Assembly (NCBI RefSeq): GCF_009914335.1
Contig: NZ_CP043925.1
Location: 868,001-932,000, forward strand
From: Proteus columbae
GTDB taxonomy: Bacteria > Pseudomonadota > Gammaproteobacteria > Enterobacterales > Enterobacteriaceae
Length of the DNA: 64,000 nucleotides
Reading direction: 5' to 3'
A model generated the notes under the pieces. The model made no database searches and was not told where the DNA came from. It saw only the letters and a list, made by a program, of their open reading frames with translations. Of this stretch, positions 1-64,000 are shown in pieces. The position numbers and the translations under genes are program-made. Position 1 is the stretch's first letter; every line of letters begins with the position of its first letter.

Positions 1-956
1 TTGATTTTGCATATCATATTCACAGTGATGTGGGGCACCGTTGCATTGGGGCAAAAATTGGCGGGCGTATTGTGCCATTTAGCTATCAATTACAGATGGG
101 CGACCAGATTGAAGTTATTACGCAAAAACACCCAAATCCAAGTCGCGATTGGTTAAATCCTAACTTAGGTTATGTCACGACAAGCCGTGGACGGGCGAAA
201 ATTCACAATTGGTTCCGTAAGCAAGATCGCGATAAAAATATTCTTGCGGGGCGTCAGATCTTAGATAACGAATTGGCGCATATGGATATCAATATGAAAG
301 AAGCAGAAAAACTGCTGATCGCACGTTATAACGTTCATAGTGTTGATGAAGTATTAGCAGGTATTGGTGTCGGTGATATTCGAATCAATCAGTTGGTAAA
401 CTTTATTCAAAGTCGATTGAATAAAGCCACCGCGGAAGATGAAGATAAAGAAGCACTGCGGACACTCGAAAACAAAACGCCAGCACCAAGAACCACTGGT
501 TCGGGTGGAAGTATTGTTGTCGAAGGTGTAGGTAACTTAATGCACCATATTGCACGTTGTTGCCAGCCTATTCCGGGTGACAATATTGTCGGCTTTATTA
601 CTAAAGGTCGTGGTATTTCGATTCACCGTGCTGACTGTGAGCAACTTGCTGAATTACTTTCTCATGCACCAGAGCGTATTGTTGATGCGGTATGGGGAGA
701 GAATTATTCCAGTGGTTATTCATTGGTAGTACGTGTTGTAGCGAATGATCGTAGTGGGTTATTACGCGATATAACGACAATTTTAGCGAATGAAAAAGTA
801 AACGTACTGGGTGTGAGTAGCCGTAGTGATGTGAAGCAACAAATTGCGACAATTGATATGAATATTGAGATTTATAATCTCCAAGTATTAGGTCGTATTT
901 TGGCAAAACTTAATCAGTTGCCTGATGTGATAGAGGCGAAACGCTTTTCTCACTAA
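1..956 (+). CDS. relA: GTP pyrophosphokinase RelA, C-terminal part (5' truncated by window edge)
   Basis: RelA makes (p)ppGpp on ribosomes carrying uncharged tRNA. The reading frame is open from base 3, so the start and the catalytic hydrolase-like and synthetase domains lie upstream of the window. What remains begins inside the TGS domain (DFAYHIHSDVGHRCIGAKIG), passes through the helical region and the conserved cysteine/histidine zinc-finger-like segment (HHIARCCQPIPGDNI, bases about 541-585), and ends with the ACT/RRM domain (DRSGLLRDITTILANEKVN). These C-terminal modules bind the ribosome and deacylated tRNA. The gene is followed by a strong terminator at 973-1007. In E. coli mazG lies close downstream; here a toxin/immunity cassette separates them. 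The assignment as RelA rather than SpoT rests on the sequence and on this context. Confidence 0.95.
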   Translation, partial: DFAYHIHSDVGHRCIGAKIGGRIVPFSYQLQMGDQIEVITQKHPNPSRDWLNPNLGYVTTSRGRAKIHNWFRKQDRDKNILAGRQILDNELAHMDINMKEAEKLLIARYNVHSVDEVLAGIGVGDIRINQLVNFIQSRLNKATAEDEDKEALRTLENKTPAPRTTGSGGSIVVEGVGNLMHHIARCCQPIPGDNIVGFITKGRGISIHRADCEQLAELLSHAPERIVDAVWGENYSSGYSLVVRVVANDRSGLLRDITTILANEKVNVLGVSSRSDVKQQIATIDMNIEIYNLQVLGRILAKLNQLPDVIEAKRFSH

Positions 957-963
957 AAGATGA

Positions 964-1014
964 AAATGATAAGATGCCGAGACAACTGTTCTCGGCATTT
1001 TTTTATCTAAAAAT
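964..1014. repeat. 51-bp direct repeat, left copy (relA terminator)
   Basis: This stretch is identical to 2921-2971 except for C978, which is T at 2935. It includes the whole relA terminator. The two copies bracket the toxin/immunity cassette, 1957 bp apart start to start. Confidence 0.9.
973..1007 (+). terminator. rho-independent terminator of relA
   Basis: A GCCGAG / CTCGGC stem with a nine-base loop is followed by seven T residues. The same sequence recurs upstream of mazG (see the 51-bp repeat). Confidence 0.85.
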
Positions 1015-1105
1015 CAGAAAATTTGTATATTTAGTTAGTAATTTAATTGCTAGGATTTATTTAAAATAAATATGGTTTTAAATAAAAGGGATCTAACGGA
1101 TAACG

Positions 1106-1444
1106 ATGAAAATAACTAAAAAATACTATATTAATAATATGTGTTGGGGATGGTTTATTGGCGCTCTATTTTTATACTCTTGCTTAGAGTATGAGTTGAA
1201 GTATGAAAGTCTAATATTGTTAATTAGTATTTCTGGTATTGGATTATATCCGTTGGCTAAATGGGGGATTGAATATTTTTTTCTTCAATTTACTACTAGA
1301 GAATTTTGGAATCGAGGACTATTTTTAGATACAGCTGGTAAAGCTGGTGGTTTAGCTTTATATAGTTTCATCGTGTTTTTATTATCTATACCAATTACAA
1401 TAATTTTTATATTATTTGTGTTAGTGAAAAGGTTGTTCCTCTAA
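1106..1444 (+). CDS. colicin E1-type immunity protein
   Basis: This 112-residue protein should sit in the inner membrane and protect the producer from the pore-forming toxin encoded tail to tail at 1468-2742. It has three clear hydrophobic stretches (about residues 14-28, 34-50 and 84-108). The pattern YPLAKWGIEYFF, then an aromatic-rich polar segment, then a C-terminal LSIPITIIFILF resembles the immunity proteins of colicins E1, Ia and Ib as I recall them; those are also about 111-113 residues. Placement on the strand opposite the toxin is the standard arrangement for pore-forming colicins. A GGAT upstream of the ATG is a modest ribosome site. A hairpin (1428-1457) overlaps the stop codon. 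Confidence 0.75.
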   Translation: MKITKKYYINNMCWGWFIGALFLYSCLEYELKYESLILLISISGIGLYPLAKWGIEYFFLQFTTREFWNRGLFLDTAGKAGGLALYSFIVFLLSIPITIIFILFVLVKRLFL

Positions 1445-1457
1445 ATAAACAACCTTT
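1428..1457. terminator. convergent hairpin between immunity and toxin genes
   Basis: A perfect 10-bp inverted repeat (AAAGGTTGTT / AACAACCTTT) with a ten-base loop spans the immunity stop codon and the short gap to the toxin stop. T-runs are short on both strands, so termination may be partial. Confidence 0.5.
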
Positions 1458-1467
1458 AAAGTATTAA

Positions 1468-2742
1468 TTAAATACCAATCAAATTATTGGCTTTTTCAAT
1501 TAAGTCGTTATCAATCAATGCTCCAATACTTGCTATAAGCAATCCATATCCTAATACCCCTATGGGACCACCTAGAAGTACACTAAATGTAAATCCTGCT
1601 ACAGATGTAGCCGCCATTCCTACAAATATAGTCTCTGCTTTAACAAAAAATGGACGCCAATTATCTGTTTCTGTTGCTTTTATTAACTCTATCGATAGAT
1701 CTTTGACGTCAAGAGCTTTACTCACAAAAAACATACCTTTACTAAATTTTTTTAATTTTTGAGCAATATCATCGAGTTTGATCGATTCCAATGCAGTTGC
1801 AATAGCTTTACGATCTTTGGCATTAATTCTTCTATTGATATCCGCTTTGTATTTTTCGTAAGCTTTTAGCGCATCATCAACGTTACGGATGGTTTTTCCT
1901 CTGGCTTGTTGTGCTAAAGACTCCGCTAATTTCCTTGCTTTATCACCATAAGCATTAAACACTTCTTTATAAAAATCAGCAGTAAACTTTATTGAATCAT
2001 GCAACTGCTTAAAATCATCGTTTGTTTGTTCTTTTTTATTTGCTTGTTGCGCTAAAATATCAGCAATTTGGAAATTACGACGTGTAAACGTCATATTCTT
2101 GTGGAAATTTTGGCATGCAGATTTAAAATCTTGTTCTCTGATATATTTTTGCATCTCAGGGAAATTATTTATATTGTCTGCACCTTTATCTGCATATAAG
2201 GCATGTAAAGCTAATCTAACTGAGGGTAACCAGCGGGAATATTCCCCAAATTTTTCACCTATATTTTGTAACATAGGGTCTGGATGAGGACTAAAATGAA
2301 TATCAAAAAGAAAACCATTTATATAGTTCATTTTTTGGTAAAACATTCTACTTAGATTCAGGTCTGCTTCAAATATACGACCTATATTTTCATTATTTAA
2401 TGGAATATTATTTTCTTCCATATTTAATAATAGCAATGGAGAACTTTCATTAAACTCGTTTGATCTATGCATTAAAGCACGGCCATAGGGTCGCATTCTT
2501 AATGCTTTTTTTAATGCTAATTCGGTTTTCTGTTTTAAGTAAGATTTACATTCATTTTTAAACTCAGGGCAATTTTTCTTTCCGCAAACAGGGCATTCTT
2601 GATTTTTATCCTGCATAAAAGTATTGCAAATTATATTTGTTGCTTGATTAAATGAGAAGTTATTATTAAACGCATATTCAGGAATATAACTGTTATGTGG
2701 TGTTACAGTGAGTGAACTAAATTGAATTACATTTAAACTCAT
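1468..2742 (-). CDS. pore-forming colicin-like bacteriocin/effector
   Basis: This 424-residue protein carries a colicin pore-forming domain in its last 200 residues. Recognisable landmarks are TADFYKEVFNAYGDKA, NVDDALKAYEKYKADIN, INAKDRKAIATALESI, TDNWRPFFVKAETIF and a long C-terminal hydrophobic hairpin (about residues 367-410) of the kind that inserts into the inner membrane. The first ~220 residues match no colicin receptor or translocation domain that I recognise. They hold a cysteine-rich CPVCGKKNC motif near residue 50 and, close to the start, SSLTVTP, which resembles a TonB box. There is no signal peptide and no lysis gene nearby. The ATG has a good AAAGGAG site. I see no convincing LexA box upstream. 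It could be a TonB-dependent bacteriocin or a contact-delivered (for example type VI) effector; the pore-forming function is the firm part. Confidence 0.85.
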   Translation of the reverse strand: MSLNVIQFSSLTVTPHNSYIPEYAFNNNFSFNQATNIICNTFMQDKNQECPVCGKKNCPEFKNECKSYLKQKTELALKKALRMRPYGRALMHRSNEFNESSPLLLLNMEENNIPLNNENIGRIFEADLNLSRMFYQKMNYINGFLFDIHFSPHPDPMLQNIGEKFGEYSRWLPSVRLALHALYADKGADNINNFPEMQKYIREQDFKSACQNFHKNMTFTRRNFQIADILAQQANKKEQTNDDFKQLHDSIKFTADFYKEVFNAYGDKARKLAESLAQQARGKTIRNVDDALKAYEKYKADINRRINAKDRKAIATALESIKLDDIAQKLKKFSKGMFFVSKALDVKDLSIELIKATETDNWRPFFVKAETIFVGMAATSVAGFTFSVLLGGPIGVLGYGLLIASIGALIDNDLIEKANNLIGI

Positions 2743-2920
2743 TTTATTACTCCTTTGATAAACAGTTGTGTTTATAAATACGGATAAAAATGACGTATTT
2801 ATATAGAGTTGAAAAATGGATTAGCTATAGTGAGGAGTATATTTGTAAATAATGAATTTATGGTTCTATTTAAAATGTTATTGTTCTTTCAAAAAAGTTA
2901 TTTTTAAAATATAGGGCTTG

Positions 2921-2971
2921 AAATGATAAGATGCTGAGACAACTGTTCTCGGCATTTTTTTATCTAAAAAT
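2921..2971. repeat. 51-bp direct repeat, right copy
   Basis: Second copy of the relA terminator segment, 50 of 51 bases identical to 964-1014. The single difference (T2935) turns one G-C pair of the stem into a G-T wobble. It lies directly in front of mazG, where the original relA-mazG junction would be. Confidence 0.9.
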
Positions 2972-3015
2972 ATGTTAAACAGGATAAAGCTAACTCTTAT
3001 TTAAAAGGCAATGTG

Positions 3016-3813
3016 ATGTCAGAAAATCGTGAAATCTTTCGTTTATTAGAAATTATGGCACAGCTACGTGATCCTAATACTGGATGTGAATGGGATAAAG
3101 TGCAGACTTTTGACACCATTGCACCTTATACATTAGAAGAAACCTATGAAGTATTAGATGCCATTACGCGCAAAGATTTTGCTGATTTAAAAGAAGAGTT
3201 AGGCGATTTACTTTATCAAGTCGTTTTTTATTCACGAATGGCACAAGAGCAAAATCTATTTGATTTTAATGATGTCTGCGAAGCCATTAGCAATAAATTA
3301 GAACGTCGCCATCCTCATATTTTTGTATCTGAAAGTGACAATAATTTCGCCACCGAAAATCACCGTTGGGAAAAGCTCAAAGCTCAAGAGCGTGAAGCCA
3401 AAGCTCTATTTTCATTGTTAGATGATATCCCTGTGTCATTGCCCGCTTTAATGAAAGCTGAAAAAATCCAAAAACGATGTGCTTCTGTGGGATTCGATTG
3501 GAATGAACTAGAGCCTGTTTTAGGTAAAGTTTATGAAGAAATTGATGAAGTGATGGCTGAAGTGAAAAAAGAGCCTCAAGATGCCTCTCGAATTGAAGAT
3601 GAGTTAGGCGATTTACTGTTTTCTGTGGTGAATTTATCACGCCATTTAAAACAAAAACCTGAACAAGCACTCAATCGAGCATGCAGAAAATTTGAACAAC
3701 GCTTTCGTTTTGTTGAAAAAACGCTCTCAGAAGAAGGTATAGGCATAGAAAATGCCTCATTGGAAGAGATGGAGATCTGTTGGCAGAAAGCAAAAGGACA
3801 ACAGGTTGAGTGA
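3016..3813 (+). CDS. mazG: nucleoside triphosphate pyrophosphohydrolase MazG
   Basis: MazG hydrolyses (d)NTPs to monophosphates and pyrophosphate and is linked to lowering ppGpp under MazEF stress. The 265-residue protein has the expected tandem MazG domains. The first carries TLEETYEVLDAI and EELGDLLYQVVFYS; the second carries EIDEVMAEVK and EDELGDLLFSVVNLSRH, the acidic helices that bind magnesium. I chose the ATG at 3016, eight bases after AAAAGG; a GTG directly before it is in frame but less likely. The relA-mazG-pyrG-eno order is the enterobacterial one. No mazEF genes are present between relA and mazG. Confidence 0.95.
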   Translation: MSENREIFRLLEIMAQLRDPNTGCEWDKVQTFDTIAPYTLEETYEVLDAITRKDFADLKEELGDLLYQVVFYSRMAQEQNLFDFNDVCEAISNKLERRHPHIFVSESDNNFATENHRWEKLKAQEREAKALFSLLDDIPVSLPALMKAEKIQKRCASVGFDWNELEPVLGKVYEEIDEVMAEVKKEPQDASRIEDELGDLLFSVVNLSRHLKQKPEQALNRACRKFEQRFRFVEKTLSEEGIGIENASLEEMEICWQKAKGQQVE

Positions 3814-3911
3814 ATTGTGACACGCAAATTAACGCCAGCGTGACATAAAGTGCGATAAAAATAGTCTATAACATCTCGTTTTTTCAGCGATTTTTATAAA
3901 AGATTTTAAAA

Positions 3912-3943
3912 AGCGAAATTATAAAAGGTAATTTCGTTTTTTT
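3912..3943 (+). terminator. terminator after mazG
   Basis: CGAAATTA / TAATTTCG stem with a seven-base loop followed by a T7 run. It lies in the 511-bp mazG-pyrG gap, whose only other recognisable content is the pyrG promoter. Confidence 0.75.
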
Positions 3944-4239
3944 GTTTTTGGGTGATTTAAAATCTTGTAGTTACATTTTATTGCATTAAAAATGTGATTA
4001 ACCTCAAAAAAATTAAAAGCATGATCATAAGCAAAAGATCTCGCTATAAACCTGCTACACTTAATACCGTGAAAAAAATAAAGCATCTCTTCTTTAAAAG
4101 TGATATCTTAGCTGAAAGGATTAAGCTAAAATGCTTGAGAAATATTTTCACGGGTTTAGTTAATTGAATTTTTACTGTTTTTTCGTGTTTAAACGGATAA
4201 GTGGCGTGATGAAAAAGAACTTTATACTACTAAGAATGT

Positions 4240-4268
4240 TTGTAGCGAAAATAAGGTTCGGGTATACT
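4240..4268 (+). promoter_or_regulatory. probable sigma-70 promoter of pyrG
   Basis: TTGTAG, a 17-base spacer and TATACT, ending about 56 bases before the pyrG ATG. Inferred from consensus match only. Confidence 0.45.
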
Positions 4269-4309
4269 GTGTTCCCGTCCAGTTATATCCATCATCCTAA
4301 TACACCTAA

Positions 4310-7326
<3,017 letters not shown>

Positions 7327-7361
7327 TCGCTTATTTGATTAGAAAATCTAATTGATTCTAA

Positions 7362-7393
7362 ATGGGTAAACCTGATGTTTACCCATTTTTTTT
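7362..7393 (+). terminator. terminator of eno
   Basis: ATGGGTAAAC / GTTTACCCAT 10-bp stem with a five-base loop and an uninterrupted T run. Confidence 0.9.
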
Positions 7394-7605
7394 GCCTAAA
7401 TATAAAAAAAATAAAATTACCGCAGCCTTTAAACGATCAAAAAGTGTGATGCATAAGAGATAATAGTGTTCAATTATTACTCTTTTATTAATAAATTGGT
7501 TAATTCTCGTGGATGAGATCCCAATTATCGCTTTTGCGCATTTTCAATGGTGCGAAATGTTTTTATATTTCACATATAACCTATTTCGTTAACAATTCAA
7601 GCTTA

Positions 7606-7622
7606 GTGAACCTAATGTTCAC
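7606..7622. promoter_or_regulatory. palindromic operator candidate upstream of the DASS transporter
   Basis: GTGAAC-CTAAT-GTTCAC is a perfect 6-bp inverted repeat 23 bases upstream of the transporter ATG. The rest of the 319-bp gap shows no other clear element apart from the eno terminator. The regulator is unknown. Confidence 0.35.
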
Positions 7623-7645
7623 ATCAGTTAATGTGGAGTATTATC

Positions 7646-9028
7646 ATGGACGCGTCCAATTTAGCCCCATCGGCAAAATCAAGCCCGATAAATAAGAGAG
7701 GGTTAATTATTCTAGCAATAGATGTTGTTTTGCTACTGCTATTGTTAGAGTTTTTACCTTATGATCCAAAGGCTAATGCTGGCCTAGCATTAATGGTATT
7801 TGTAGGGGTACTATGGCTAACTGAAGCTATTCATGTAACGATCACGGCATTATTCATTCCTATTTTAGCCGTTGTACTTGGGCTAATGAATACCAATGAG
7901 TCATTAAAATCATTTGCTAACCCTATCATTTTCTTGTTCTTTGGTGGATTTGCTTTAGCGACAGCACTTCATATTCAAGGGTTAGATCGCTTAATTGCTA
8001 ACCGCTTACTAATGATTGCAAAAGGTAAACTTTCAGTCGCGGTATTACTGTTATTTGGCGTTACTGCATTACTCTCCATGTGGATCAGTAACACTGCAAC
8101 AGCAGCAATGATGCTCCCTTTAGTCTTAGGTATTTTATCTAACTTAGATATTCGTTCAGAGCGTAATACTTTTGTATTCGTATTATTAGGTGTGGCTTAT
8201 AGTGCCAGTATTGGTGGTTTAGGTACGTTGGTTGGTAGCCCACCAAATGCGATTGCCGCAGCTCAACTGAACTTAGATTTTATTACGTGGATGAAGTACG
8301 GTATTCCAATCATGTTGGTGCTATTGCCTATCATGTTTATTGTGATGTACCTGATGCTACGTCCTAACTTAAAACACAAATTTGACTTAAAACTAGAAGT
8401 GTTAGAGTGGAATAACAAACGTGTTATCACCATGATTATCTTCTTAGTTACCGTATTTTGCTGGATCTTCAGCTCTTTCATCAGCAGTGCTTTTGGTGGT
8501 GTAAAAGATTTAGATACAGTTATTGCTGTGAGCGCGGCCATTGTTATTGGTGTAACTGGTGTCGCAAGTTGGAGTCAAATACAAGAAAACACAGAGTGGG
8601 GCGTATTAATGCTGTTTGGTGGTGGTTTAACGCTGAGCGCAATTTTACAGTCTTCTGGTGCAAGTTTGGTTATGGCTGACTTTATGAAAGATACTTTCGG
8701 TAATAGCCATTGGTTTGTGATTATTCTTGCCGTGACCACCTTTATCATCGTATTAACTGAATTTACCAGTAACACAGCAAGTGCCGCATTGTTAGTGCCA
8801 ATCTTTGCAACAGTAGCACAAGCATTAGGCATGCCTGTAATGGCGTTAACAATGATTATCGGTATCGGTGCATCTTGTGCATTTATGTTGCCTGTTGCAA
8901 CCCCACCAAATGCGATTGTCTTTGGTTCAGGTTACATTAAACAAACTGAAATGGTACGTGTTGGTGGTGTACTAAACTTAGTGTGTATCTTTGTTATCTC
9001 TCTGTTTGCTTGGTTCTTCTGGCTGTAA
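7646..9028 (+). CDS. DASS (SLC13) family anion/Na+ symporter, probably di- or tricarboxylate
   Basis: This 460-residue inner-membrane protein belongs to the divalent anion:sodium symporter family, which imports succinate, malate, citrate or sulfate. It has about 11-12 hydrophobic segments and both family hallmark SNT motifs: MWISNTATAAMMLP in the first half and TEFTSNTASAALLVPIFA in the second. VATPPNAIVFGSGYI matches the family signature region near the C terminus. I chose the ATG at 7646, preceded by GTGGAG; an upstream in-frame start at 7631 lacks a ribosome site. It is a single-gene unit with its own terminator and a possible operator. The substrate cannot be read from sequence alone. Confidence 0.85.
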   Translation: MDASNLAPSAKSSPINKRGLIILAIDVVLLLLLLEFLPYDPKANAGLALMVFVGVLWLTEAIHVTITALFIPILAVVLGLMNTNESLKSFANPIIFLFFGGFALATALHIQGLDRLIANRLLMIAKGKLSVAVLLLFGVTALLSMWISNTATAAMMLPLVLGILSNLDIRSERNTFVFVLLGVAYSASIGGLGTLVGSPPNAIAAAQLNLDFITWMKYGIPIMLVLLPIMFIVMYLMLRPNLKHKFDLKLEVLEWNNKRVITMIIFLVTVFCWIFSSFISSAFGGVKDLDTVIAVSAAIVIGVTGVASWSQIQENTEWGVLMLFGGGLTLSAILQSSGASLVMADFMKDTFGNSHWFVIILAVTTFIIVLTEFTSNTASAALLVPIFATVAQALGMPVMALTMIIGIGASCAFMLPVATPPNAIVFGSGYIKQTEMVRVGGVLNLVCIFVISLFAWFFWL

Positions 9029-9065
9029 GTGAATACGCTGAATTAATCAGGTAGAGTTAAAAAAC

Positions 9066-9101
9066 AAGGCGCTTGATAAGTTAATATCAGGCGCTTTTTT
9101 T
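9066..9101 (+). terminator. terminator of the DASS transporter gene
   Basis: GGCGC-TTGATA / TATCA-GGCGCT stem with an internal bulge, followed by T7. Confidence 0.75.
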
Positions 9102-9107
9102 ATTGGC

Positions 9108-9163
9108 AATAAAAAAGCCATCGACATTTATCACCAGTAAGGTATCAAACATATCGATGACTT
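9108..9163 (-). terminator. probable terminator of mltD
   Basis: On the minus strand CATCGA and TCGATG pair, and the second arm is followed by GGC and a T6 run. The loop is long (about 35 bases), so confidence is moderate. Confidence 0.5.
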
Positions 9164-9194
9164 TTAAAGAAGCATAAAACAGAGACGATATTAA

Positions 9195-10529
9195 CTATTT
9201 AGTATAAAGCGTGAGTTGTGTACCCGGTTTTAACATCTTAATGTCGGCGTTCCAGCTCATTAATAATTTAAGATTAATGCCGTGACGGCGGGCAATACTG
9301 TAATAAGAGTCACCTTGGCGTACTTTATAGTAGCTTGGTGAAGGTTTTGTTGGTTTCGTTGTCGTGGTATTACTGACACTACCTGCATTATGAATTTTTA
9401 ATGTTTGACCAACCAGTAATGTGCTCTTTGCATTCAATCCATTAATACGCTGTAAGTCTTTTACACTCATATTGTAGCGACGAGCAATGGCGTAAAACGA
9501 ATCCCCTGAACGAACCTTATAAACGCCTTCTTGCTTAATAGATTGATTCGTTTTGGCAACAGCCAAGCGAATAGTTTCTAATACAGCTTCGTCTTCAAAA
9601 GCGTTGCGGAATTGGTCAAGCTTGTTGCGAGGCAACATAATGACATGAGGGCCATTCGGTGCGGTTATTCCACGCTTATAGCCGGGATTATAATCTTTTA
9701 CTGTATTAATAGGTAACTGACTTAATTCAGCGACTTTATTTAACGTGATTTGCTCGCCGACATCAAATGAGGCTAACGCTTTATCTCGGTAGTTACTTTT
9801 GGGAAAAGTAATGGTTTCTTCGTTTTCACGAATAACTTTGCTCAATGCTAGAATTTTAGGAACATAATTCATGGTTTCTTTGGGTAAAGAAAGCGACCAA
9901 TAGTCTGTTGGTAAGTTCTTACTTTCATTTGCCTTTATTGCTTGCATAACACGGCCTTCACCTGCGTTATAAGCAGCAAGGGCAAGTGCCCAATCACTAT
10001 CAAACATCACATAAAGGCGCTCAAGTAAATCAAGGGCAGCTTTAGTTGATGCCATAACATCACGACGACCGTCATACCATTGGTTTTGTGCCAAACCATA
10101 GTAATTACCGGTTATCGGTACAAATTGCCATAAACCTGCGGCATTTGCAGAAGAGGTAACATGGGGATTAAACTCACTTTCAACGACAGGAACAAGTGCA
10201 AGTTCCATCGGTAATTCACGTTTTTCAATTTCATCAATAATCGAATACATATAAGGTTCAGCACGAGAAGCAACACTCTGTATATGTTTGGGATTATTTA
10301 AAAAATATAATTCTTGCTGCGAGATCCTTTCATTTTCAGGGAGGTCCATTTTCAATTCACTTACCACATAACCCCATAAATTGGTTTTTACATCATATTG
10401 AGGTTGGTGAGAAGTTGAAGTCCCTTTCGTTGATGTTGGTGTGATCGCAGACAAATTAGGTTTAATGTTCTTCGATTGCTGGCAACCCGCCAAGAGCAAT
10501 ATGGAGAACAAAATCGCTTTTGTCTTCAT
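9195..10529 (-). CDS. mltD: membrane-bound lytic murein transglycosylase D
   Basis: MltD cleaves peptidoglycan glycan strands, leaving 1,6-anhydro ends. I start it at MKTKAILFSILLLAGCQQ, which forms a lipoprotein signal with lipobox LAGC; ATGs further upstream in the frame would bury the signal. Residue positions then show an SLT domain (VPVVESEFNPHVTSSANAAGLWQF, catalytic Glu in VESEF; later ALAAYNAGEGRV) and two C-terminal LysM domains, each opening YKVR.GDS.Y.IARR, which bind glycan. Length is about 444 residues, close to E. coli MltD. It is divergent from nothing and lies immediately downstream of gloB, as in E. coli. The exact start among three nearby Met codons is uncertain. Confidence 0.93.
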   Translation of the reverse strand: MKTKAILFSILLLAGCQQSKNIKPNLSAITPTSTKGTSTSHQPQYDVKTNLWGYVVSELKMDLPENERISQQELYFLNNPKHIQSVASRAEPYMYSIIDEIEKRELPMELALVPVVESEFNPHVTSSANAAGLWQFVPITGNYYGLAQNQWYDGRRDVMASTKAALDLLERLYVMFDSDWALALAAYNAGEGRVMQAIKANESKNLPTDYWSLSLPKETMNYVPKILALSKVIRENEETITFPKSNYRDKALASFDVGEQITLNKVAELSQLPINTVKDYNPGYKRGITAPNGPHVIMLPRNKLDQFRNAFEDEAVLETIRLAVAKTNQSIKQEGVYKVRSGDSFYAIARRYNMSVKDLQRINGLNAKSTLLVGQTLKIHNAGSVSNTTTTKPTKPSPSYYKVRQGDSYYSIARRHGINLKLLMSWNADIKMLKPGTQLTLYTK

Positions 10530-10604
10530 AATAGAAAAATTCATCCTGTGTGTTTTTTGAACCAAATAATACTTAGTGTGCCAAAATAAAACAACCAATA
10601 GAAA

Positions 10605-11360
10605 TTAAAAGTTGTCTTTTAATTCTCTTAATTTTGTAAATGTCTTAATTGGCGCGTAAGTATTAGGGGTTATACCTAAAATCCTTTGTAAATCAATATC
10701 GTCAGATTTCAAAAAAAGATTAATATTCTTTTCGTTTTTTAGTGTTATTGGCACAGTAGGTTGCAAATTTTTACGCATTTCACTAACTTGGGCTAAATAA
10801 TCGGTAATAAGTGCATTTTCTGGCATGATATGATGTGCAAAGGTCATGTTTGATAGGGTGTATTCATGAGCACAACAAATTAATGTGTTATCAGGTAAAG
10901 CTCTCAATCTTTGTAATGAACTAAACATTTGTTGTGCGGTACCTTCGAATAAACGACCACAACCACCAGAAAAAAGTGTATCGCCACAAAATAAATATGG
11001 TTCACAATAATAAGCAACATGACCTAATGTATGACCCGGTGTGCCAATCACATTAAAAGTGAAAGAGCCAACAATAATACGCTCTTGATTATGAATAATA
11101 TTTTCGGCACCTTTATTTTGTGTTTCTTGTGGGCCAAAAACGTCAATGTTAGGATATTTTTTTACAAGTTCAGCAACTCCACCAACATGATCATCATGAT
11201 GGTGGGTTAATAAAATCGCGATAGGTATTAGTGAGCGTTGAGAGAGCATTTCAATAACGGGCTCGGCTTGTGAAGGATCCACAATCACACATTCACTATT
11301 TTCATTACTTAATAGCCAAATGTAGTTATCGGATAAAGCAGGAATTCTGATAAGCTCCAT
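10605..11360 (-). CDS. gloB: hydroxyacylglutathione hydrolase (glyoxalase II)
   Basis: GloB hydrolyses S-lactoylglutathione to lactate and glutathione, the second step of methylglyoxal detoxification. The 251-residue protein has the metallo-beta-lactamase metal motif THHHDDHVGG (about residue 53) plus further ligands in GHTLGHVAYY and GDTLFSGGCGRLFEGT. I chose the ATG at 11360 (MELIRIPALSDNYIW), preceded by AAGG; an upstream extension would overlap the divergent yafS. The gloB / yafS / rnhA / dnaQ arrangement equals that of E. coli. Confidence 0.96.
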   Translation of the reverse strand: MELIRIPALSDNYIWLLSNENSECVIVDPSQAEPVIEMLSQRSLIPIAILLTHHHDDHVGGVAELVKKYPNIDVFGPQETQNKGAENIIHNQERIIVGSFTFNVIGTPGHTLGHVAYYCEPYLFCGDTLFSGGCGRLFEGTAQQMFSSLQRLRALPDNTLICCAHEYTLSNMTFAHHIMPENALITDYLAQVSEMRKNLQPTVPITLKNEKNINLFLKSDDIDLQRILGITPNTYAPIKTFTKLRELKDNF

Positions 11361-11398
11361 ATAAGTTACCTTACTTATAAAATATAAAGGGTTAAACG

Positions 11399-12115
11399 AT
11401 GAAAGCAGCGCGTTCAGTAAAACCAATTACAATGCCGGATTCTTGGCGTGATATTCCTTGGGGGGAATATTATCGCATGGCGATTGAATTGCGTTTACAA
11501 AACTGGTGGCCGAAAATATATGGCTTTCATTTGCTAAAACTCGGTCAACTCAGTGCCGAGTTGGATACCAAATTAAGTATCGTTTCACATCAAGTCAATG
11601 TGACATCAAATGCAATAAATGCGGATGTTATCGCGTCTTTAGATTATCTACCCTTTGAAAATAAATCGGTTGATGTTTGCCTTATGGCTCATGTACTTGA
11701 TTATAGTGCAGATCCTCATTGGCTATTAAGAGAAGCTGATCGTGTTTTAATTGATGATGGCTGGATAGTATTAACGAGCTTTAACCCTATTAGTTTATTA
11801 GGACTGGGTAAATGCACGCCTGTTTTACGACAAAAACAGCCTTATTCAAGTCGCATGTTTTCACTTCGACGCCAAATTGATTGGCTTAGTGTGCTAAATT
11901 ACGAAGTGATGACACAACAGAATTTCCAGATTATGCCATGTTCAAGACCAATAAAACGTGATGGTAGCCGCTATCACACCGGTGGCTGTTTAAATTTAAT
12001 TATTGCTCGTAAAAGAACGCTTCCTTTAACACCCACTGCATTGAAATTTGCATTGCCACGCATGAGTGTAAAAGGTCGAGTATTAGGTGCTACACGCAAT
12101 CACTCAGAGCCATAA
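11399..12115 (+). CDS. yafS: SAM-dependent methyltransferase, YafS family
   Basis: This 238-residue protein has the layout of a class I methyltransferase of the type annotated YafS, whose substrate is not known. The N terminus PDSWRDIPWGEYYR is typical of the family. The middle holds ASLDYLPFENKSVDVCLMAHVLDYSADPH, the motif II/III region of the fold in which FENKSVDVCLMAHVLDY corresponds to the usual F.D.SFD..L..HVLEH pattern. A classical GxGxG motif I is absent, which is normal for this family. AAAGGG lies upstream of the ATG. It starts 38 bases from gloB on the opposite strand and ends 8 bases before the rnhA stop. Confidence 0.85.
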   Translation: MKAARSVKPITMPDSWRDIPWGEYYRMAIELRLQNWWPKIYGFHLLKLGQLSAELDTKLSIVSHQVNVTSNAINADVIASLDYLPFENKSVDVCLMAHVLDYSADPHWLLREADRVLIDDGWIVLTSFNPISLLGLGKCTPVLRQKQPYSSRMFSLRRQIDWLSVLNYEVMTQQNFQIMPCSRPIKRDGSRYHTGGCLNLIIARKRTLPLTPTALKFALPRMSVKGRVLGATRNHSEP

Positions 12116-12123
12116 AATATAAT

Positions 12124-12606
12124 TCATTGTGTTTTATCTTTCTGGCTTTCAATATAGCCAGTATCTTCTTGTGTAGGTGATTGAGCTGCCGTTTTTGCTA
12201 ATTCATCACAACGTTCATTTTCATCATGACCTGCATGGCCTTTTACCCAATGCCATTCAATTTCATGACGAGTAATAGCACTATCTAAGCGTTTCCATAA
12301 ATCGACATTAAGCACAGGGCTTTTGTCTGCTTTGCGCCATTGGCGCTTTTTCCAGCTATGGATCCACTGTGTGATACCTTGTCTGACATATTGGCTATCT
12401 GTTGTCAGTGTAATTTTACAAGGGAATTTTAATGTTTCTAATGCTACGATAGCGGCAAGAAGTTCCATTCGGTTATTGGTGGTCATAAAAAAACCTTCAC
12501 TTAGGGTTTTTTCATGTTGTTGATAGCGTAAAATAGCGCCATAACCACCGGGGCCTGGGTTGCCTAAGCATGAACCATCGGTGAATATTTCTACCTGCTT
12601 GTGCAT
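12124..12606 (-). CDS. rnhA: ribonuclease HI
   Basis: RNase HI cuts the RNA strand of RNA-DNA hybrids. The 160-residue protein has all catalytic acids in the expected places: Asp in [15 protein letters not shown], Glu in [10 protein letters not shown], Asp in LTTDSQYV and the C-terminal Asp in [11 protein letters not shown], plus the basic handle region [15 protein letters not shown]. It is divergent from dnaQ with a 65-bp shared gap that must contain both promoters, as in E. coli. Confidence 0.98.
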
Positions 12607-12671
12607 AAAGGCGACTTATCCTTTTTGATTAATACGAAAAACTAACCCTAAGTCTGACATAAAAACGGATT

Positions 12672-13424
12672 ATGAGCACTCCAATCACACGACAAATTGT
12701 ACTTGATACCGAAACCACCGGTATGAATAAGCTGGGCGTTCATTATGAAGGTCATAATATCATTGAAATTGGTGCCGTAGAGGTTATCAATCGTCGACTA
12801 ACAGGGCGAAATTTCCATGTTTATATTAAGCCTGAAAGATTAGTTGATCCTGAAGCGTTTGAAGTTCACGGTATTAGTGATGAATTTTTAGAGGATTGTC
12901 CTTCTTTTGCTGATATTGCTGATGAATTTTTAGAATATATTCGTGGCGCAGAGCTGATTATTCATAACGCATCGTTCGATATCGGCTTTATGGATTATGA
13001 GTTTAGAAAGCTTAATCGTGATATTCCGCCTACCGAAACGTTCTGCCAAATTACCGATAGCCTTGCAATGGCAAGGGCATTATTCCCTGGTAAACGAAAT
13101 AATCTTGATGCCTTATGTGATAGATACTTAATAGATAACTCTAAACGTACTCTTCATGGCGCGTTATTGGATGCTGAAATACTTTCTGATGTTTACTTGG
13201 CTATGACCGGTGGACAAACAGCATTGGCATTTTCAATGGAAGGCGAATCAAGTAACGAGCAAGAGCAAAATGATATTCAGCGTATCGAGCGCCCAGTTTC
13301 AGGCTTAAGAGTAATAAGAGCAACCGCAGATGAACTTGCTGAGCATGAGTCTCGATTAGATTTAGTTGAGAAGAAAGGCGGGCATTGTTTATGGCGTCCT
13401 GCACCAAATGATGAAACTGTTTGA
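12672..13424 (+). CDS. dnaQ: DNA polymerase III epsilon subunit (3'-5' proofreading exonuclease)
   Basis: DnaQ is the proofreading subunit of the replicative polymerase. The 250-residue protein shows Exo I (LDTETTGMN), Exo II (IIHNASFDIGFMDYE) and Exo III-epsilon (HGALLDAEILSDVY). After residue ~185 a poorly conserved linker leads to a C-terminal segment that binds the polymerase alpha subunit. The tRNA-Asp gene lies 123 bp downstream, as aspV does in E. coli. Confidence 0.97.
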   Translation: MSTPITRQIVLDTETTGMNKLGVHYEGHNIIEIGAVEVINRRLTGRNFHVYIKPERLVDPEAFEVHGISDEFLEDCPSFADIADEFLEYIRGAELIIHNASFDIGFMDYEFRKLNRDIPPTETFCQITDSLAMARALFPGKRNNLDALCDRYLIDNSKRTLHGALLDAEILSDVYLAMTGGQTALAFSMEGESSNEQEQNDIQRIERPVSGLRVIRATADELAEHESRLDLVEKKGGHCLWRPAPNDETV

Positions 13425-13495
13425 ATATAAAAAAAGCACAAAGAGTAAGTTGAGATTAAAAATTATCCAAATGCATCTTTTTGTTAGAAAAACAG

Positions 13496-13524
13496 TTGAC
13501 GACAAGGCAAGAGATTCGTAATAT
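13496..13524 (+). promoter_or_regulatory. promoter of tRNA-Asp
   Basis: TTGACG, a 17-base spacer and TAATAT, followed by a C-rich region (CACCTCGTCCG) where the start point falls, the type of discriminator found at stringently controlled stable-RNA promoters. Confidence 0.65.
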
Positions 13525-13547
13525 TCACCTCGTCCGAAAGGATACGC

Positions 13548-13624
13548 GGAGCGGTAGTTCAGTTGGTTAGAATACCTGCCTGTCACGCAGGGGGTCGCGG
13601 GTTCGAGTCCCGTCCGTTCCGCCA
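13548..13624 (+). tRNA. tRNA-Asp (anticodon GTC)
   Basis: The 77-base sequence folds as a full cloverleaf: acceptor GGAGCGG / CCGTTCC, anticodon arm CCTGC-CTGTCAC-GCAGG with anticodon GTC, T-arm GCGGG-TTCGAGT-CCCGT and an encoded 3' CCA. It matches E. coli tRNA-Asp as I remember it almost base for base. Confidence 0.98.
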
Positions 13625-13632
13625 ACATTCCA

Positions 13633-13660
13633 AACCCCAGCATTTATGCTGGGGTTTTTG
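13633..13660 (+). terminator. terminator of tRNA-Asp
   Basis: AAACCCCAGCA / TGCTGGGGTTT stem with a four-base loop and a T5 run, nine bases after the CCA end. Confidence 0.9.
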
Positions 13661-13812
13661 CATTTATAGCCTATCAAACTGTTCCTTTTATCAAACTAAA
13701 CCACTTTGCTTATCTGTCTTAATCATGCTATTTCTTATCTTTATTTATAAGGATGGTTTGCTATTGATAAAAGACATCAAATCATACTCTTAGGTATATT
13801 TAGGATTCATTT

Positions 13813-14142
13813 ATGAAGCAGGAATTTCGTTTACGTTTAAATACGCTATCCAAAGAACTCGATAACTTTTATTATCAGGAATTCGAAACTGAACAAGCCG
13901 AATACAGTAAAAATAAAGAGATAAAACAAGCGATTGTTCAATTTATTCTTGAAATAAAAAAATATGATGAGCAAGCATTAATTGATAAAGCGTTAACCCT
14001 TATATTTCATAATACAGGTTGTCATATTGATTGCGAAATTCTAGATGAAATTATGCTTCCTGTTATTGAACAAAATATTATCACACCAGAATTGATTGAT
14101 AAAAATCTGAGAGAGAATTCACCTATGGGGCGTTGGTGCTGA
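13813..14142 (+). CDS. hypothetical protein in the tRNA-Asp accessory block
   Basis: This 109-residue protein is not recognised. It is predicted to be soluble and mostly helical and acidic (many Glu, Lys, Leu, Ile), without a signal peptide or membrane segment. It ends SPMGRWC. The stop lies 15 bases before the start of the broken gene at 14158, and an AAGGAGA ribosome site sits in between, so this and the next two genes look like one operon. Low GC and position directly after a tRNA fit acquired DNA. Small, unrelated, acidic proteins of this kind are often immunity genes, but nothing in the sequence proves that. Confidence 0.6.
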   Translation: MKQEFRLRLNTLSKELDNFYYQEFETEQAEYSKNKEIKQAIVQFILEIKKYDEQALIDKALTLIFHNTGCHIDCEILDEIMLPVIEQNIITPELIDKNLRENSPMGRWC

Positions 14143-14157
14143 TCCTAAGGAGAAATA

Positions 14158-14533
14158 GTGACATTTTATAAGTTTGGTTTTATTGCTAATACACAAGGTA
14201 CACTTATTGATGTAAAAGAGATGAAAAATCGGTTGATTAGTTATTTCCAAAAAATTTGTTGATCTTTGTTCGTTACATAGGCTGAATATCGAATTTATAA
14301 CGGCTCATTAATATTCTTATTTTAAGGAAAGTAATGGAATTTGTTTAATAGAAAATACGTTTTCTTACCAACTTACTGGAATGTTGTTTGATAACAAATT
14401 GATTGTTGCTAATTTAGTCTTTGAAGATGATCTTTTTTATCATTACACATATTTTGAAAATCAGTATATTACTGTGACTGTTGATAGAATTGATGTTGAG
14501 TTTATTGAGCCGATTAATCATGATTTTTTTTGA
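14158..14533 (+). pseudogene. broken gene with frameshift and nonsense codon
   Basis: A GTG start with a strong AAGGAGAAATA site begins a frame (MTFYKFGFIANTQGTLID) that stops after 34 codons at 14260. Removing one A from the A6 run at 14249-14254 restores a second frame that continues (FVDLCSLHRLNIEFITAH), meets one TAA at 14309, and then runs open (YSYFKESNGICLIEN...) to TGA at 14531-14533. Together the pieces give one protein of about 125 residues. Two independent lesions indicate a decayed gene rather than a sequencing error alone. The product family is not recognised. Its stop overlaps the start of the next gene. Confidence 0.7.
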
Positions 14534-14972
14534 CGAAATACGACACAAAATAGAGAGCTCCGCTTTTTTTTCTAATATGGGAAAAGCGGATTTACAGGCT
14601 GATAATGTGATTTTATTTTCAGATCTGGAGAGTTTATTGCTCTCTGAGTTGGATTTTATATGGTTACCTACCTCACCAACTCAAGATGATCCTTTTTATA
14701 CAAAGCAAACCCTACCTAAAGCATTAATAGAACAACGTATAAAGATAACGCGTTGTGTGATGGATAGCGTGAAAAATATCCCGTGTACTCCATTTAAATA
14801 TGATGCCCATGATTTCAATATTGCAGCTAAAAATGCGATTAGTTACGCATTTCGGCAATACTTATCAGAAAAATACTTTTCCCTTGGAGACAACTGGGAA
14901 AATATTGTTAATATCTACTATCAAGGATATTGGCCAATAGGGATCTACCATAATAAAGTAATAACTATTTAA
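14520..14972 (+). CDS. hypothetical protein in the tRNA-Asp accessory block
   Basis: This unrecognised 150-residue protein starts MIFFDEIRHKIESS; its ATG lies 14 bases inside the end of the broken gene, suggesting translational coupling to it in the ancestral operon. The protein is soluble-looking with several aromatic residues (WLPTSPTQDDPFY, FRQYLSEKYFSLGDNWENI, YYQGYWPIGIYHNK). A longer frame from 14481 exists but its N-terminal extension overlaps the broken gene and lacks a ribosome site. If the upstream gene is dead, expression of this one may be reduced. Confidence 0.55.
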   Translation: MIFFDEIRHKIESSAFFSNMGKADLQADNVILFSDLESLLLSELDFIWLPTSPTQDDPFYTKQTLPKALIEQRIKITRCVMDSVKNIPCTPFKYDAHDFNIAAKNAISYAFRQYLSEKYFSLGDNWENIVNIYYQGYWPIGIYHNKVITI

Positions 14973-15020
14973 ATTTGCTGGTTTTTTTAAGGTTTTATAA
15001 TAACGTAAGGACGTAGAGAA

Positions 15021-15989
15021 ATGGATATCACTAAAATTTATCAATATAAATTAAGAAAATTATTTAATCCAAGAGTGCTTCCTTTTGAACATGATATTTT
15101 ATTTTTACAGACTTGGGAGGGTGAATTGGATGAAATTATTTCAGTAAAACTAAAAAATAAATCAGCTCTTTATCTTTCGTGGTGGAATGAGCTTTTTAAT
15201 TCAAAAAAAATAGATGAGATTATTAGCGATGAACCTTATGATCAAAATTATTATCAATTTTTTTCTTTTCTGAGGATATTACCTAATTTATTGTCTATAA
15301 ATAGAACTGAAAACTTTTATAATAAAAATTTATTTTCAAGCTATATTGTTTCGCAATTAAAATCCGATCTTTCTTTTTTAGGTAAAGAAAAAGAGAATAC
15401 CTATAAAACCGAACTTATTAATTATTTATTCTATGATATGGGATTTGCTGATTATTTTATTGTTGAAGATAATAAGCTCTACTTTCGTTATTCTAGTGAT
15501 GAAGTGATAAAAGTTGACGAGCTAATTAATGCAACTTATGATCTTGTATTAAAATACAGTAATGAAAAATATCATGATGATTTTAATATAATTAAAAAAC
15601 AACAAATAGAGATCGTTAATTTTCTTCTAGAGAAAGATGAAAACTTTATTTTTACACTAGAAGATCAATGTTTAATTTATTTATCACCTGAAAAATTTAT
15701 CAAAACGTATAAAAATGATACGGATAAAATATTTAAAATATTAGCTAGTTTCTTAAGTAAAGATCAAGCAGCACTCAATGTCTTTGTGTCTAAAATGATC
15801 ATCATGAATTATAATTATTATATTTTAAAAAACAATCCCAATGAAATTTTGAAATTAAAAGCTTTTTGTAGAAGAGATAATTTAAAATTTTTTCTATTAT
15901 TGAAATCAATTATTGATTTGCATTTTTTTGTCAGAAAAGAAGATTTTAAGGAATTACACTTAGAATATTACTTATCTAAAATTAATTAA
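15021..15989 (+). CDS. hypothetical protein, low GC
   Basis: A 322-residue protein of unknown family, rich in Lys, Asn, Ile, Phe and Tyr, with strongly AT-biased codons. It has no signal peptide or obvious membrane segment. The N terminus (MDITKIYQYKLRKLF) and the repeated helical pattern (VNFLLEKDENFIFTL, FLSKDQAALNVFVSKM) suggest an all-helical fold. A GTAAGGA site precedes the ATG by about 10 bases. It is the last gene of the accessory block between tRNA-Asp and tktA. Confidence 0.6.
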   Translation: MDITKIYQYKLRKLFNPRVLPFEHDILFLQTWEGELDEIISVKLKNKSALYLSWWNELFNSKKIDEIISDEPYDQNYYQFFSFLRILPNLLSINRTENFYNKNLFSSYIVSQLKSDLSFLGKEKENTYKTELINYLFYDMGFADYFIVEDNKLYFRYSSDEVIKVDELINATYDLVLKYSNEKYHDDFNIIKKQQIEIVNFLLEKDENFIFTLEDQCLIYLSPEKFIKTYKNDTDKIFKILASFLSKDQAALNVFVSKMIIMNYNYYILKNNPNEILKLKAFCRRDNLKFFLLLKSIIDLHFFVRKEDFKELHLEYYLSKIN

Positions 15990-16504
15990 AAATAAGTAGA
16001 ATATATAAATAAGTTATTTTTATAAAAGGGGTAACAACTGTGTTACGCGATGTTTTCCTTTTATTTATATATGATGTAAATAGGATTTTTATTACTGAAT
16101 CAGTGAATTATCTGCTTTTTATCTTTTTAAAATTTGTATAATTCTACTTCCTGATAACAAGTCCAGTCAGTTATTAGGCTATAATTAACACAAATACGGT
16201 ATTTATTTGATTTGATGGATAATTCAGCAATGAAATTTTATCTTGATTAGTCATATCAAGCTAGGGTTTAATAGCACGCTTCTCAATTGCGCAAATTATT
16301 GTCTCTTTTACTTTTTGTTGCGCAACAATGCGGTGGTGTAATGTTATTTTCCGCTTTGATTGTAAAAAATGCTGTGCAAATCAAAGAATTATTGCTTTAT
16401 GCTAATTACGATAGCCACCTTTGTGGATTTTTTATATTGCGGTTTTTTGCCCGCATTGAGAGAATCAGCTATCTAGATGCTTTTTATCCGACTTGGAGTA
16501 GAAA
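15990..16504 (+). promoter_or_regulatory. 515-bp region upstream of tktA
   Basis: No convincing gene is seen. It contains two copies of the palindrome TTGCGCAA (16287-16294 and 16318-16325), 31 bp apart, that is on the same DNA face. A short frame starting at 16287 overlaps tktA and has no ribosome site, so I do not annotate it. Confidence 0.3.
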
Positions 16505-18499
16505 ATGACCACTCGTAAAACCCTTGCTAATGCGATCCGTTTTTTAAGTATGGATGCTGTGCAAAAAGCGAAATCAGGACACCCTGGCGCCCCTATGGGT
16601 ATGGCTGATATTGCAGAAGTATTATGGCGTGATTTTTTAAATCATAACCCAACTAACCCTAACTGGGCTGATCGTGACCGCTTCGTTTTATCTAATGGTC
16701 ATGCTTCAATGCTGATTTACAGTTTACTGCACCTGTCTGGTTATGAAGTTTCTTTAGATGATCTGAAAAACTTCCGTCAATTGCATTCTAAAACACCAGG
16801 TCACCCAGAATATGGTTATACCCCAGGTGTTGAAACAACAACGGGTCCTTTAGGTCAAGGTATTGCAAACGCAGTGGGTTTTGCTATTGCAGAACGTACA
16901 TTAGCGGCTCAATTTAACCGTCCTGGTCATGACATTGTTGACCATTACACCTACGCCTTTATGGGTGATGGTTGTATGATGGAAGGTATCTCCCACGAAG
17001 CGTGTTCTTTAGCGGGAACATTACAATTAGGTAAACTGATTGCATTCTATGATGACAATGGCATCTCTATTGATGGTCAAGTGCATGGTTGGTTTACTGA
17101 TAACACAGCAGAACGTTTCGACGCTTATGGCTGGCATGTAATCAGTGGTATTGATGGCCACGATGCAGCAAGCATTAAAGCAGCTGTTGAAGCAGCAAAA
17201 CAAATCACTGACAAACCTTCACTGCTGATATGTAAAACCACTATCGGTTTTGGTTCTCCTCATAAAGCAGGTACTGCTGATTCTCACGGTTCTCCATTAG
17301 GTGATGCAGAAATCGCTGAAACACGTAAAGCGTTAGGCTGGGAATACGGCGCATTCGAAATTCCACAAGAAATTTATAAAGAGTGGGATGCGAAAGAAGC
17401 GGGTAAAGCAAAAGAAGCTGCATGGGATGCTAAATTTGCTGCATACGCAGCACAATTCCCTGAATTAGCGGCTGAATTCAAACGCCGTGTTTCTGGTGAA
17501 TTACCAGCAAACTGGGAAAAAGATTCCAAAGCATTTATTGAAAATCTGCAACAAAACCCTTCAAGCATTGCAAGCCGTAAAGCGTCTCAAAATGCATTAG
17601 AAGCATTCGGTAAAGTATTACCAGAATTCATGGGCGGTTCTGCGGACTTAGCACCAAGTAACCTGACTATGTGGTCTGGTTCTAAAGCGCTGAACGAAGA
17701 CAAAGCGGGTAACTACATCCATTACGGTGTACGTGAATTCGGTATGTCTGCAATCATGAACGGTATTGCACTACATGGCGGTTTTGTTCCTTACGGTGCT
17801 ACCTTCCTGATGTTTATGGAATATGCACGTAATGCTGTACGTATGGCTGCACTGATGAAGATCCGCAGTATCTTTGTTTATACTCATGACTCTATCGGTC
17901 TGGGTGAAGATGGTCCAACTCACCAACCTGTTGAGCAAATGGCAAGCCTGCGTGTAACTCCAAACGTGAGCACATGGCGTCCATGTGACCAAGTTGAATC
18001 AGCTGTTGCATGGAAATATGCAATTGATCGTAAAGATGGTCCAACAGCTCTGATCTTCTCTCGTCAAAACCTTGCACAACAACCACGTACTCCAGAGCAA
18101 CTGGCAAATATCGAGAAGGGTGGTTACATCCTGAAAGATTGCGCTGGTACTCCAGAATTAATCTTTATTGCCACAGGTTCTGAAGTTGAATTAGCGGTTA
18201 GCGCTTATGAACAACTGACAGCTGAAGGCCGTAAAGTACGTGTTGTTTCTATGCCAGCAACAGATGCATTTGATAAACAAGATGCAGATTACCGTGAGGC
18301 AGTATTACCAGCATCAGTGAAAGCGCGTGTTGCTATCGAAGCAGGTATTGCTGACTACTGGTTCAAGTATGTTGGTTTAGATGGTGCGATTGTAGGTATG
18401 CGTAGCTTCGGTGAATCTGCACCTGCAAATGAGTTATTTGAAGAGTTTGGTTTTACTGTTGAAAATGTGGTTACACAGGCAAAATCTTTACTTAAATAA
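16505..18499 (+). CDS. tktA: transketolase
   Basis: Transketolase moves two-carbon units between sugar phosphates in the non-oxidative pentose phosphate pathway, using thiamine diphosphate. The 664-residue length matches E. coli TktA. Visible motifs are [17 protein letters not shown], the ThDP-binding [13 protein letters not shown] followed by [11 protein letters not shown], and the pyrimidine-domain [16 protein letters not shown] and [19 protein letters not shown]. An ACTTGGAG-type site precedes the ATG. It lies upstream of epd-pgk-fbaA but is separated from them by a terminator. Confidence 0.97.
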
Positions 18500-18514
18500 T
18501 CAATAAATGTTAAC

Positions 18515-18559
18515 AAGAGCACATTTTTGGGAAGAATTTCTCAGATGTGCTCTTTTTTT
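18515..18559 (+). terminator. terminator of tktA
   Basis: AAGAGCACAT / ATGTGCTCTT 10-bp stem with a 20-base loop and a T7 run. Confidence 0.85.
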
Positions 18560-18756
18560 ATCCTTCCATCTTTGTTTACTATTGCGATCTTCTCTCATTT
18601 CTCGTAATCTGACTATCAGTAAGCTGAACCGTTTCAGTTAATCCTAAAATGTCGATGACTGCACAATTTCTAGATTTACTTGATTTATCGTTGTTGATTA
18701 GTATCTTGCTCTATTATTCTAAGCGGTTGCAAATCACGAGTTATCAAGGAAGTCAC

Positions 18757-19776
18757 ATGACAATCAGAGTCGCTATTAACGGTTTTGGTCGTATAGGGCG
18801 TAATGTGTTAAGAGCGCTTTATGAATCAGGTAAACGAGCTGAAATAACAGTTGTTGCAATAAATGAATTGGCTGATGCACAAGGTATTGGGCATCTTCTC
18901 AAGTATGACTCCAGCCACGGACGTTTTGCTTGGGATGTACGAATTAATAACGATTTATTGCAAGTGGGTGATGATACTATTCGTTTATTTCATCACGCTG
19001 ATATTACTGATTTACCTTGGGGTGAACTTGGTATTGATGTCGTACTTGATTGTAGTGGTGCTTACGGCTCACGAGCTGATGGCGAAGCGCATATTGCACA
19101 AGGCGCAAAGAAAGTACTTTTTTCTCATCCTGGTACAACGGATTTAGATGCAACTGTCGTTTTTGGTGTGAATCAACACGAACTTAAAAAAGAGCACCGA
19201 ATTGTTTCAAACGCATCTTGTACAACAAATTGCATTATTCCCATCATTAAAATGATGGATGACGCGTTTAATATAGAGTCAGGAACAGTAACAACAATCC
19301 ATGCAGCCATGAACGATCAACCTGTGATTGATGCATACCATAAGGATTTACGCCGTACTCGAGCAGCAGGACAATCTATTATTCCTGTTGATACGAAATT
19401 GGCGGCAGGAATTACTCGAATTTTCCCGAAATTTAAGGATCATTTTGAGGCAATTTCTGTACGAGTTCCTACAATTAATGTGACGGCAATTGATTTAAGT
19501 GTCACTGTAAAAACTGCTGTAAATGTGTTAGATGTCAATCGGTTAATTCAAAAATCAGCAACTGGCGCATTTCGTGGTATAGTGGATTACACAGAATTGC
19601 CATTAGTCTCAACTGATTTTAACCACGACCCTCATAGTGCAATCGTTGATGGCACACAAACAAGAGTCAGTGGGCAACACCTGATCAAGACTTTAGTCTG
19701 GTGTGATAATGAATGGGGCTTTGCTAACAGAATGCTTGATACAACGTTAGCAATGGCTGCAACTGGTTTTAAATAA
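18757..19776 (+). CDS. epd: D-erythrose-4-phosphate dehydrogenase
   Basis: Epd oxidises erythrose 4-phosphate to 4-phosphoerythronate, the first step of de novo pyridoxal phosphate synthesis. The 339-residue protein has the Rossmann start [17 protein letters not shown] and the active-site cysteine in [10 protein letters not shown]. It is distinguished from GapA by family-typical segments such as [14 protein letters not shown] and by its place before pgk-fbaA. I start it at 18757 with AAGGA upstream; the frame extends back to 18649 without homologous sequence. Confidence 0.95.
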
Positions 19777-19863
19777 TCATGTTTTAATGACGGTGTTGCG
19801 TAATAATACAAGGCACTGAACAGAAGATTACTAAATTTTAGAGAATCAATGAGAGGATTCATC

Positions 19864-21027
19864 ATGTCTGTAATTAAGATGACCGATTTAGACCTAGCGG
19901 GTAAACGAGTTCTTATCCGTGCTGACCTGAACGTTCCAGTTAAAGATGGTAAAGTGACTTCAGATGCGCGTATCCGTGCTTCTTTACCAACAATTGAAGC
20001 CGCGTTAAAACAAGGCGCTAAAGTGATGGTAACTTCTCACTTAGGTCGTCCTACTGAAGGTGAGTACAACGAAGAGTTCTCTTTAAAACCAGTTGTTGAC
20101 TATCTGAAAGATAAATTAACTGCACCAGTTAGCCTTGCTAAAGACTATTTAAATGGTGTTGAAGTCAATGCAGGTGAATTAGTTGTTCTTGAAAACGTTC
20201 GTTTTAACAAAGGCGAAAAGAAAGACGACGAAACTCTGTCTAAGCAATACGCTGCATTATGTGATGTTTTCGTCATGGATGCATTTGGTACCGCTCACCG
20301 TGCTCAAGCATCAACTCATGGTGTTGCTAAATTTGCACAAGTTGCTTGCGCGGGCCCTCTGTTATCAGCAGAGCTTGAAGCATTAGGTAAAGCATTAGAT
20401 AAACCTGCTCGCCCAATGGTTGCGATTGTTGGTGGTTCTAAAGTTTCAACTAAACTGACTGTATTAGATTCTTTATCAAAAATTGCTGACCAATTAATCG
20501 TTGGTGGTGGTATCGCAAATACCTTTATCGCAGCAGAAGGTCATCCAGTAGGTCGTTCTTTATATGAAGCAGACCTTGTTGATGATGCTAAAAAACTGAT
20601 GGAAAAATGTGATATTCCAGTACCAAGTGATGTTCGTGTTGCAACTGAGTTCTCTGAAACTGCTGAAGCTGTTTTAAAATCAGCAAGTGACATCAAAGAT
20701 GATGAACAAGTGCTGGATATCGGTGATGTGACAGCAGAACGTTTAGCTGAGATCCTGAAAAATGCGAAAACTATCCTGTGGAATGGTCCAGTCGGTGTGT
20801 TTGAATTCCCTAACTTCCGCAAAGGTACAGAAATCATTGCTAATGCAATCGCAGATAGTGAAGCATTCTCTATCGCAGGTGGTGGTGATACGCTGGCTGC
20901 TATTGATTTATTTGATATCGCAGACAAAATCTCTTACATTTCAACCGGTGGTGGTGCTTTCTTAGAATTCGTTGAAGGTAAAAAACTTCCTGCTGTTGCA
21001 ATGTTAGAAGAACGCGCTAAACAGTAA
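19864..21027 (+). CDS. pgk: phosphoglycerate kinase
   Basis: Pgk transfers the phosphate of 1,3-bisphosphoglycerate to ADP. The 387-residue protein begins [25 protein letters not shown] and holds the substrate-binding arginines ([21 protein letters not shown]), the hinge and the nucleotide-binding [10 protein letters not shown] and [16 protein letters not shown] precedes the ATG at 19864; an in-frame ATG at 19849 is earlier but lies before that site. It sits 87 bp after epd and 63 bp before fbaA in a glycolytic operon. Confidence 0.98.
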
Positions 21028-21090
21028 TTAAGTCAGCTCATACAGGTAGAAAGTTATTTTCTACCTGTTCCAAATATAGGATCTTATTAC

Positions 21091-22170
21091 ATGTCTAAAG
21101 TTTTTGATTTCGTGAAACCGGGTGTCATCACTGGTGATGATGTACAAAAAGTATTTGCGGTAGCAAAAGAAAATAAATTTGCTCTGCCTGCGGTTAACTG
21201 TGTAGGTACTGACTCAATCAATGCTGTGTTAGAAGCTGCTGCGAAAGTTCGTTCTCCTGTTATTGTACAGTTCTCTAACGGTGGTGCTGCATTTATCGCA
21301 GGTAAAGGTCTTAAATCTGATGTACCACAGCAAGCTGCTATTTTAGGCGCAATTTCAGGTGCTCACCATGTGCACCAAATGGCTGAATATTACGGTGTTC
21401 CTGTTATTCTGCATACTGACCACTGTGCGAAAAAATTATTACCATGGATTGATGGTCTGTTAGATGCTGGTGAGAAACACTACGCTAAAACAGGCAAACC
21501 ACTGTTCTCTTCTCACATGATTGACTTATCTGAAGAGTCATTAGAAGAAAACATCGAAATCTGTGCTAAATATTTAGCGCGTATGGCTAAAATCGATATG
21601 ACTTTAGAAATCGAATTAGGCTGTACGGGTGGTGAAGAAGACGGTGTTGATAACACGGGTATGGACAGCTCTGCGCTTTATACTCAACCAGAAGATGTTG
21701 CTTACGCATACGAAAAACTGAGTGCGGTAAGCCCTCGTTTCACTATCGCGGCATCTTTCGGTAACGTTCACGGTGTTTATAAACCAGGTAACGTTCAGTT
21801 AACGCCAAAAATTCTACGTAACTCACAAGACTACGTATCAGAAAAATTCAACTTACCACACAATAGCTTAGATTTCGTATTCCACGGCGGCTCCGGTTCT
21901 TCAGCAGAAGAAATCAAAGAAGCTGTTGGCTATGGTGTTATCAAAATGAATATCGATACAGATACTCAGTGGGCAACTTGGGATGGTATCTTACAGTTCT
22001 ACAAAAAGAACGAAGGCTATTTGCAAGGTCAGTTAGGTAACCCAGAAGGTGCTGATAAACCTAACAAGAAATACTACGACCCACGTAACTGGTTACGTCA
22101 AGCACAAGCATCAATGGTTGTTCGTTTAGAACAAGCCTTTAAAGAACTGAATTCAGTTGATGTTCTGTAA
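21091..22170 (+). CDS. fbaA: class II fructose-bisphosphate aldolase
   Basis: FbaA reversibly cleaves fructose 1,6-bisphosphate to two triose phosphates using zinc. The 359-residue protein has the zinc ligands in VILHTDHCAKK, the later His in FGNVHGVYKPG and VFHGGSGSS, and the class II signature region. It starts MSKVFDFVKPGVITGDDV after a TAGGATC site and ends the epd-pgk-fbaA unit at a strong terminator. Confidence 0.98.
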   Translation: MSKVFDFVKPGVITGDDVQKVFAVAKENKFALPAVNCVGTDSINAVLEAAAKVRSPVIVQFSNGGAAFIAGKGLKSDVPQQAAILGAISGAHHVHQMAEYYGVPVILHTDHCAKKLLPWIDGLLDAGEKHYAKTGKPLFSSHMIDLSEESLEENIEICAKYLARMAKIDMTLEIELGCTGGEEDGVDNTGMDSSALYTQPEDVAYAYEKLSAVSPRFTIAASFGNVHGVYKPGNVQLTPKILRNSQDYVSEKFNLPHNSLDFVFHGGSGSSAEEIKEAVGYGVIKMNIDTDTQWATWDGILQFYKKNEGYLQGQLGNPEGADKPNKKYYDPRNWLRQAQASMVVRLEQAFKELNSVDVL

Positions 22171-22195
22171 TTGGATCATTCTTAATGATTAAACT

Positions 22196-22222
22196 AAACC
22201 CGCTTATTTAGCGGGTTTTTTT
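22196..22222 (+). terminator. terminator of fbaA
   Basis: AAACCCGC / GCGGGTTT stem with a seven-base loop and a T run. Confidence 0.9.
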
Positions 22223-22254
22223 ATGGCTAGCAAAAAGAGAATAATCTTCTTAGC

Positions 22255-22285
22255 CCAAAATAAAAGCGCCTATAAATAAGCGCTT
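22255..22285 (-). terminator. probable terminator of dtpB
   Basis: On the minus strand AAGCGC / GCGCTT flanks a ten-base loop and is followed by TTATTTTG. It lies 29 bases after the dtpB stop. Confidence 0.55.
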
Positions 22286-22313
22286 AATATTCAATTAGAT
22301 ATTGATTGAAAGA

Positions 22314-23801
22314 TTAGCCAGCGACTTTAACGTCTTTGCTTTCTTCTTTCATCATGCGGTTCAGTAAAGGTACTGTTGCCCACATCACTAAACCAACAAT
22401 TAAGGTCACAATACCAATTTTACCAAATACATCAGTGTAAATAGGTAATGTTTGTAGTGGATCAGTAATACCTTCTGGTGCTGCTGTGAAAGTCGCTACA
22501 TAACCCCCTAACAGATAAGCCGTGGCTTGTGTTAAGAACCACATACCTAAAATAAAGCCCATCATGTATTGCGGTACGAATGCTGCAACCATTGCTAAAC
22601 CTAACGCACTGATCATCAGTTCACCTAAGCTCTGGAATAAGTAAACCAAAACGATAAACCAAGGTGATGTTAAGCCTTGAGCATCAGCAAACCACATACC
22701 TGATGCTGCCGCTGTAAGGAATCCTAATGAGCACAGAAGCATACCAGCAGTAAACTTCGCTGGCATTGAGAAATCTTTACCTTTCGCGCCAAAATGGCTG
22801 TAAGCGATAGCAAGGATTGGGCTAGCAATAATGATCCAGAATGGGTTTAGTGCTTGGAAGCTTACAGGGTTAATATCAAAGCCTAAAAGCGTGTGATGAA
22901 CATTATGAATAGCAAAGAAGTTCAGTGAAGTTGGCATCTGAGCATACAGAATGTAGAAAACAACAGCTTCTAACATCAGAACAAATGCAACATACATTTT
23001 ATTACGAGCAACTCTGTCTTTTTGTTTAAAGGCTTCACGGAAATAAATGAAGACAACAATAATAGACAAGCTAACTAAGACAATATTTGCAATCATCACG
23101 TTGTGCAATAACCATGCACAAACAAATACCATAGCAATTGAGCCAGCAATAACTAATAACAGTTTGCTAAAGTTCATCGGTAAATGGTCTGGTTCAGAAC
23201 CAATATTGGCAACCATTTTACGACAGAAGAAATAAACTAATAACGCCATGATCAAGCCAATACCACAGATATTATAAGTCAGTGCATATCCGTAACGTTC
23301 AGCAAGTACCGGGGCGATAGATAAAGAAATTAATGAGCCGATATTGATCGACATATAAAATAGCGTAAATGCGCCATCAAGACGTGGATCTTTAGGTGGA
23401 TAGCATTTCGCTAATAAACTTGCAGGATTGGCTTTAAATAAACCATTACCTACTGCGATAGTTCCCAATGCGTAGAAAATTAAATTAGGATACATAATTG
23501 ACATACCAGTCATGAAATAACCGATAGCCAAAACAATAGCACCTAAAACAATGGTTCGTTTTGTTCCTAATAAGTGGTCACCAACATAACCACCAATAGA
23601 AATAAGCCCATAAACCAGTGCAGAGAATGCACCAAAAGTAATGAAAGCCTGTTCTTGAGAGAAACCGAGTTTACTAACAAAATAAACGGCAAGAATACCT
23701 TGTACGCCGTAGTAACCAAAACGTTCCCATAATTCTACAAAGAAAATCATAAAGAATGGTTTAGGCTGTTGTAATAAACCGACTTGAGCGGGTTTATCCA
23801 T
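22314..23801 (-). CDS. dtpB: proton-dependent di/tripeptide transporter DtpB
   Basis: An inner-membrane POT/PTR-family symporter importing di- and tripeptides with protons. The 495-residue protein carries the family motifs [18 protein letters not shown] (with the ExxER proton-coupling motif), [19 protein letters not shown] and [14 protein letters not shown]. Segments such as GMLQQP-like [14 protein letters not shown] and [23 protein letters not shown] follow E. coli DtpB much more closely than DtpA. About 14 membrane segments are visible. It is a single-gene unit; a perfect inverted repeat lies 65 bp upstream of its start. Confidence 0.93.
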
Positions 23802-23865
23802 ATCTGTAATGCCCCTAATTATTATTTATTTTCAACAACGATGTTATTTACTCACATTCACGAGG

Positions 23866-23887
23866 AATGTTACACGACGGTAACATT
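23866..23887. promoter_or_regulatory. operator candidate upstream of dtpB
   Basis: AATGTTAC-N6-GTAACATT is a perfect 8-bp inverted repeat 65 bp before the dtpB start. The remaining 500 bases of the dtpB-hpaC gap are AT-rich with no other recognisable element except the hpaC terminator. Confidence 0.45.
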
Positions 23888-24346
23888 ATCTGTCGCATTT
23901 AGAGTGATGTTTGCAAATTTAAGAAGGTAATCAGCAAGTCGAGTAGACTAATATATTGATGGAATGACTTCTCAAAGGTTGATCACACTGTGGGTAAGAT
24001 TAATACCAGATTGAAAAAAATATTCATTAGTTTATTTTAAAATAAAGTCATTTAATTGCTCTTTGGTATAAAATATAACCAAGAAGATTATTGTTTGTTT
24101 ATATTTTAATCTAAGTAAATTAAATAAAGATACAGGATAAAAGTAGAAAGAAAATATTTTTGATTATGTGACTGATTGATTCTAGACAGAAATTTTTTAT
24201 TATAATTAAAAAATATTCTTTTATAACAAACAGATGTTAATAAGTATTTAATAAATATCTAAAGGCTAGTTAATGTCACTTCGTTAAATAAGTATTCATT
24301 TAATATAAATAAATATTTAATTTTATGATGTGATTATAATCAATAA

Positions 24347-24374
24347 AAAACGCCCTTATTAAAAGTGCGTTTTT
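24347..24374 (-). terminator. terminator of hpaC
   Basis: On the minus strand AACGC and GCGTT pair around an interrupted loop, followed by a T6 run. Confidence 0.65.
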
Positions 24375-24398
24375 ATCTTGAGGTAAAATAGGTGAAAT

Positions 24399-24917
24399 TT
24401 AAACAGGGATTGGTACTTGTTCATTTTTAACAGAATGGAAACGACGCTTGAAATAAATAAGCCCATCACCATCTTCACGCACCGAAATATTCTTAATTTC
24501 GGTCATATAAACAAAATGTGTACCCACTTGGCGTACATCATAAATATCACCTTCTAAGCAGGCGAGGGCATTTGCTAATACGGGTTGTTGTAATTGTCCG
24601 TGTTGCCATCCTGGTTGGGTAAAACGCTCTGCCATCGCAAGCCCTGTCATTCCGGCGAAATGACATGCCATTTCTTCTTGCTCATGATTCAATATATTGA
24701 TGCTTAATTTTCCATTTTCTTGAAAAATAGCGTTCATCTGGCTTTTACTGTTGATGCAGACCATCACGGTAGGCGGGTTATCAGTAACAGAACATACTGC
24801 TGTTGCTGTTAAGCCACAACATCCCGCATCACCATTTGTTGCCACGATATTGACCGCAGCACCTAAGCTTGCCATCGCATCCCGAAAAAGTGGGTTAGCC
24901 TGTTTTTCCTCAGACAT
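24399..24917 (-). CDS. hpaC: flavin reductase HpaC (reductase component of 4-hydroxyphenylacetate 3-monooxygenase)
   Basis: HpaC reduces free FAD/FMN with NAD(P)H for a two-component monooxygenase (HpaB). The 172-residue protein follows E. coli W HpaC closely: FRDAMASLGAAVNIV, GLTATAVCSVTDNPPTVMVCIN, LSINILNHEQEEMACHFAGMTG and GLIYFKRRFH. It starts with a GGAGTAAATA-type site. No hpaB or other catabolic hpa gene occurs in the window, so it either serves an oxygenase elsewhere or another flavin-dependent enzyme. It is divergent from hpaR. Confidence 0.9.
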   Translation of the reverse strand: MSEEKQANPLFRDAMASLGAAVNIVATNGDAGCCGLTATAVCSVTDNPPTVMVCINSKSQMNAIFQENGKLSINILNHEQEEMACHFAGMTGLAMAERFTQPGWQHGQLQQPVLANALACLEGDIYDVRQVGTHFVYMTEIKNISVREDGDGLIYFKRRFHSVKNEQVPIPV

Positions 24918-25378
24918 TATTTACTCCTACTGCCAGACTTCTCGTCTGTGGGCGTCTTCACTTAAAATAATTATTAGTTAGATAACTAAAAAAATCACCT
25001 AACTACTCCGCTAACAAAGTTGTGATGTTATTGCCGGTTTCTTTGTTGCGTTGTTTTAAAGCCGTAACGCTACCGCGCATGAACAAAGATAGCAATCTTT
25101 CTTTGTTACAACTCGTTAACTTTATCTCAAATAACGGTGAGACAACCTTATCGCTAAGCGCCATTATTCCTAATATAGAGGTAGGATAATAGGCAAATTA
25201 GGCTACTTTTTTTGATTGGTAAACAGATAACACAAATTGCCAATTCATAAAAATTGCGTATAGCTCAAGATGTTGTGGAAGATGAAATTAATCCTAAAAA
25301 AGGAACATGGGTGATAAATTGCACAAAGGGAAGAAAATTGCAAAAATTGAGTCAACTTTATTTATTTGTTAATATGAA

Positions 25379-25393
25379 TAATTGTAACAATTA
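25379..25393. promoter_or_regulatory. MarR-type operator candidate between hpaC and hpaR
   Basis: TAATTGT-A-ACAATTA is a perfect palindrome around a single central base, 118 bp upstream of hpaR. MarR-family repressors bind AT-rich palindromes of this size, so it is a reasonable HpaR site. The rest of the 593-bp gap shows nothing I can name. Confidence 0.5.
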
Positions 25394-25510
25394 GTCTATT
25401 CTTAGAATATAGTCATTTTATAAACCATAAACAGCGGTACTTTTTCACTGTCTATATTGAGTGATATTTTGTCATTTCACCTATAACACCATATAAAGAG
25501 CTTCTTGATT

Positions 25511-25948
25511 ATGCATGAATCATTAACTATCGCGCTATTACAAGCTCGGGAATCTGCAATGGGTTTTTTTCGACCTGTTCTCAAAGAGCATAATCTGACA
25601 GAACAGCAGTGGCGGATTATTCGAGTACTTGCGGATAAGCGTTCTATTGATTTTCACGAATTAGCGCAAAAAGCGTGTATTCTTCGACCTAGTTTAACGG
25701 GCATTCTGATTAGAATGGAAAGGGACGAATTAATTTGTCGCTTAAAACCCGTGAGTGACCAACGTAAGCTGTTTGTCTCTCTTTCTGCTAATGGTCAAAA
25801 TTTATACGACATAATTCAGCCTAAAATAGATAAAGGCTATCAATTAATTGAGCAAAAATTTTCCACTGAAAAATTACAGCGACTGTCAGGTCTATTAAAA
25901 GAGTTGATTGCTTTAGAGGCTGATGACTCGGCGCAAGCTGAAAAATAA
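25511..25948 (+). CDS. hpaR: MarR-family repressor HpaR
   Basis: HpaR represses the homoprotocatechuate (hpa meta-cleavage) operon in E. coli. The 145-residue protein matches it along the whole length: MHESLTIALLQARE, LTEQQWRIIRVLA, the winged helix FHELAQKACILRPSLTGILIRMERDELICRLKP and SDQRKLFVSLS. I start it at the ATG at 25511. It is divergent from hpaC across 593 bp containing a palindromic operator candidate and is convergent with betT over a shared terminator. Confidence 0.88.
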   Translation: MHESLTIALLQARESAMGFFRPVLKEHNLTEQQWRIIRVLADKRSIDFHELAQKACILRPSLTGILIRMERDELICRLKPVSDQRKLFVSLSANGQNLYDIIQPKIDKGYQLIEQKFSTEKLQRLSGLLKELIALEADDSAQAEK

Positions 25949-25968
25949 GTTATCTTGAAAGTAAGAAA

Positions 25969-25997
25969 AAAAGGTGATGTTTAACACATCACCTTTT
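25969..25997. terminator. bidirectional terminator between hpaR and betT
   Basis: AAAAGGTGATGT / ACATCACCTTTT 12-bp perfect stem with a five-base loop. A-runs and T-runs flank it on both sides, so it can serve both convergent genes. Confidence 0.85.
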
Positions 25998-26019
25998 GGA
26001 CTTTTATCAGTGGATAGAA

Positions 26020-28023
26020 TTATTGTTTACCTAACACATGTAAAAAGTGAATGTGTTTTTCGTACTGATCAAGAATATCGTGAATGATTTGTTCTTTCGT
26101 CCAACCCATTACATCGTAATCTTGCCCACCTTCTTTTAAATGAATTTCAGCACGATAATATTTATGCTCTTCGTCTCTTTCTTCATCACTTAATCCAGCT
26201 AAAGCAAAGGCAGGTTGAGTATAAAAACGTAGGCGAACTTCATAGAAGAAATTCATGTCATCGCCTAAATCGACTTCAAAACCAATTCGATCATCTTCTT
26301 CATTATGGATAAAACATTGCGTTGCTTGCTTACTTAACTCAGCAGACACCATTTCCATTGAGGGTTGGATCACTTCATCCATAAAACGTTTTACATGAGA
26401 GCGTTTAGGAAAATAGGCAATATTTCTTAAACGGCGTTGCCAAGGGATCGGATTGCGGCTTGCTGGTGGTGCAATTGTCGTTAGTTGTTGGCTATCACGT
26501 TTATATACATCCACTCTCAATGCTTTTATTAGTCCATAAATAGAAGCAAGCAATACCATCGAGAAAGGAAGTGCACTTGCAATGGTTACTGTTTGTAGTG
26601 CAGTTAAACCACCCGCTAACAATAAAGTAATTGCAGAAACGCCCATTAAACCCGCCCAGAAAATGCGTTGCCATACTGGTGTTTCGCTATCACCACCAGA
26701 AGCTAAAGTATCAACAACCATCGCGCCTGAGTCTGCTGAAGTCACAAAGAAGACAACGACCATCAACATCGCAAAGAAGGATAAAACAGATGATAATGGG
26801 AAATAATTTAAGAACTCAAATAAAGCCAATGACACATCTTGTTGTACGATATTGGCGAGGGCTTCTGCCCCTTTATCTTTGATTAAATGAATCGCTGTGT
26901 TACCAAAAACGGTCATCCAGAGTAAAGTAAAGCCAGCAGGAACAAACAGAACACCGACAACAAATTCACGAATAGTACGACCTCGTGAAATACGGGCGAT
27001 AAACATCCCTACAAATGGTGACCATGAAAGCCACCAACCCCAATAAAGCAGTGTCCATCCCCCTAACCAATCACTCGATTTTGGCTCGTATGCGTAAAGA
27101 TTAAAGGTTTTACTGACAATTTCGGATAGATATCCCCCTGTATTTTCAACAAATGATTTTAATATCAATACAGTTGGACCGAGAATTATGACTAATAAAA
27201 GAAGAATAACCGCCAATCCTAAGTTAAGTTCAGATAAAAAACGAATGCCTTTTTCTAAACCAGAAACAACAGAAATGGTTGCAAGCCCTGTGATCACAAC
27301 AATCAATACGACTTGAACCGTTGGGTTAATAGGTACATTAAAGAGGTGATTTAAACCCGCATTAACTTGCAGAACACCAAAACCAAGGGAAGTTGCGACA
27401 CCAAATACGGTTCCCATAACAGCGAAAATATCAACAGCATGGCCAATTGGGCCATGTATGCGATCACCAATAATTGGATAAAGTGCAGAACGCAGTGTTA
27501 ACGGTAAACCATGGCGATAAGAGAAGAAAGCTAAGATCAAAGCGACAATGGCGTAAATTGCCCATGCATGTAATCCCCAGTGGAAAAAGGTTAATCGCAT
27601 GGCTTCTTTTGCGGCTTCTATGGTTTGAGCTTCACCGGTTGGAGGCATCAGATAATGCATAACAGGTTCAGCAACACCAAAGAACATTAAGCCAATCCCC
27701 ATTCCTGCTGAAAAGAGCATGGCAAACCAAGCAAAATAACTAAAGTGAGGGCGAGCATGATCAGGGCCTAATTTGATTTCACCAAACCGAGAAAGCCCTA
27801 AATAAGTCACACTCAGCAAAATCAATGCAACGGCTAGAATGTAGAACCAACTCGCATTCGTGAAGAGATTTTCCTGAAGATGACTGAGTTTATCATTCGC
27901 CAGCTCTGGAAATAATGCAGAGAAGCCAACGACCAATAAAATTAATAGCGCTGATGTATAAAAAACGGGAGGATTAATTTTCATCCTAACTTTTTGAGGG
28001 GTTATATCGTTTTGTTGACTCAT
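26020..28023 (-). CDS. betT: BCCT-family choline/betaine transporter, BetT-like
   Basis: BCCT carriers import choline, glycine betaine or carnitine. The 667-residue protein has the family core of about 12 membrane segments, with FSAGMGIGLMFFGVAEPVMHY, FFHWGLHAWAIYAIVALILAFFSYR, WTLLYWGWWLSWSPFVGMFIARISRGRTIREF and VTSADSGAMVVDTLASGG. A roughly 150-residue soluble C-terminal tail (after about residue 510) is a feature of BetT-type, osmotically tuned members, and the length is close to E. coli BetT. No betAB or betI genes are adjacent. An inverted repeat lies 52 bp upstream. The exact substrate is inferred. Confidence 0.85.
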   Translation of the reverse strand: MSQQNDITPQKVRMKINPPVFYTSALLILLVVGFSALFPELANDKLSHLQENLFTNASWFYILAVALILLSVTYLGLSRFGEIKLGPDHARPHFSYFAWFAMLFSAGMGIGLMFFGVAEPVMHYLMPPTGEAQTIEAAKEAMRLTFFHWGLHAWAIYAIVALILAFFSYRHGLPLTLRSALYPIIGDRIHGPIGHAVDIFAVMGTVFGVATSLGFGVLQVNAGLNHLFNVPINPTVQVVLIVVITGLATISVVSGLEKGIRFLSELNLGLAVILLLLVIILGPTVLILKSFVENTGGYLSEIVSKTFNLYAYEPKSSDWLGGWTLLYWGWWLSWSPFVGMFIARISRGRTIREFVVGVLFVPAGFTLLWMTVFGNTAIHLIKDKGAEALANIVQQDVSLALFEFLNYFPLSSVLSFFAMLMVVVFFVTSADSGAMVVDTLASGGDSETPVWQRIFWAGLMGVSAITLLLAGGLTALQTVTIASALPFSMVLLASIYGLIKALRVDVYKRDSQQLTTIAPPASRNPIPWQRRLRNIAYFPKRSHVKRFMDEVIQPSMEMVSAELSKQATQCFIHNEEDDRIGFEVDLGDDMNFFYEVRLRFYTQPAFALAGLSDEERDEEHKYYRAEIHLKEGGQDYDVMGWTKEQIIHDILDQYEKHIHFLHVLGKQ

Positions 28024-28074
28024 AGCTAACCTATTTTTTGTTATTTTCCTAGAAAGAGACTTTTCGCTATCAAC

Positions 28075-28100
28075 TTTCTGATTGTCTATGTGATCAGAAA
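28075..28100. promoter_or_regulatory. inverted repeat upstream of betT
   Basis: TTTCTGAT-N10-ATCAGAAA is a perfect 8-bp inverted repeat 52 bp before the betT start. A further hairpin (TTCTCC / GGAGAA, 28259-28282) lies upstream. Nothing else is seen in the 365-bp gap apart from the lipoprotein gene's terminator. Confidence 0.35.
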
Positions 28101-28331
28101 AGAAAAGTTCATAAGAAAATTTGAATAAAGCATCAAATTAGTGTGATGTTTTATAAAAGAACGGAAGTAAATTATTTTTTCCGTAAGATGAAGAAAATGA
28201 CAATTAAATCAATTTATTGCTGTTTTTTGTTTATAGGTGCTTTCGCTCTTTAATAGGTTTCTCCTGTTGAAAAAAGGAGAACATGGTTACATTTTTTGCT
28301 TAATCGATCAACCCTTGTCTTTTTTATGAAC

Positions 28332-28361
28332 AAAAAAAGCCAGTGAAAATTTACTGGCTTT
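28332..28361 (-). terminator. terminator of the coiled-coil lipoprotein gene
   Basis: AAAGCCAGT / ACTGGCTTT stem with an eight-base loop; a T7 run follows on the minus strand. Confidence 0.85.
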
Positions 28362-28388
28362 CGAATCATCAAAAATTCTGAAATTGGA

Positions 28389-28991
28389 TTATTTGTTTTC
28401 AGCTTTTAAATCATCAATTTTTTGTTTCGCTTGATCGGTTAATTGGTCAGCTTTATCAAGTGCTTTGTTTTCAGTTTCTTGGGCCTGCTGTTTTACATCA
28501 TCACTTGTTTTTGCTGCATCACCTTTTAATTGATCAACTTTGCTATCTGTCTCTTGCTTTAAGTTATCAATGGTTTTATTTGCATCTTGTTTTAATTCAG
28601 CTGCTTTTTCAGCTAATTTATCACTTTCTACATCTAAGCTTTGTTTGATTTCATCAGTTTTAGCGGATGCAGCCTGTTTTAACTCATCTGTTTTTGCGTC
28701 AACTTGAGTTTTCAATTCTGCGGCTTTTTGTTCAGCTTTGTCTTTTAGCTCTTGAGCTTGTTGTGTTAATTCATCTGCTTTTGCTGATGCATCTTCTTTC
28801 AAGTCAGCAGCTTTATCTTTGGCTTGTTCAGTTAACTCATTCGCTTTATCTTGCGCAGTTTCTGTGACTTGAGTTGCTGTCTCTTTTGCCTTATCAATGC
28901 CTTCATCGACTTTTTTAGATGCATCATCACAACCAGCTGTAATGGTAACAAGACCCGCTAGAACCAATGAAGTAAGTAGTTTTTTATTCAT
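28389..28991 (-). CDS. LEA-like coiled-coil lipoprotein
   Basis: The 200-residue protein begins MNKKLLTSLVLAGLVTITAGC, a lipoprotein signal with lipobox ITAGC and Asp at +2 (CDD), which by the Lol rule favours inner-membrane retention. The mature part is almost purely Ala, Lys, Asp, Glu, Gln and Leu, with imperfect 11-residue units of the form DKA.EL..QAK, .KADELTQQAQ, .KTDELKQAAS. Such 11-mer amphipathic repeats resemble LEA-type desiccation or stress proteins and apolipoprotein-like helices. No enzymatic domain is present. GGAG precedes the chosen ATG at 28991. A role in envelope stress is a guess based on composition. Confidence 0.8.
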   Translation of the reverse strand: MNKKLLTSLVLAGLVTITAGCDDASKKVDEGIDKAKETATQVTETAQDKANELTEQAKDKAADLKEDASAKADELTQQAQELKDKAEQKAAELKTQVDAKTDELKQAASAKTDEIKQSLDVESDKLAEKAAELKQDANKTIDNLKQETDSKVDQLKGDAAKTSDDVKQQAQETENKALDKADQLTDQAKQKIDDLKAENK

Positions 28992-29266
28992 TTTTTTCTC
29001 CAAAATATGTGTTCAAAAACAATTCAGTGATATCCCGCGTAAAAACTAGAAAAGGCGAGAAGCTATTGCGTTGATTGTAAGAGATTACGGCAAAACTATC
29101 TTAATAAGTATAGTGCGAGTCTTAAAATCAACAAACCTAAGTATATTAAGTGTTTTTTCTTAGTCAAATTCCATGAAAAATAAAGTAAAAATAATTTAGA
29201 TTTTTATCTAGATGAGATTTTCTGCTTTATAATAAGTGCAGAAATTATTGGAAATGTGAGACGCAA

Positions 29267-29941
29267 ATGGAATATTACTTTCTGGTTATTATCAAATTTA
29301 TTATTGGTTTTACTATCATATTAGCCCATATGAATTTATCGGGTAAAACACAACTTTCTCAATTAACACCTATTGATTTTATTGGTAATTTTGTGCTCGG
29401 TGGCATTATGGGTGGGGTAATTTATACTGATGCGATCCCTCTTTATCAATATATTATCGTCTTCTTAATTGGTGTTTGTTTTATCTCTTTGCTTAATTAT
29501 ATCAGCAAGCACTTCAATTTTTTCCGTGCAGTGACCATTGGTAATCCCATTCCTATTATCAAGAAGGGAGAGTTTATTATGGAAAACATCATGGAGAAAA
29601 AAAATAAAATAGACATTCTTAACATCACGTCTCGTCTTCATGCTCAAGGTATTCATTCATATCAGGAAGTCAATTACGCCCAGATTGAACCTGATGGGCA
29701 AATCACGGTGGTATGTGATGGTGCAAAAATGCCTTCGATTATTGTCATGAAAGACGGAGTTATTCGAACATCAGAATTAGCGCAAATAGAAAAAGATGAA
29801 GTGTGGCTACAAGATGAGATGAAAAATCAACATATAGATAAATCAGAAGATGTTTTCTTGGCGGAATTTTGGGATGGCAAAGTGAATTTTATTTTGCAAG
29901 ATGGAAAGATAAAACGTACCGCGCCATTGAAGGATAATTAA
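29267..29941 (+). CDS. DUF421 (YetF/YcaP-like) membrane protein
   Basis: This 224-residue protein has three N-terminal membrane segments (about residues 3-20, 38-55, 60-78), of which the middle contains TPIDFIGNFVLGGIMGGVIY, the DUF421 pattern. A cytoplasmic alpha/beta part follows (PIPIIKKGEFIMENI, then HSYQEVNYAQIEPDGQITVV). Members include Bacillus spore and membrane proteins of unknown biochemical role. It stands alone, convergent with rnz across a shared hairpin. Confidence 0.75.
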   Translation: MEYYFLVIIKFIIGFTIILAHMNLSGKTQLSQLTPIDFIGNFVLGGIMGGVIYTDAIPLYQYIIVFLIGVCFISLLNYISKHFNFFRAVTIGNPIPIIKKGEFIMENIMEKKNKIDILNITSRLHAQGIHSYQEVNYAQIEPDGQITVVCDGAKMPSIIVMKDGVIRTSELAQIEKDEVWLQDEMKNQHIDKSEDVFLAEFWDGKVNFILQDGKIKRTAPLKDN

Positions 29942-29981
29942 AGAAGTCTAAATCAATGGTTGGGTGATTTGTGAATAGCGA

Positions 29982-30004
29982 AATGGCGACATCATGTCGC
30001 CATT
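29982..30004. terminator. hairpin between the DUF421 gene and rnz
   Basis: AATGGCGACA / TGTCGCCATT 10-bp stem with a three-base loop. The T-runs are weak; it can serve both convergent genes. Confidence 0.6.
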
Positions 30005-30024
30005 GTTATTTAGTGAAAATGCCA

Positions 30025-30942
30025 TTACAACTTAAATACCTCAAAATCAGAAGCCATTTCAGTATGGCTAAAGATCTGTTGGCTTTCATTGAGTAACTCA
30101 ACGCAGTCTTCGGGTAAATAACGGCTACTAATATGAGTAATAATCAGCTTTTTAGCATTAGCCTCTTTTGCTAATGTTGCCGCTTGCACAGTTGTTGAAT
30201 GTCCGCGACTATTTGCTTGCTCTGCCATTTCATGCTTAAACGTTGCTTCATGAACAATAACATCAGCATTATTAGCCAGCTTTAATGCATTAGGGGTTGG
30301 TTGAGTATCCCCAAAAATAGCAATACAACGACCTTCTATTTCATCACCAATATAGTCTTTACCATCAATTGTTCGTCCATCTGGTAATGTTATGGTTTTG
30401 CCTTGCTTTAAGTCTTGTAACCAAGAGCCTGCTGGAATATTTTCCGCTTTCAGTTTTTCTGCATCTAGCTTACCTGGTTTGTTTTCTTCTTCTAAGCGGT
30501 AACCAAAACAAGGTACGGGGTGAGACAGTGCCTCACAACTGACTTTCATACCTTCTTCTTCAAAAAGAAAACCTGCTTTGTCAATTTCTACAATATTAAT
30601 AGGGTAAGTTAAATAGGATTGGCTTAATGTTAGCGACGTTTCTATAAAGGCTTTTATACCCGTAGGACCATATACTGTTAAAAGTGTTTCCGTTCCACCC
30701 ATTGAGCGACTACAAAGTAATCCCGGTAAACCAAAAATATGATCGCCATGTAAGTGGGTAATAAAAATTTTATTTAAACGCGGTAGTTTCACGCGGGTAT
30801 GTAATATTTGATGTTGTGTCGCTTCACCACAATCAAACATCCACATACTTTTTTGTTTATTTTGTAAATCGAGCACCATACTTGTGACATTGCGATCTTT
30901 AGAAGGAACGCCTGCGTTAGTGCCTAAAAAAGTGAGCTCCAT
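30025..30942 (-). CDS. rnz: ribonuclease Z / RNase BN
   Basis: RNase Z is a zinc metallo-beta-lactamase-fold nuclease that trims tRNA 3' trailers. The 305-residue protein has the nuclease signature THLHGDHIFGLPGLL, the later ligands in IFGDTQPTPN, VHEATF and THISSRY, and a proline/glycine-rich flexible arm (AENIPAGSWLQDLKQG). It starts only 9 bases after the rtcR stop on the same strand, so the two are probably co-transcribed. This ties tRNA 3'-end processing to the RNA-repair regulator. Confidence 0.93.
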   Translation of the reverse strand: MELTFLGTNAGVPSKDRNVTSMVLDLQNKQKSMWMFDCGEATQHQILHTRVKLPRLNKIFITHLHGDHIFGLPGLLCSRSMGGTETLLTVYGPTGIKAFIETSLTLSQSYLTYPINIVEIDKAGFLFEEEGMKVSCEALSHPVPCFGYRLEEENKPGKLDAEKLKAENIPAGSWLQDLKQGKTITLPDGRTIDGKDYIGDEIEGRCIAIFGDTQPTPNALKLANNADVIVHEATFKHEMAEQANSRGHSTTVQAATLAKEANAKKLIITHISSRYLPEDCVELLNESQQIFSHTEMASDFEVFKL

Positions 30943-30951
30943 AATGAAATA

Positions 30952-32544
30952 TTATTCTCCATGTCTAATTTGTTCCCAACTTAAATCGAATTTCGCAAGA
31001 TACTTACGTAGGCGATCGGCATCGTTGGGTTGTTTTTTATTTTGTCTTGATACTGCGAAAAGTTTTCTACCGGCTTCTGAGAGTGTTGATGATTGCTGAC
31101 ACGTTTTGATAACGGTATTCAGTTGGCTAAGATCGAAAAGATCAATATCAGTGCTATTAAATAAAGAAGAGGAAGCAACTCCCCAATTTTGTTTTAAACG
31201 ATTAATTTCTTCATCAACAAGAGGAAGGGTAATACGACCATTTTCGGCAAGTGTTGCCATTCGCGTTATACTAGCACTAAGTTCACGGAAATTGCCACGC
31301 CATAATGCCTGTTCAGATGTTGCAAATCGAATATAGTGTGATTTTGCATCAGCGTTAAAACGGATTGCCTTTTGATAAAGCTTTGCAAAGTGATGCAATT
31401 CATAATCAATATTAGGCTCAATATCCTCTTTACGATTGGCTAAACTCGGTAATGAAAAAGACCATAAGTTGATCCTTGCATAGAGATCTTCACGAAAAAG
31501 TCCTTTCGCAATTTGCTTGTCCATATCACGATGCGTTCCTGCGATCAGCTGAAAATCACTTTGTACCTCAGTATCTGAGCCATAAGGATAAAAAGATTTC
31601 TCTTCTATCGCTTTAAGCAACATGGCTTGCTCATCAAGTCCTAACTCTGCAATTTCATCAAGAAATAAAATCCCTTTATCGGCTTCTCTTAATAATCCTT
31701 GTCTGGTTTGTAATGCGCCTGTAAATGCCCCTTTTACATGCCCAAATAAAGTGGACATTGCATTGTCACCACGCAAAGTGGCACAGTTAACAGCAATAAA
31801 ACGACCTTTTACAAAATGGCGAGACTGTCGTAATTCATAAATACGTTGAGCAAGGAATGATTTTCCAGCGCCTGTGGGGCCTGTTAATAAAATAGGCGCA
31901 ACGGAGCGTAATGCAACACGTTCAATTTGAGCAATTAAAGTATTAAAACGTTCATTACGTGTGGCGATCCCAGATTTTAAGAAAGAGAGGGACTCATTAT
32001 GGTAATGCTCAAATCGGCTCGTTAGTTTTGTATAACGGCTTAAATCGAGATCAATAACAGCATAACTACCTGTGGATGATTGTACTGTTTTGATGCCATC
32101 TTCATTTTCTATTTTAGAAGAAGGAGAGGTTTGTAATAGTTTTGCAGGTAAGTAATGGGCTTCAGTCAGGAGGAACCAGCAAATCTGGGCAATGTGCGTA
32201 CCTGTTGTGATATGTACATAATATTCTTCATTTTCAGTATCAAATGGATAATTTACTGCAAAATCAAGAAAGTGACTATAAACCTCTTCTAGATCCCAAG
32301 GATCACAAATGTCAATTTCGTAAGGTAATACCTCTGTGTCAGGGGAGACAGTATGAATATCTTCAGTGATTTTTGACGCTAACATTGAATCATTAGGTTG
32401 ATGGATCATGACCAATCGACTAACGGGGAAATCTTTTTGATGGCAAATCGAAATTGTTGGGCGCCATGAGTTCCATCTTTTATGACTTTTACCTCGTTTA
32501 TCTAATGTTGTGCCTAAAACACCAATCACCACTTTGCGTTTCAT
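30952..32544 (-). CDS. rtcR: sigma-54 dependent activator RtcR
   Basis: RtcR activates the RNA-repair operon in response to RNA damage signals. The 530-residue protein has an N-terminal CARF-type Rossmann domain (residues about 1-180, opening KVVIGVLGTTLD), which in characterised RtcR senses RNA ends carrying 2',3'-cyclic phosphate. The AAA+ domain follows with Walker A GPTGAGKS (222-229), the sigma-54 contact loop GAFTGA (272-277) and Walker B GILFLDEI (291-298). The C-terminal helix-turn-helix is TLSEAGRKLFAVSRQNKKQPNDADRL-like (last ~50 residues). It is divergent from the sigma-54 promoter at 32709-32725. Confidence 0.95.
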   Translation of the reverse strand: MKRKVVIGVLGTTLDKRGKSHKRWNSWRPTISICHQKDFPVSRLVMIHQPNDSMLASKITEDIHTVSPDTEVLPYEIDICDPWDLEEVYSHFLDFAVNYPFDTENEEYYVHITTGTHIAQICWFLLTEAHYLPAKLLQTSPSSKIENEDGIKTVQSSTGSYAVIDLDLSRYTKLTSRFEHYHNESLSFLKSGIATRNERFNTLIAQIERVALRSVAPILLTGPTGAGKSFLAQRIYELRQSRHFVKGRFIAVNCATLRGDNAMSTLFGHVKGAFTGALQTRQGLLREADKGILFLDEIAELGLDEQAMLLKAIEEKSFYPYGSDTEVQSDFQLIAGTHRDMDKQIAKGLFREDLYARINLWSFSLPSLANRKEDIEPNIDYELHHFAKLYQKAIRFNADAKSHYIRFATSEQALWRGNFRELSASITRMATLAENGRITLPLVDEEINRLKQNWGVASSSLFNSTDIDLFDLSQLNTVIKTCQQSSTLSEAGRKLFAVSRQNKKQPNDADRLRKYLAKFDLSWEQIRHGE

Positions 32545-32708
32545 TAAGTTATCCCTACTTATTTTTTATCTATATTTATAAATGTATAGATAAAAAGATA
32601 GGTTTTTATCATTTTTAATTCAATGGTTAAATATTTAAAAATTACGTTAAAAATATTTTTTCAAACAAAAACAATGAATTAAAAATATTTTTAGTGAGTT
32701 TTAAAAAC

Positions 32709-32725
32709 TTGGCACGATCCTCGCA
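32709..32725 (+). promoter_or_regulatory. sigma-54 promoter of the RNA-repair operon
   Basis: TTGGCACG-ATCC-TCGCA matches the -24/-12 consensus with the invariant GG and GC exactly spaced; one T to C change occurs in the -12 element. The expected start point is near 32736, at the first base of the leader RNA hairpin. RtcR binding sites are expected in 32545-32700. Confidence 0.85.
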
Positions 32726-32734
32726 ATATTATGA

Positions 32735-33017
32735 GTGTCTTGAGCAGATTTTAAATCTGGTAGGCACATAAAGAACACTCTGTGGTGTTATCTAAATGTG
32801 TTCCTCCACATCGGGACTCTGTAGGTGAAGAGGGTTATTTTCAGGTTCGATTCCTGACACCAAAAACCATTACAAATCCAAATGTAAAATTAAAGATAGA
32901 AAATCGTTGTGACAGCAGTACCGTCACCTTGCTTATCCACCAGCAACTACGCTGGATTGAAGGCAGAAGAAGAGACAAACAAAGCATCGTTCCTCTCTTG
33001 TTTTCCCTTCGATTTCG
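32735..33017 (+). ncRNA. structured tRNA-like leader RNA of the rtc operon
   Basis: This non-coding stretch between the sigma-54 start and the slipin gene is dense in stems. A 5' hairpin pairs GTGTCT (32735) with AGGCAC (32762) and CAGAT with ATCTG inside. A tRNA-like unit follows: TGGTG (32783-32787) pairs with CACCA (32858-32862); hairpins ATGTG/CACAT and CTCT/AGAG lie within; and a canonical T-arm has stem TCAGG/CCTGA and loop TTCGATT (32841-32857). Further stems are GTGAC/GTCAC, CCAGC/GCTGG and a long one closing ATTGAAGG with CCTTCGAT (to ~33017). The anticodon-like hairpin has a six-base loop and the D-arm is not normal, so it is not a functional tRNA. Bacterial Y RNAs near rtc operons have comparable tRNA-like modules. 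Confidence 0.55.
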
Positions 33018-33098
33018 CCAAGTTTGTTCGTGGAAAGCAAGTCACGATAAAAATGGTAATAAAAGAAAGCTAATAATAAAGAAGAGCAAAAGGAAGCA

Positions 33099-34244
33099 AT
33101 GATGATAAGAACAACAATAAAAGTGAAACAAGGACAGCTGGGTTTATTAAAGAAGGATGATGAGTATATTGACGTCCTTGTAGCTGGTGAGCATAAATTT
33201 TTCGATCTTCGTCGCCAATTAAGTGTTGAGCTGGTGGAGTTAAACGGCCCTGCAATTGAAAAAGAGAAAGCCGAGTTTTTACGCCAATATCATCCAGAAT
33301 GGGTGAGTGAATATTGTTTTGATATTGTGCTATCTGATGAAGAGATTGGCTTACTCTATGAAAATAGCTCACTCAAAGAGATCTTAGCGCCGAGTACTCG
33401 CCGTCTTTATTGGAATTATGCACAACGCTCAATGGAAGTGTTGTCAGCAAATGAATTGGAAGTTTCGCCAACTTTGGTTAAAAAATTGCAGCATCCAAAA
33501 TTACGTAACCAAACTGTAAAAGGCAGTGAAGGTGTATTAAGTGTGGATATTCCGACATGGCATGCTGGCATTATCCGTGTTGATGGTGAAGTTCAATCAC
33601 TATTGCCGCCGGGATTAAAAGGCTATTGGCGTTATCAGCACAAAGTTGATGTTGAGGTTGTTGATATGCGCTTACAAACACTCGATGTGAGTGGTCAAGA
33701 GATCTTAACGAAAGACAAAGTAACATTACGCATTAATTTGTCAGCAAGTTGGCGTTATAGCGATGTGCTTTCAGCGTACCAATTACTGAGTTCACCTCTT
33801 GAGTTCTTATATAAAGAGTTGCAGTTTGCGTTACGTGAAGCCGTAGGAACAAGAACATTAGATGAATTATTAGAGAATAAAACGCTGATTGACACTTTAG
33901 TGAGTGAAAAAATCAGTGAAGTGACTAAAGGATATGGTATTGAAGTGGCTTCATTAGGGGTAAAAGATATTGTTTTACCAGGCGAAATGAAAACGATTTT
34001 AGCGCAAGTGGTTGAGGCAGAAAAATCAGCACAGGCTAATGTTATTCGTCGAAGAGAAGAGACATCCGCAACACGCTCTTTATTAAATACGGCAAAAGTG
34101 ATGGAAAACAATCCAGTAGCCTTACGATTAAAAGAGCTAGAAACCGTAGAACGTATTGCAGAACGTATTGATAAGATTTCCGTTTATGGCGGTTTAGACC
34201 AAGTATTAAACGGGTTAGTACAAATTAAAGGGGCACAGGCATGA
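33099..34244 (+). CDS. slipin/SPFH-family protein of the RNA-repair operon
   Basis: A 381-residue SPFH (band 7) protein. The region from about residue 150 to 310 carries the fold: GIIRVDGEVQSLLPPGLKGYW, VVDMRLQTLDVSGQEILTKDKV, LRINLSASWRYSD and ALREAVGTRTLDELLE, then a helical part with GIEVASLGVKDIVLPGEMK. No membrane segment is present, unlike most slipins, and there is an N-terminal ~140-residue extension. The function is unknown; genes of this type occur beside rtcB in other bacteria. AAAGGAAG precedes the ATG, and its last four bases overlap the rtcB start (ATGA), implying coupled translation. Confidence 0.8.
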   Translation: MMIRTTIKVKQGQLGLLKKDDEYIDVLVAGEHKFFDLRRQLSVELVELNGPAIEKEKAEFLRQYHPEWVSEYCFDIVLSDEEIGLLYENSSLKEILAPSTRRLYWNYAQRSMEVLSANELEVSPTLVKKLQHPKLRNQTVKGSEGVLSVDIPTWHAGIIRVDGEVQSLLPPGLKGYWRYQHKVDVEVVDMRLQTLDVSGQEILTKDKVTLRINLSASWRYSDVLSAYQLLSSPLEFLYKELQFALREAVGTRTLDELLENKTLIDTLVSEKISEVTKGYGIEVASLGVKDIVLPGEMKTILAQVVEAEKSAQANVIRRREETSATRSLLNTAKVMENNPVALRLKELETVERIAERIDKISVYGGLDQVLNGLVQIKGAQA

Positions 34245-35464
34245 TATTGGATCATCAAATAGTAAAAGAAGCAGGAACTGCTGAAATCAAAATGTGGACA
34301 AATGGTGTACCTGTTGAAGCAGATGCTCTAAAACAACTTATTAATACCGCGAAGATGCCTTTTATTTTCAAACATATGGCAGTAATGCCAGATGTTCACT
34401 TAGGGAAAGGTTCAACAATCGGGAGTGTTATTCCAACAAAAGGCGCGATTATTCCAGCTGCTGTTGGTGTGGATATTGGGTGTGGAATGATTGCGGTGAA
34501 AACATCATTACACGCAAATGATCTGCCAGATAATTTATTTGCCATAAGAACGGCAATAGAAAGAGCAGTACCTCATGGAAGAACAAGTTATCAATCAGGG
34601 AATGATCGTGGTTCATGGAAGAACCCACCTAAACTTGTTGATCAACATTGGCAACAACTTGAAGGGCGTTTTAAGGTTTTAACTGATAAGTACCCACGTT
34701 TACGAAATACGAATAACTATCGTCACCTTGGTACATTAGGAACAGGAAATCACTTTATCGAATTGTGTCTTGATGAATCAGATAATGTTTGGGTAATGCT
34801 ACATAGTGGCTCTCGTGGTGTTGGTAATGCTATCGGTACGTTATTTATACAAATGGCACAAGAAGATATGAGGGAACATATCGCTAATTTACCTGATAAA
34901 AACTTAGCGTATTTAAAAGAAGGAACGCTTTTCTATGATGACTATATAGAAGCCATAGAATGGGCACAGGATTTTGCCCGACATAATCGTGAAATTATGA
35001 TGGAACGCGTGTTGGCGGCATTATCGACACAAATAACTAAACCTTTTACGACACAGCAACAGGCGGTGAACTGCCACCATAACTATGTACAAAAGGAAAT
35101 GCACTTTGGCGAAGAAGTACTGGTGACTCGAAAAGGAGCCGTTTCAGCTCAGAAAGGTGAAATGGGGATCATCCCTGGTTCAATGGGCGCTAAGAGCTTT
35201 ATTGTAAGAGGAAAAGGAAATGCCGAAAGTTTCTGTTCATGTAGTCATGGCGCAGGACGCGTAATGAGCCGAACAGCAGCGAAAAAAGCTTTTAGTGTTG
35301 AAGACCAAATTCGAGCAACAGCACATGTGGAATGTCGAAAAGATGAAGATGTGATTGATGAAATTCCGATGGCTTATAAGGATATTGATGCTGTTATGAA
35401 GGCTCAGTTATCACTTGTTGAGGTTGTTCATACACTACGACAGGTTGTTTGTGTAAAAGGATAA
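34241..35464 (+). CDS. rtcB: RNA-splicing ligase RtcB
   Basis: RtcB joins RNA 2',3'-cyclic phosphate or 3'-phosphate ends to 5'-OH ends using GTP and manganese. The 407-residue protein has the metal ligands in VGVDIGCGM, the GNHF.E motif in LGTGNHFIEL, MLHSGSRGVGN, HNYVQKE and the guanylylated histidine in CSCSHGAGRVMSR. It is the last gene of the operon; the RNA cyclase gene rtcA, which normally follows, is absent and no terminator hairpin is evident directly after it. Confidence 0.97.
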   Translation: MILDHQIVKEAGTAEIKMWTNGVPVEADALKQLINTAKMPFIFKHMAVMPDVHLGKGSTIGSVIPTKGAIIPAAVGVDIGCGMIAVKTSLHANDLPDNLFAIRTAIERAVPHGRTSYQSGNDRGSWKNPPKLVDQHWQQLEGRFKVLTDKYPRLRNTNNYRHLGTLGTGNHFIELCLDESDNVWVMLHSGSRGVGNAIGTLFIQMAQEDMREHIANLPDKNLAYLKEGTLFYDDYIEAIEWAQDFARHNREIMMERVLAALSTQITKPFTTQQQAVNCHHNYVQKEMHFGEEVLVTRKGAVSAQKGEMGIIPGSMGAKSFIVRGKGNAESFCSCSHGAGRVMSRTAAKKAFSVEDQIRATAHVECRKDEDVIDEIPMAYKDIDAVMKAQLSLVEVVHTLRQVVCVKG

Positions 35465-35898
35465 TTGTAGTTTTTAAGGAAATTCATAACTATCCCCAAA
35501 CGATAACGTTGGGGATAGTGAGATATGAAAGCGTGTGCCTAGAATGCAAATGAATAAAATTTTTAAGAATAGATATTTTCTTTAAATAAGATCCTTATTT
35601 CTTGATTAAAAATCAAACAAATAATGTTTAATATTATTAATAAATAAAGACTGATATTAAATTTATTGCCTTCCAATAAAGATAATCAAAAAAAGAATAA
35701 TGATATTGAATTATTCTTTAATTAGAAAACGATTATTAATAAATTATTAATACCTGCAATCGTGATTATTTATTTAATATAAAACAATTCCTAATTTTCT
35801 TAATTATATTAAAATTAACTGTATTCTTATTGAAAAAATATAGTCTACTCTATTTAGTGTATTAATTCTTAGAGAATATATTAATTGAATAAATATTG
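35465..35898. other. 434-bp AT-rich gap between rtcB and mrpI
   Basis: No gene is seen. Bases 35775-35838 resemble 45165-45228, upstream of the second fimbrial operon (48 of 64 identical without gaps), suggesting both operons inherited the same upstream flank. Confidence 0.5.
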
Positions 35899-36465
35899 TT
35901 AATTTCTTGCATCCCAAATGTGAACAAATCGTTTTGAATTACTTGCAGTATAGATAACAGTATGTGAAATATTACGATGTCCTAAATAATCTTGAATTAA
36001 ACGAGTATCTCTACCTAAATCAGCGAGTGCATAGCCACATGCATGGCGTAACATATGGGGATGAGGGGCTATGGATACATTAGCATCTTTACCTAAACGG
36101 CGAAGTAATCCATACACTTGTTGACGAGAAATTGGACCTGTTTTTTGGGATAAAAAGACCCATTCTGAGTCAGCCTCTCTCCATGTTTCCCTTTTTTTCA
36201 ACCAGTTAACTAACGCTTCATACTCCTCTTCGATAATCGGTTGTGTTGTTGATAAACCGCCTTTTAAGCGTCTGACATAGAGTATTCGACTTTCTAAATC
36301 AATATCGCTTAAGGTTAAATTACATAGCTCGCTCACGCGAAACCCATGTAAAAAACACATTAAAAACATACAGTAATCTCTTTCTGGATACCGTCCTTCC
36401 TTTGCTTGCTTCAAAATAGAATTGATCTCAAAACGTGTAAGAAACTTGCGCTGCTTCATTTTCAT
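35899..36465 (-). CDS. mrpI: tyrosine recombinase MrpI (fimbrial phase switch)
   Basis: MrpI inverts the mrp promoter element and so turns MR/P fimbriae on and off. The 188-residue protein contains the full tyrosine recombinase set: Arg in FLHGFRVSELCNL, Lys in RRLKGG, His-x-x-Arg in HMLRHACG, His in LGHRNI and the nucleophile in VIYTAS. It is FimB/FimE-like in size. I start it at 36465 (MKMKQRKFLTR), where AAAAGG lies 5 bases upstream; a longer frame to 36513 lacks a site. It is divergent from mrpA across the invertible element. Confidence 0.95.
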   Translation of the reverse strand: MKMKQRKFLTRFEINSILKQAKEGRYPERDYCMFLMCFLHGFRVSELCNLTLSDIDLESRILYVRRLKGGLSTTQPIIEEEYEALVNWLKKRETWREADSEWVFLSQKTGPISRQQVYGLLRRLGKDANVSIAPHPHMLRHACGYALADLGRDTRLIQDYLGHRNISHTVIYTASNSKRFVHIWDARN

Positions 36466-36691
36466 AACCTTTTCAATGAGATAACAAGGAACAAAAGTCA
36501 ATTGATGCATCACTATAACAAGTAATATGCATCAATAAAGAGTTGTATTTTTTTTATGCTTACACTTTTACTTGTTCATTTTAAACAAGTTTATTGAAAG
36601 TTTATTTATTTTTAGAAAATGAAAGTGATTGATTGAAAAAGCGAAAAATGAGTATGGATAGGAATTTGGTTATCTTTAGAGAAATAAACAG

Positions 36692-36978
36692 AATACACCA
36701 AATTGTTTACTATTATTCTCTGGCTTCTCACTTAAGTCAAATTTAATGTTAATCACTTATCTTCATTTATTTAACATATTGATATTTATCATTATTTTAA
36801 AAAACAAACATGATTGGTTACTTTGTTTAAAATCCAGAAATAATTTTTTTTACTTTTTTCACAAATTATAGTAATTGCACTTAGAATTATAAACTCTTTT
36901 TTCGATATTTAAAGTTTGATTATCTAAATGTGTTTAATTTCGAGATGAAAATTTTTAACAAAACAATTTGGTGTATTT
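36692..36978. mobile_element. MR/P invertible promoter element with its inverted repeats
   Basis: AATACACCAAATTGTTT at 36692-36708 recurs as its exact reverse complement at 36962-36978. With one mismatch the repeats extend outward to about 21 bp (ACA.AATACACCAAATTGTTT). The enclosed 253 bp agrees with the published MR/P invertible element (about 251 bp with 21-bp repeats). MrpI is the expected recombinase. Confidence 0.93.
36712..36740 (-). promoter_or_regulatory. mrp operon promoter, oriented toward mrpI (phase OFF)
   Basis: On the minus strand, TTGACT-N17-AATAAT reads out of the left inverted repeat toward mrpI. The same hexamers and a similar spacer (TTGACTTAA..., ...CCAGAG) drive mrp' at 46297-46325 on the plus strand. 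Inversion would place this promoter at the right edge of the element facing mrpA. Confidence 0.75.
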
Positions 36979-37136
36979 TGTTTTGTTTCTAACGATATTT
37001 AATTTCGTTTTGGACGGGCACAAGTATACCAAAATTCAAAAACTCAATAAGTGAGTCATTCAATTAGGAATAATTCAATCCTAATGAATTTATTATTTTT
37101 AATGTCTTCGTCCTTTATATTTTAGGAAACAAAAAG

Positions 37137-37664
37137 ATGAAATTAAATAAATTAGCGTTAGTTCTTGGCTTAGGTTTAACTGTTGCTGCAGGTTCTTCTT
37201 TTGCTGCTGATCAAGGTCACGGCACCGTTAAATTTGTTGGTTCAATTATTGATGCACCTTGTTCTATTCATCCTGATTCAGAAAATCAAACTGTTCCATT
37301 AGGTCAAATTTCTACTGCTTCATTAAAAGATGGTGGTCGTAGTAATTCTCGTGATTTTAAAATCACTTTAGAGAATTGCACAACAGAAACTTATAAAACT
37401 GTTCAAACAACCTTCACTGGTTCAGAAGATGCAAACATCTTAGCTGGTTCTTTAGGTATTGAAGGTATCGCTAAAAATGCTGCTGTTGTTATCACTGATG
37501 CAGGTGGCAAACAAATCAAATTAGGCACACCAAGTGCCGCTCAAACATTACGTGATGGTAATAACGATCTGAACTTTGCTGCTTACTTACAAGGTTCTTC
37601 AGCAGAAGCTGCCGTTCCAGGTGACTTCACTGCAATCGCAACTTTCGCACTGACTTATCAGTAA
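37137..37664 (+). CDS. mrpA: major MR/P fimbrial subunit MrpA
   Basis: MrpA is the main structural pilin of MR/P fimbriae. The 175-residue protein has a 23-residue signal peptide (cut after SSFA), the paired cysteines that form the pilin loop (APCSIHP and LENCTTE) and the C-terminal beta strand with penultimate tyrosine (IATFALTYQ) needed for donor-strand exchange. AGGAAAC lies 8 bases before the ATG. An intercistronic hairpin follows and probably limits read-through into mrpB. Confidence 0.97.
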   Translation: MKLNKLALVLGLGLTVAAGSSFAADQGHGTVKFVGSIIDAPCSIHPDSENQTVPLGQISTASLKDGGRSNSRDFKITLENCTTETYKTVQTTFTGSEDANILAGSLGIEGIAKNAAVVITDAGGKQIKLGTPSAAQTLRDGNNDLNFAAYLQGSSAEAAVPGDFTAIATFALTYQ

Positions 37665-37672
37665 GAAAAAAT

Positions 37673-37700
37673 AAGCACAGTACAAGGATGTACAGTGCTT
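37673..37700 (+). terminator. attenuator-like hairpin between mrpA and mrpB
   Basis: AAGCAC-A-GTAC pairs with GTAC-A-GTGCTT around a short loop, followed by TATTT. A related hairpin lies after mrpA'. Confidence 0.55.
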
Positions 37701-37747
37701 TATTTCCTGTGTCTATTTTTAACGATTTTTTTCTTACGGAGAAAAAT

Positions 37748-38308
37748 ATGAATCGCAAGATGACACCACTATGGCTATGCCTTATTGCCAGCTTACTGAT
37801 AACAACAGCAGAAGCGAGTGATGTAAAACAAGATAAAAACATGCATCAGCGATTTGGGGTACTTAATCTTTCAGGCTCGATCTTAGAACCATCTTGCACG
37901 ATTGCAGCAGGAAGTGGTGAACAAGTTATTCCACTGACAACGGTTTCTATTCCAATGCTAGTGACTGAAGGACAAGGACCTATTGAGTATTTTTCTATCA
38001 GATTAACGGAATGTACGCTAATTGAACAAAAAGGTCAGGAAGCGGACAACCCTCGTTTTATTGCAACGTTTGAAGGTCCCTCTAACGAGAATGGTAATTT
38101 TGCACTTTCTGGTGAAGCGAGAGGCGCGTCATTAGCGATAGCTGATCGTTACGGTAGGCGAGCCATCCCCGGTAAGCCATTACCCCCAGTTGGAATTGAC
38201 TCCAAATCAATGGCGTTACTTTACCAAGCGCGAATAGTCAAAAATAACGAAATACCAAAAGCTGGAAATTACCGAACAACGCTGCGATTTAAGCTGGAAT
38301 ACTATTAA
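37748..38308 (+). CDS. mrpB: fimbrial subunit MrpB
   Basis: A 186-residue minor pilin-like protein of the MR/P operon. The signal peptide ends near TAEA; LEPSCTIAAGS and RLTECTLIEQ carry the two pilin cysteines, and the C terminus LRFKLEYY has the expected terminal strand. I start it at 37748 after ACGGAG, which makes it equal in length to MrpB'. It is thought to end or regulate the fibre in related systems; that role is not shown by the sequence. Confidence 0.92.
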   Translation: MNRKMTPLWLCLIASLLITTAEASDVKQDKNMHQRFGVLNLSGSILEPSCTIAAGSGEQVIPLTTVSIPMLVTEGQGPIEYFSIRLTECTLIEQKGQEADNPRFIATFEGPSNENGNFALSGEARGASLAIADRYGRRAIPGKPLPPVGIDSKSMALLYQARIVKNNEIPKAGNYRTTLRFKLEYY

Positions 38309-38329
38309 ATGGATCGGGTTGGATAACTT

Positions 38330-40945
38330 ATGGTTAGAACATTCAAAACCGTTGGTTTAGGGACGGAAAAAAAGAAAAAACAACATACTATTCGGCCTGT
38401 TGCTGTACTGATCTATTTAATTCTTACTGGCGCTTCCAGTATTTCAAGTTCAGCTTTAGCAAATAGTAATATTGAATTTAATGCCGATATTTTAGATCTA
38501 AAAGATAAGCAAAATATCGACTTATCAGATTTCTCTCGTGCTGGCTATATTATGCCCGGCCGATATGAGTTTGTTGTTCGCGTGAATAATAATGAACTCC
38601 CTGAACTCTACAACATTAGCTATGTTGTACCAGCCAATGATCCTAAAGGTAGCGAAGCTTGCTTACCGCCAGAATTGATCCATCAAATAGGGCTCAAACC
38701 TGAATGGGCTGAAAAAGTTAAATATCAAGATAACGGAAGCTGCCTTGATATCTCTTCTATTCCCGGAATGACGGTAAATGCAAGTCTGGGAAATGGCAAT
38801 CTTATTCTTACTATTCCTCAAGCGTATCTTGAATATTCAGCACCAAACTGGGACCCACCTTCTCGTTGGGATCACGGTATCTCAGGTGTGCTTTTTGACT
38901 ATAACGTCAATGCTAACGTGACAGATCCTGCTAAAGGAAAACAGCGTCAACAAGTTACAGGCTTAGGAACCGTGGGAGCAAACCTTGGTGTTTGGCGTTT
39001 CCGTGCCGATTGGCAAGCAAGTTATCAGCATACAACAGGTATTCCTGATAGTACTGAAAATAGTTGGAAATGGAACCAGATTTATCTTTATAGAGCCATC
39101 ACGCAATTAGGGGCTCGCCTTGTGATGGGGGAGACTTACTCTCGTTCTGACATTTTCGATAACTTCCGTTTTACTGGGGTTAACTTGTCTACGGATGACA
39201 ATATGCTGCCACCTAACTTAAGGGGATATGCCCCAGAAGTAACGGGTGTGGCAAAAACGAATGCGAAAGTGACGATTAGCCAGCAGGGCCGTGTGATCTA
39301 TGAAACTCAGGTTGCTCCAGGACCGTTTCGCATTCAAGACATCAATGATGCAGTCAGTGGTAAATTAGATGTACGTGTTGAAGAACAAGATGGATCTGTT
39401 CAAGAATTCCAAATGGATACGGCCAGTATTCCTTATTTAACACGCCCCGGCCGAGTGCAATATAAATTATCTGCGGGTAAACCGTCGGACATGAACCGTA
39501 ATACAGAAGGCCCTATTTTTGGTATGGGTGAATTCTCATGGGGGATCAGTAACGGTTGGTCACTTTATGGCGGTTCATTAGTATCGGGCGATTATAACTC
39601 GGTTTCTGCGGGTATTGGTCGTGACCTAATGGCATTGGGTGCTATCTCTTTTGATGCGACACATTCTTGGGCAAAAATTCCAAGTGATGACAAACGTTAT
39701 CACGGGGGCTCTTATCGCGTCAGTTACTCAAAACGTTTTGAACAAATAAATAGCCAAGTGACATTTGCAGGCTATCGCTTCTCTGAACGTGACTTTATGA
39801 GTATGAACCAATATTTAGATCGCCGTTATCGTGGTGGTGAAGAAGATAATAATAAAGAGCTTTATACCATTATGTTTAGTAAGCAGTTCCCTGAATGGGG
39901 ATTGAGTGCTTACTTAAACTATAGCCATCAGACTTATTGGAATAAGCCTAATAACGATAACTATAACTTGTCATTAGCCAAAACGATGGATATTGGTAGC
40001 TTTAAAAATATCAATCTCAGCCTGTCGGCGTTTCGCAATAAATTCAATGGCACCAATGATAATGGCGTTTATATGAATGTCAGTATGCCTTGGAGCGATC
40101 GCGCAACTATTAGCTACAACACGGTGATTAATAAACACGGTAATTCACATAATGTCAGCTATTACGATCGTATTGATGACAATAGTAGCTATCGAGTTGG
40201 TGCTGGTTTAAGCAGTAACGGTAAACCATCCGCAGATGCCTATCTTATGCATTACGCTGATGCTGCATTGGTCACTGCTAGTGCGAGCCATATTAATGGT
40301 GAATACACATCAGCCACCTTATCACTACAAGGTGGGGCAACATTAACACCAAAAGGTGGTGCATTACACCGAACAAGTCGTACGGGTAGTACTCGTTTAC
40401 TTGTTGATACAGATGGCATTTCAGATGTTCCAGTGAAAAGCATCGGCGCTATTACGCGTACCAATGCTTTTGGTAAAGCAGTACTGCCTGATATCAATGA
40501 TTATTATCGCAGTAGTGCCAGCATCGACCTTGATCAGATGCCAGATAACGCTGAAGCATTACGCTCAATTCAACAGCTAACCCTAACAGAAGGTGCAATA
40601 GGCTACCGCCACTTTGATGTGGTCTCGGGACAAAAAGCCATGGCTGTCATTCGCTTACAAGATGGAACTTATCCACCATTTGGTGCCAGTGTCACAACCG
40701 AGAAGGGGCGTGAGCTTGGTATTGTCAATGATGGTGGGAATGTCTATCTGACGGGGATTAACAGTGATGATCTATTGAGTGTTCGTTGGAATGGTCAAGA
40801 GCAGTGCAAAGTCCGTATTCCAACATTAGTTGAAGGATTATTTATGTCTTCATTATTACTGACTTGTAGTGATGGTGACGCAACACCTTCAACAATCAAT
40901 CAAAGAACAGAGCCCTTACCTAAACCTCAACTGATCACGCAATAA
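38330..40945 (+). CDS. mrpC: outer-membrane fimbrial usher MrpC
   Basis: MrpC is the usher that forms the secretion pore and assembly platform for the fimbria. The 871-residue protein has an extended signal region (to about residue 44), an N-terminal domain beginning IEFNADILDLKDKQNIDLSDFSRAGYIMPG, the 24-strand barrel with the plug near residue 240-320, and two C-terminal domains ending in the paired-cysteine segment EEQCKV-like / LLLTCSD. PPNLRGYAPEVTGVAKTNAKV and QGRVIYETQVAPGPF are classic usher motifs. It starts 21 bases after mrpB. Confidence 0.96.
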   Translation: MVRTFKTVGLGTEKKKKQHTIRPVAVLIYLILTGASSISSSALANSNIEFNADILDLKDKQNIDLSDFSRAGYIMPGRYEFVVRVNNNELPELYNISYVVPANDPKGSEACLPPELIHQIGLKPEWAEKVKYQDNGSCLDISSIPGMTVNASLGNGNLILTIPQAYLEYSAPNWDPPSRWDHGISGVLFDYNVNANVTDPAKGKQRQQVTGLGTVGANLGVWRFRADWQASYQHTTGIPDSTENSWKWNQIYLYRAITQLGARLVMGETYSRSDIFDNFRFTGVNLSTDDNMLPPNLRGYAPEVTGVAKTNAKVTISQQGRVIYETQVAPGPFRIQDINDAVSGKLDVRVEEQDGSVQEFQMDTASIPYLTRPGRVQYKLSAGKPSDMNRNTEGPIFGMGEFSWGISNGWSLYGGSLVSGDYNSVSAGIGRDLMALGAISFDATHSWAKIPSDDKRYHGGSYRVSYSKRFEQINSQVTFAGYRFSERDFMSMNQYLDRRYRGGEEDNNKELYTIMFSKQFPEWGLSAYLNYSHQTYWNKPNNDNYNLSLAKTMDIGSFKNINLSLSAFRNKFNGTNDNGVYMNVSMPWSDRATISYNTVINKHGNSHNVSYYDRIDDNSSYRVGAGLSSNGKPSADAYLMHYADAALVTASASHINGEYTSATLSLQGGATLTPKGGALHRTSRTGSTRLLVDTDGISDVPVKSIGAITRTNAFGKAVLPDINDYYRSSASIDLDQMPDNAEALRSIQQLTLTEGAIGYRHFDVVSGQKAMAVIRLQDGTYPPFGASVTTEKGRELGIVNDGGNVYLTGINSDDLLSVRWNGQEQCKVRIPTLVEGLFMSSLLLTCSDGDATPSTINQRTEPLPKPQLITQ

Positions 40946-41000
40946 GGTTAGGAAAAAAGGGAAAGATAAAAATAATTTCAGACAAAAAGAGTAATTTAAA

Positions 41001-41759
41001 ATGATGTTATTAAAGCGCTTATTCATTGTAACAACCACTTTATTGACTGGAATGGTCTTTACTAGTCAAGCCCTTGCTGCGATTGCTTTAGATAGAACGC
41101 GTGTCATTTTTAATGGTGCCGATAAGTCGATTAGCTTAAATGTCAGTAATCAGAATAAAGAACTACCTTACTTGGCTCAGGGTTGGATGGAAAATGAAAA
41201 TGGAGAACGTATTGACAGCCCATTATTAGTTTTACCGCCTATTCAGCGTATTGAGCCGGGCGATAAAAGCCAAGTCAAAGTGCAGTCATTACCTGATATT
41301 GCCAAATTACCACAAGATAGAGAAAGCGTTTTCTATTTTAACTTGCGTGAAATTCCACCACGTAGCGATAAACCTAATGTACTGCAAATTGCATTACAAA
41401 CGCGCATTAAACTTTTTTATCGACCAGCATCGATTTACGCCACACAAACGGATCTCACTCATCCTTGGCAGGAAAAAATCACCTTAATAAAGAAAGGTGA
41501 TCGCTATGAAGTGAATAACCCAACACCTTATTACGTGACATTAGTGGATGGGTTAACAGGATTGCAAGGAAAAAGCCTTGATGGTTTTGAACCAATCATG
41601 ATTGCCCCTAAAAGCACAGGAACGATAAATCTGCATACTTCTGCGTTTGGCGCATCGCCTGTACTCAGTTACATCAATGATTACGGTGGACGACCACAAA
41701 TGAAATTCACCTGTACTGGCAATGAATGCAAAGTTACAGAAACATCAGCAGGAAACTAA
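41001..41759 (+). CDS. mrpD: periplasmic fimbrial chaperone MrpD
   Basis: MrpD is a PapD-type chaperone that donates a strand to pilins in the periplasm. The 252-residue protein has a signal peptide to about residue 26 (SQALA), then ALDRTRVIFNGADKSISLNVSNQN, the G1-edge motif and the family signature VFYFNLREIPPRSDKPNVLQIALQTRIKLFYRP with its invariant Arg and Lys. It starts 55 bases after the usher gene. Confidence 0.96.
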   Translation: MMLLKRLFIVTTTLLTGMVFTSQALAAIALDRTRVIFNGADKSISLNVSNQNKELPYLAQGWMENENGERIDSPLLVLPPIQRIEPGDKSQVKVQSLPDIAKLPQDRESVFYFNLREIPPRSDKPNVLQIALQTRIKLFYRPASIYATQTDLTHPWQEKITLIKKGDRYEVNNPTPYYVTLVDGLTGLQGKSLDGFEPIMIAPKSTGTINLHTSAFGASPVLSYINDYGGRPQMKFTCTGNECKVTETSAGN

Positions 41760-41772
41760 ATAGGTCTATTTT

Positions 41773-42318
41773 ATGAAAATGGAACAGCGGTTTAGCCCAA
41801 GCAAAGCAGTGTTGATTCTTATTTTGGCAACGTTTACTGGAGGCCTAAGTTTTACTGCTGTTGCGAATTTACCCGCTAGAGCGGTGAAAGATGTTATTCC
41901 GGGAATTGTTTATATCAATATTTCAGGGAATGTCATTGCGCCACCGCCTTGCTTAATTAATGACGGCAAAATGATCGAAGTTAATTTTGGTGAGGTAATG
42001 AGTACACGTATTGATGGGGTTCGTTATAAAGAGCCTGTTCATTACACCGCGACTTGCCAAAAAATGCCAACTAATGCCATGAAAGTTTATGTTACGGGGA
42101 GCGCAACGGGATTCGATTCAAATGCGCTACAAACCAATATTACGGGATTAGGAGTGCGTATTCTGTATCAGGGAAACTTATTAGATTTAGGTAAGGCGGT
42201 AAATTTTACCTATCCCAACTTACCTGAATTAGAAGCTATTCCTGTTCGTGATCAGAATGAAAGCTTAGTGGGTGGTGATTTTGTCGCAAGTGGCACACTG
42301 CATGTGGATTATCAGTAA
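41773..42318 (+). CDS. mrpE: minor fimbrial subunit MrpE
   Basis: A 181-residue minor pilin. A signal peptide ends near residue 35; the mature part has the paired cysteines in VIAPPPCLIND and TATCQKMP, and the terminal strand TLHVDYQ. The PPPC motif is shared with MrpF. It begins 13 bases after mrpD and lies 11 bases before mrpF. Confidence 0.92.
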   Translation: MKMEQRFSPSKAVLILILATFTGGLSFTAVANLPARAVKDVIPGIVYINISGNVIAPPPCLINDGKMIEVNFGEVMSTRIDGVRYKEPVHYTATCQKMPTNAMKVYVTGSATGFDSNALQTNITGLGVRILYQGNLLDLGKAVNFTYPNLPELEAIPVRDQNESLVGGDFVASGTLHVDYQ

Positions 42319-42329
42319 GAGGTCAGAAG

Positions 42330-42815
42330 ATGAATAAATTAAAGTACCTATGTCTGATCGCATTACTGAATTCTTATTCTGTTATGAGTGCAGACGCACC
42401 TAATATGAAATTATTTGGCACCTTATTAGTACCACCTCCTTGTGTCATTAGTAACAACGAACTGATTGATGTCTATTTTGGACACAACGTAGGTATTCAT
42501 AAAGTAGATGGCATTAACTATACCGAATCGGTGAATTATCGATTGGTCTGTGATCCAAATTTAAAAGGTTGGGATTTAGGGCTTTCTATTATTGGTCCTA
42601 AAACACAGTTTGATGAAGCAGCGCTACAAACCAATATTCCAGATTTAGGCATTCATCTTACGCAAGATGGTAAGCCTTTTAAATTAAACGAGCGTATTGC
42701 GATATCACCCGATAATCCTCCCGTGATCCAAGCGGTGCCCGTTAAAAGACCGGGTAGCACTTTGCCTGAAGGTGCATTTGAAGTATCGGCAACACTGCTT
42801 GCTGAATACCAATAG
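42330..42815 (+). CDS. mrpF: minor fimbrial subunit MrpF
   Basis: A 161-residue minor pilin with a signal peptide to about residue 21 (VMSADA), paired cysteines in LLVPPPCVISN and RLVCDPN, and the terminal strand TLLAEYQ. It resembles MrpE in its first strand (FGHNVGIHKVDGINY versus FGEVMSTRIDGVRY), so the two may be ancient duplicates. Confidence 0.92.
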   Translation: MNKLKYLCLIALLNSYSVMSADAPNMKLFGTLLVPPPCVISNNELIDVYFGHNVGIHKVDGINYTESVNYRLVCDPNLKGWDLGLSIIGPKTQFDEAALQTNIPDLGIHLTQDGKPFKLNERIAISPDNPPVIQAVPVKRPGSTLPEGAFEVSATLLAEYQ

Positions 42816-42825
42816 GAGCGTATTG

Positions 42826-43374
42826 ATGAATATAAAAAGGTTATCGATCCCGTTCGTATTGGGTCTTGCCACATTTACGGGATTAATATCAACCGCTTTC
42901 TCGGCGCCAGACAATATGCGTTTTCACGGCATATTAGTTGACGAGCCTTGTACCATAAAGCCCGGTGACGAAACCGTTGAATTAGATTTTGGCAATATAC
43001 CAGACAAGAACCTTTATGCGTATCAAAGAACACCAAGCAAGTTGTTTCAAATACGCTTGTCTGAATGTGATTTAACGATTGGTAAAAGCGTCAAGATCAC
43101 TTTCAAAGGGGATGAAAATCAAGCTATGGCAGGACAAGGTTTTTTAGCAATTAGCCCAAGCAGTCAAGCGGCGGGTATTGCTGTTGGACTGGAATCTGAA
43201 AATGGAAATGCACTACCTGTTAATAAAGAAACAGACAAACTCTCGTTAAATGCGGATGACACGATTTTAAATTTTTATGCCTTTATTCAAGGGGAGCCAG
43301 ATGCGATTGCCAACCAATCCATTAAACGCGGCCCATTTAGTGCAATCGCCACATTCCATTTGAATTATGACTAA
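42826..43374 (+). CDS. mrpG: minor fimbrial subunit MrpG
   Basis: A 182-residue minor pilin. I start it at 42826 (MNIKRLSIPF), eight bases after AGGAG; a frame from 42772 overlaps mrpF and is not needed. The signal peptide ends near FSA, cysteines lie in VDEPCTIKPGD and LSECDLTIG, and the C terminus is IATFHLNYD. It is a candidate linker next to the tip adhesin because its gene directly precedes mrpH. Confidence 0.92.
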   Translation: MNIKRLSIPFVLGLATFTGLISTAFSAPDNMRFHGILVDEPCTIKPGDETVELDFGNIPDKNLYAYQRTPSKLFQIRLSECDLTIGKSVKITFKGDENQAMAGQGFLAISPSSQAAGIAVGLESENGNALPVNKETDKLSLNADDTILNFYAFIQGEPDAIANQSIKRGPFSAIATFHLNYD

Positions 43375-43395
43375 TTATTAGGGTTGAGGTTTTAT

Positions 43396-44223
43396 ATGTC
43401 CATATTAAAGCGATTTTCAGCTTTATGTCTTGCAATAGGTTTGTTGTTTTCGGCACCCGCAATGGCATCTATCTTTTCTTATATTACTGAATCGACAGGA
43501 ACACCCTCAAATGCAACCTATACCTATGTTATTCAGCGTTGGGATCCTGAAACGTCGGGAACATTAAATCCTTGTTATGGATGGTCTACTTGTTATGTAA
43601 CGATTAACCATAAACATGATCTTGATGGGTCTGGTGGATCAGCTAAGCAACTTATCACAAGAATTGAGAAGTTGCGTACTTTAGCTGAAGTTCGAGAGGA
43701 AGTTTTAAGAAATATTTCCTTTCCACTTGAAGGAAAGACAAATCACGTAGGGCCTGCTTTAAATTCTAATCAGGAATGTGTGGGATTATTTTATCAACCA
43801 AATTCAAGTGGAATATCACCGAGTGGACGTTTATTGCCGGGATCATTATGTGGTATCGCACCGCCACCTGTTGGTGCCTGCAAAATAACAGAAGGTGCTG
43901 TAAACCTTAATTATGGTGATATAGATGAATATAGTTTAGAGGGTGCTCAGCGTTATCAGAATATCAATGTTACTTGTAATTTAGCGATGAAAGTCATGGT
44001 TATTGCATCAGGTTCAGATAATGGGAGAGTGCTTTTACGTTCAGACAACAGTTTATATGCTGATTTATTTCTTGATGATTATCCAGGCGAGACCGGTAGC
44101 ATAATTAATGTTCCCGCTGGCGGTTCAGTGCCTGTAAAAGTAAGTTCTACTTTACATACAAATGGTCGCGTTGCACCGGGCTATTTCTCTGGTTCAGGAT
44201 CAATTATTTTAACGATGCCTTAA
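43396..44223 (+). CDS. mrpH: tip adhesin MrpH, zinc-dependent
   Basis: MrpH is the two-domain tip adhesin of MR/P fimbriae. From the ATG at 43396 it is 275 residues. Signal peptide to about residue 24; receptor-binding domain to about 157; pilin domain after GIAPPPVGACKI. His72 and His74 (TINHKHD) and His117 (KTNHVGP) fall exactly at the positions published as the zinc ligands of this adhesin. Cysteine pairs are in LNPCYGWSTCYV and NQECVGL / GSLCGIA. GAGG precedes the start. Confidence 0.96.
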   Translation: MSILKRFSALCLAIGLLFSAPAMASIFSYITESTGTPSNATYTYVIQRWDPETSGTLNPCYGWSTCYVTINHKHDLDGSGGSAKQLITRIEKLRTLAEVREEVLRNISFPLEGKTNHVGPALNSNQECVGLFYQPNSSGISPSGRLLPGSLCGIAPPPVGACKITEGAVNLNYGDIDEYSLEGAQRYQNINVTCNLAMKVMVIASGSDNGRVLLRSDNSLYADLFLDDYPGETGSIINVPAGGSVPVKVSSTLHTNGRVAPGYFSGSGSIILTMP

Positions 44224-44244
44224 TCATGATAATGGGTGAATATT

Positions 44245-44565
44245 ATGATGAATTACGATTTTACAGATATTGATGTTAATGCGTTGGTTGGAAAACGAAT
44301 TCAGAAAAAGCGTAAAGAATTAGGTTATACCGGTATGCAAATCGCTGAAAAAATTGGTGTAAGCCAACAGCAATTCTCTCGATATGAGCGCGGGATGAAC
44401 AAGATAGATTTAAGTTATCTTGTTCTATTAGCCAACTATCTAAATACACCTATTTATTGGTTTTTTGAAGACTGTTTTATATCAAAATCGTCATCAGAAA
44501 ATCAATGTACCGATAAACGAAGTAGCATCATTGCTGAAGCGATGCCTGATGTTTTTTTATACTAA
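44245..44565 (+). CDS. mrpJ: transcriptional regulator MrpJ
   Basis: MrpJ is an XRE/SinR-type helix-turn-helix regulator that represses flagellar genes when fimbriae are expressed. The ~106-residue protein has the helix-turn-helix TGMQIAEKIGVSQQQFSRYERGMNKIDLSYL and an aromatic C-terminal segment NTPIYWFFEDCF common to its paralogues. I start at the ATG at 44245, with GGGTG six bases before; a GTG at 44236 is possible. It is the last gene of the operon, followed by a strong terminator. Confidence 0.95.
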   Translation: MMNYDFTDIDVNALVGKRIQKKRKELGYTGMQIAEKIGVSQQQFSRYERGMNKIDLSYLVLLANYLNTPIYWFFEDCFISKSSSENQCTDKRSSIIAEAMPDVFLY

Positions 44566-44642
44566 TGCATATCGCTAAAGGATACTCAAACTTGGTGTTT
44601 TAGAGCGTATGCTTTTTCTTTGATTGATTACCAAATTGGTAA

Positions 44643-44668
44643 GGCAGGGGAAACCCTGCCCTTTTTTT
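44643..44668 (+). terminator. terminator of the mrp operon
   Basis: GGCAGGG / CCCTGCC stem with a GAAA loop and T7 run. Confidence 0.93.
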
Positions 44669-46290
44669 ATGCTAAAAAAGCTAAGTGCCGTTAGTCAAAC
44701 TCGAGTTATTGATAGTGTGATCAGCAAAAAGGAAGGAATGGATAATCAATTTTTACTCTTTTATATAGAGAAGAAAATGGGGCATAAATGTAACGTTGTC
44801 ATTTTATGATGATAATAATTATCTAAAACAGGTGCTTTTCTTGAAAAGCGGGATAAGAATACTCTTAAAGCGAGTATTTAGAGAATATTGATTTCTATTA
44901 GGTTGAAAATGCCTTTTTTTTATTTCATCGTGAAAAAGATAAATAAAGCTAACTTAATTTATTAAATAAAGATACTCTAATAATGATATTCTTATTAAGA
45001 CGTTATTAGTTAAATAATTAAATAATACTAATGTAATTCTCTATTTTTATTTAAATTATTAACTTGTTATTATTCAGTCTATAAAGGATTGTTTCCAATA
45101 TATACCTTAAAACTTACTTCTTTAGATTAATTAACTATTCGAAAATGAGTTAAATCTATTCAGATAATATAAAATTATTCCTAATTTATCGTAAAAATAA
45201 AAAAACACCAATATTCTTATTGAAAAAAATTTGATAATTAGAAAACAAGTAATAACGACTAATATTTATACGCATTATATGAGTAATGTTAAATTAATGA
45301 ATTCATAATGTAAATAAAATGTATTTTACTGTGTTTCTATTTGGATAAGAAAATGTGGATTCTATGGGGATTTAATAATATGAATAAGCTAATAATGAAA
45401 TTAGTAGCAATACGTAAAATAGTCAAGGATCCAATAAATAATTAATTTAATTTTTTGAAGCTGCTCTTAATAAATACATTAAAATTTTTACCCAAAAAAA
45501 GCGTAATTATTCTCAATCAAATGATTAGATTTTTAGGTTTTTCTGAGAAAAAAATAGGCGTTACACGAATTTCTTTTTTGAATTATCAGTTAGTTAACTT
45601 ATGAGAGTGTTCTTAATCAAAAAATGCAATTTGTACAAAAACTCGCTTTATGACCTCAATTTCCTAAGTGTAAATACTTAAATTAAAGTGTTAAATTATT
45701 ATAAAAATACTCTATTCTTGATTAGTTTATTTAAATAATCAATTATTTATCAATTACTTATGATTTTTCTGCTCTTTTTATTTTGTTTATTGTAAATATA
45801 CGTAACTATAAAAAATGTAACTATTAATTTTTATATTAAATACAAATACTTATGTTTATTTAATGTTTTATTTTTAATGCTTATTTCAATTTGGGATTAT
45901 CATTAAAGGAGTTATTTGATGTAGTTTATACATGGGATTAAATAATGATAATAAATAAATTAACAAATCCATTATTTTGATCTGCTTGTAAATCAATGGA
46001 TTAAGTCAAGTTTGTTTCATTATGTAAAATTTTAGTTATATTGAGTTAAAATAAACAAATAATAAAATGTTATTTAATTGACAATTAATCCTATTCGTAA
46101 AAAGACAATTAGATCTTTTCACTTTAAATTCCGAAATAGCAGAATTTAAATCTCATATATCTCTTTTTAAGAGTGTGAATTTAGTTTTTAAATCCATTTC
46201 TGTCATTTTCAAAAAGTAATATTTTGTATGAAAATGTAAAAAATACACCTAATATCAGTAAATTAATAAAAATAGACTTAATGAAATTGG
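44669..46290. other. long AT-rich gap between the two fimbrial operons
   Basis: About 1.6 kb without a supportable gene, very AT-rich, a likely target for H-NS-type silencing. It contains the 64-bp segment 45165-45228 that resembles 35775-35838 in front of mrpI, and AATACACCT at 46242 that resembles the start of an mrp inverted repeat. No trace of a recombinase frame is readable. Confidence 0.6.
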
Positions 46291-46296
46291 GGTGGT

Positions 46297-46325
46297 TTGA
46301 CTTAAATAAAACCAGAGAGAATAAT
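46297..46325 (+). promoter_or_regulatory. fixed promoter of the mrp' operon
   Basis: TTGACT-N17-AATAAT with the same hexamers as the invertible mrp promoter and a related spacer (TTGACTTAA at the start, CCAGAG near the end), facing mrpA'. Just downstream CAACTTGATACGCTTCCTTTAT aligns in part (14 of 22) with the mrp repeat region, as if an inverted repeat had decayed here. Confidence 0.75.
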
Positions 46326-46502
46326 ATATCCAACTTGATACGCTTCCTTTATCTAATTTCATAATTAAATATGAAATTGGCTGGATGAACTTTATCAAAA
46401 TATAGAAACTTTATTTAGTGTGACATTCATTTAAGTAATTTGCTTATATTGAATTTTATTATTTTAAATATCTTCGTTCTTATATTTTCAGGAAACATAA
46501 AG

Positions 46503-47030
46503 ATGAAATTAAATAAATTAGGTTTAGTTTTAGGTTTAGGCTTAACTGTTGCTGCTGGTTCTGCATTCGCTGCTGATCAAGGTCATGGTACTGTAGAATT
46601 TTGGGGTTCAATCATTGATGCTCCATGTTCAATTGATCCTAACTCAGGCGACCAACGTGTTCCACTCGGACAAGTTTCAGCAAATGCACTGAAAGATGGC
46701 GGCCGTAGTGTTTCTAATACTTTCAAAATTAAATTACTGCAATGCTCTACTGAAACTTATAAAACAGTTCAAACTACCTTCACTGGTGCTGAAGCAGCGG
46801 CTATTCTGCCAGGCTCTTTAGGCATCGAAGGTTTAGCGAAAAATGCAGCAGTTGTTATTACTGATGCTGGTGGTACACAAATTAAATTAGGTGAACCAAC
46901 AAAAGCTCAAACTATTCGTGACGGTTCAAATGATCTGAACTTTGCTGCTTACTTACAAGGTTCTGCAACAGATGCAGCTGTACCTGGTGACTTTACTGCA
47001 ATCGCTACTTTTGCATTAACTTACCAATAA
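46503..47030 (+). CDS. mrpA': major fimbrial subunit MrpA' (second MR/P operon)
   Basis: A 175-residue pilin equal in length to MrpA and similar along its whole sequence. Signal peptide to SAFA; cysteines in DAPCSIDPN and LLQCSTE; C terminus IATFALTYQ. Differences from MrpA cluster in exposed-looking stretches (VEFWGSIID versus VKFVGSIID; LGEPTKAQTIRDGSN), consistent with antigenic divergence. CAGGAAAC precedes the ATG at 46503; a longer frame to 46440 has no site. Confidence 0.95.
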   Translation: MKLNKLGLVLGLGLTVAAGSAFAADQGHGTVEFWGSIIDAPCSIDPNSGDQRVPLGQVSANALKDGGRSVSNTFKIKLLQCSTETYKTVQTTFTGAEAAAILPGSLGIEGLAKNAAVVITDAGGTQIKLGEPTKAQTIRDGSNDLNFAAYLQGSATDAAVPGDFTAIATFALTYQ

Positions 47031-47044
47031 TAGATGTCCTTTTA

Positions 47045-47070
47045 GGCCCTGTATAAGGATGTATAGGGCT
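47045..47070 (+). terminator. attenuator-like hairpin between mrpA' and mrpB'
   Basis: GCCCT-GTATA pairs with TGTAT-AGGGC (two wobble pairs) around AGGA, followed by TTTAT. It matches the position of the mrpA-mrpB hairpin. Confidence 0.55.
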
Positions 47071-47117
47071 TTATCTTTAGCTGTATTTTTATGGTTTATC
47101 TTATGGAGTAGAAAACA

Positions 47118-47678
47118 ATGAATCGCAAGATGGTGCCACTATTATTACTTGTTACAACAGGACTATTTGTTAAGCCTGTAATGGCAGTGACCGATATAAA
47201 ACAAGATGTAAAATCACATCAGCGATTCGGCGTGGTTAGTCTACAAGGTTCTATATTAGAGCCAACATGTACTATCTCGGCAGGAAGTCGAGAGCAAGTT
47301 ATCTCTTTGAGTACCGTGTCTATTCCGACCTTAGCTGTTGAAGGTCAAGGACCTATTGAACATTTCTCTATTCGATTAACAGAATGTTCCCTTGTCGACC
47401 AAAAAGGTACACAAGCTGAACGTCCTCGTTTTATTGCTACTTTTGAAGGCCCTGCACAGAACGGATTATTCCAACTTTTCGGCGACGCTAAAGGTGCTTC
47501 GTTAGCTATTGCTGACCGTTACGGAAGATTGGCAACACCAGGGAAACCTTTACCTCCTGTGGATATCGATACTAAATCGTTGTCTTTGTTGTATCAAGCA
47601 AGGCTTGTTAAAAATAACGACATTCCACGAGCAGGTAATTATCAAGCAACCCTGCGTTTTAAACTCGAATATTATTAA
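47118..47678 (+). CDS. mrpB': fimbrial subunit MrpB'
   Basis: The 186-residue paralogue of MrpB, same length. Signal peptide ends near VMA; cysteines in LEPTCTISAGS and RLTECSLVDQ; C terminus LRFKLEYY. Its start after TGGAG supports the shorter start chosen for mrpB. Confidence 0.92.
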   Translation: MNRKMVPLLLLVTTGLFVKPVMAVTDIKQDVKSHQRFGVVSLQGSILEPTCTISAGSREQVISLSTVSIPTLAVEGQGPIEHFSIRLTECSLVDQKGTQAERPRFIATFEGPAQNGLFQLFGDAKGASLAIADRYGRLATPGKPLPPVDIDTKSLSLLYQARLVKNNDIPRAGNYQATLRFKLEYY

Positions 47679-47698
47679 ATGGATTGGTTGGATTATTT

Positions 47699-50320
47699 AT
47701 GGCTAAATCATTCAAAACTGCTTCAAGAAAAGCAGAAAAAAAGAGTAATCAGCATACAATTCGACCTGTAGCAGCACTGATCTATTTAATTATTGCTGGT
47801 ATGGCGAGTGCCTCTAATATGGTATTTGCAGCCGGTGATATCGAGTTTAACTCTGATATTCTTGATCTAAAAGATAAACAAAATATTGATTTATCAGATT
47901 TTTCTCGTGCCGGCTATATTATGCCTGGTAAGTATGAATTTATTGTTAAAGTTAACAATAATGAATTACCTGATCTCTATACCATTAATTATATTGTCCC
48001 CGCAAATGATCCTAAAGCGAGTATTCCTTGTATTCCTCGTGAATTAGTCAATCAATTTACGTTGAAACCTGAGTGGCTCAAAGCGGTAACTTGGAAAGAT
48101 GATGGCTCCTGTCTTGACGAGTCATCGATACCAGGTATGACAACAAGTACTAACTTAGGTGCAGGTAGTTTTGTTGTTACTATTCCTCAAGCCTATGTTG
48201 AGTATGCAACCGACGATTGGGATCCACCATCTCGTTGGGATGAAGGTATTTCAGGACTTATTTTTGACTATAACCTGAATGCTAATGTGACCGATCCTGC
48301 TAATGGTAAACAAAGACAACAAGTTACAGGTAGTGGTACTGCGGGTGCTAACTTAGGTGTTTGGCGTTTTCGTGCGGATTGGCAAGCAAACTATCAACAC
48401 ACAACAGGCGTGAATGGCAGTACTGAGAATAATTGGGATTGGAGTCAATATTACCTTTATAGAGCAATAACCCAATGGGGTGCTCGCCTTGTTATGGGTG
48501 AGACTTATTCACGCTCTGATATTTTTGATAACTTTCGTTTTACTGGTATCAGTTTATTAACGGATGATCAGATGTTGCCTCCTAATTTGAGAGGTTATGC
48601 ACCTGAAGTCACTGGTATTGCAAAATCGAATGCGAAAGTGACGATTAGTCAGCAAGGTCGTGTGATCTACGAAACACAGGTCGCTCCGGGTCCATTCCGC
48701 ATTCAAAATCTTAATGATGCAGTCAGTGGTAAGTTGGATGTTCGTGTTGAAGAGCAAGATGGTTCAGTACAAGAATACCAAATGGATACGGCAAGTATCC
48801 CTTATTTAACACGCCCAGGCCGAGTGCAATATAAATTATCAGCAGGTAAACCTTCTGATATGGATCATAAAACCGAAGGACCCGTTTTTGCAATGGGTGA
48901 GTTTTCATGGGGGGTCACAAATGGTTGGTCACTCTATGGGGGGTCATTAGTTGCAGGAGATTATAACTCTGTTTCTTTAGGTATTGGTCGTGACTTGATG
49001 GTATTAGGTGCAATTTCATTTGATGCGACACACTCATGGGCAAAAATTCCTAATGATGATAAGCGCTATCATGGTGGCTCTTATCGAGTTAGCTACTCTA
49101 AACGTTTTGAGGCTATTAATGGACAAGTGACTTTCGCAGGTTACCGCTTCTCAGAACGTGACTTTATGAGTATGGATCAATATTTAGATCGTCGTTATCG
49201 TGATAACAACCGAGATAATAATAAAGAGCTTTATACCATAACATTAAGTAAGCAATTTCCAGATTTAGGCTTGAGTGCTTATCTTAACTATAACCATCAA
49301 ACTTATTGGAATAAGCCTAATAACGATTATTACAACTTATCTTTATCTAAGTTTATGGATATTGGTCGTTTTAAAAATATCAATATTAATTTATCGGCTT
49401 ATCGGAATAAATTTAATGGTGAGAATGATGATGGTGTTTATCTAAACGTCAGTATGCCTTGGAGCGATAAAGCCACAATTAGTTATAACACCGTGATTAA
49501 TAAGAATGGTAACTCTCATAATGTGAGCTATTTTGACCGCCTCGATGACAATAATAACTATCGCTTAGGTACGGGTTTAAGTAGCCGTGGTCGTCCATCT
49601 GCTGATGCTTATTATACGCGTTATGGTGATACAGCATTGGTAACAGCAAGTGCGAGTCATATTCAAGGTGAAAATACCTCAGCCTCGCTTTCGTTACAAG
49701 GTGGAGCAACGTTAACACCTAAAGGCGGAGCATTCCATCGTACTGCAATGCCAGGAGCTGCGCGTTTATTGGTCGATACTAATGGTGTGGCTGATGTACC
49801 AATTAGAAGTTTAGGGGCTGTGAGCCATACTAACTATTTCGGTAAAGCGGTACTTCCAGATATCAATAATTACTATCGGAGTAGTGCAACAATTGATTTA
49901 GATAAATTACCTGATGATGTTGATGCAGTGCGTTCAATTCAACAATTAACCCTTACCGAAGGGGCGATAGGTTACCGTGAGTTTGACGTTATTTCAGGGC
50001 AAAAAGCGATGGCGATTGTCCGCATGAAAGACGGTAGTTATCCACCATTTGGCGCTAGCATTACCACAGAAAAAGGCCGAGAACTGGGCATCGTGAATGA
50101 TAGCGGTAATGTTTATTTAAGTGGAATAAACTCTGGTGATATTTTAGATGTACGTTGGAGTGGTAAAAAACAGTGTGAAGTACAAGTACCTAAATTAGAT
50201 GAAGGTATCTTTATTTCTTCACTATTATTAACGTGTGGGGACACTCCATCAATCTCTTATTCAGCACAAGAGAGAACCGAATCACCATCTCAGCCACAAT
50301 TAGTCAAAACTGAAGGTTGA
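47699..50320 (+). CDS. mrpC': outer-membrane usher MrpC'
   Basis: The 873-residue usher of the second operon, similar to MrpC throughout, with long identical blocks (QDGSVQE.QMDTASIPYL region). The N-terminal domain, plug and two C-terminal domains are all present and no frame damage is seen. The greatest divergence is at the signal peptide, the N-terminal substrate-binding region (ASIPCIPRELVNQFTL) and the extreme C terminus. I start it at the ATG at 47699, matching mrpC. Confidence 0.95.
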   Translation: MAKSFKTASRKAEKKSNQHTIRPVAALIYLIIAGMASASNMVFAAGDIEFNSDILDLKDKQNIDLSDFSRAGYIMPGKYEFIVKVNNNELPDLYTINYIVPANDPKASIPCIPRELVNQFTLKPEWLKAVTWKDDGSCLDESSIPGMTTSTNLGAGSFVVTIPQAYVEYATDDWDPPSRWDEGISGLIFDYNLNANVTDPANGKQRQQVTGSGTAGANLGVWRFRADWQANYQHTTGVNGSTENNWDWSQYYLYRAITQWGARLVMGETYSRSDIFDNFRFTGISLLTDDQMLPPNLRGYAPEVTGIAKSNAKVTISQQGRVIYETQVAPGPFRIQNLNDAVSGKLDVRVEEQDGSVQEYQMDTASIPYLTRPGRVQYKLSAGKPSDMDHKTEGPVFAMGEFSWGVTNGWSLYGGSLVAGDYNSVSLGIGRDLMVLGAISFDATHSWAKIPNDDKRYHGGSYRVSYSKRFEAINGQVTFAGYRFSERDFMSMDQYLDRRYRDNNRDNNKELYTITLSKQFPDLGLSAYLNYNHQTYWNKPNNDYYNLSLSKFMDIGRFKNININLSAYRNKFNGENDDGVYLNVSMPWSDKATISYNTVINKNGNSHNVSYFDRLDDNNNYRLGTGLSSRGRPSADAYYTRYGDTALVTASASHIQGENTSASLSLQGGATLTPKGGAFHRTAMPGAARLLVDTNGVADVPIRSLGAVSHTNYFGKAVLPDINNYYRSSATIDLDKLPDDVDAVRSIQQLTLTEGAIGYREFDVISGQKAMAIVRMKDGSYPPFGASITTEKGRELGIVNDSGNVYLSGINSGDILDVRWSGKKQCEVQVPKLDEGIFISSLLLTCGDTPSISYSAQERTESPSQPQLVKTEG

Positions 50321-50365
50321 GAAGGGAAAAATTAAACGATTTTATAAACAAAAGAGTAATTAAAG

Positions 50366-51124
50366 ATGATGTTATTAAAGCGCTCATTCATTGTAGCAAC
50401 CACATTATTAACGGGTATGGTATTTACTCAACAAGCTATTGCTGCGATTGCATTGGATAGAACTCGTATCATTTTTAATGGAGCTGATAAATCAATTAGC
50501 CTTAATGTCAGTAATCAAAATAAAGAACTACCTTATTTAGCACAAGGTTGGATGGAAGATGTCAATGGACAAAAAGTGGAAAGTCCATTAATCGTTCTGC
50601 CACCTATTCAGCGTATTGAACCCGGTGATAAAAGCCAGATAAAAATACAAGGATTACCTGATGTCGCTAAATTACCTCAAGATAGGGAAAGTGTGTTCTA
50701 TTTTAACTTACGTGAAATTCCACCACGTAGTGATAAACCCAATGTGTTGCAAATTGCATTACAAACACGGATTAAATTGTTTTATCGCCCTGCGGCGATT
50801 TATGCCACACAAACAGATTTAACAAATCCGTGGCAGGAAAAAATCACCCTAACGAAAAAAGGGGATATCTATCAGGTTAATAATCCAACACCTTACTTTG
50901 TGACAATTGTCGATGGGTTAACTGGGTTAAAAGGTGAAAGTATTACTGGGTTTACGCCTTTAATGGTTGATCCAAAAAGTAGTGCAGATCTTAATTTGAA
51001 AGCTTCTACACTTGGTGCATCCCCTGTACTTAGTTATATCAATGATTACGGTGGACGCCCTCGTTTGAAATTTAGCTGTAGTGGCAATGAGTGCAAGGTT
51101 GTAGAAACAGCAATCGGAAATTAA
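50366..51124 (+). CDS. mrpD': periplasmic chaperone MrpD'
   Basis: The 252-residue PapD-type chaperone of the second operon, the same length as MrpD and with the same signature REIPPRSDKPNVLQIALQT. The signal peptide ends near QAIA. Because the usher and chaperone pairs are so alike, cross-assembly of subunits between the two operons is plausible. Confidence 0.95.
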   Translation: MMLLKRSFIVATTLLTGMVFTQQAIAAIALDRTRIIFNGADKSISLNVSNQNKELPYLAQGWMEDVNGQKVESPLIVLPPIQRIEPGDKSQIKIQGLPDVAKLPQDRESVFYFNLREIPPRSDKPNVLQIALQTRIKLFYRPAAIYATQTDLTNPWQEKITLTKKGDIYQVNNPTPYFVTIVDGLTGLKGESITGFTPLMVDPKSSADLNLKASTLGASPVLSYINDYGGRPRLKFSCSGNECKVVETAIGN

Positions 51125-51135
51125 TAGGTTTATTT

Positions 51136-51684
51136 ATGGATATGGAACAGCGGTTTAACACAAGCAAAGCAGTGTTGATTTTATTAATGACAACATTTAC
51201 TGGTGTCCTGAGTTCAGCTGCTGTTGCAAATACACCACCTACAGCGAGAGCGGGTAGCACTATACCTGGGATTGTATATGTCTATATCTCGGGTAATGTT
51301 ATCGCTCCACCTCCTTGCGTCATCAATGGAGGAAAAACGATTGAGGTTGATTTTGGTGAAGTCATGAGTACGCGTATTGATGGTGTTAATTACAAAAAGC
51401 CTATTACTTATAGTGCTGAATGTAGAAAAATGCCAACAAATACAATGAAAGTCTCTATTTCTGGAAATGGTACTGGGTTTGATTCAAATGCTTTGACCAC
51501 AAACATTACAGGATTAGGGGTACGTATTCTTTACCAAAATAAATTATTAAGATTGGGGCAAGAAGTGAATTTCACTTATCCTAACTTTCCTCAATTTGAG
51601 GCAATTCCTGTTCGTGATTATTCTGCATCATTAACTGGAGGTGATTTTTACGCTACTGCAACGCTTCGAGTAGAATATCAGTAA
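51136..51684 (+). CDS. mrpE': minor fimbrial subunit MrpE'
   Basis: A 182-residue paralogue of MrpE. I start it at 51136 (MDMEQRFNTSKA), in register with MrpE (MKMEQRFSPSKA); a longer frame overlaps mrpD'. Cysteines in VIAPPPCVING and SAECRKMP; C terminus TLRVEYQ. Confidence 0.92.
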   Translation: MDMEQRFNTSKAVLILLMTTFTGVLSSAAVANTPPTARAGSTIPGIVYVYISGNVIAPPPCVINGGKTIEVDFGEVMSTRIDGVNYKKPITYSAECRKMPTNTMKVSISGNGTGFDSNALTTNITGLGVRILYQNKLLRLGQEVNFTYPNFPQFEAIPVRDYSASLTGGDFYATATLRVEYQ

Positions 51685-51695
51685 GGAGTCAGTAC

Positions 51696-52187
51696 ATGCT
51701 TATTAATTTAAAAAAGGTTTGTCTGACAACATTACTCGTCATGTCGCCTTTATTTGTCAGTGCGGATGAACCGAATATGAAATTATTTGGAACATTATTA
51801 ATTCCGCCTCCTTGTGTGATCGAAAATAATAACTTAATTGAAGTTTATTTTGGCCATAACGTTGGTATTCATAGAGTTGATGGCATTAATTACACCCAAC
51901 CCGTGAATTACAAATTAAAGTGCGATCCCAATATTAAAGGGTGGGATCTGGGGCTTTCTATTATTGGCCCTAAAAGCCAGTTTGATGATGCAGGATTACA
52001 AACTAATATTGCCGATTTAGCGATTCATATGACTCGCAATGGTGAGCCTTTTATTTTAAATGAACGATTTGTTATCTCACCAGATAAGCCACCTATTATT
52101 CAAGCTGTACCAGTAAAAAGACCAGGAAGTACATTAGTAGAAGGTCCATTTGAGGTAACAGCAACGTTGCTCGCAGAATATCAATAG
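51696..52187 (+). CDS. mrpF': minor fimbrial subunit MrpF'
   Basis: A 163-residue paralogue of MrpF: signal peptide to VSA, cysteines in LLIPPPCVIEN and KLKCDPN, C terminus TLLAEYQ. AAGGAG lies before the start. Confidence 0.92.
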   Translation: MLINLKKVCLTTLLVMSPLFVSADEPNMKLFGTLLIPPPCVIENNNLIEVYFGHNVGIHRVDGINYTQPVNYKLKCDPNIKGWDLGLSIIGPKSQFDDAGLQTNIADLAIHMTRNGEPFILNERFVISPDKPPIIQAVPVKRPGSTLVEGPFEVTATLLAEYQ

Positions 52188-52197
52188 GAGTGTGAAA

Positions 52198-52749
52198 ATG
52201 AAGCTTAAAACATTACCGCTTCCTGTTATTTGCGGGCTTACGCTTCTAATAGGAATATTTACAGCTGCCAATGCAGCACCGAATAATATGCGACTTTATG
52301 GCACATTAGTTGATGAACCTTGTGTGATTAAACCGGGGGATGAAACCATTTCTCTAGAATTTGGTAATGTGCCTGATAAAACGTTTTATATTGGCGCAGG
52401 TAGAACAAATAGCCAAAATTTTCAAATTCATTTATCAGAATGTGACCTTTCTATTAATAAAAAGGTGAGAGTGACATTTAGTGGTACTGAAAATCAGGCA
52501 ATGGTTGGGCAAGGTTTTCTTGCATTAAGTACAGGAAGTCAAGCTGAAGGTATTGCCATTGGGTTAGAAAACTCTGATGGCAGCCCACTGCGGATTAATC
52601 AGGAAACAAGCAATATTGCCTTAAATTCAGGAGATTCTATTTTAAGGTTCCGAGCTTTTATACAAGCCGAGCCTAATGCTATTGCTAATGAATCAATAAA
52701 ACGAGGTCGTTTTAGTGCTATAGCCACATTCCACCTGAATTATGATTAA
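52198..52749 (+). CDS. mrpG': minor fimbrial subunit MrpG'
   Basis: A 183-residue paralogue of MrpG; signal peptide to ANA, cysteines in VDEPCVIKPGD and LSECDLSIN, C terminus IATFHLNYD. I choose the ATG at 52198, eight bases after AGGAG, over the GTG at 52192. Confidence 0.92.
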   Translation: MKLKTLPLPVICGLTLLIGIFTAANAAPNNMRLYGTLVDEPCVIKPGDETISLEFGNVPDKTFYIGAGRTNSQNFQIHLSECDLSINKKVRVTFSGTENQAMVGQGFLALSTGSQAEGIAIGLENSDGSPLRINQETSNIALNSGDSILRFRAFIQAEPNAIANESIKRGRFSAIATFHLNYD

Positions 52750-52769
52750 TTATTAAGATTGAGGTTAAT

Positions 52770-53603
52770 ATGTTTACCCCAAAACGATTATCAGTATTAT
52801 GTCTATTTAGTGTGATGATGCTCTTTTCTGCGTCATCAATGGCTTCTATTTTTTCTTATATTACTGAATCCAAAGTTCTTTCTCCTTCTTCTGCAAATTA
52901 TACTTTCATTATTCAACGTTGGGATCCTGAAACAACGATGACCTTGAATCCTTGTTATGGTGGCGCATCTTGTAAAATTACGATTAATCATCGACATAAT
53001 GCATCAGGACAAGGTGGGGCAGCGACAAGAACAGTTTTAACAGGGGCGCAAAAATATCGCACTATGGCGGAATTGCGTGATGCTGTTATGCGAGTGCAAA
53101 GTTTTCCTACGTCACCTACTGTAGCTCACCACTCAGGGGTGCCTAATAGTGAAATTCAAGAGTGTGTTGGTTTATTTTATGAAACCGGAACGACAAAATT
53201 ACTACTTCCAGGATCAATGTGCGGTATTGCACCACCTCCTGCTGGGGCTTGTGAGATAATTGATGGTTCAGTCAACCTTAGTTATGGCGATATTGATGAA
53301 GATAGACTAGGTGACTCAACACAGAATAAACGATCACAAACAATTCGCGTGACATGCAATAAAGATTTATCTGTTGTTATTTATGCATCATCTCTAGATG
53401 GTCCAAATGTCAGATTACGTCCAGACGGTAGCCTCTATGCGGATTTATATCTTAACAATAAACCAGGTGAAAATGGTGAGACAATTTTTGTACCTGCAGG
53501 GAGAGCAACACCTGTAGTTGTTAGCTCTGTATTACGTCCTTATGGTCGAGTTGCTCCTGGTTCATTTTCTGGGGTAGGTACATTAATTTTGGCAATGCCT
53601 TAA
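52770..53603 (+). CDS. mrpH': tip adhesin MrpH'
   Basis: The 277-residue paralogue of MrpH. The zinc-site histidines are kept (His74 and His76 in TINHRHN; the third at His120 or His121 in TVAHHSG), so metal-dependent adhesion is probably retained. The surrounding receptor-binding domain (residues about 25-160) differs more than other parts, which fits altered binding specificity. The pilin domain after GIAPPPAGACEI is well conserved. Confidence 0.94.
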   Translation: MFTPKRLSVLCLFSVMMLFSASSMASIFSYITESKVLSPSSANYTFIIQRWDPETTMTLNPCYGGASCKITINHRHNASGQGGAATRTVLTGAQKYRTMAELRDAVMRVQSFPTSPTVAHHSGVPNSEIQECVGLFYETGTTKLLLPGSMCGIAPPPAGACEIIDGSVNLSYGDIDEDRLGDSTQNKRSQTIRVTCNKDLSVVIYASSLDGPNVRLRPDGSLYADLYLNNKPGENGETIFVPAGRATPVVVSSVLRPYGRVAPGSFSGVGTLILAMP

Positions 53604-53626
53604 TATAAACGAAGTTGGAAAACGCG

Positions 53627-53944
53627 ATGATGGATTATGATCTTATAAACATCAATGTGAATGAGCTAGTTGGTCAAAGAATACAGAAAAAACGCAAAGA
53701 GCTTGGTTATACTGGCGCGCACATTGCTGATAAGTTGGGAATTAGCCAACAACAGTTCTCACGTTATGAAAGAGGGTTAAATAAAATAGACCTAAGTTAC
53801 CTTGTGACATTAGCTGTTTATTTAAAAACTCCAATATACTGGTTCTTTGAAGATTGTTTTCATGTTGAAGCTGAAACGGAAGATAAAAATATCCGCAAAT
53901 CTACATATTTTATGGCGGAATCGACACCCGATTTTATTTTCTAA
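53627..53944 (+). CDS. mrpJ': transcriptional regulator MrpJ'
   Basis: A ~105-residue paralogue of MrpJ with the same XRE helix-turn-helix (GAHIADKLGISQQQFSRYERGLNKIDLS, shown across the motif in part) and KTPIYWFFEDCF tail. The recognition helix SQQQFSRYERG is identical to MrpJ, so both should bind similar DNA sites. I start at the ATG at 53627, with GGA shortly upstream. Confidence 0.93.
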   Translation: MMDYDLININVNELVGQRIQKKRKELGYTGAHIADKLGISQQQFSRYERGLNKIDLSYLVTLAVYLKTPIYWFFEDCFHVEAETEDKNIRKSTYFMAESTPDFIF

Positions 53945-53980
53945 TTACAGATATTTTTAACACTGGGTTTAAGTTATACA

Positions 53981-54014
53981 GAAGGAGGCAGGAGAAATCT
54001 TGCCTTCTTTTTTT
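53981..54014 (+). terminator. terminator of the mrp' operon
   Basis: GGCAGGA / TCTTGCC (one wobble) extended by AAGG / CTTC-type pairing, with T7-8. The remaining ~490 bases before the next gene are AT-rich without recognisable elements. Confidence 0.8.
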
Positions 54015-54501
54015 ATCCATAATAATTATTTATTGTCGATTTTTTTATTTTATTACTGTTTAAATGATGGTTGGTTTATTATCTTTTGTGTTACAAATAA
54101 ACTAATTTTTAACCTATTTTGTGTTTTTATTCGTCACTAATTTCCTCTTTATAGTAATTTCGTCCGTTACTATCAGGTTTATCAGAGTATTGATTCGATT
54201 CTCCCCATTATTTCAGCAGATCTTTAACTACTAAAGGTTAATAATTAATCAAAATATTGTTAAAAATGTTACCTTATGCACATTTTTTAATTTTAGATAT
54301 TATAAATTAATTTTAATGTAAGTGATTTGTAATTGTGTGATTTATTTTTATTTTATTGTTTATTAAGGTAAAAAATATTTTATTTGATAACTTTATTCTG
54401 ATGTTTATCTTAAATAAAGCATTTGTAAATAGGATTAACAGATAGTCATAATAAAAAGGGTTGTGTACTGTGCATTTTCTGTTTTTTTATAAAAAGGATA
54501 A

Positions 54502-56079
54502 ATGATGCAAACAAAAAAACAGGGAGGCAGTCGCTTTCTACGCACAGTGGAATGGCTAGGAAATGCGCTACCCCATCCCGTTATTTTATTTATTATTTTA
54601 ATTGCTATTTTACTTGTCTCTTCGGCAGTTGGTGAATACTTCGGTGTTACGGTACAAGATCCCCGACCAGAAGGCGCCAAAGGACGCGCAGAAGATGGCT
54701 ATATTCACATTATCAGCTTATTAGATGCTGATGGTATTCGCCGTATATTGGCAAATATTGTCACAAACTTTACTGGATTTGCGCCTTTAGGTACGGTGCT
54801 GGTGGCGTTATTAGGTGTCGGTATTGCTGAACGAGCAGGTTTATTATCTGCGGTTATGCGTTTAGTGGTAATGAAAGCCCCTCGCAAGATGACCACATTG
54901 GCGATTGTTTTCGCTGGTATTATGTCAAATACTGCGGCTGAATTGGGTTATGTGGTATTGATACCGTTATCAGCGATTATCTTTCATTCGTTAGGACGGC
55001 ATCCTCTTGCTGGTTTAGCGGCTGCATTTGCAGGGGTTTCTGGTGGTTATTCTGCTAACTTACTCTTAGGGACGATAGATCCGTTATTATCGGGTATTAC
55101 GCAGCAAGCCGCGCGCATTATAGATCCAACTTATATCGTTGGTGCTGAAGCAAACTGGTACTTTATGTTTGTCAGTACATTCCTTATTACTTTCTTAGGT
55201 TACTTCATTACAGAAAAAATTGTTGAGCCTCAACTAGGGCCTTATAACGGTAATGAACTTGATGATGAAGAAAATGATTTAAGGAATGCTGCTGAAGTTA
55301 CGCCACTAGAAAAGAAAGCATTATGGGCTGCAACAGGAACCTTTATTGTTATGGGCGTGATTTTGGCGCTAACGGTTGTTCCTGAAAATGGCATATTGAG
55401 AAACCAAGAAACAGGGCTAATTGGTAATTCTCCTTTCTTAAAATCTATTGTTGTCTTTATTTTTTTATTCTTTGCAATTCCGGGTATTGTTTACGGATGG
55501 GTTGCTAAGACAATGCGTACAGATAAAGATATCGTTGATGCTATGGCGAATTCGATGAGCACATTGGGGCTTTATCTGGTCATTATTTTCTTTGCGGCTC
55601 AGTTTGTTGCGTTTTTTGGTTGGACAAACATCGGTCAGGTTATTGCTGTCAAAGGTGCAGCATTACTTAATAGCATTGATATGCCAAGTGGATTACTGTT
55701 CTTAGGTTTTATTTTAATCTGTGCTTTTATTAACTTAATGATTGGCTCGGCTTCGGCTCAATGGGCTGTAACCGCGCCTATCTTTGTACCCATGTTAATG
55801 CTTGCAGGTTATGCGCCTGAGACAATCCAAGCAGCATATCGAATAGGAGATTCTGTTACTAATATCATTACACCAATGATGAGTTATTTTGGTTTGATAT
55901 TAGCAGTTGCAACAAAATATAAGAAAGACACTGGTATTGGTACGATGATCTCTATGATGTTGCCATATTCCGTTATTTTCTTAATTGGTTGGTCATTATT
56001 ATTCTACTTATGGGTATTTGTATTCAACTTACCAGTAGGGCCTGGCTCACCAACGTATTATTCTCCAACAGCAGGTTAA
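54502..56079 (+). CDS. AbgT-family transporter
   Basis: A 525-residue inner-membrane protein of the AbgT family (p-aminobenzoyl-glutamate uptake, or sulfonamide/antimetabolite efflux in MtrF-type members). Landmarks include RTVEWLGNALPHPVILFIIL, IMSNTAAELGYVVLIPL, GYSANLLLGTIDPLLSGIT and GSASAQWAVTAPIFVPMLM. About 11-13 membrane segments are seen. AAAAGGATAA precedes the ATG. No abgA/B peptidase genes are adjacent, so import of aminobenzoyl-glutamate is less certain. It is followed by a hairpin at 56100-56129. Confidence 0.88.
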   Translation: MMQTKKQGGSRFLRTVEWLGNALPHPVILFIILIAILLVSSAVGEYFGVTVQDPRPEGAKGRAEDGYIHIISLLDADGIRRILANIVTNFTGFAPLGTVLVALLGVGIAERAGLLSAVMRLVVMKAPRKMTTLAIVFAGIMSNTAAELGYVVLIPLSAIIFHSLGRHPLAGLAAAFAGVSGGYSANLLLGTIDPLLSGITQQAARIIDPTYIVGAEANWYFMFVSTFLITFLGYFITEKIVEPQLGPYNGNELDDEENDLRNAAEVTPLEKKALWAATGTFIVMGVILALTVVPENGILRNQETGLIGNSPFLKSIVVFIFLFFAIPGIVYGWVAKTMRTDKDIVDAMANSMSTLGLYLVIIFFAAQFVAFFGWTNIGQVIAVKGAALLNSIDMPSGLLFLGFILICAFINLMIGSASAQWAVTAPIFVPMLMLAGYAPETIQAAYRIGDSVTNIITPMMSYFGLILAVATKYKKDTGIGTMISMMLPYSVIFLIGWSLLFYLWVFVFNLPVGPGSPTYYSPTAG

Positions 56080-56099
56080 TTCTCTGCGATAAATGAAAG

Positions 56100-56129
56100 A
56101 AGCTTATACAGGGATGTATAGGCTTTTTC
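56100..56129 (+). terminator. terminator of the AbgT-family gene
   Basis: AAGC-T-TATACA / TGTATA-G-GCTT stem around GGGA with T5. Confidence 0.7.
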
Positions 56130-56144
56130 TATGTTGATATTTCA

Positions 56145-56534
56145 TTATTTTTGTTCGGTTTCTTTTTTATGATTTGTCAATTTTTCTGTCAGTTGTGTAG
56201 CATAGTCCGCATGTAAAAATTGAGTATCTAAACCAGCCTGCTGCAATTTCAACTCAAGTAATGCCAAACGTTTTTGCAGTGTTCCATTCTCTATTTCTGT
56301 TTCATTTAATGTGCTTAAGATTTCAGCTAGAGATAAGGCTTCTTTTCTATCTTGCATTTCAGGTGGTAAAAAACCTGCATTTTTTAATAAGTGATAGCTT
56401 GCTCTAAGTGACTCTGGAACATGGCTATTATCATCAAGGATCAGCGGTTTTCCTTCACCTTTAAGTGATGAAAGTTCTCCTTTTTGTAACGCTTTTTCGA
56501 TATGGCGTTCAGCCCACTCATCTAAAATAGACAC
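56145..56534 (-). CDS. DUF1992 (DnaJ-homologue subfamily C member 28-like) protein
   Basis: A 129-residue soluble protein beginning MSILDEWAERHIEKALQKGEL, then GEGKPLILDD and LRASYHLLKNAGFLPPE, the hallmark of DUF1992 proteins (E. coli YhdN-like). The molecular role of the family is unknown. A helical C-terminal half (LALLELKLQQAGLD) may form a coiled coil. It is transcribed alone, convergent with the AbgT-family gene. Confidence 0.8.
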   Translation of the reverse strand: MSILDEWAERHIEKALQKGELSSLKGEGKPLILDDNSHVPESLRASYHLLKNAGFLPPEMQDRKEALSLAEILSTLNETEIENGTLQKRLALLELKLQQAGLDTQFLHADYATQLTEKLTNHKKETEQK

Positions 56535-56664
56535 TTTAAACCTCTTCTTTGGTAACTATCATGATAAAAAAGATCACATCAAATTAAATTCCCTTGCTTA
56601 TATTATATGGTTTGATAATATATTTTTATATTATATAAATAAATATATTATTAAGGGATCAAAA

Positions 56665-57003
56665 ATGAGCAAGTACAAAGAAATAGTAACAGACATTGCA
56701 GGTAACATGGGGGCATTGTCGCAAAATATTCCAGAAGTGATGAAAGCTTTTATGAGTACAACAAAAGCGGGTGGTAAAGACGGTGCTTTAGACGCAAAAA
56801 CAAAAGAACTGATCGCCATTGCAATTGCTGTCGCAAATCGTTGTGATGGTTGTATTGGATTTCATACAAAAACACTTGTGGAGCTTGGCACAACAGAACA
56901 AGAACTCGCTGAAGCATTAGGCGTTGCTATTTATATGGGGGGCGGCCCTTCAGTTATGTATGCATCCAACACCATGGGCGCTTTTAAAGAGTTTAGTAAA
57001 TAA
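56665..57003 (+). CDS. AhpD-like/carboxymuconolactone decarboxylase-family protein
   Basis: A 112-residue helical protein with the CxxC-x-x-H motif CDGCIGFHTKTLVELG characteristic of AhpD-type peroxidase/reductase domains, preceded by LDAKTKELIAIAIAVANR. Such proteins use the CxxC pair in peroxide reduction. The AT-rich 130-bp upstream region has overlapping near-palindromes (TATATT/AATATA) but no clear operator. An AAGGGAT site precedes the ATG. Confidence 0.85.
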   Translation: MSKYKEIVTDIAGNMGALSQNIPEVMKAFMSTTKAGGKDGALDAKTKELIAIAIAVANRCDGCIGFHTKTLVELGTTEQELAEALGVAIYMGGGPSVMYASNTMGAFKEFSK

Positions 57004-57037
57004 GATTTTTATCATCATATAATTAAACAAAGTAATC

Positions 57038-57069
57038 AAAAACCAGAATAAGTTCCTTCTGGTTTTTTT
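57038..57069 (+). terminator. terminator of the AhpD-like gene
   Basis: AAAAACCAGAA / TTCTGGTTTTT stem with an eight-base loop. Beyond it the gap to the next gene (about 345 bp) is AT-rich and shows nothing else. Confidence 0.9.
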
Positions 57070-57414
57070 ATTTATATATTTTGTTTATTTTCTGTTTATG
57101 TATAATTTTTTATCCTCCATTTTTTAATTTAATACTATTTAGGTAGATTTTTGATAAAAAACTTGCTGTTATTAAAAAAAAGATTAATAAAAAATTAACG
57201 TGTCGTTATTTTAATTACTAACTAAATTTTATCAATATCTTATTGATTAGTATTGATAATGCTGTTTTTTTGGGTATCTTTGTCGTTGGTTGAAAATAAA
57301 ACAATGTGTTAATTAATTATAATTTAATAAATAATAATTGAATCTTTTATAGGATAGCTATTCTAAGTGAATAGTTCGTATAAGGTGATATTGTTTTATT
57401 TTAACGAGGAATAT

Positions 57415-59061
57415 ATGCGTGTTGATTTTGTAGAAAGATATGAATGGTTTCTACTTTTTATTTTTATATTTTTAACTTATTTAATTCCTCTCGAAACGCG
57501 ACTGCTCTGGCAACCAGATGAGATCCGTTATGCTGAAATTAGTCGAGAAATGCTTGCATCAGGTAATTGGTCTGTACCTTATATGCTGGATATTCGTTAT
57601 TTTGAAAAGCCAGTATTGGGGTATTGGCTAAACAGTATTGCACAATGGTTATTTGGCGGCGGTAATTTTTCTGTTCGTATTGTCGTTGTAACTTCAACTT
57701 TATTAACCGGCTTATTTGTTTATCGTGCTGCTATGCTAGTTTGGCATAACCGTACTTTGGCGTTTAATGCACTGGTGGTTTTTTTATCCTCGTTTCTTGT
57801 GTTAGCTATTGGTACTTACAATATTCTTGATCCTATCGTGACAATGTTTGTCACGGCAACAATGTATTATTTTTTATCTGGATTACATGCAACTAATAGA
57901 AAGAGTAGAATTAAAGCTTATATTCTCGTTGGTATTTTCTGTGGATTAGGTTTTCTAACCAAAGGTTTTATTGCTGTTGTATTACCTGCATTAGTTTTTT
58001 TTGTGACCGCAATTAGCTTATCTCGTTTTAAAGAAGTCCTTTGTTATACACCAATAGCGCTTATCTCTATGGTTATTATTGCTGGTCCATGGGTGATTTC
58101 AGTTGCACTTCAGGCACCTGATTATTGGCACTACTTCTTTTGGGTCGAGCATGTTCAACGTTTTGTTGAAAAGGGATCAGCAAGATCACAACCTATGTGG
58201 TTTTATTTACCTATTGTAATTTTGGGTATTTTGCCTTGGTTAGGATTCTTATTTGGGGCTATTAAATCAGCTATTTTCTTGAAGAAAGGAACTCTTTATT
58301 TTTCGTTTTGGTTATTCCTGTTTTTTGCTTTCTTTTCTGCCTCCAGCGGTAAGTTATTAACCTATATGCTGCCTTGTTTTGTGCCACTTTCTATCTTGAT
58401 TGCACATTATATGGAAGAGCTAAAAAATAAACAAAATGAAAAAATTCATAATATTAATGCGATCATAAATACTGTTTTTGGGCTTGTAGGCGTCTCTATT
58501 ATTGTTTATTCGCTTCTCTCTACACGATTTATGTTATATGAAACAAATGAGCAATATAAAGCGTTGCTGGGTATTGTGGGCTTCTTATTTTGGAGTGTGA
58601 TAGGGATTGCTTCTTTCTTTAAACCCACACGCTTACTGACTTTATTTTGCTCGATAGGATTAAGTCTAGCAATTGGGTATGCTATTCCTCATAAAGTAGA
58701 AAGCAAAAGCACCCCTGAAAAGGCAATTAATCACTATTATAGTGAACTAGCAGATAAGCCTTATATTTTAACTGATGAAGTTGGGATCGGAACGTCTTTA
58801 GCATGGAGGTTAAAACGCACTGATATTCGTTTAACAGAGACGAAAGGGGAGCTTGCTTATGGTCTGGCATATCCTGATGTGCAAAATAAATATTATGATC
58901 TTAAGCAGTTAGTTAACTTAATTGAAGAGAATAACTATCAAGGGCTTGCGATTGTTTTAGTCCGACCAGAGCGAAAAGAAATATTATCTGTTATAAGCCA
59001 GTTAAAGGTAAAACCTATTGTAGAAAAACAGGGTGATTTAACATTTGTTTTCTTTAATTAA
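57415..59061 (+). CDS. ArnT-like lipid A aminoarabinose transferase (GT83/PMT family)
   Basis: A 548-residue integral membrane glycosyltransferase. The start of the mature sequence holds LLWQPDEIRYAEISREMLASGNWSVPY and YFEKPVLGYWLNSIAQWLFG, the first periplasmic loop with catalytic acids as in ArnT, followed by ~12 membrane segments and a C-terminal periplasmic domain. ArnT transfers L-Ara4N from undecaprenyl phosphate to lipid A and gives polymyxin resistance. No other arn genes are near, so this may be an additional copy. AACGAGGA lies before the ATG at 57415; a longer frame to 57367 lacks one. Confidence 0.85.
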   Translation: MRVDFVERYEWFLLFIFIFLTYLIPLETRLLWQPDEIRYAEISREMLASGNWSVPYMLDIRYFEKPVLGYWLNSIAQWLFGGGNFSVRIVVVTSTLLTGLFVYRAAMLVWHNRTLAFNALVVFLSSFLVLAIGTYNILDPIVTMFVTATMYYFLSGLHATNRKSRIKAYILVGIFCGLGFLTKGFIAVVLPALVFFVTAISLSRFKEVLCYTPIALISMVIIAGPWVISVALQAPDYWHYFFWVEHVQRFVEKGSARSQPMWFYLPIVILGILPWLGFLFGAIKSAIFLKKGTLYFSFWLFLFFAFFSASSGKLLTYMLPCFVPLSILIAHYMEELKNKQNEKIHNINAIINTVFGLVGVSIIVYSLLSTRFMLYETNEQYKALLGIVGFLFWSVIGIASFFKPTRLLTLFCSIGLSLAIGYAIPHKVESKSTPEKAINHYYSELADKPYILTDEVGIGTSLAWRLKRTDIRLTETKGELAYGLAYPDVQNKYYDLKQLVNLIEENNYQGLAIVLVRPERKEILSVISQLKVKPIVEKQGDLTFVFFN

Positions 59062-59304
59062 CTGATTTTAAAGATTATTTATTTTTTTCAAAAGACGGTT
59101 ATAAAAGAGCAAATAAATTTAACTTCGGCTTTTAAAATGACATAAATTTGATTTTTTGTGTTGTTTTTATGTGATCAAAGCCCAAAAATGGATTTTGTTG
59201 AGAAATATATTTTGCTCTTTTTAGTTTTAATGGTAGGTTTAAAATGTGTCCATTAAATCGGAGTTAGCTAAGCACTATATGACAAGTCACTTTACTTTAT
59301 CAGA

Positions 59305-59341
59305 ACCCCCGCCCAAACAAAATGTACTTATGAATGGGGGT
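59305..59341 (+). promoter_or_regulatory. hairpin covering the ribosome site of the small ORF
   Basis: ACCCCC (59305-59310) is complementary to GGGGGT (59336-59341). The G-run is the only Shine-Dalgarno-like sequence for the ATG at 59347, so folding would hide it. Confidence 0.4.
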
Positions 59342-59346
59342 AATTT

Positions 59347-59439
59347 ATGCTGATTTTCCTAGCTGAATGTTTTATCGGTCTAGCATCAATTGCTCTTACT
59401 CACCGTGTATTAACGTTGTACGGTACTAAAAAGAAGTGA
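59347..59439 (+). CDS. small membrane peptide (30 residues)
   Basis: A 30-residue frame MLIFLAECFIGLASIALTHR followed by VLTLYGTKKK. It has one hydrophobic helix (about residues 1-18) and a basic tail, the usual layout of single-span bacterial small proteins. GGGGG lies 6 bases upstream. A second short frame (59279-59353, 24 codons, beginning MTSHFTLSE) overlaps the start in another phase and could be a leader peptide. I do not recognise the family, and conservation would have to decide. Confidence 0.45.
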   Translation: MLIFLAECFIGLASIALTHRVLTLYGTKKK

Positions 59440-59484
59440 TGATACCCGCTAGCTAAAATAAGTGATTAACTATTGCTTATAACT

Positions 59485-59520
59485 AAAAGTCCTATATCTA
59501 TTCCATGATCTAGGACTTTT
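59485..59520. terminator. bidirectional terminator before zapD
   Basis: AAAAGTCCTA / TAGGACTTTT stem with a 16-base loop that itself pairs partly (TATC / GATC). It can end the plus-strand unit and the zap operon. Confidence 0.75.
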
Positions 59521-59560
59521 ATAATTATATTCATATCTCTTATTAAACGATTTAACAACT

Positions 59561-60913
59561 CTATTGAAAATAACCTTCAATTAATTTTATTTTTTCAATA
59601 TCTAATGTATTAGTGTATTGATGTAATAATGTCCAAGCCTGAATATAATCATATTTAGCTTTAATCAAATCTTGTTGAGCGCGATATAATAATTCTTCAG
59701 CATTAAGAACATCAACCATTGTCCTCTGCCCACCAATATAACTTTTTTGAGTCGCATCTAATTGTAATTTAGCAGAGGAAACGGACTGCTCATAAGCATT
59801 CAATTTAATATTACTCGTTGTACATATTTGGTATTGATGACGTAGTTCTTGCGTGATTTGTTGGATAATTGAATCTCTTTCAAAAGCACTCATTTGATAC
59901 AATGCAGTAGATTGACGCATTGAAGCTGTTGTTTTTCCACCATTAAATAAAGGCAAACTGACATAAAAACCGACGTTCGCTGATTGATATTTTTGATTTA
60001 CAGTATTATTACTATCGGAATCACTATTAGAATAAGAGGCATAGAGTTGCACTGTCGGGAAAAATTCACCTCTATTTTTCTCCACTTCTTGTTTTGCTAT
60101 TGCCATTTCATAACGAGCTGTTTGAATATTGAGGTTGCTTTGCATAACCTCATTTTCCCATGACTCGTAATTATTGGGTGTGATAGGTTGTAATATAAAG
60201 CGATTACTGCTTAATTTTGCTATATGTTCTGCATAAGGTAGTGGCGTGCCAATCATTGAACTTAGTTTATTTTTAGCATTATCTAATTCAAGCTGAATAT
60301 CTGTATATTGAGATTGAGTTAAATATAATCGCGTTTGGATCTCTGAAATATCTGTTTTTGTTCCTTCACCTAATTCGAATAGACGCTGACTTGATGTTAG
60401 CTGCTTTTTATAAATCTCTTGCTGTGAAAGGTTTAATAATAATTTATCCTGTGCATAAGCCAATTCTATATAATTATCCACTAATCTGATCACTAGCTCG
60501 GAAAATTTTACTTGATAACGGCTGTCTGATAATAATGTTTTGATTACCGATGATTTGTAATCACTAAATGCAGTGTAATCAAAGAGTGGTTGGCTAATAA
60601 TTGCACTGATAGAATGGCTTTGATAATTTTGATATTCTGTTCTTTCCATTTCCCCTTGATTCGTATTAATAGGATAAACTTTTCGTTGCCAATTTCGTGG
60701 GTTGTTTTGATAGTTTACATGTACGCTTGGGAGTAATTGAGATAATCCAATATTTTCATACTCTTTACCCGCAACCTGTTCTTTAATCGCAGCATTAAAC
60801 GTAGGGTCATTTTTTACTGCTAAGAAATAAAGATCAGATAAATTGATCGCCAAAGCGTGAAAACTTAGCATCCATATAAATAAAATGGTAGAGAGTTTTT
60901 TTATTTGCATCAT
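59561..60913 (-). CDS. zapD: TolC-type outer-membrane protein ZapD
   Basis: The outer-membrane channel of the type I secretion system for the metalloprotease ZapA. The 450-residue protein has a signal peptide ending near LSFHALA, then INLSDLYFLAVKNDPTFNAA, the typical start of TolC-family proteins, long helical hairpins (ISEIQTRLYLTQSQYTDIQLELDNAK) and FYVSLPLFNGGKTTASMRQS at the second repeat. Its ATG overlaps the zapC stop (TAATG), so translation is coupled. Confidence 0.92.
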   Translation of the reverse strand: MMQIKKLSTILFIWMLSFHALAINLSDLYFLAVKNDPTFNAAIKEQVAGKEYENIGLSQLLPSVHVNYQNNPRNWQRKVYPINTNQGEMERTEYQNYQSHSISAIISQPLFDYTAFSDYKSSVIKTLLSDSRYQVKFSELVIRLVDNYIELAYAQDKLLLNLSQQEIYKKQLTSSQRLFELGEGTKTDISEIQTRLYLTQSQYTDIQLELDNAKNKLSSMIGTPLPYAEHIAKLSSNRFILQPITPNNYESWENEVMQSNLNIQTARYEMAIAKQEVEKNRGEFFPTVQLYASYSNSDSDSNNTVNQKYQSANVGFYVSLPLFNGGKTTASMRQSTALYQMSAFERDSIIQQITQELRHQYQICTTSNIKLNAYEQSVSSAKLQLDATQKSYIGGQRTMVDVLNAEELLYRAQQDLIKAKYDYIQAWTLLHQYTNTLDIEKIKLIEGYFQ

Positions 60914-62238
60914 TATTCTTCCGTTAATGAAGTATGGATCCTATCTAAAACAGGCTTGAAGAGATAATTTAGTAATGAGCGATCGCCTGTATTAATAAAT
61001 ACATCAACCGGCATTCCAGCCTTTAATTTATTTTTATTGTCTGTAAGAAGAGCATTATCTTTAACATTAATAAATACTTGGTAATAAGGTTCAGTTGTTC
61101 TTTCATCAATAAGTCTATCTGCTGAAATTAATGTTACCTCTCCAGGAATTTTAGGTGTTGTATTTTGATTGAATGCACTAAACATTAAATCAACAGGAAG
61201 ACCAAGGGTAACTTTATCAATGAGGTGAGGTGCTAAACGTGCCTCAATAATTAATTGATGATCTTGAGGAACAACTTCCATTAATGTTTGACCTGTTCTT
61301 ACAACGCCACCTTGGGTAAAAACAGATAAATCCATTACTATTCCCGAAATTGGGGCAGTAATTTGCATCTTTTTTAGTTTATCTATTTCAATGATAAGTT
61401 GTTTTTCTGTTTCACTTATTTGTAATTGAACTTGGTTAAGTTCAGTACGTGCCGATTGGTAAAAATTAGCATTACGTTGCAATATTTTTTGTTGATATTC
61501 CAATTTTTGTTTTTCTAATGTACTTATTTGTCCATATGTATCATTAAGATGGTTATTATTTTCAGCAAGTTCACGTTCAATTTCTTGATAACGATGACGG
61601 GGAATATAGCCCTCATTAGCAAGAGTATATAAATCTTTGATTTGAATTTTTAAGCTATCAATTTGATGTTGTTTATTTAATGTAGATCTTTTTAAATGAA
61701 CTAAACGATTAGAAATACCATCAATAATAGCTTTATAGCCATTTATCTCACTATGCAATTCAATATACTTTTCATTAAGTAGTTTATTTTGCAGTAGGGA
61801 TAATTTATTTAAATTCTCTGAAGGAGAATAATATTTTTCATTGGGATCTAAGATAAACTCTGTTTTTTCATTTAATTGAGCATATAAGCGTTGTTGAGTA
61901 ATCAGTAAATTATCATATTGATCAGATAAAGATTTGACTAAAGCTTTCGATTGAATAGGGCTTAATTGAATAAGCGTTTGGCCTTCGATTACGCTATCAC
62001 CATTCTTCACTAAAATGTCAGTGATAATACCTTCTACTGAAGCTTGAACACTCTTTTTATTACCTGAAATTGAAACATTTCCTTTTGCAGATACGCCTTT
62101 ATCTAAAGGAGCAATGGCAGCCCAAAAAATAAAAATAGCAAGACCTAAAAGAATAACTGACCATCCTATTATTAAGAATTTTCTAGGATCATCTGAAATA
62201 CCATGAACAATATCGATTTCATTTTTTTTTGTGATCAT
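60913..62238 (-). CDS. zapC: membrane fusion protein ZapC
   Basis: The HlyD/PrtE-type adaptor linking the ABC exporter to the outer-membrane channel. The 441-residue protein has one N-terminal membrane segment (ILLGLAIFIFWAAIAPLDKG), a split lipoyl domain (VQASVEGIITDILVKNGDSVIEGQ and ITAPISGIVMDLSVFTQGGVV), a long coiled coil and a beta-barrel domain. It begins 16 bases after zapB ends. Confidence 0.93.
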   Translation of the reverse strand: MITKKNEIDIVHGISDDPRKFLIIGWSVILLGLAIFIFWAAIAPLDKGVSAKGNVSISGNKKSVQASVEGIITDILVKNGDSVIEGQTLIQLSPIQSKALVKSLSDQYDNLLITQQRLYAQLNEKTEFILDPNEKYYSPSENLNKLSLLQNKLLNEKYIELHSEINGYKAIIDGISNRLVHLKRSTLNKQHQIDSLKIQIKDLYTLANEGYIPRHRYQEIERELAENNNHLNDTYGQISTLEKQKLEYQQKILQRNANFYQSARTELNQVQLQISETEKQLIIEIDKLKKMQITAPISGIVMDLSVFTQGGVVRTGQTLMEVVPQDHQLIIEARLAPHLIDKVTLGLPVDLMFSAFNQNTTPKIPGEVTLISADRLIDERTTEPYYQVFINVKDNALLTDNKNKLKAGMPVDVFINTGDRSLLNYLFKPVLDRIHTSLTEE

Positions 62239-62254
62239 AATAATCTTCTCAATA

Positions 62255-63994
62255 TTAAATATTGCTTTGAGTAATAGGTGTAGTTGCTGGTGTTGGCGTA
62301 CTCTTTATTACTGATGAGTTATTTAACTCAGCAATAACAGCTGTTGTAGAGCCAAATAATTTGGTGTGACCATCGAAAAGAACCAAGAGTTTATTGGTCA
62401 CTGAGAGTAATTGTTTTTGATGCGTGATTAATATAACGGTTTTTTTATTTTGCTTAAGTGTTTGAATTGCCTGCATTAGAGCTTTAATGCCCAAATCATC
62501 CAAATTAGAATTGGGTTCATCTAAAACGACTAGAGCAGGGTCACCATATAATGCGCGAGCTAACGCAATACGTTGTCGTTGTCCTCCTGATAATCCTTCA
62601 CCATGAGCGCCAATAACGGTTTCATAACCATCAGGAAAACGTAAAATCATTTCATGAACATTTGCCATCATTGCAGCTTGAGTGACTTTTTGAGGATCTA
62701 TTTCAGAAAAGCGGGCAATATTTTCGGCAATCGTGCCAGGGAAAAGGGCGATTTCTTGAGGAAGGTACCCAATATATTGGCCAACTTCACTTTTATTCCA
62801 TTGATATATATCTGCATTATCAAGGCGTATGGCACCCGTCTTAACTTCCCATATGCCCACAATAAATTTAGCTAAAGAGGATTTTCCTGAAGCACTAGGG
62901 CCAATAATGCCAAGTACATCGCTGGGGCTTAGTGAAAAATGAATATTATTTAATAGTGTGCGTTCCGTTTGAGGATATTGAGCTTGATTAATATTTACTG
63001 TTAATTCACCTTTAGGAGCAGGCAGCGCCATTTTTTTATTTTCTTCAGGATACGTTTTTAATAGTGTGGTTAACCTTTTATAAGCTTCTTTACTACTATC
63101 CCAGTTTTTCCATACACCAATAACTTGTTCAATTGGCGCTAAAGCGCGACCTAATAGTATTGATCCTGCGATCATCATTCCTGGGCTAATTGTATTATCT
63201 ATTGCTAGCCACCCACCTAATCCTAGCATTAAAGATTGCAGTGCCATTCGGGTGACTTTTGTTATTGCATTGATACCTGCTGCATTATCACTTGCATGAG
63301 TTTGTGCTTGTAGATATTTAAAGTGAGCAATTTGCCATTGGTTACGTAAATAACCTAGCATTCCCATTGCTTCAATAGGCTGTGGATGTTCAAAATGATG
63401 ACCTTGTATTACCTGAGCTTGATTAGCAAACTCATTGGCCTTTTTTAATGATGATCGAGACAAGTACTCATTAAGAATTGCTAAAGAAAATAAAACGATC
63501 GCACCACATAATGCAAATAATCCTAACCATGGATTAAATAATGCGATAACAAGAAGATAAATAGGGAACCAAGGTAAATCAAAAAATGCAAAAATAGCGT
63601 GGCTTGTAATAAATTGCCTAATAGTCACTAAGTCATTAAATGCTAAAGAGGAATTAATACCGGGCGTTTTGTTTAATTTTGCTTGATATGCAGCGGTATA
63701 AATTCTTGAGTTTAAGGATAAATCAAGTTTGTTACTCATTCTAATGACAATAATGCTTCTTAAGTATTCCAATCCTCCCATAAAAATAAATAATGCTAAC
63801 ATAATGAGCGTTAGCATTAATAAAGTCATTTCATTACCTGATGGTAAGACTCGATCATAAACTTGCAACATATAAATAGAAGGAACTAACATTAAAATAT
63901 TTATTAAGGCTGTAAATATTCCAATGGAAAGAAATACTTTCTTTCTTTCTTTTATAATATTTGTTATTTCATTATTGTTTTTGCTTGCTGACAT
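62255..63994 (-). CDS. zapB: type I secretion ABC transporter ZapB
   Basis: The inner-membrane ATPase of the ZapA protease exporter (PrtD/AprD family). The 579-residue protein is complete, starting MSASKNNNEI six bases before the window edge. It has five or six membrane segments and an ATP-binding domain with Walker A GPSASGKSSLAK, signature LSGGQRQRIALARAL, Walker B PALVVLDEPNSNLD and the His switch ILITHQ. The short N terminus without a C39 peptidase-like domain is typical of RTX protease exporters. zapA is expected just upstream, outside the window. Confidence 0.93.
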   Translation of the reverse strand: MSASKNNNEITNIIKERKKVFLSIGIFTALINILMLVPSIYMLQVYDRVLPSGNEMTLLMLTLIMLALFIFMGGLEYLRSIIVIRMSNKLDLSLNSRIYTAAYQAKLNKTPGINSSLAFNDLVTIRQFITSHAIFAFFDLPWFPIYLLVIALFNPWLGLFALCGAIVLFSLAILNEYLSRSSLKKANEFANQAQVIQGHHFEHPQPIEAMGMLGYLRNQWQIAHFKYLQAQTHASDNAAGINAITKVTRMALQSLMLGLGGWLAIDNTISPGMMIAGSILLGRALAPIEQVIGVWKNWDSSKEAYKRLTTLLKTYPEENKKMALPAPKGELTVNINQAQYPQTERTLLNNIHFSLSPSDVLGIIGPSASGKSSLAKFIVGIWEVKTGAIRLDNADIYQWNKSEVGQYIGYLPQEIALFPGTIAENIARFSEIDPQKVTQAAMMANVHEMILRFPDGYETVIGAHGEGLSGGQRQRIALARALYGDPALVVLDEPNSNLDDLGIKALMQAIQTLKQNKKTVILITHQKQLLSVTNKLLVLFDGHTKLFGSTTAVIAELNNSSVIKSTPTPATTPITQSNI

Positions 63995-64000
63995 AATGTT

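Follow-up and report, generated by a model that had tools for sequence, protein, structure and literature searches.

A two-domain, partly tRNA-like leader RNA beside slipin and rtcB in Proteus columbae

The slipin-rtcB operon of Proteus columbae, a stress-controlled RNA-repair operon with counterparts in many relatives, opens with a leader RNA that, judged from alignments of its relatives, is under selection for structure and imitates tRNA in pieces, combining an anticodon-like loop with an invariant U33 and an acceptor/T-arm minihelix. This RNA was found only in genomes with slipin, where it lies beside the slipin gene, an association that suggests a joint role of protein and RNA in dealing with broken tRNA. 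Our reading is that of a tRNA mimic, induced by RtcR and cognate to slipin, which corresponds to Rsr/YrlA; YrlA is a bacterial Y RNA with Rsr and PNPase as binding partners. The locus was analysed within a window of 64,000 nucleotides, a term used below for this whole stretch of DNA, and slipin loci were compared among the best 80 of at least 568 confirmed relatives, which is a sample and not a census.

Operon layout and promoter

The window contains the features of an RtcR operon, namely a full-domain divergent rtcR, a sigma-54 box upstream of the operon, and rtcB. The rtcR gene (30952–32544, minus strand) encodes a sigma-54 activator with an RtcR (CARF-type) domain (Pfam RtcR, 1.2e-78) that matches the NF038308 equivalog at 794.8 bits against a cut-off of 650, and an RNase Z / RNase BN gene (30025–30942) lies on the same strand, 9 nt behind rtcR. 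On the plus strand, a near-consensus -24/-12 box, TGGCACGATCCTCGCA, occupies 32710–32725, downstream of rtcR in window coordinates and about 370 nt from slipin; an identical box in locus L016 scores 20/21 on a weighted scale. Transcription would start at about 32735. The slipin (SPFH/Band-7) gene (33099–34244, plus strand; Pfam Band_7, 1.4e-26) and the RNA ligase gene rtcB (34241–35464, plus strand; Pfam RtcB, 7.2e-131) share 4 nt. The promoter, the slipin-rtcB overlap and the predicted RtcR control proposed in a first-pass annotation of this DNA are all borne out.

Among the 80 best of at least 568 relatives, a sigma-54 box scoring at least 18/21 is present in all 56 slipin loci with RtcR vs 2 of the 24 without it by tblastn, nine of which have less than 2.3 kb upstream of slipin, so that some may have lost rtcR to a contig end. 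Predicted sigma-70 promoters and terminators were no more frequent than in shuffles. A 106-aa ORF at 32782–33102 was rejected as a gene, having no Pfam or NCBIfam match and crossing both of the covarying RNA domains described below.

Structure of the leader RNA

The first-pass annotation had proposed a leader RNA with many stems. The conserved stems fall into two covarying domains, D1 (32731–32868, plus strand) and D2 (32929–33041, plus strand), and carry compensatory changes across relatives. D1, the tRNA-like domain, is matched by covariance model R1 at 73.1 bits in the window, which is one of the 31 training sequences. It is closed by a helix, P1/P2, that pairs 32737–32743 with 32811–32817 and keeps its 7 bp in eight of nine Proteus sequences, the ninth, L019, being out of register there. 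Inside lie an anticodon-like stem-loop of 4 bp with the 7-nt loop UUUUAAA (32745–32759; D1 helix 3, 95.7% paired) and, at 32762–32805, helix P4 (32762–67 with 32798–805) around P5 (32772–78 with 32785–93), which as D1 helices 4 and 5 are 97.8% and 100% paired. The U33-equivalent lies at 32750; loop position 2 is U in 68 of 68 distinct homologues aligned (67 of 67 without L067, whose row is a misplaced T-arm) and the neighbouring loop positions vary. The loop itself has 6 nt and not 7 in 25 of the 68.

The 3' part of D1 holds an acceptor-like helix, GGUG (32824–32827) with CACC (32858–32861), that is kept in all nine Proteus sequences, one G-C to A-U double change included; across the alignment, this helix (D1 helix 6) is 78.7% paired, with gaps in 10–11 of 31 sequences. 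It surrounds the T-arm CAGGTTCGATTCCTG (32842–32856; CAGG-UUCGAUU-CCUG), the canonical arm with a TTCGATT loop that had been noticed at the outset. The invariance of this loop in the alignment is partly due to selection, because D1 extraction demanded the motif. A D arm is missing from the covarying helices, and in the window only 13 nt separate the acceptor strand from the T-arm, too few for one. The acceptor-like pairing originally put forward, GTGTC (32735–32739) with GACAC (32856–32860), did not hold up, being broken without compensation in four of nine Proteus sequences. Mimicry of a tRNA end by a 3'-terminal ACC was also dropped, as it occurs in just 7 of the 51 sequences whose local acceptor could be located; in 11 of 62 sequences none was found, and the greedy script behind these counts returned some stems that look spurious.

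D2 is a long rod, with an outer helix and a conserved 10-bp helix formed by GGAUUGAAGG (32954–63) and CCUUCGAUUU (33006–15). Model R2 matches it at 64.1 bits in the window, which belongs to the training set. A first hairpin considered for D2 (A2 columns 39–44/56–61) was out of register and 29.7% paired, and was omitted from R2.

Both structures were picked from covariation in the alignments and then tested. Of the 46 D1 sequences extracted, alignment A1 keeps 31, the rest being thinned at 0.9 similarity; L039 and L045, in which the pattern found no T-motif, and the beta-proteobacterial L057 and L058 were left out. Alignments A2 and A3 hold 30 sequences and omit L028 for an insertion in D2, although R2 later matched that locus at 55.5 bits. 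In D1 (31 sequences), 89.1% of cells pair vs 76.4% in shuffles and 36–48% when slid, and covariation is 0.444 vs 0.225, a level that none of 500 shuffles reached; one of the five measures, further pair types, did not exceed shuffles (103/500). In D2 (30 sequences), 92.4% pair vs 76.5% shuffled and 41–52% slid, and covariation is 0.594 vs 0.283, with 0/500 shuffles on all measures. The slide control favours both structures because they were chosen from the same alignments. R1 also scored 59.9–107.8 bits on the 15 enterobacterial loci outside A1, several of which are close relatives of A1 members. In single-sequence folding, D1 alone is unremarkable (z -0.47) and the whole 369-nt leader is unusual (z -3.28).

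ARAGORN and Rfam found no tRNA, tmRNA or other family in the leader, and the sole tRNA cloverleaf called in the window (ARAGORN/Rfam RF00005) is tRNA-Asp at 13548. At a permissive threshold Rfam returned TUG1_2, L10_leader, CrcZ and others, all below gathering score and set aside. A DNA search gave no match among plasmids; among 295 genomes it matched 11 at E <= 0.001, of which three were strong (the genome of the window and two congeners) and the remaining eight short, with E of about 5e-4 to 1e-3.

Slipin as proposed partner of the RNA

In the 295 family genomes, strong matches to D1 (at least 73 bits) and to D2 (E <= 1e-4) occur in the same 29 genomes, all within the 31 that have slipin, one of which (G028) is 49% complete. 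R1 matches 196 of the 295 at E <= 0.01, of which only the 29 with at least 73 bits were counted; the next score is 28 bits, and weak R1 matches among the loci fall on tRNAs, such as the tRNA-Asp of the window. Since the searches scored some candidates per genome (10 for R1, 13 for R2) under strict filters, weak copies of either domain could be missed.

The RNA follows slipin more closely than it follows rtcB. Among the best 80 of at least 568 relatives, rtcB is not beside slipin in 13 of 45 enterobacterial loci, and all 13 keep D1 (10 of them belong to A1), which makes slipin the constant partner of D1. These 13 remain from 19 loci first scored as lacking rtcB, six of which are Proteus loci with rtcB overlapping slipin. 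RlaP is present in 12 of the 13, and L048 has neither rtcB nor RlaP; RlaP was identified by Pfam in four proteins, of which three come from rtcB-less loci. The slipin itself, for which structure models were also made, has an SPFH fold and three N-terminal beta repeats, and it lacks any stretch with the hydrophobicity of a membrane helix (top 19-residue hydropathy 0.95). A vault-like architecture, as in the major vault protein, was considered and is not established: the N-terminal part alone gave no Foldseek match at E <= 0.001.

Other slipin loci carry tRNA genes or tRNA cloverleafs. At least two tRNA genes lie upstream of slipin in 14 of the 80 loci (best 80 of at least 568), 13 of which show no RtcR in the sequence examined, and ARAGORN finds a cloverleaf in the leader of nine loci from Gilliamella, Neisseriales and Lampropedia, with anticodons aat, cgg, atc, acc, agg or tta. 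The arrays would fit the idea that D1 is the remnant of a decayed tRNA gene from an ancestral slipin-rtcB-linked array, kept without function. However, compensatory change in D1 and D2 and the invariant U33 imply ongoing selection, so that covariation already disfavours such a remnant, and 29 of the 31 slipin genomes keep both domains; we consider this origin very improbable.

A cis-acting role deserves more weight, although we still think it unlikely. D1 and D2 would then be a long 5' UTR controlling how well the slipin-rtcB mRNA is translated or how long it lasts, perhaps through slipin binding or through sensing of the tRNA state, and no separate RNA would exist. D2 ends close to the slipin start, 57 nt away in the window (33041, 33099) and 17 nt in L036 (4971, 4989); no terminator was found between RNA and slipin, and the RNA may thus never be more than the leader of an mRNA; and none of the 295 genomes has a strong D1 or D2 match without slipin. 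On the other hand, a plain leader has no need to imitate an acceptor, a T-arm and an anticodon loop, the relatives carry tRNAs or tRNA-like cloverleafs in the same stretch, and T-box and other Rfam leaders are unmatched in the window and, at gathering score, in 13 relatives.

RtcA, Rsr and the role of the RNA

RtcA (PF01137) has no match in the whole genome of the window, with the E. coli control matched, and none in 30 of the 31 slipin genomes, this one included; one has it. RtcA is needed for RtcR activation in Salmonella, and the trigger therefore cannot simply be copied from there. Slipin and RtcA are nevertheless not incompatible, as the one genome with both and the rtc locus of P. aeruginosa PA14, in which PMC13086221 describes an SPFH gene with RtcA, RtcB and RtcR, make clear. 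Ro/Rsr (PF05731) likewise has no match in the genome; the Deinobacterium control matched, and the model scores enterobacterial Rsr poorly (19–27 bits, only three of seven over cut-off). Statistical exclusion of either protein by slipin was discarded, since overlaps with the 31 slipin genomes are at chance level (RtcA, in 9 of 295 genomes, 1 vs 0.95 expected; Rsr, in 7 of 295, 0 vs 0.74; neither significant). The seven Rsr genomes have no strong D1 and no D2 match.

D1 might also serve as bait and sensor at once. Anticodon nucleases would cut its anticodon-like loop, the 5' piece with its 2',3'-cyclic phosphate would feed RtcR, which would make RtcA dispensable, and RtcB would reseal the RNA. 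The constant U33 amid variable neighbours and the lack of RtcA in nearly all slipin genomes are in keeping with this, as are two points from PMC7790460, that Salmonella RtcR binds 5' tRNA halves with a cyclic phosphate and that YrlA was suggested to act through its tRNA-like part as a competitive inhibitor. However, the loop is often one nucleotide short, RtcA is rare throughout the sample and its absence is thus no special exclusion, and the same source reports no detection of fragments of YrlA in Salmonella. Moreover, the leader RNA is made only after RtcR activation, so it could amplify the signal but not start it. We judge this role improbable. A fuller circuit, in which an expendable D1 cut at its U33 loop feeds RtcR without RtcA, sits in a soluble SPFH ring and is resealed by RtcB, and in which RtcR-less lineages swapped the circuit for spare-tRNA arrays before the same RNA and slipin, seems to us a long shot.

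Operons of this kind have a precedent. Burroughs and Aravind reportedly linked Band-7 proteins in 2016 to 'a novel tRNA-like molecule' in RtcB/SPFH-Band-7 operons; these are said to unite a Band-7 protein, RtcB and a tRNA-like RNA in one operon, as here, and to include the pol-beta-type nucleotidyltransferase RlaP, as in the relatives of the window. The window agrees with that description, since its RtcB-type repair operon has a tRNA-like RNA adjoining the Band-7 gene, and the leader RNA is therefore a variant of an already known kind, of which D2, the invariant U33 and the RtcA-less setting may or may not already be part.

The Salmonella rsr-yrlBA-rtcBA operon shares RtcR/sigma-54 control and RtcB with the window, and in both a ring protein gene has a structured RNA next to it, there YrlA, in which T and acceptor parts resemble those of tRNA (PMC7790460, PMC8394870). 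Unlike that system, the genome of the window lacks Rsr and RtcA matches, and unlike YrlA, D1 has an anticodon-like arm and no D stem. YrlA has a basal stem that joins its ends; here the sole 5'/3' pairing proposed (GTGTC/GACAC) is not conserved. The earlier suggestion of a Y-RNA-like product, a substrate or decoy for RtcB or RNase Z, or the ligand of RtcR is supported in part. In Anabaena, the TrcR regulon places a stress-induced spare tRNA operon, trn, under common control with rtcB and a gene for a slipin (PMC10272220, Table 1). It resembles the arrays of tRNA genes that precede slipin in RtcR-less loci but differs in its regulator, in the separate sites of its genes and in that no tRNA-like leader is described in the accessible part of that source. 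The open-access literature searched, in its accessible text, held no description of the leader RNA or of tRNA arrays beside slipin-rtcB.

We give about even chances to a sigma-54/RtcR-controlled tRNA-damage operon that makes the two-domain RNA first, then slipin and RtcB, and in which the RNA acts with slipin as scaffold or decoy; in mechanism, the leader RNA would be a scaffold, a decoy or an RtcR ligand. Broken tRNAs would activate RtcR, and the RNA, if slipin binds it as we infer, would assemble with a soluble slipin ring, with D2 as handle and D1 as tRNA-like face. This assembly would bring tRNA-handling enzymes or damaged tRNA to RtcB, and in many relatives RlaP would serve in addition to or instead of RtcB; its action is modelled on the presumed role of Rsr and YrlA in the Salmonella-type operon.

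A sequence-only hunch has thereby become an RNA family open to testing, for which there are two covariance models and whose partner, slipin, is told apart from RtcB. It brings to light RtcR systems in which activation has to do without RtcA, and the mimic of an anticodon loop within an operon for tRNA damage bears on the open role of Y-RNA-like and Band-7 parts in RNA repair. Furthermore, the tRNA arrays where RtcR is missing suggest two solutions to one problem, repair/decoy or replacement.

Operon layout and sigma-54 control

As the first-pass annotation had proposed, a sigma-54 promoter precedes the RNA, slipin and rtcB. In the window, a sigma-54 box (32710-32725) leads into some 370 nt of leader, then slipin (33099-34244), which encodes an SPFH/Band-7 protein, and the RNA ligase gene rtcB (34241-35464); rtcR, encoding the sigma-54 activator, is divergent from the box on the minus strand (30952-32544). 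The genome belongs to the Proteus group and is a single contig of 4.11 Mb; eight Proteus records have slipins that match the window's at 85-97%. Elsewhere the genome carries a second RtcB-family gene with a 402-aa frame (G000:C1:372512-373543) and, outside the operon, two adjoining RlaP (PF10127) matches (G000:C1:2274385-2275525). Ahead of fimbria-like genes, the window also holds a gene for a DNA invertase of the tyrosine type (35899-36513), which passes the NCBIfam cut-off for PRK09870, and an inverted repeat with 23-nt arms (36686-36708, 36961-36983) that are 96% complementary and spaced by 252 nt; this is probably a phase-variation switch (35899-37136).

Scanning genome contigs for slipin gave at least 568 confirmed relatives, and the best 80 loci were analyzed, 45 enterobacterial (L012-L055, L059) and 35 from beyond. 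Among these 80, a sigma-54 box scoring at least 18/21 is present in all 56 loci with a tblastn-found RtcR and in 2 of the 24 without, where a contig end truncates one of the two (L069) and RtcR absence is uncertain for nine loci with less than 2.3 kb upstream of slipin; 3 of 78 plain shuffles scored 18 or more. RNase Z/BN lies 9 nt behind rtcR in the window (30025-30942) and directly behind it in 20 of the 45 enterobacterial loci; the enzyme may process the tRNA-like end. RlaP is found near slipin in 35 of the 45. Two slipins, in L038 (4989-6563) and L068 (4971-6575), have an extra N-terminal repeat unit, with 524 and 534 aa versus 381.

Structure and tRNA mimicry of the leader

The leader contains a tRNA-like domain, D1 (32731-32868), and a long-rod domain, D2 (32929-33041), which were aligned across leaders from a thinned set of loci. 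D1 (31 sequences) forms 31 pairs in seven helices, with double changes in 27 pairs, and D2 (30 sequences) forms 23 pairs. Paired cells reached 89.1% in D1 versus 76.4% when shuffled and 36-48% when slid, and 92.4% in D2 versus 76.5% and 41-52%, the slide control being flattered by structures derived from the same alignments. Covariation was 0.444 versus 0.225 (sd 0.011) in D1 and 0.594 versus 0.283 in D2, with 0 of 500 shuffles as high in either; alone among the measures, further pair types in D1 fell within the shuffle range (103/500). Because the effects are large, an artefact is unlikely. Compensatory change, which the first-pass annotation had named as the check on its stems, is thus found in both domains, and sequence comparison indicates that the leader RNA is under selection for structure.

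D1 runs from a closing helix through an anticodon-like hairpin and a P4/P5 arm to an acceptor/T-arm minihelix. The first helix, P1, reaches only 58% pairing because the alignment is in poor register at the 5' end; among Proteus sequences, 8 of 9 preserve it as a helix of 7 bp. Position 2 of the hairpin loop is U in all 68 distinct RNAs (67/67 once a misaligned row is removed), whereas positions 1, 3 and 4 vary; the loop has 7 (36 RNAs), 6 (25), 8 (5) or 9 nt (2). The window's loop is UUUUAAA (32749-32755), with the U33 equivalent at 32750. In the minihelix, a local acceptor-like stem, GGUG/CACC, joins a T-arm with a GGUUCGANUC core, whose constancy is partly due to selection, since it belonged to the D1 extraction pattern. 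This stem takes the place of the long-range acceptor-like pairing suggested earlier (GTGTC, 32735-32739, with GACAC, 32856-32860), which is broken in 4 of 9 Proteus sequences; within Proteus, L019 shows a compensatory G-C to A-U change in the outermost acceptor pair. Of the 51 gamma-proteobacterial sequences (of 62) with a script-found acceptor, 38 carry GG between acceptor and T-arm, possibly a D-loop remnant. The rod of D2 contains a 10-bp helix as well as an internal loop that is conserved.

Slipin as the constant partner

The same 295 family genomes were searched for slipin and with R1 and R2, covariance models of D1 and D2 trained on sequences including the window. R1 matched 196 genomes at E <= 0.01 but only 29 at 73 bits or more, the next score being 28 bits; R2 matched the identical 29 at E <= 1e-4. 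Slipin (E <= 1e-20) was found in 31 genomes including all 29, and the other two have shortened matches (G193, residues 278-380; G282, residues 7-290 at 44%). Within this sample, the leader RNA is restricted to slipin genomes. Not every genome of the window's genus has the operon: G082 has no slipin match at this threshold, no strong D1 hit and no D2 hit. RtcB is not a constant partner of the RNA: rtcB is absent beside slipin in 13 of the 45 enterobacterial loci, 12 of which have RlaP there (Pfam confirmed PF10127 in four proteins from this group), and D1 is retained at every one of the 13 (R1 85.8-117.2 bits; 10 of 13 in the training set).

RtcA is present in 9 of the 295 genomes and 1 of the 31 slipin genomes. 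In Salmonella, RtcA is required for activation, and RtcR binds 5' tRNA halves that carry a cyclic phosphate (PMC7790460). No RtcA match was found in the window's genome, and activation there must therefore differ in at least the RtcA step. Rsr matched in seven genomes, none with slipin, six within about 4 kb of RtcA. Slipin and Rsr modules thus occupy different genomes of the sample, as chance would give in much the same way. The separation of slipin from RtcA is looser outside the family than within it; Pseudomonas aeruginosa PA14 is reported to have an SPFH gene inside an rtc locus including RtcA (PMC13086221).

Leader tRNAs, tRNA arrays and a proposed role

Among the 35 non-enterobacterial loci, 22 have tandem T-arm motifs at a spacing of 70-79 nt, within 245-433 nt of slipin. 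ARAGORN calls a leader tRNA in nine loci (Gilliamella, Neisseriales, Lampropedia); its end lies 224-294 nt ahead of the slipin match, and its anticodon is aat, cgg, atc, acc, agg or tta. The anticodon tta and those that begin with A are rarely if ever known from bacterial tRNAs; such cloverleafs lie in L057 (4703-4777), L069 (177-251), L076 (2953-3027), L083 (4651-4724), L084 (4650-4725) and L073 (4636-4708).

Two or more tRNA genes, up to 19, stand upstream of slipin in 14 of the best 80 loci, 13 of them without RtcR in the stretch examined. Whole-genome searches of nine genomes of this group (those of L062, L064, L067, L071, L077, L078, L080, L081 and L091) gave no RtcR match in eight. Six beta-proteobacterial arrays of 6 to 19 tRNA genes precede slipin and its tRNA-like RNA: L071 (1580-3873), L078 (238-4722), L074 (1682-3812), L064 (2814-3675), L067 (3131-3691) and L077 (32-1978). 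RtcR is absent from five of these loci, the exception being L077, whose array lies behind rtcR. Of the 55 tRNA matches in the L071 genome, 14 fall in the array, one is the leader element and 40 lie elsewhere; in the L078 genome the corresponding numbers are 21 of 59, one and 37. Given the matches elsewhere, these arrays supply tRNA genes in addition to others in the genome.

Burroughs and Aravind 2016 reportedly gave, in their abstract, the first mention of Band-7 modules that include a novel tRNA-like molecule; we therefore count the leader RNA among the variants of an already known kind. In the parts of the literature searched, D2, the U33 rule, the setting without RtcA and the tRNA arrays were not found described.

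The window has no terminator-like site between leader and slipin, and D2 stops 57 nt short of the slipin start. The main rival reading is a leader that acts in cis instead of as a separate RNA. The boldest reading is that the RNA is bait, its own cut 5' piece being the RtcR ligand. The promoter box, RtcR, the RNA structure, the confinement to slipin genomes within the sample and the tRNA mimicry are established here; beyond them, the leader RNA would exist as a separate stable RNA, bind slipin and serve as a scaffold or decoy. The Salmonella-type operon that pairs the Y RNA YrlA with Rsr likewise combines a tRNA-mimicking RNA with a ring protein gene. By this analogy, the leader RNA would most likely play for slipin the part that YrlA plays for Rsr, mimicking tRNA as the partner of a ring protein within a broken-tRNA operon.
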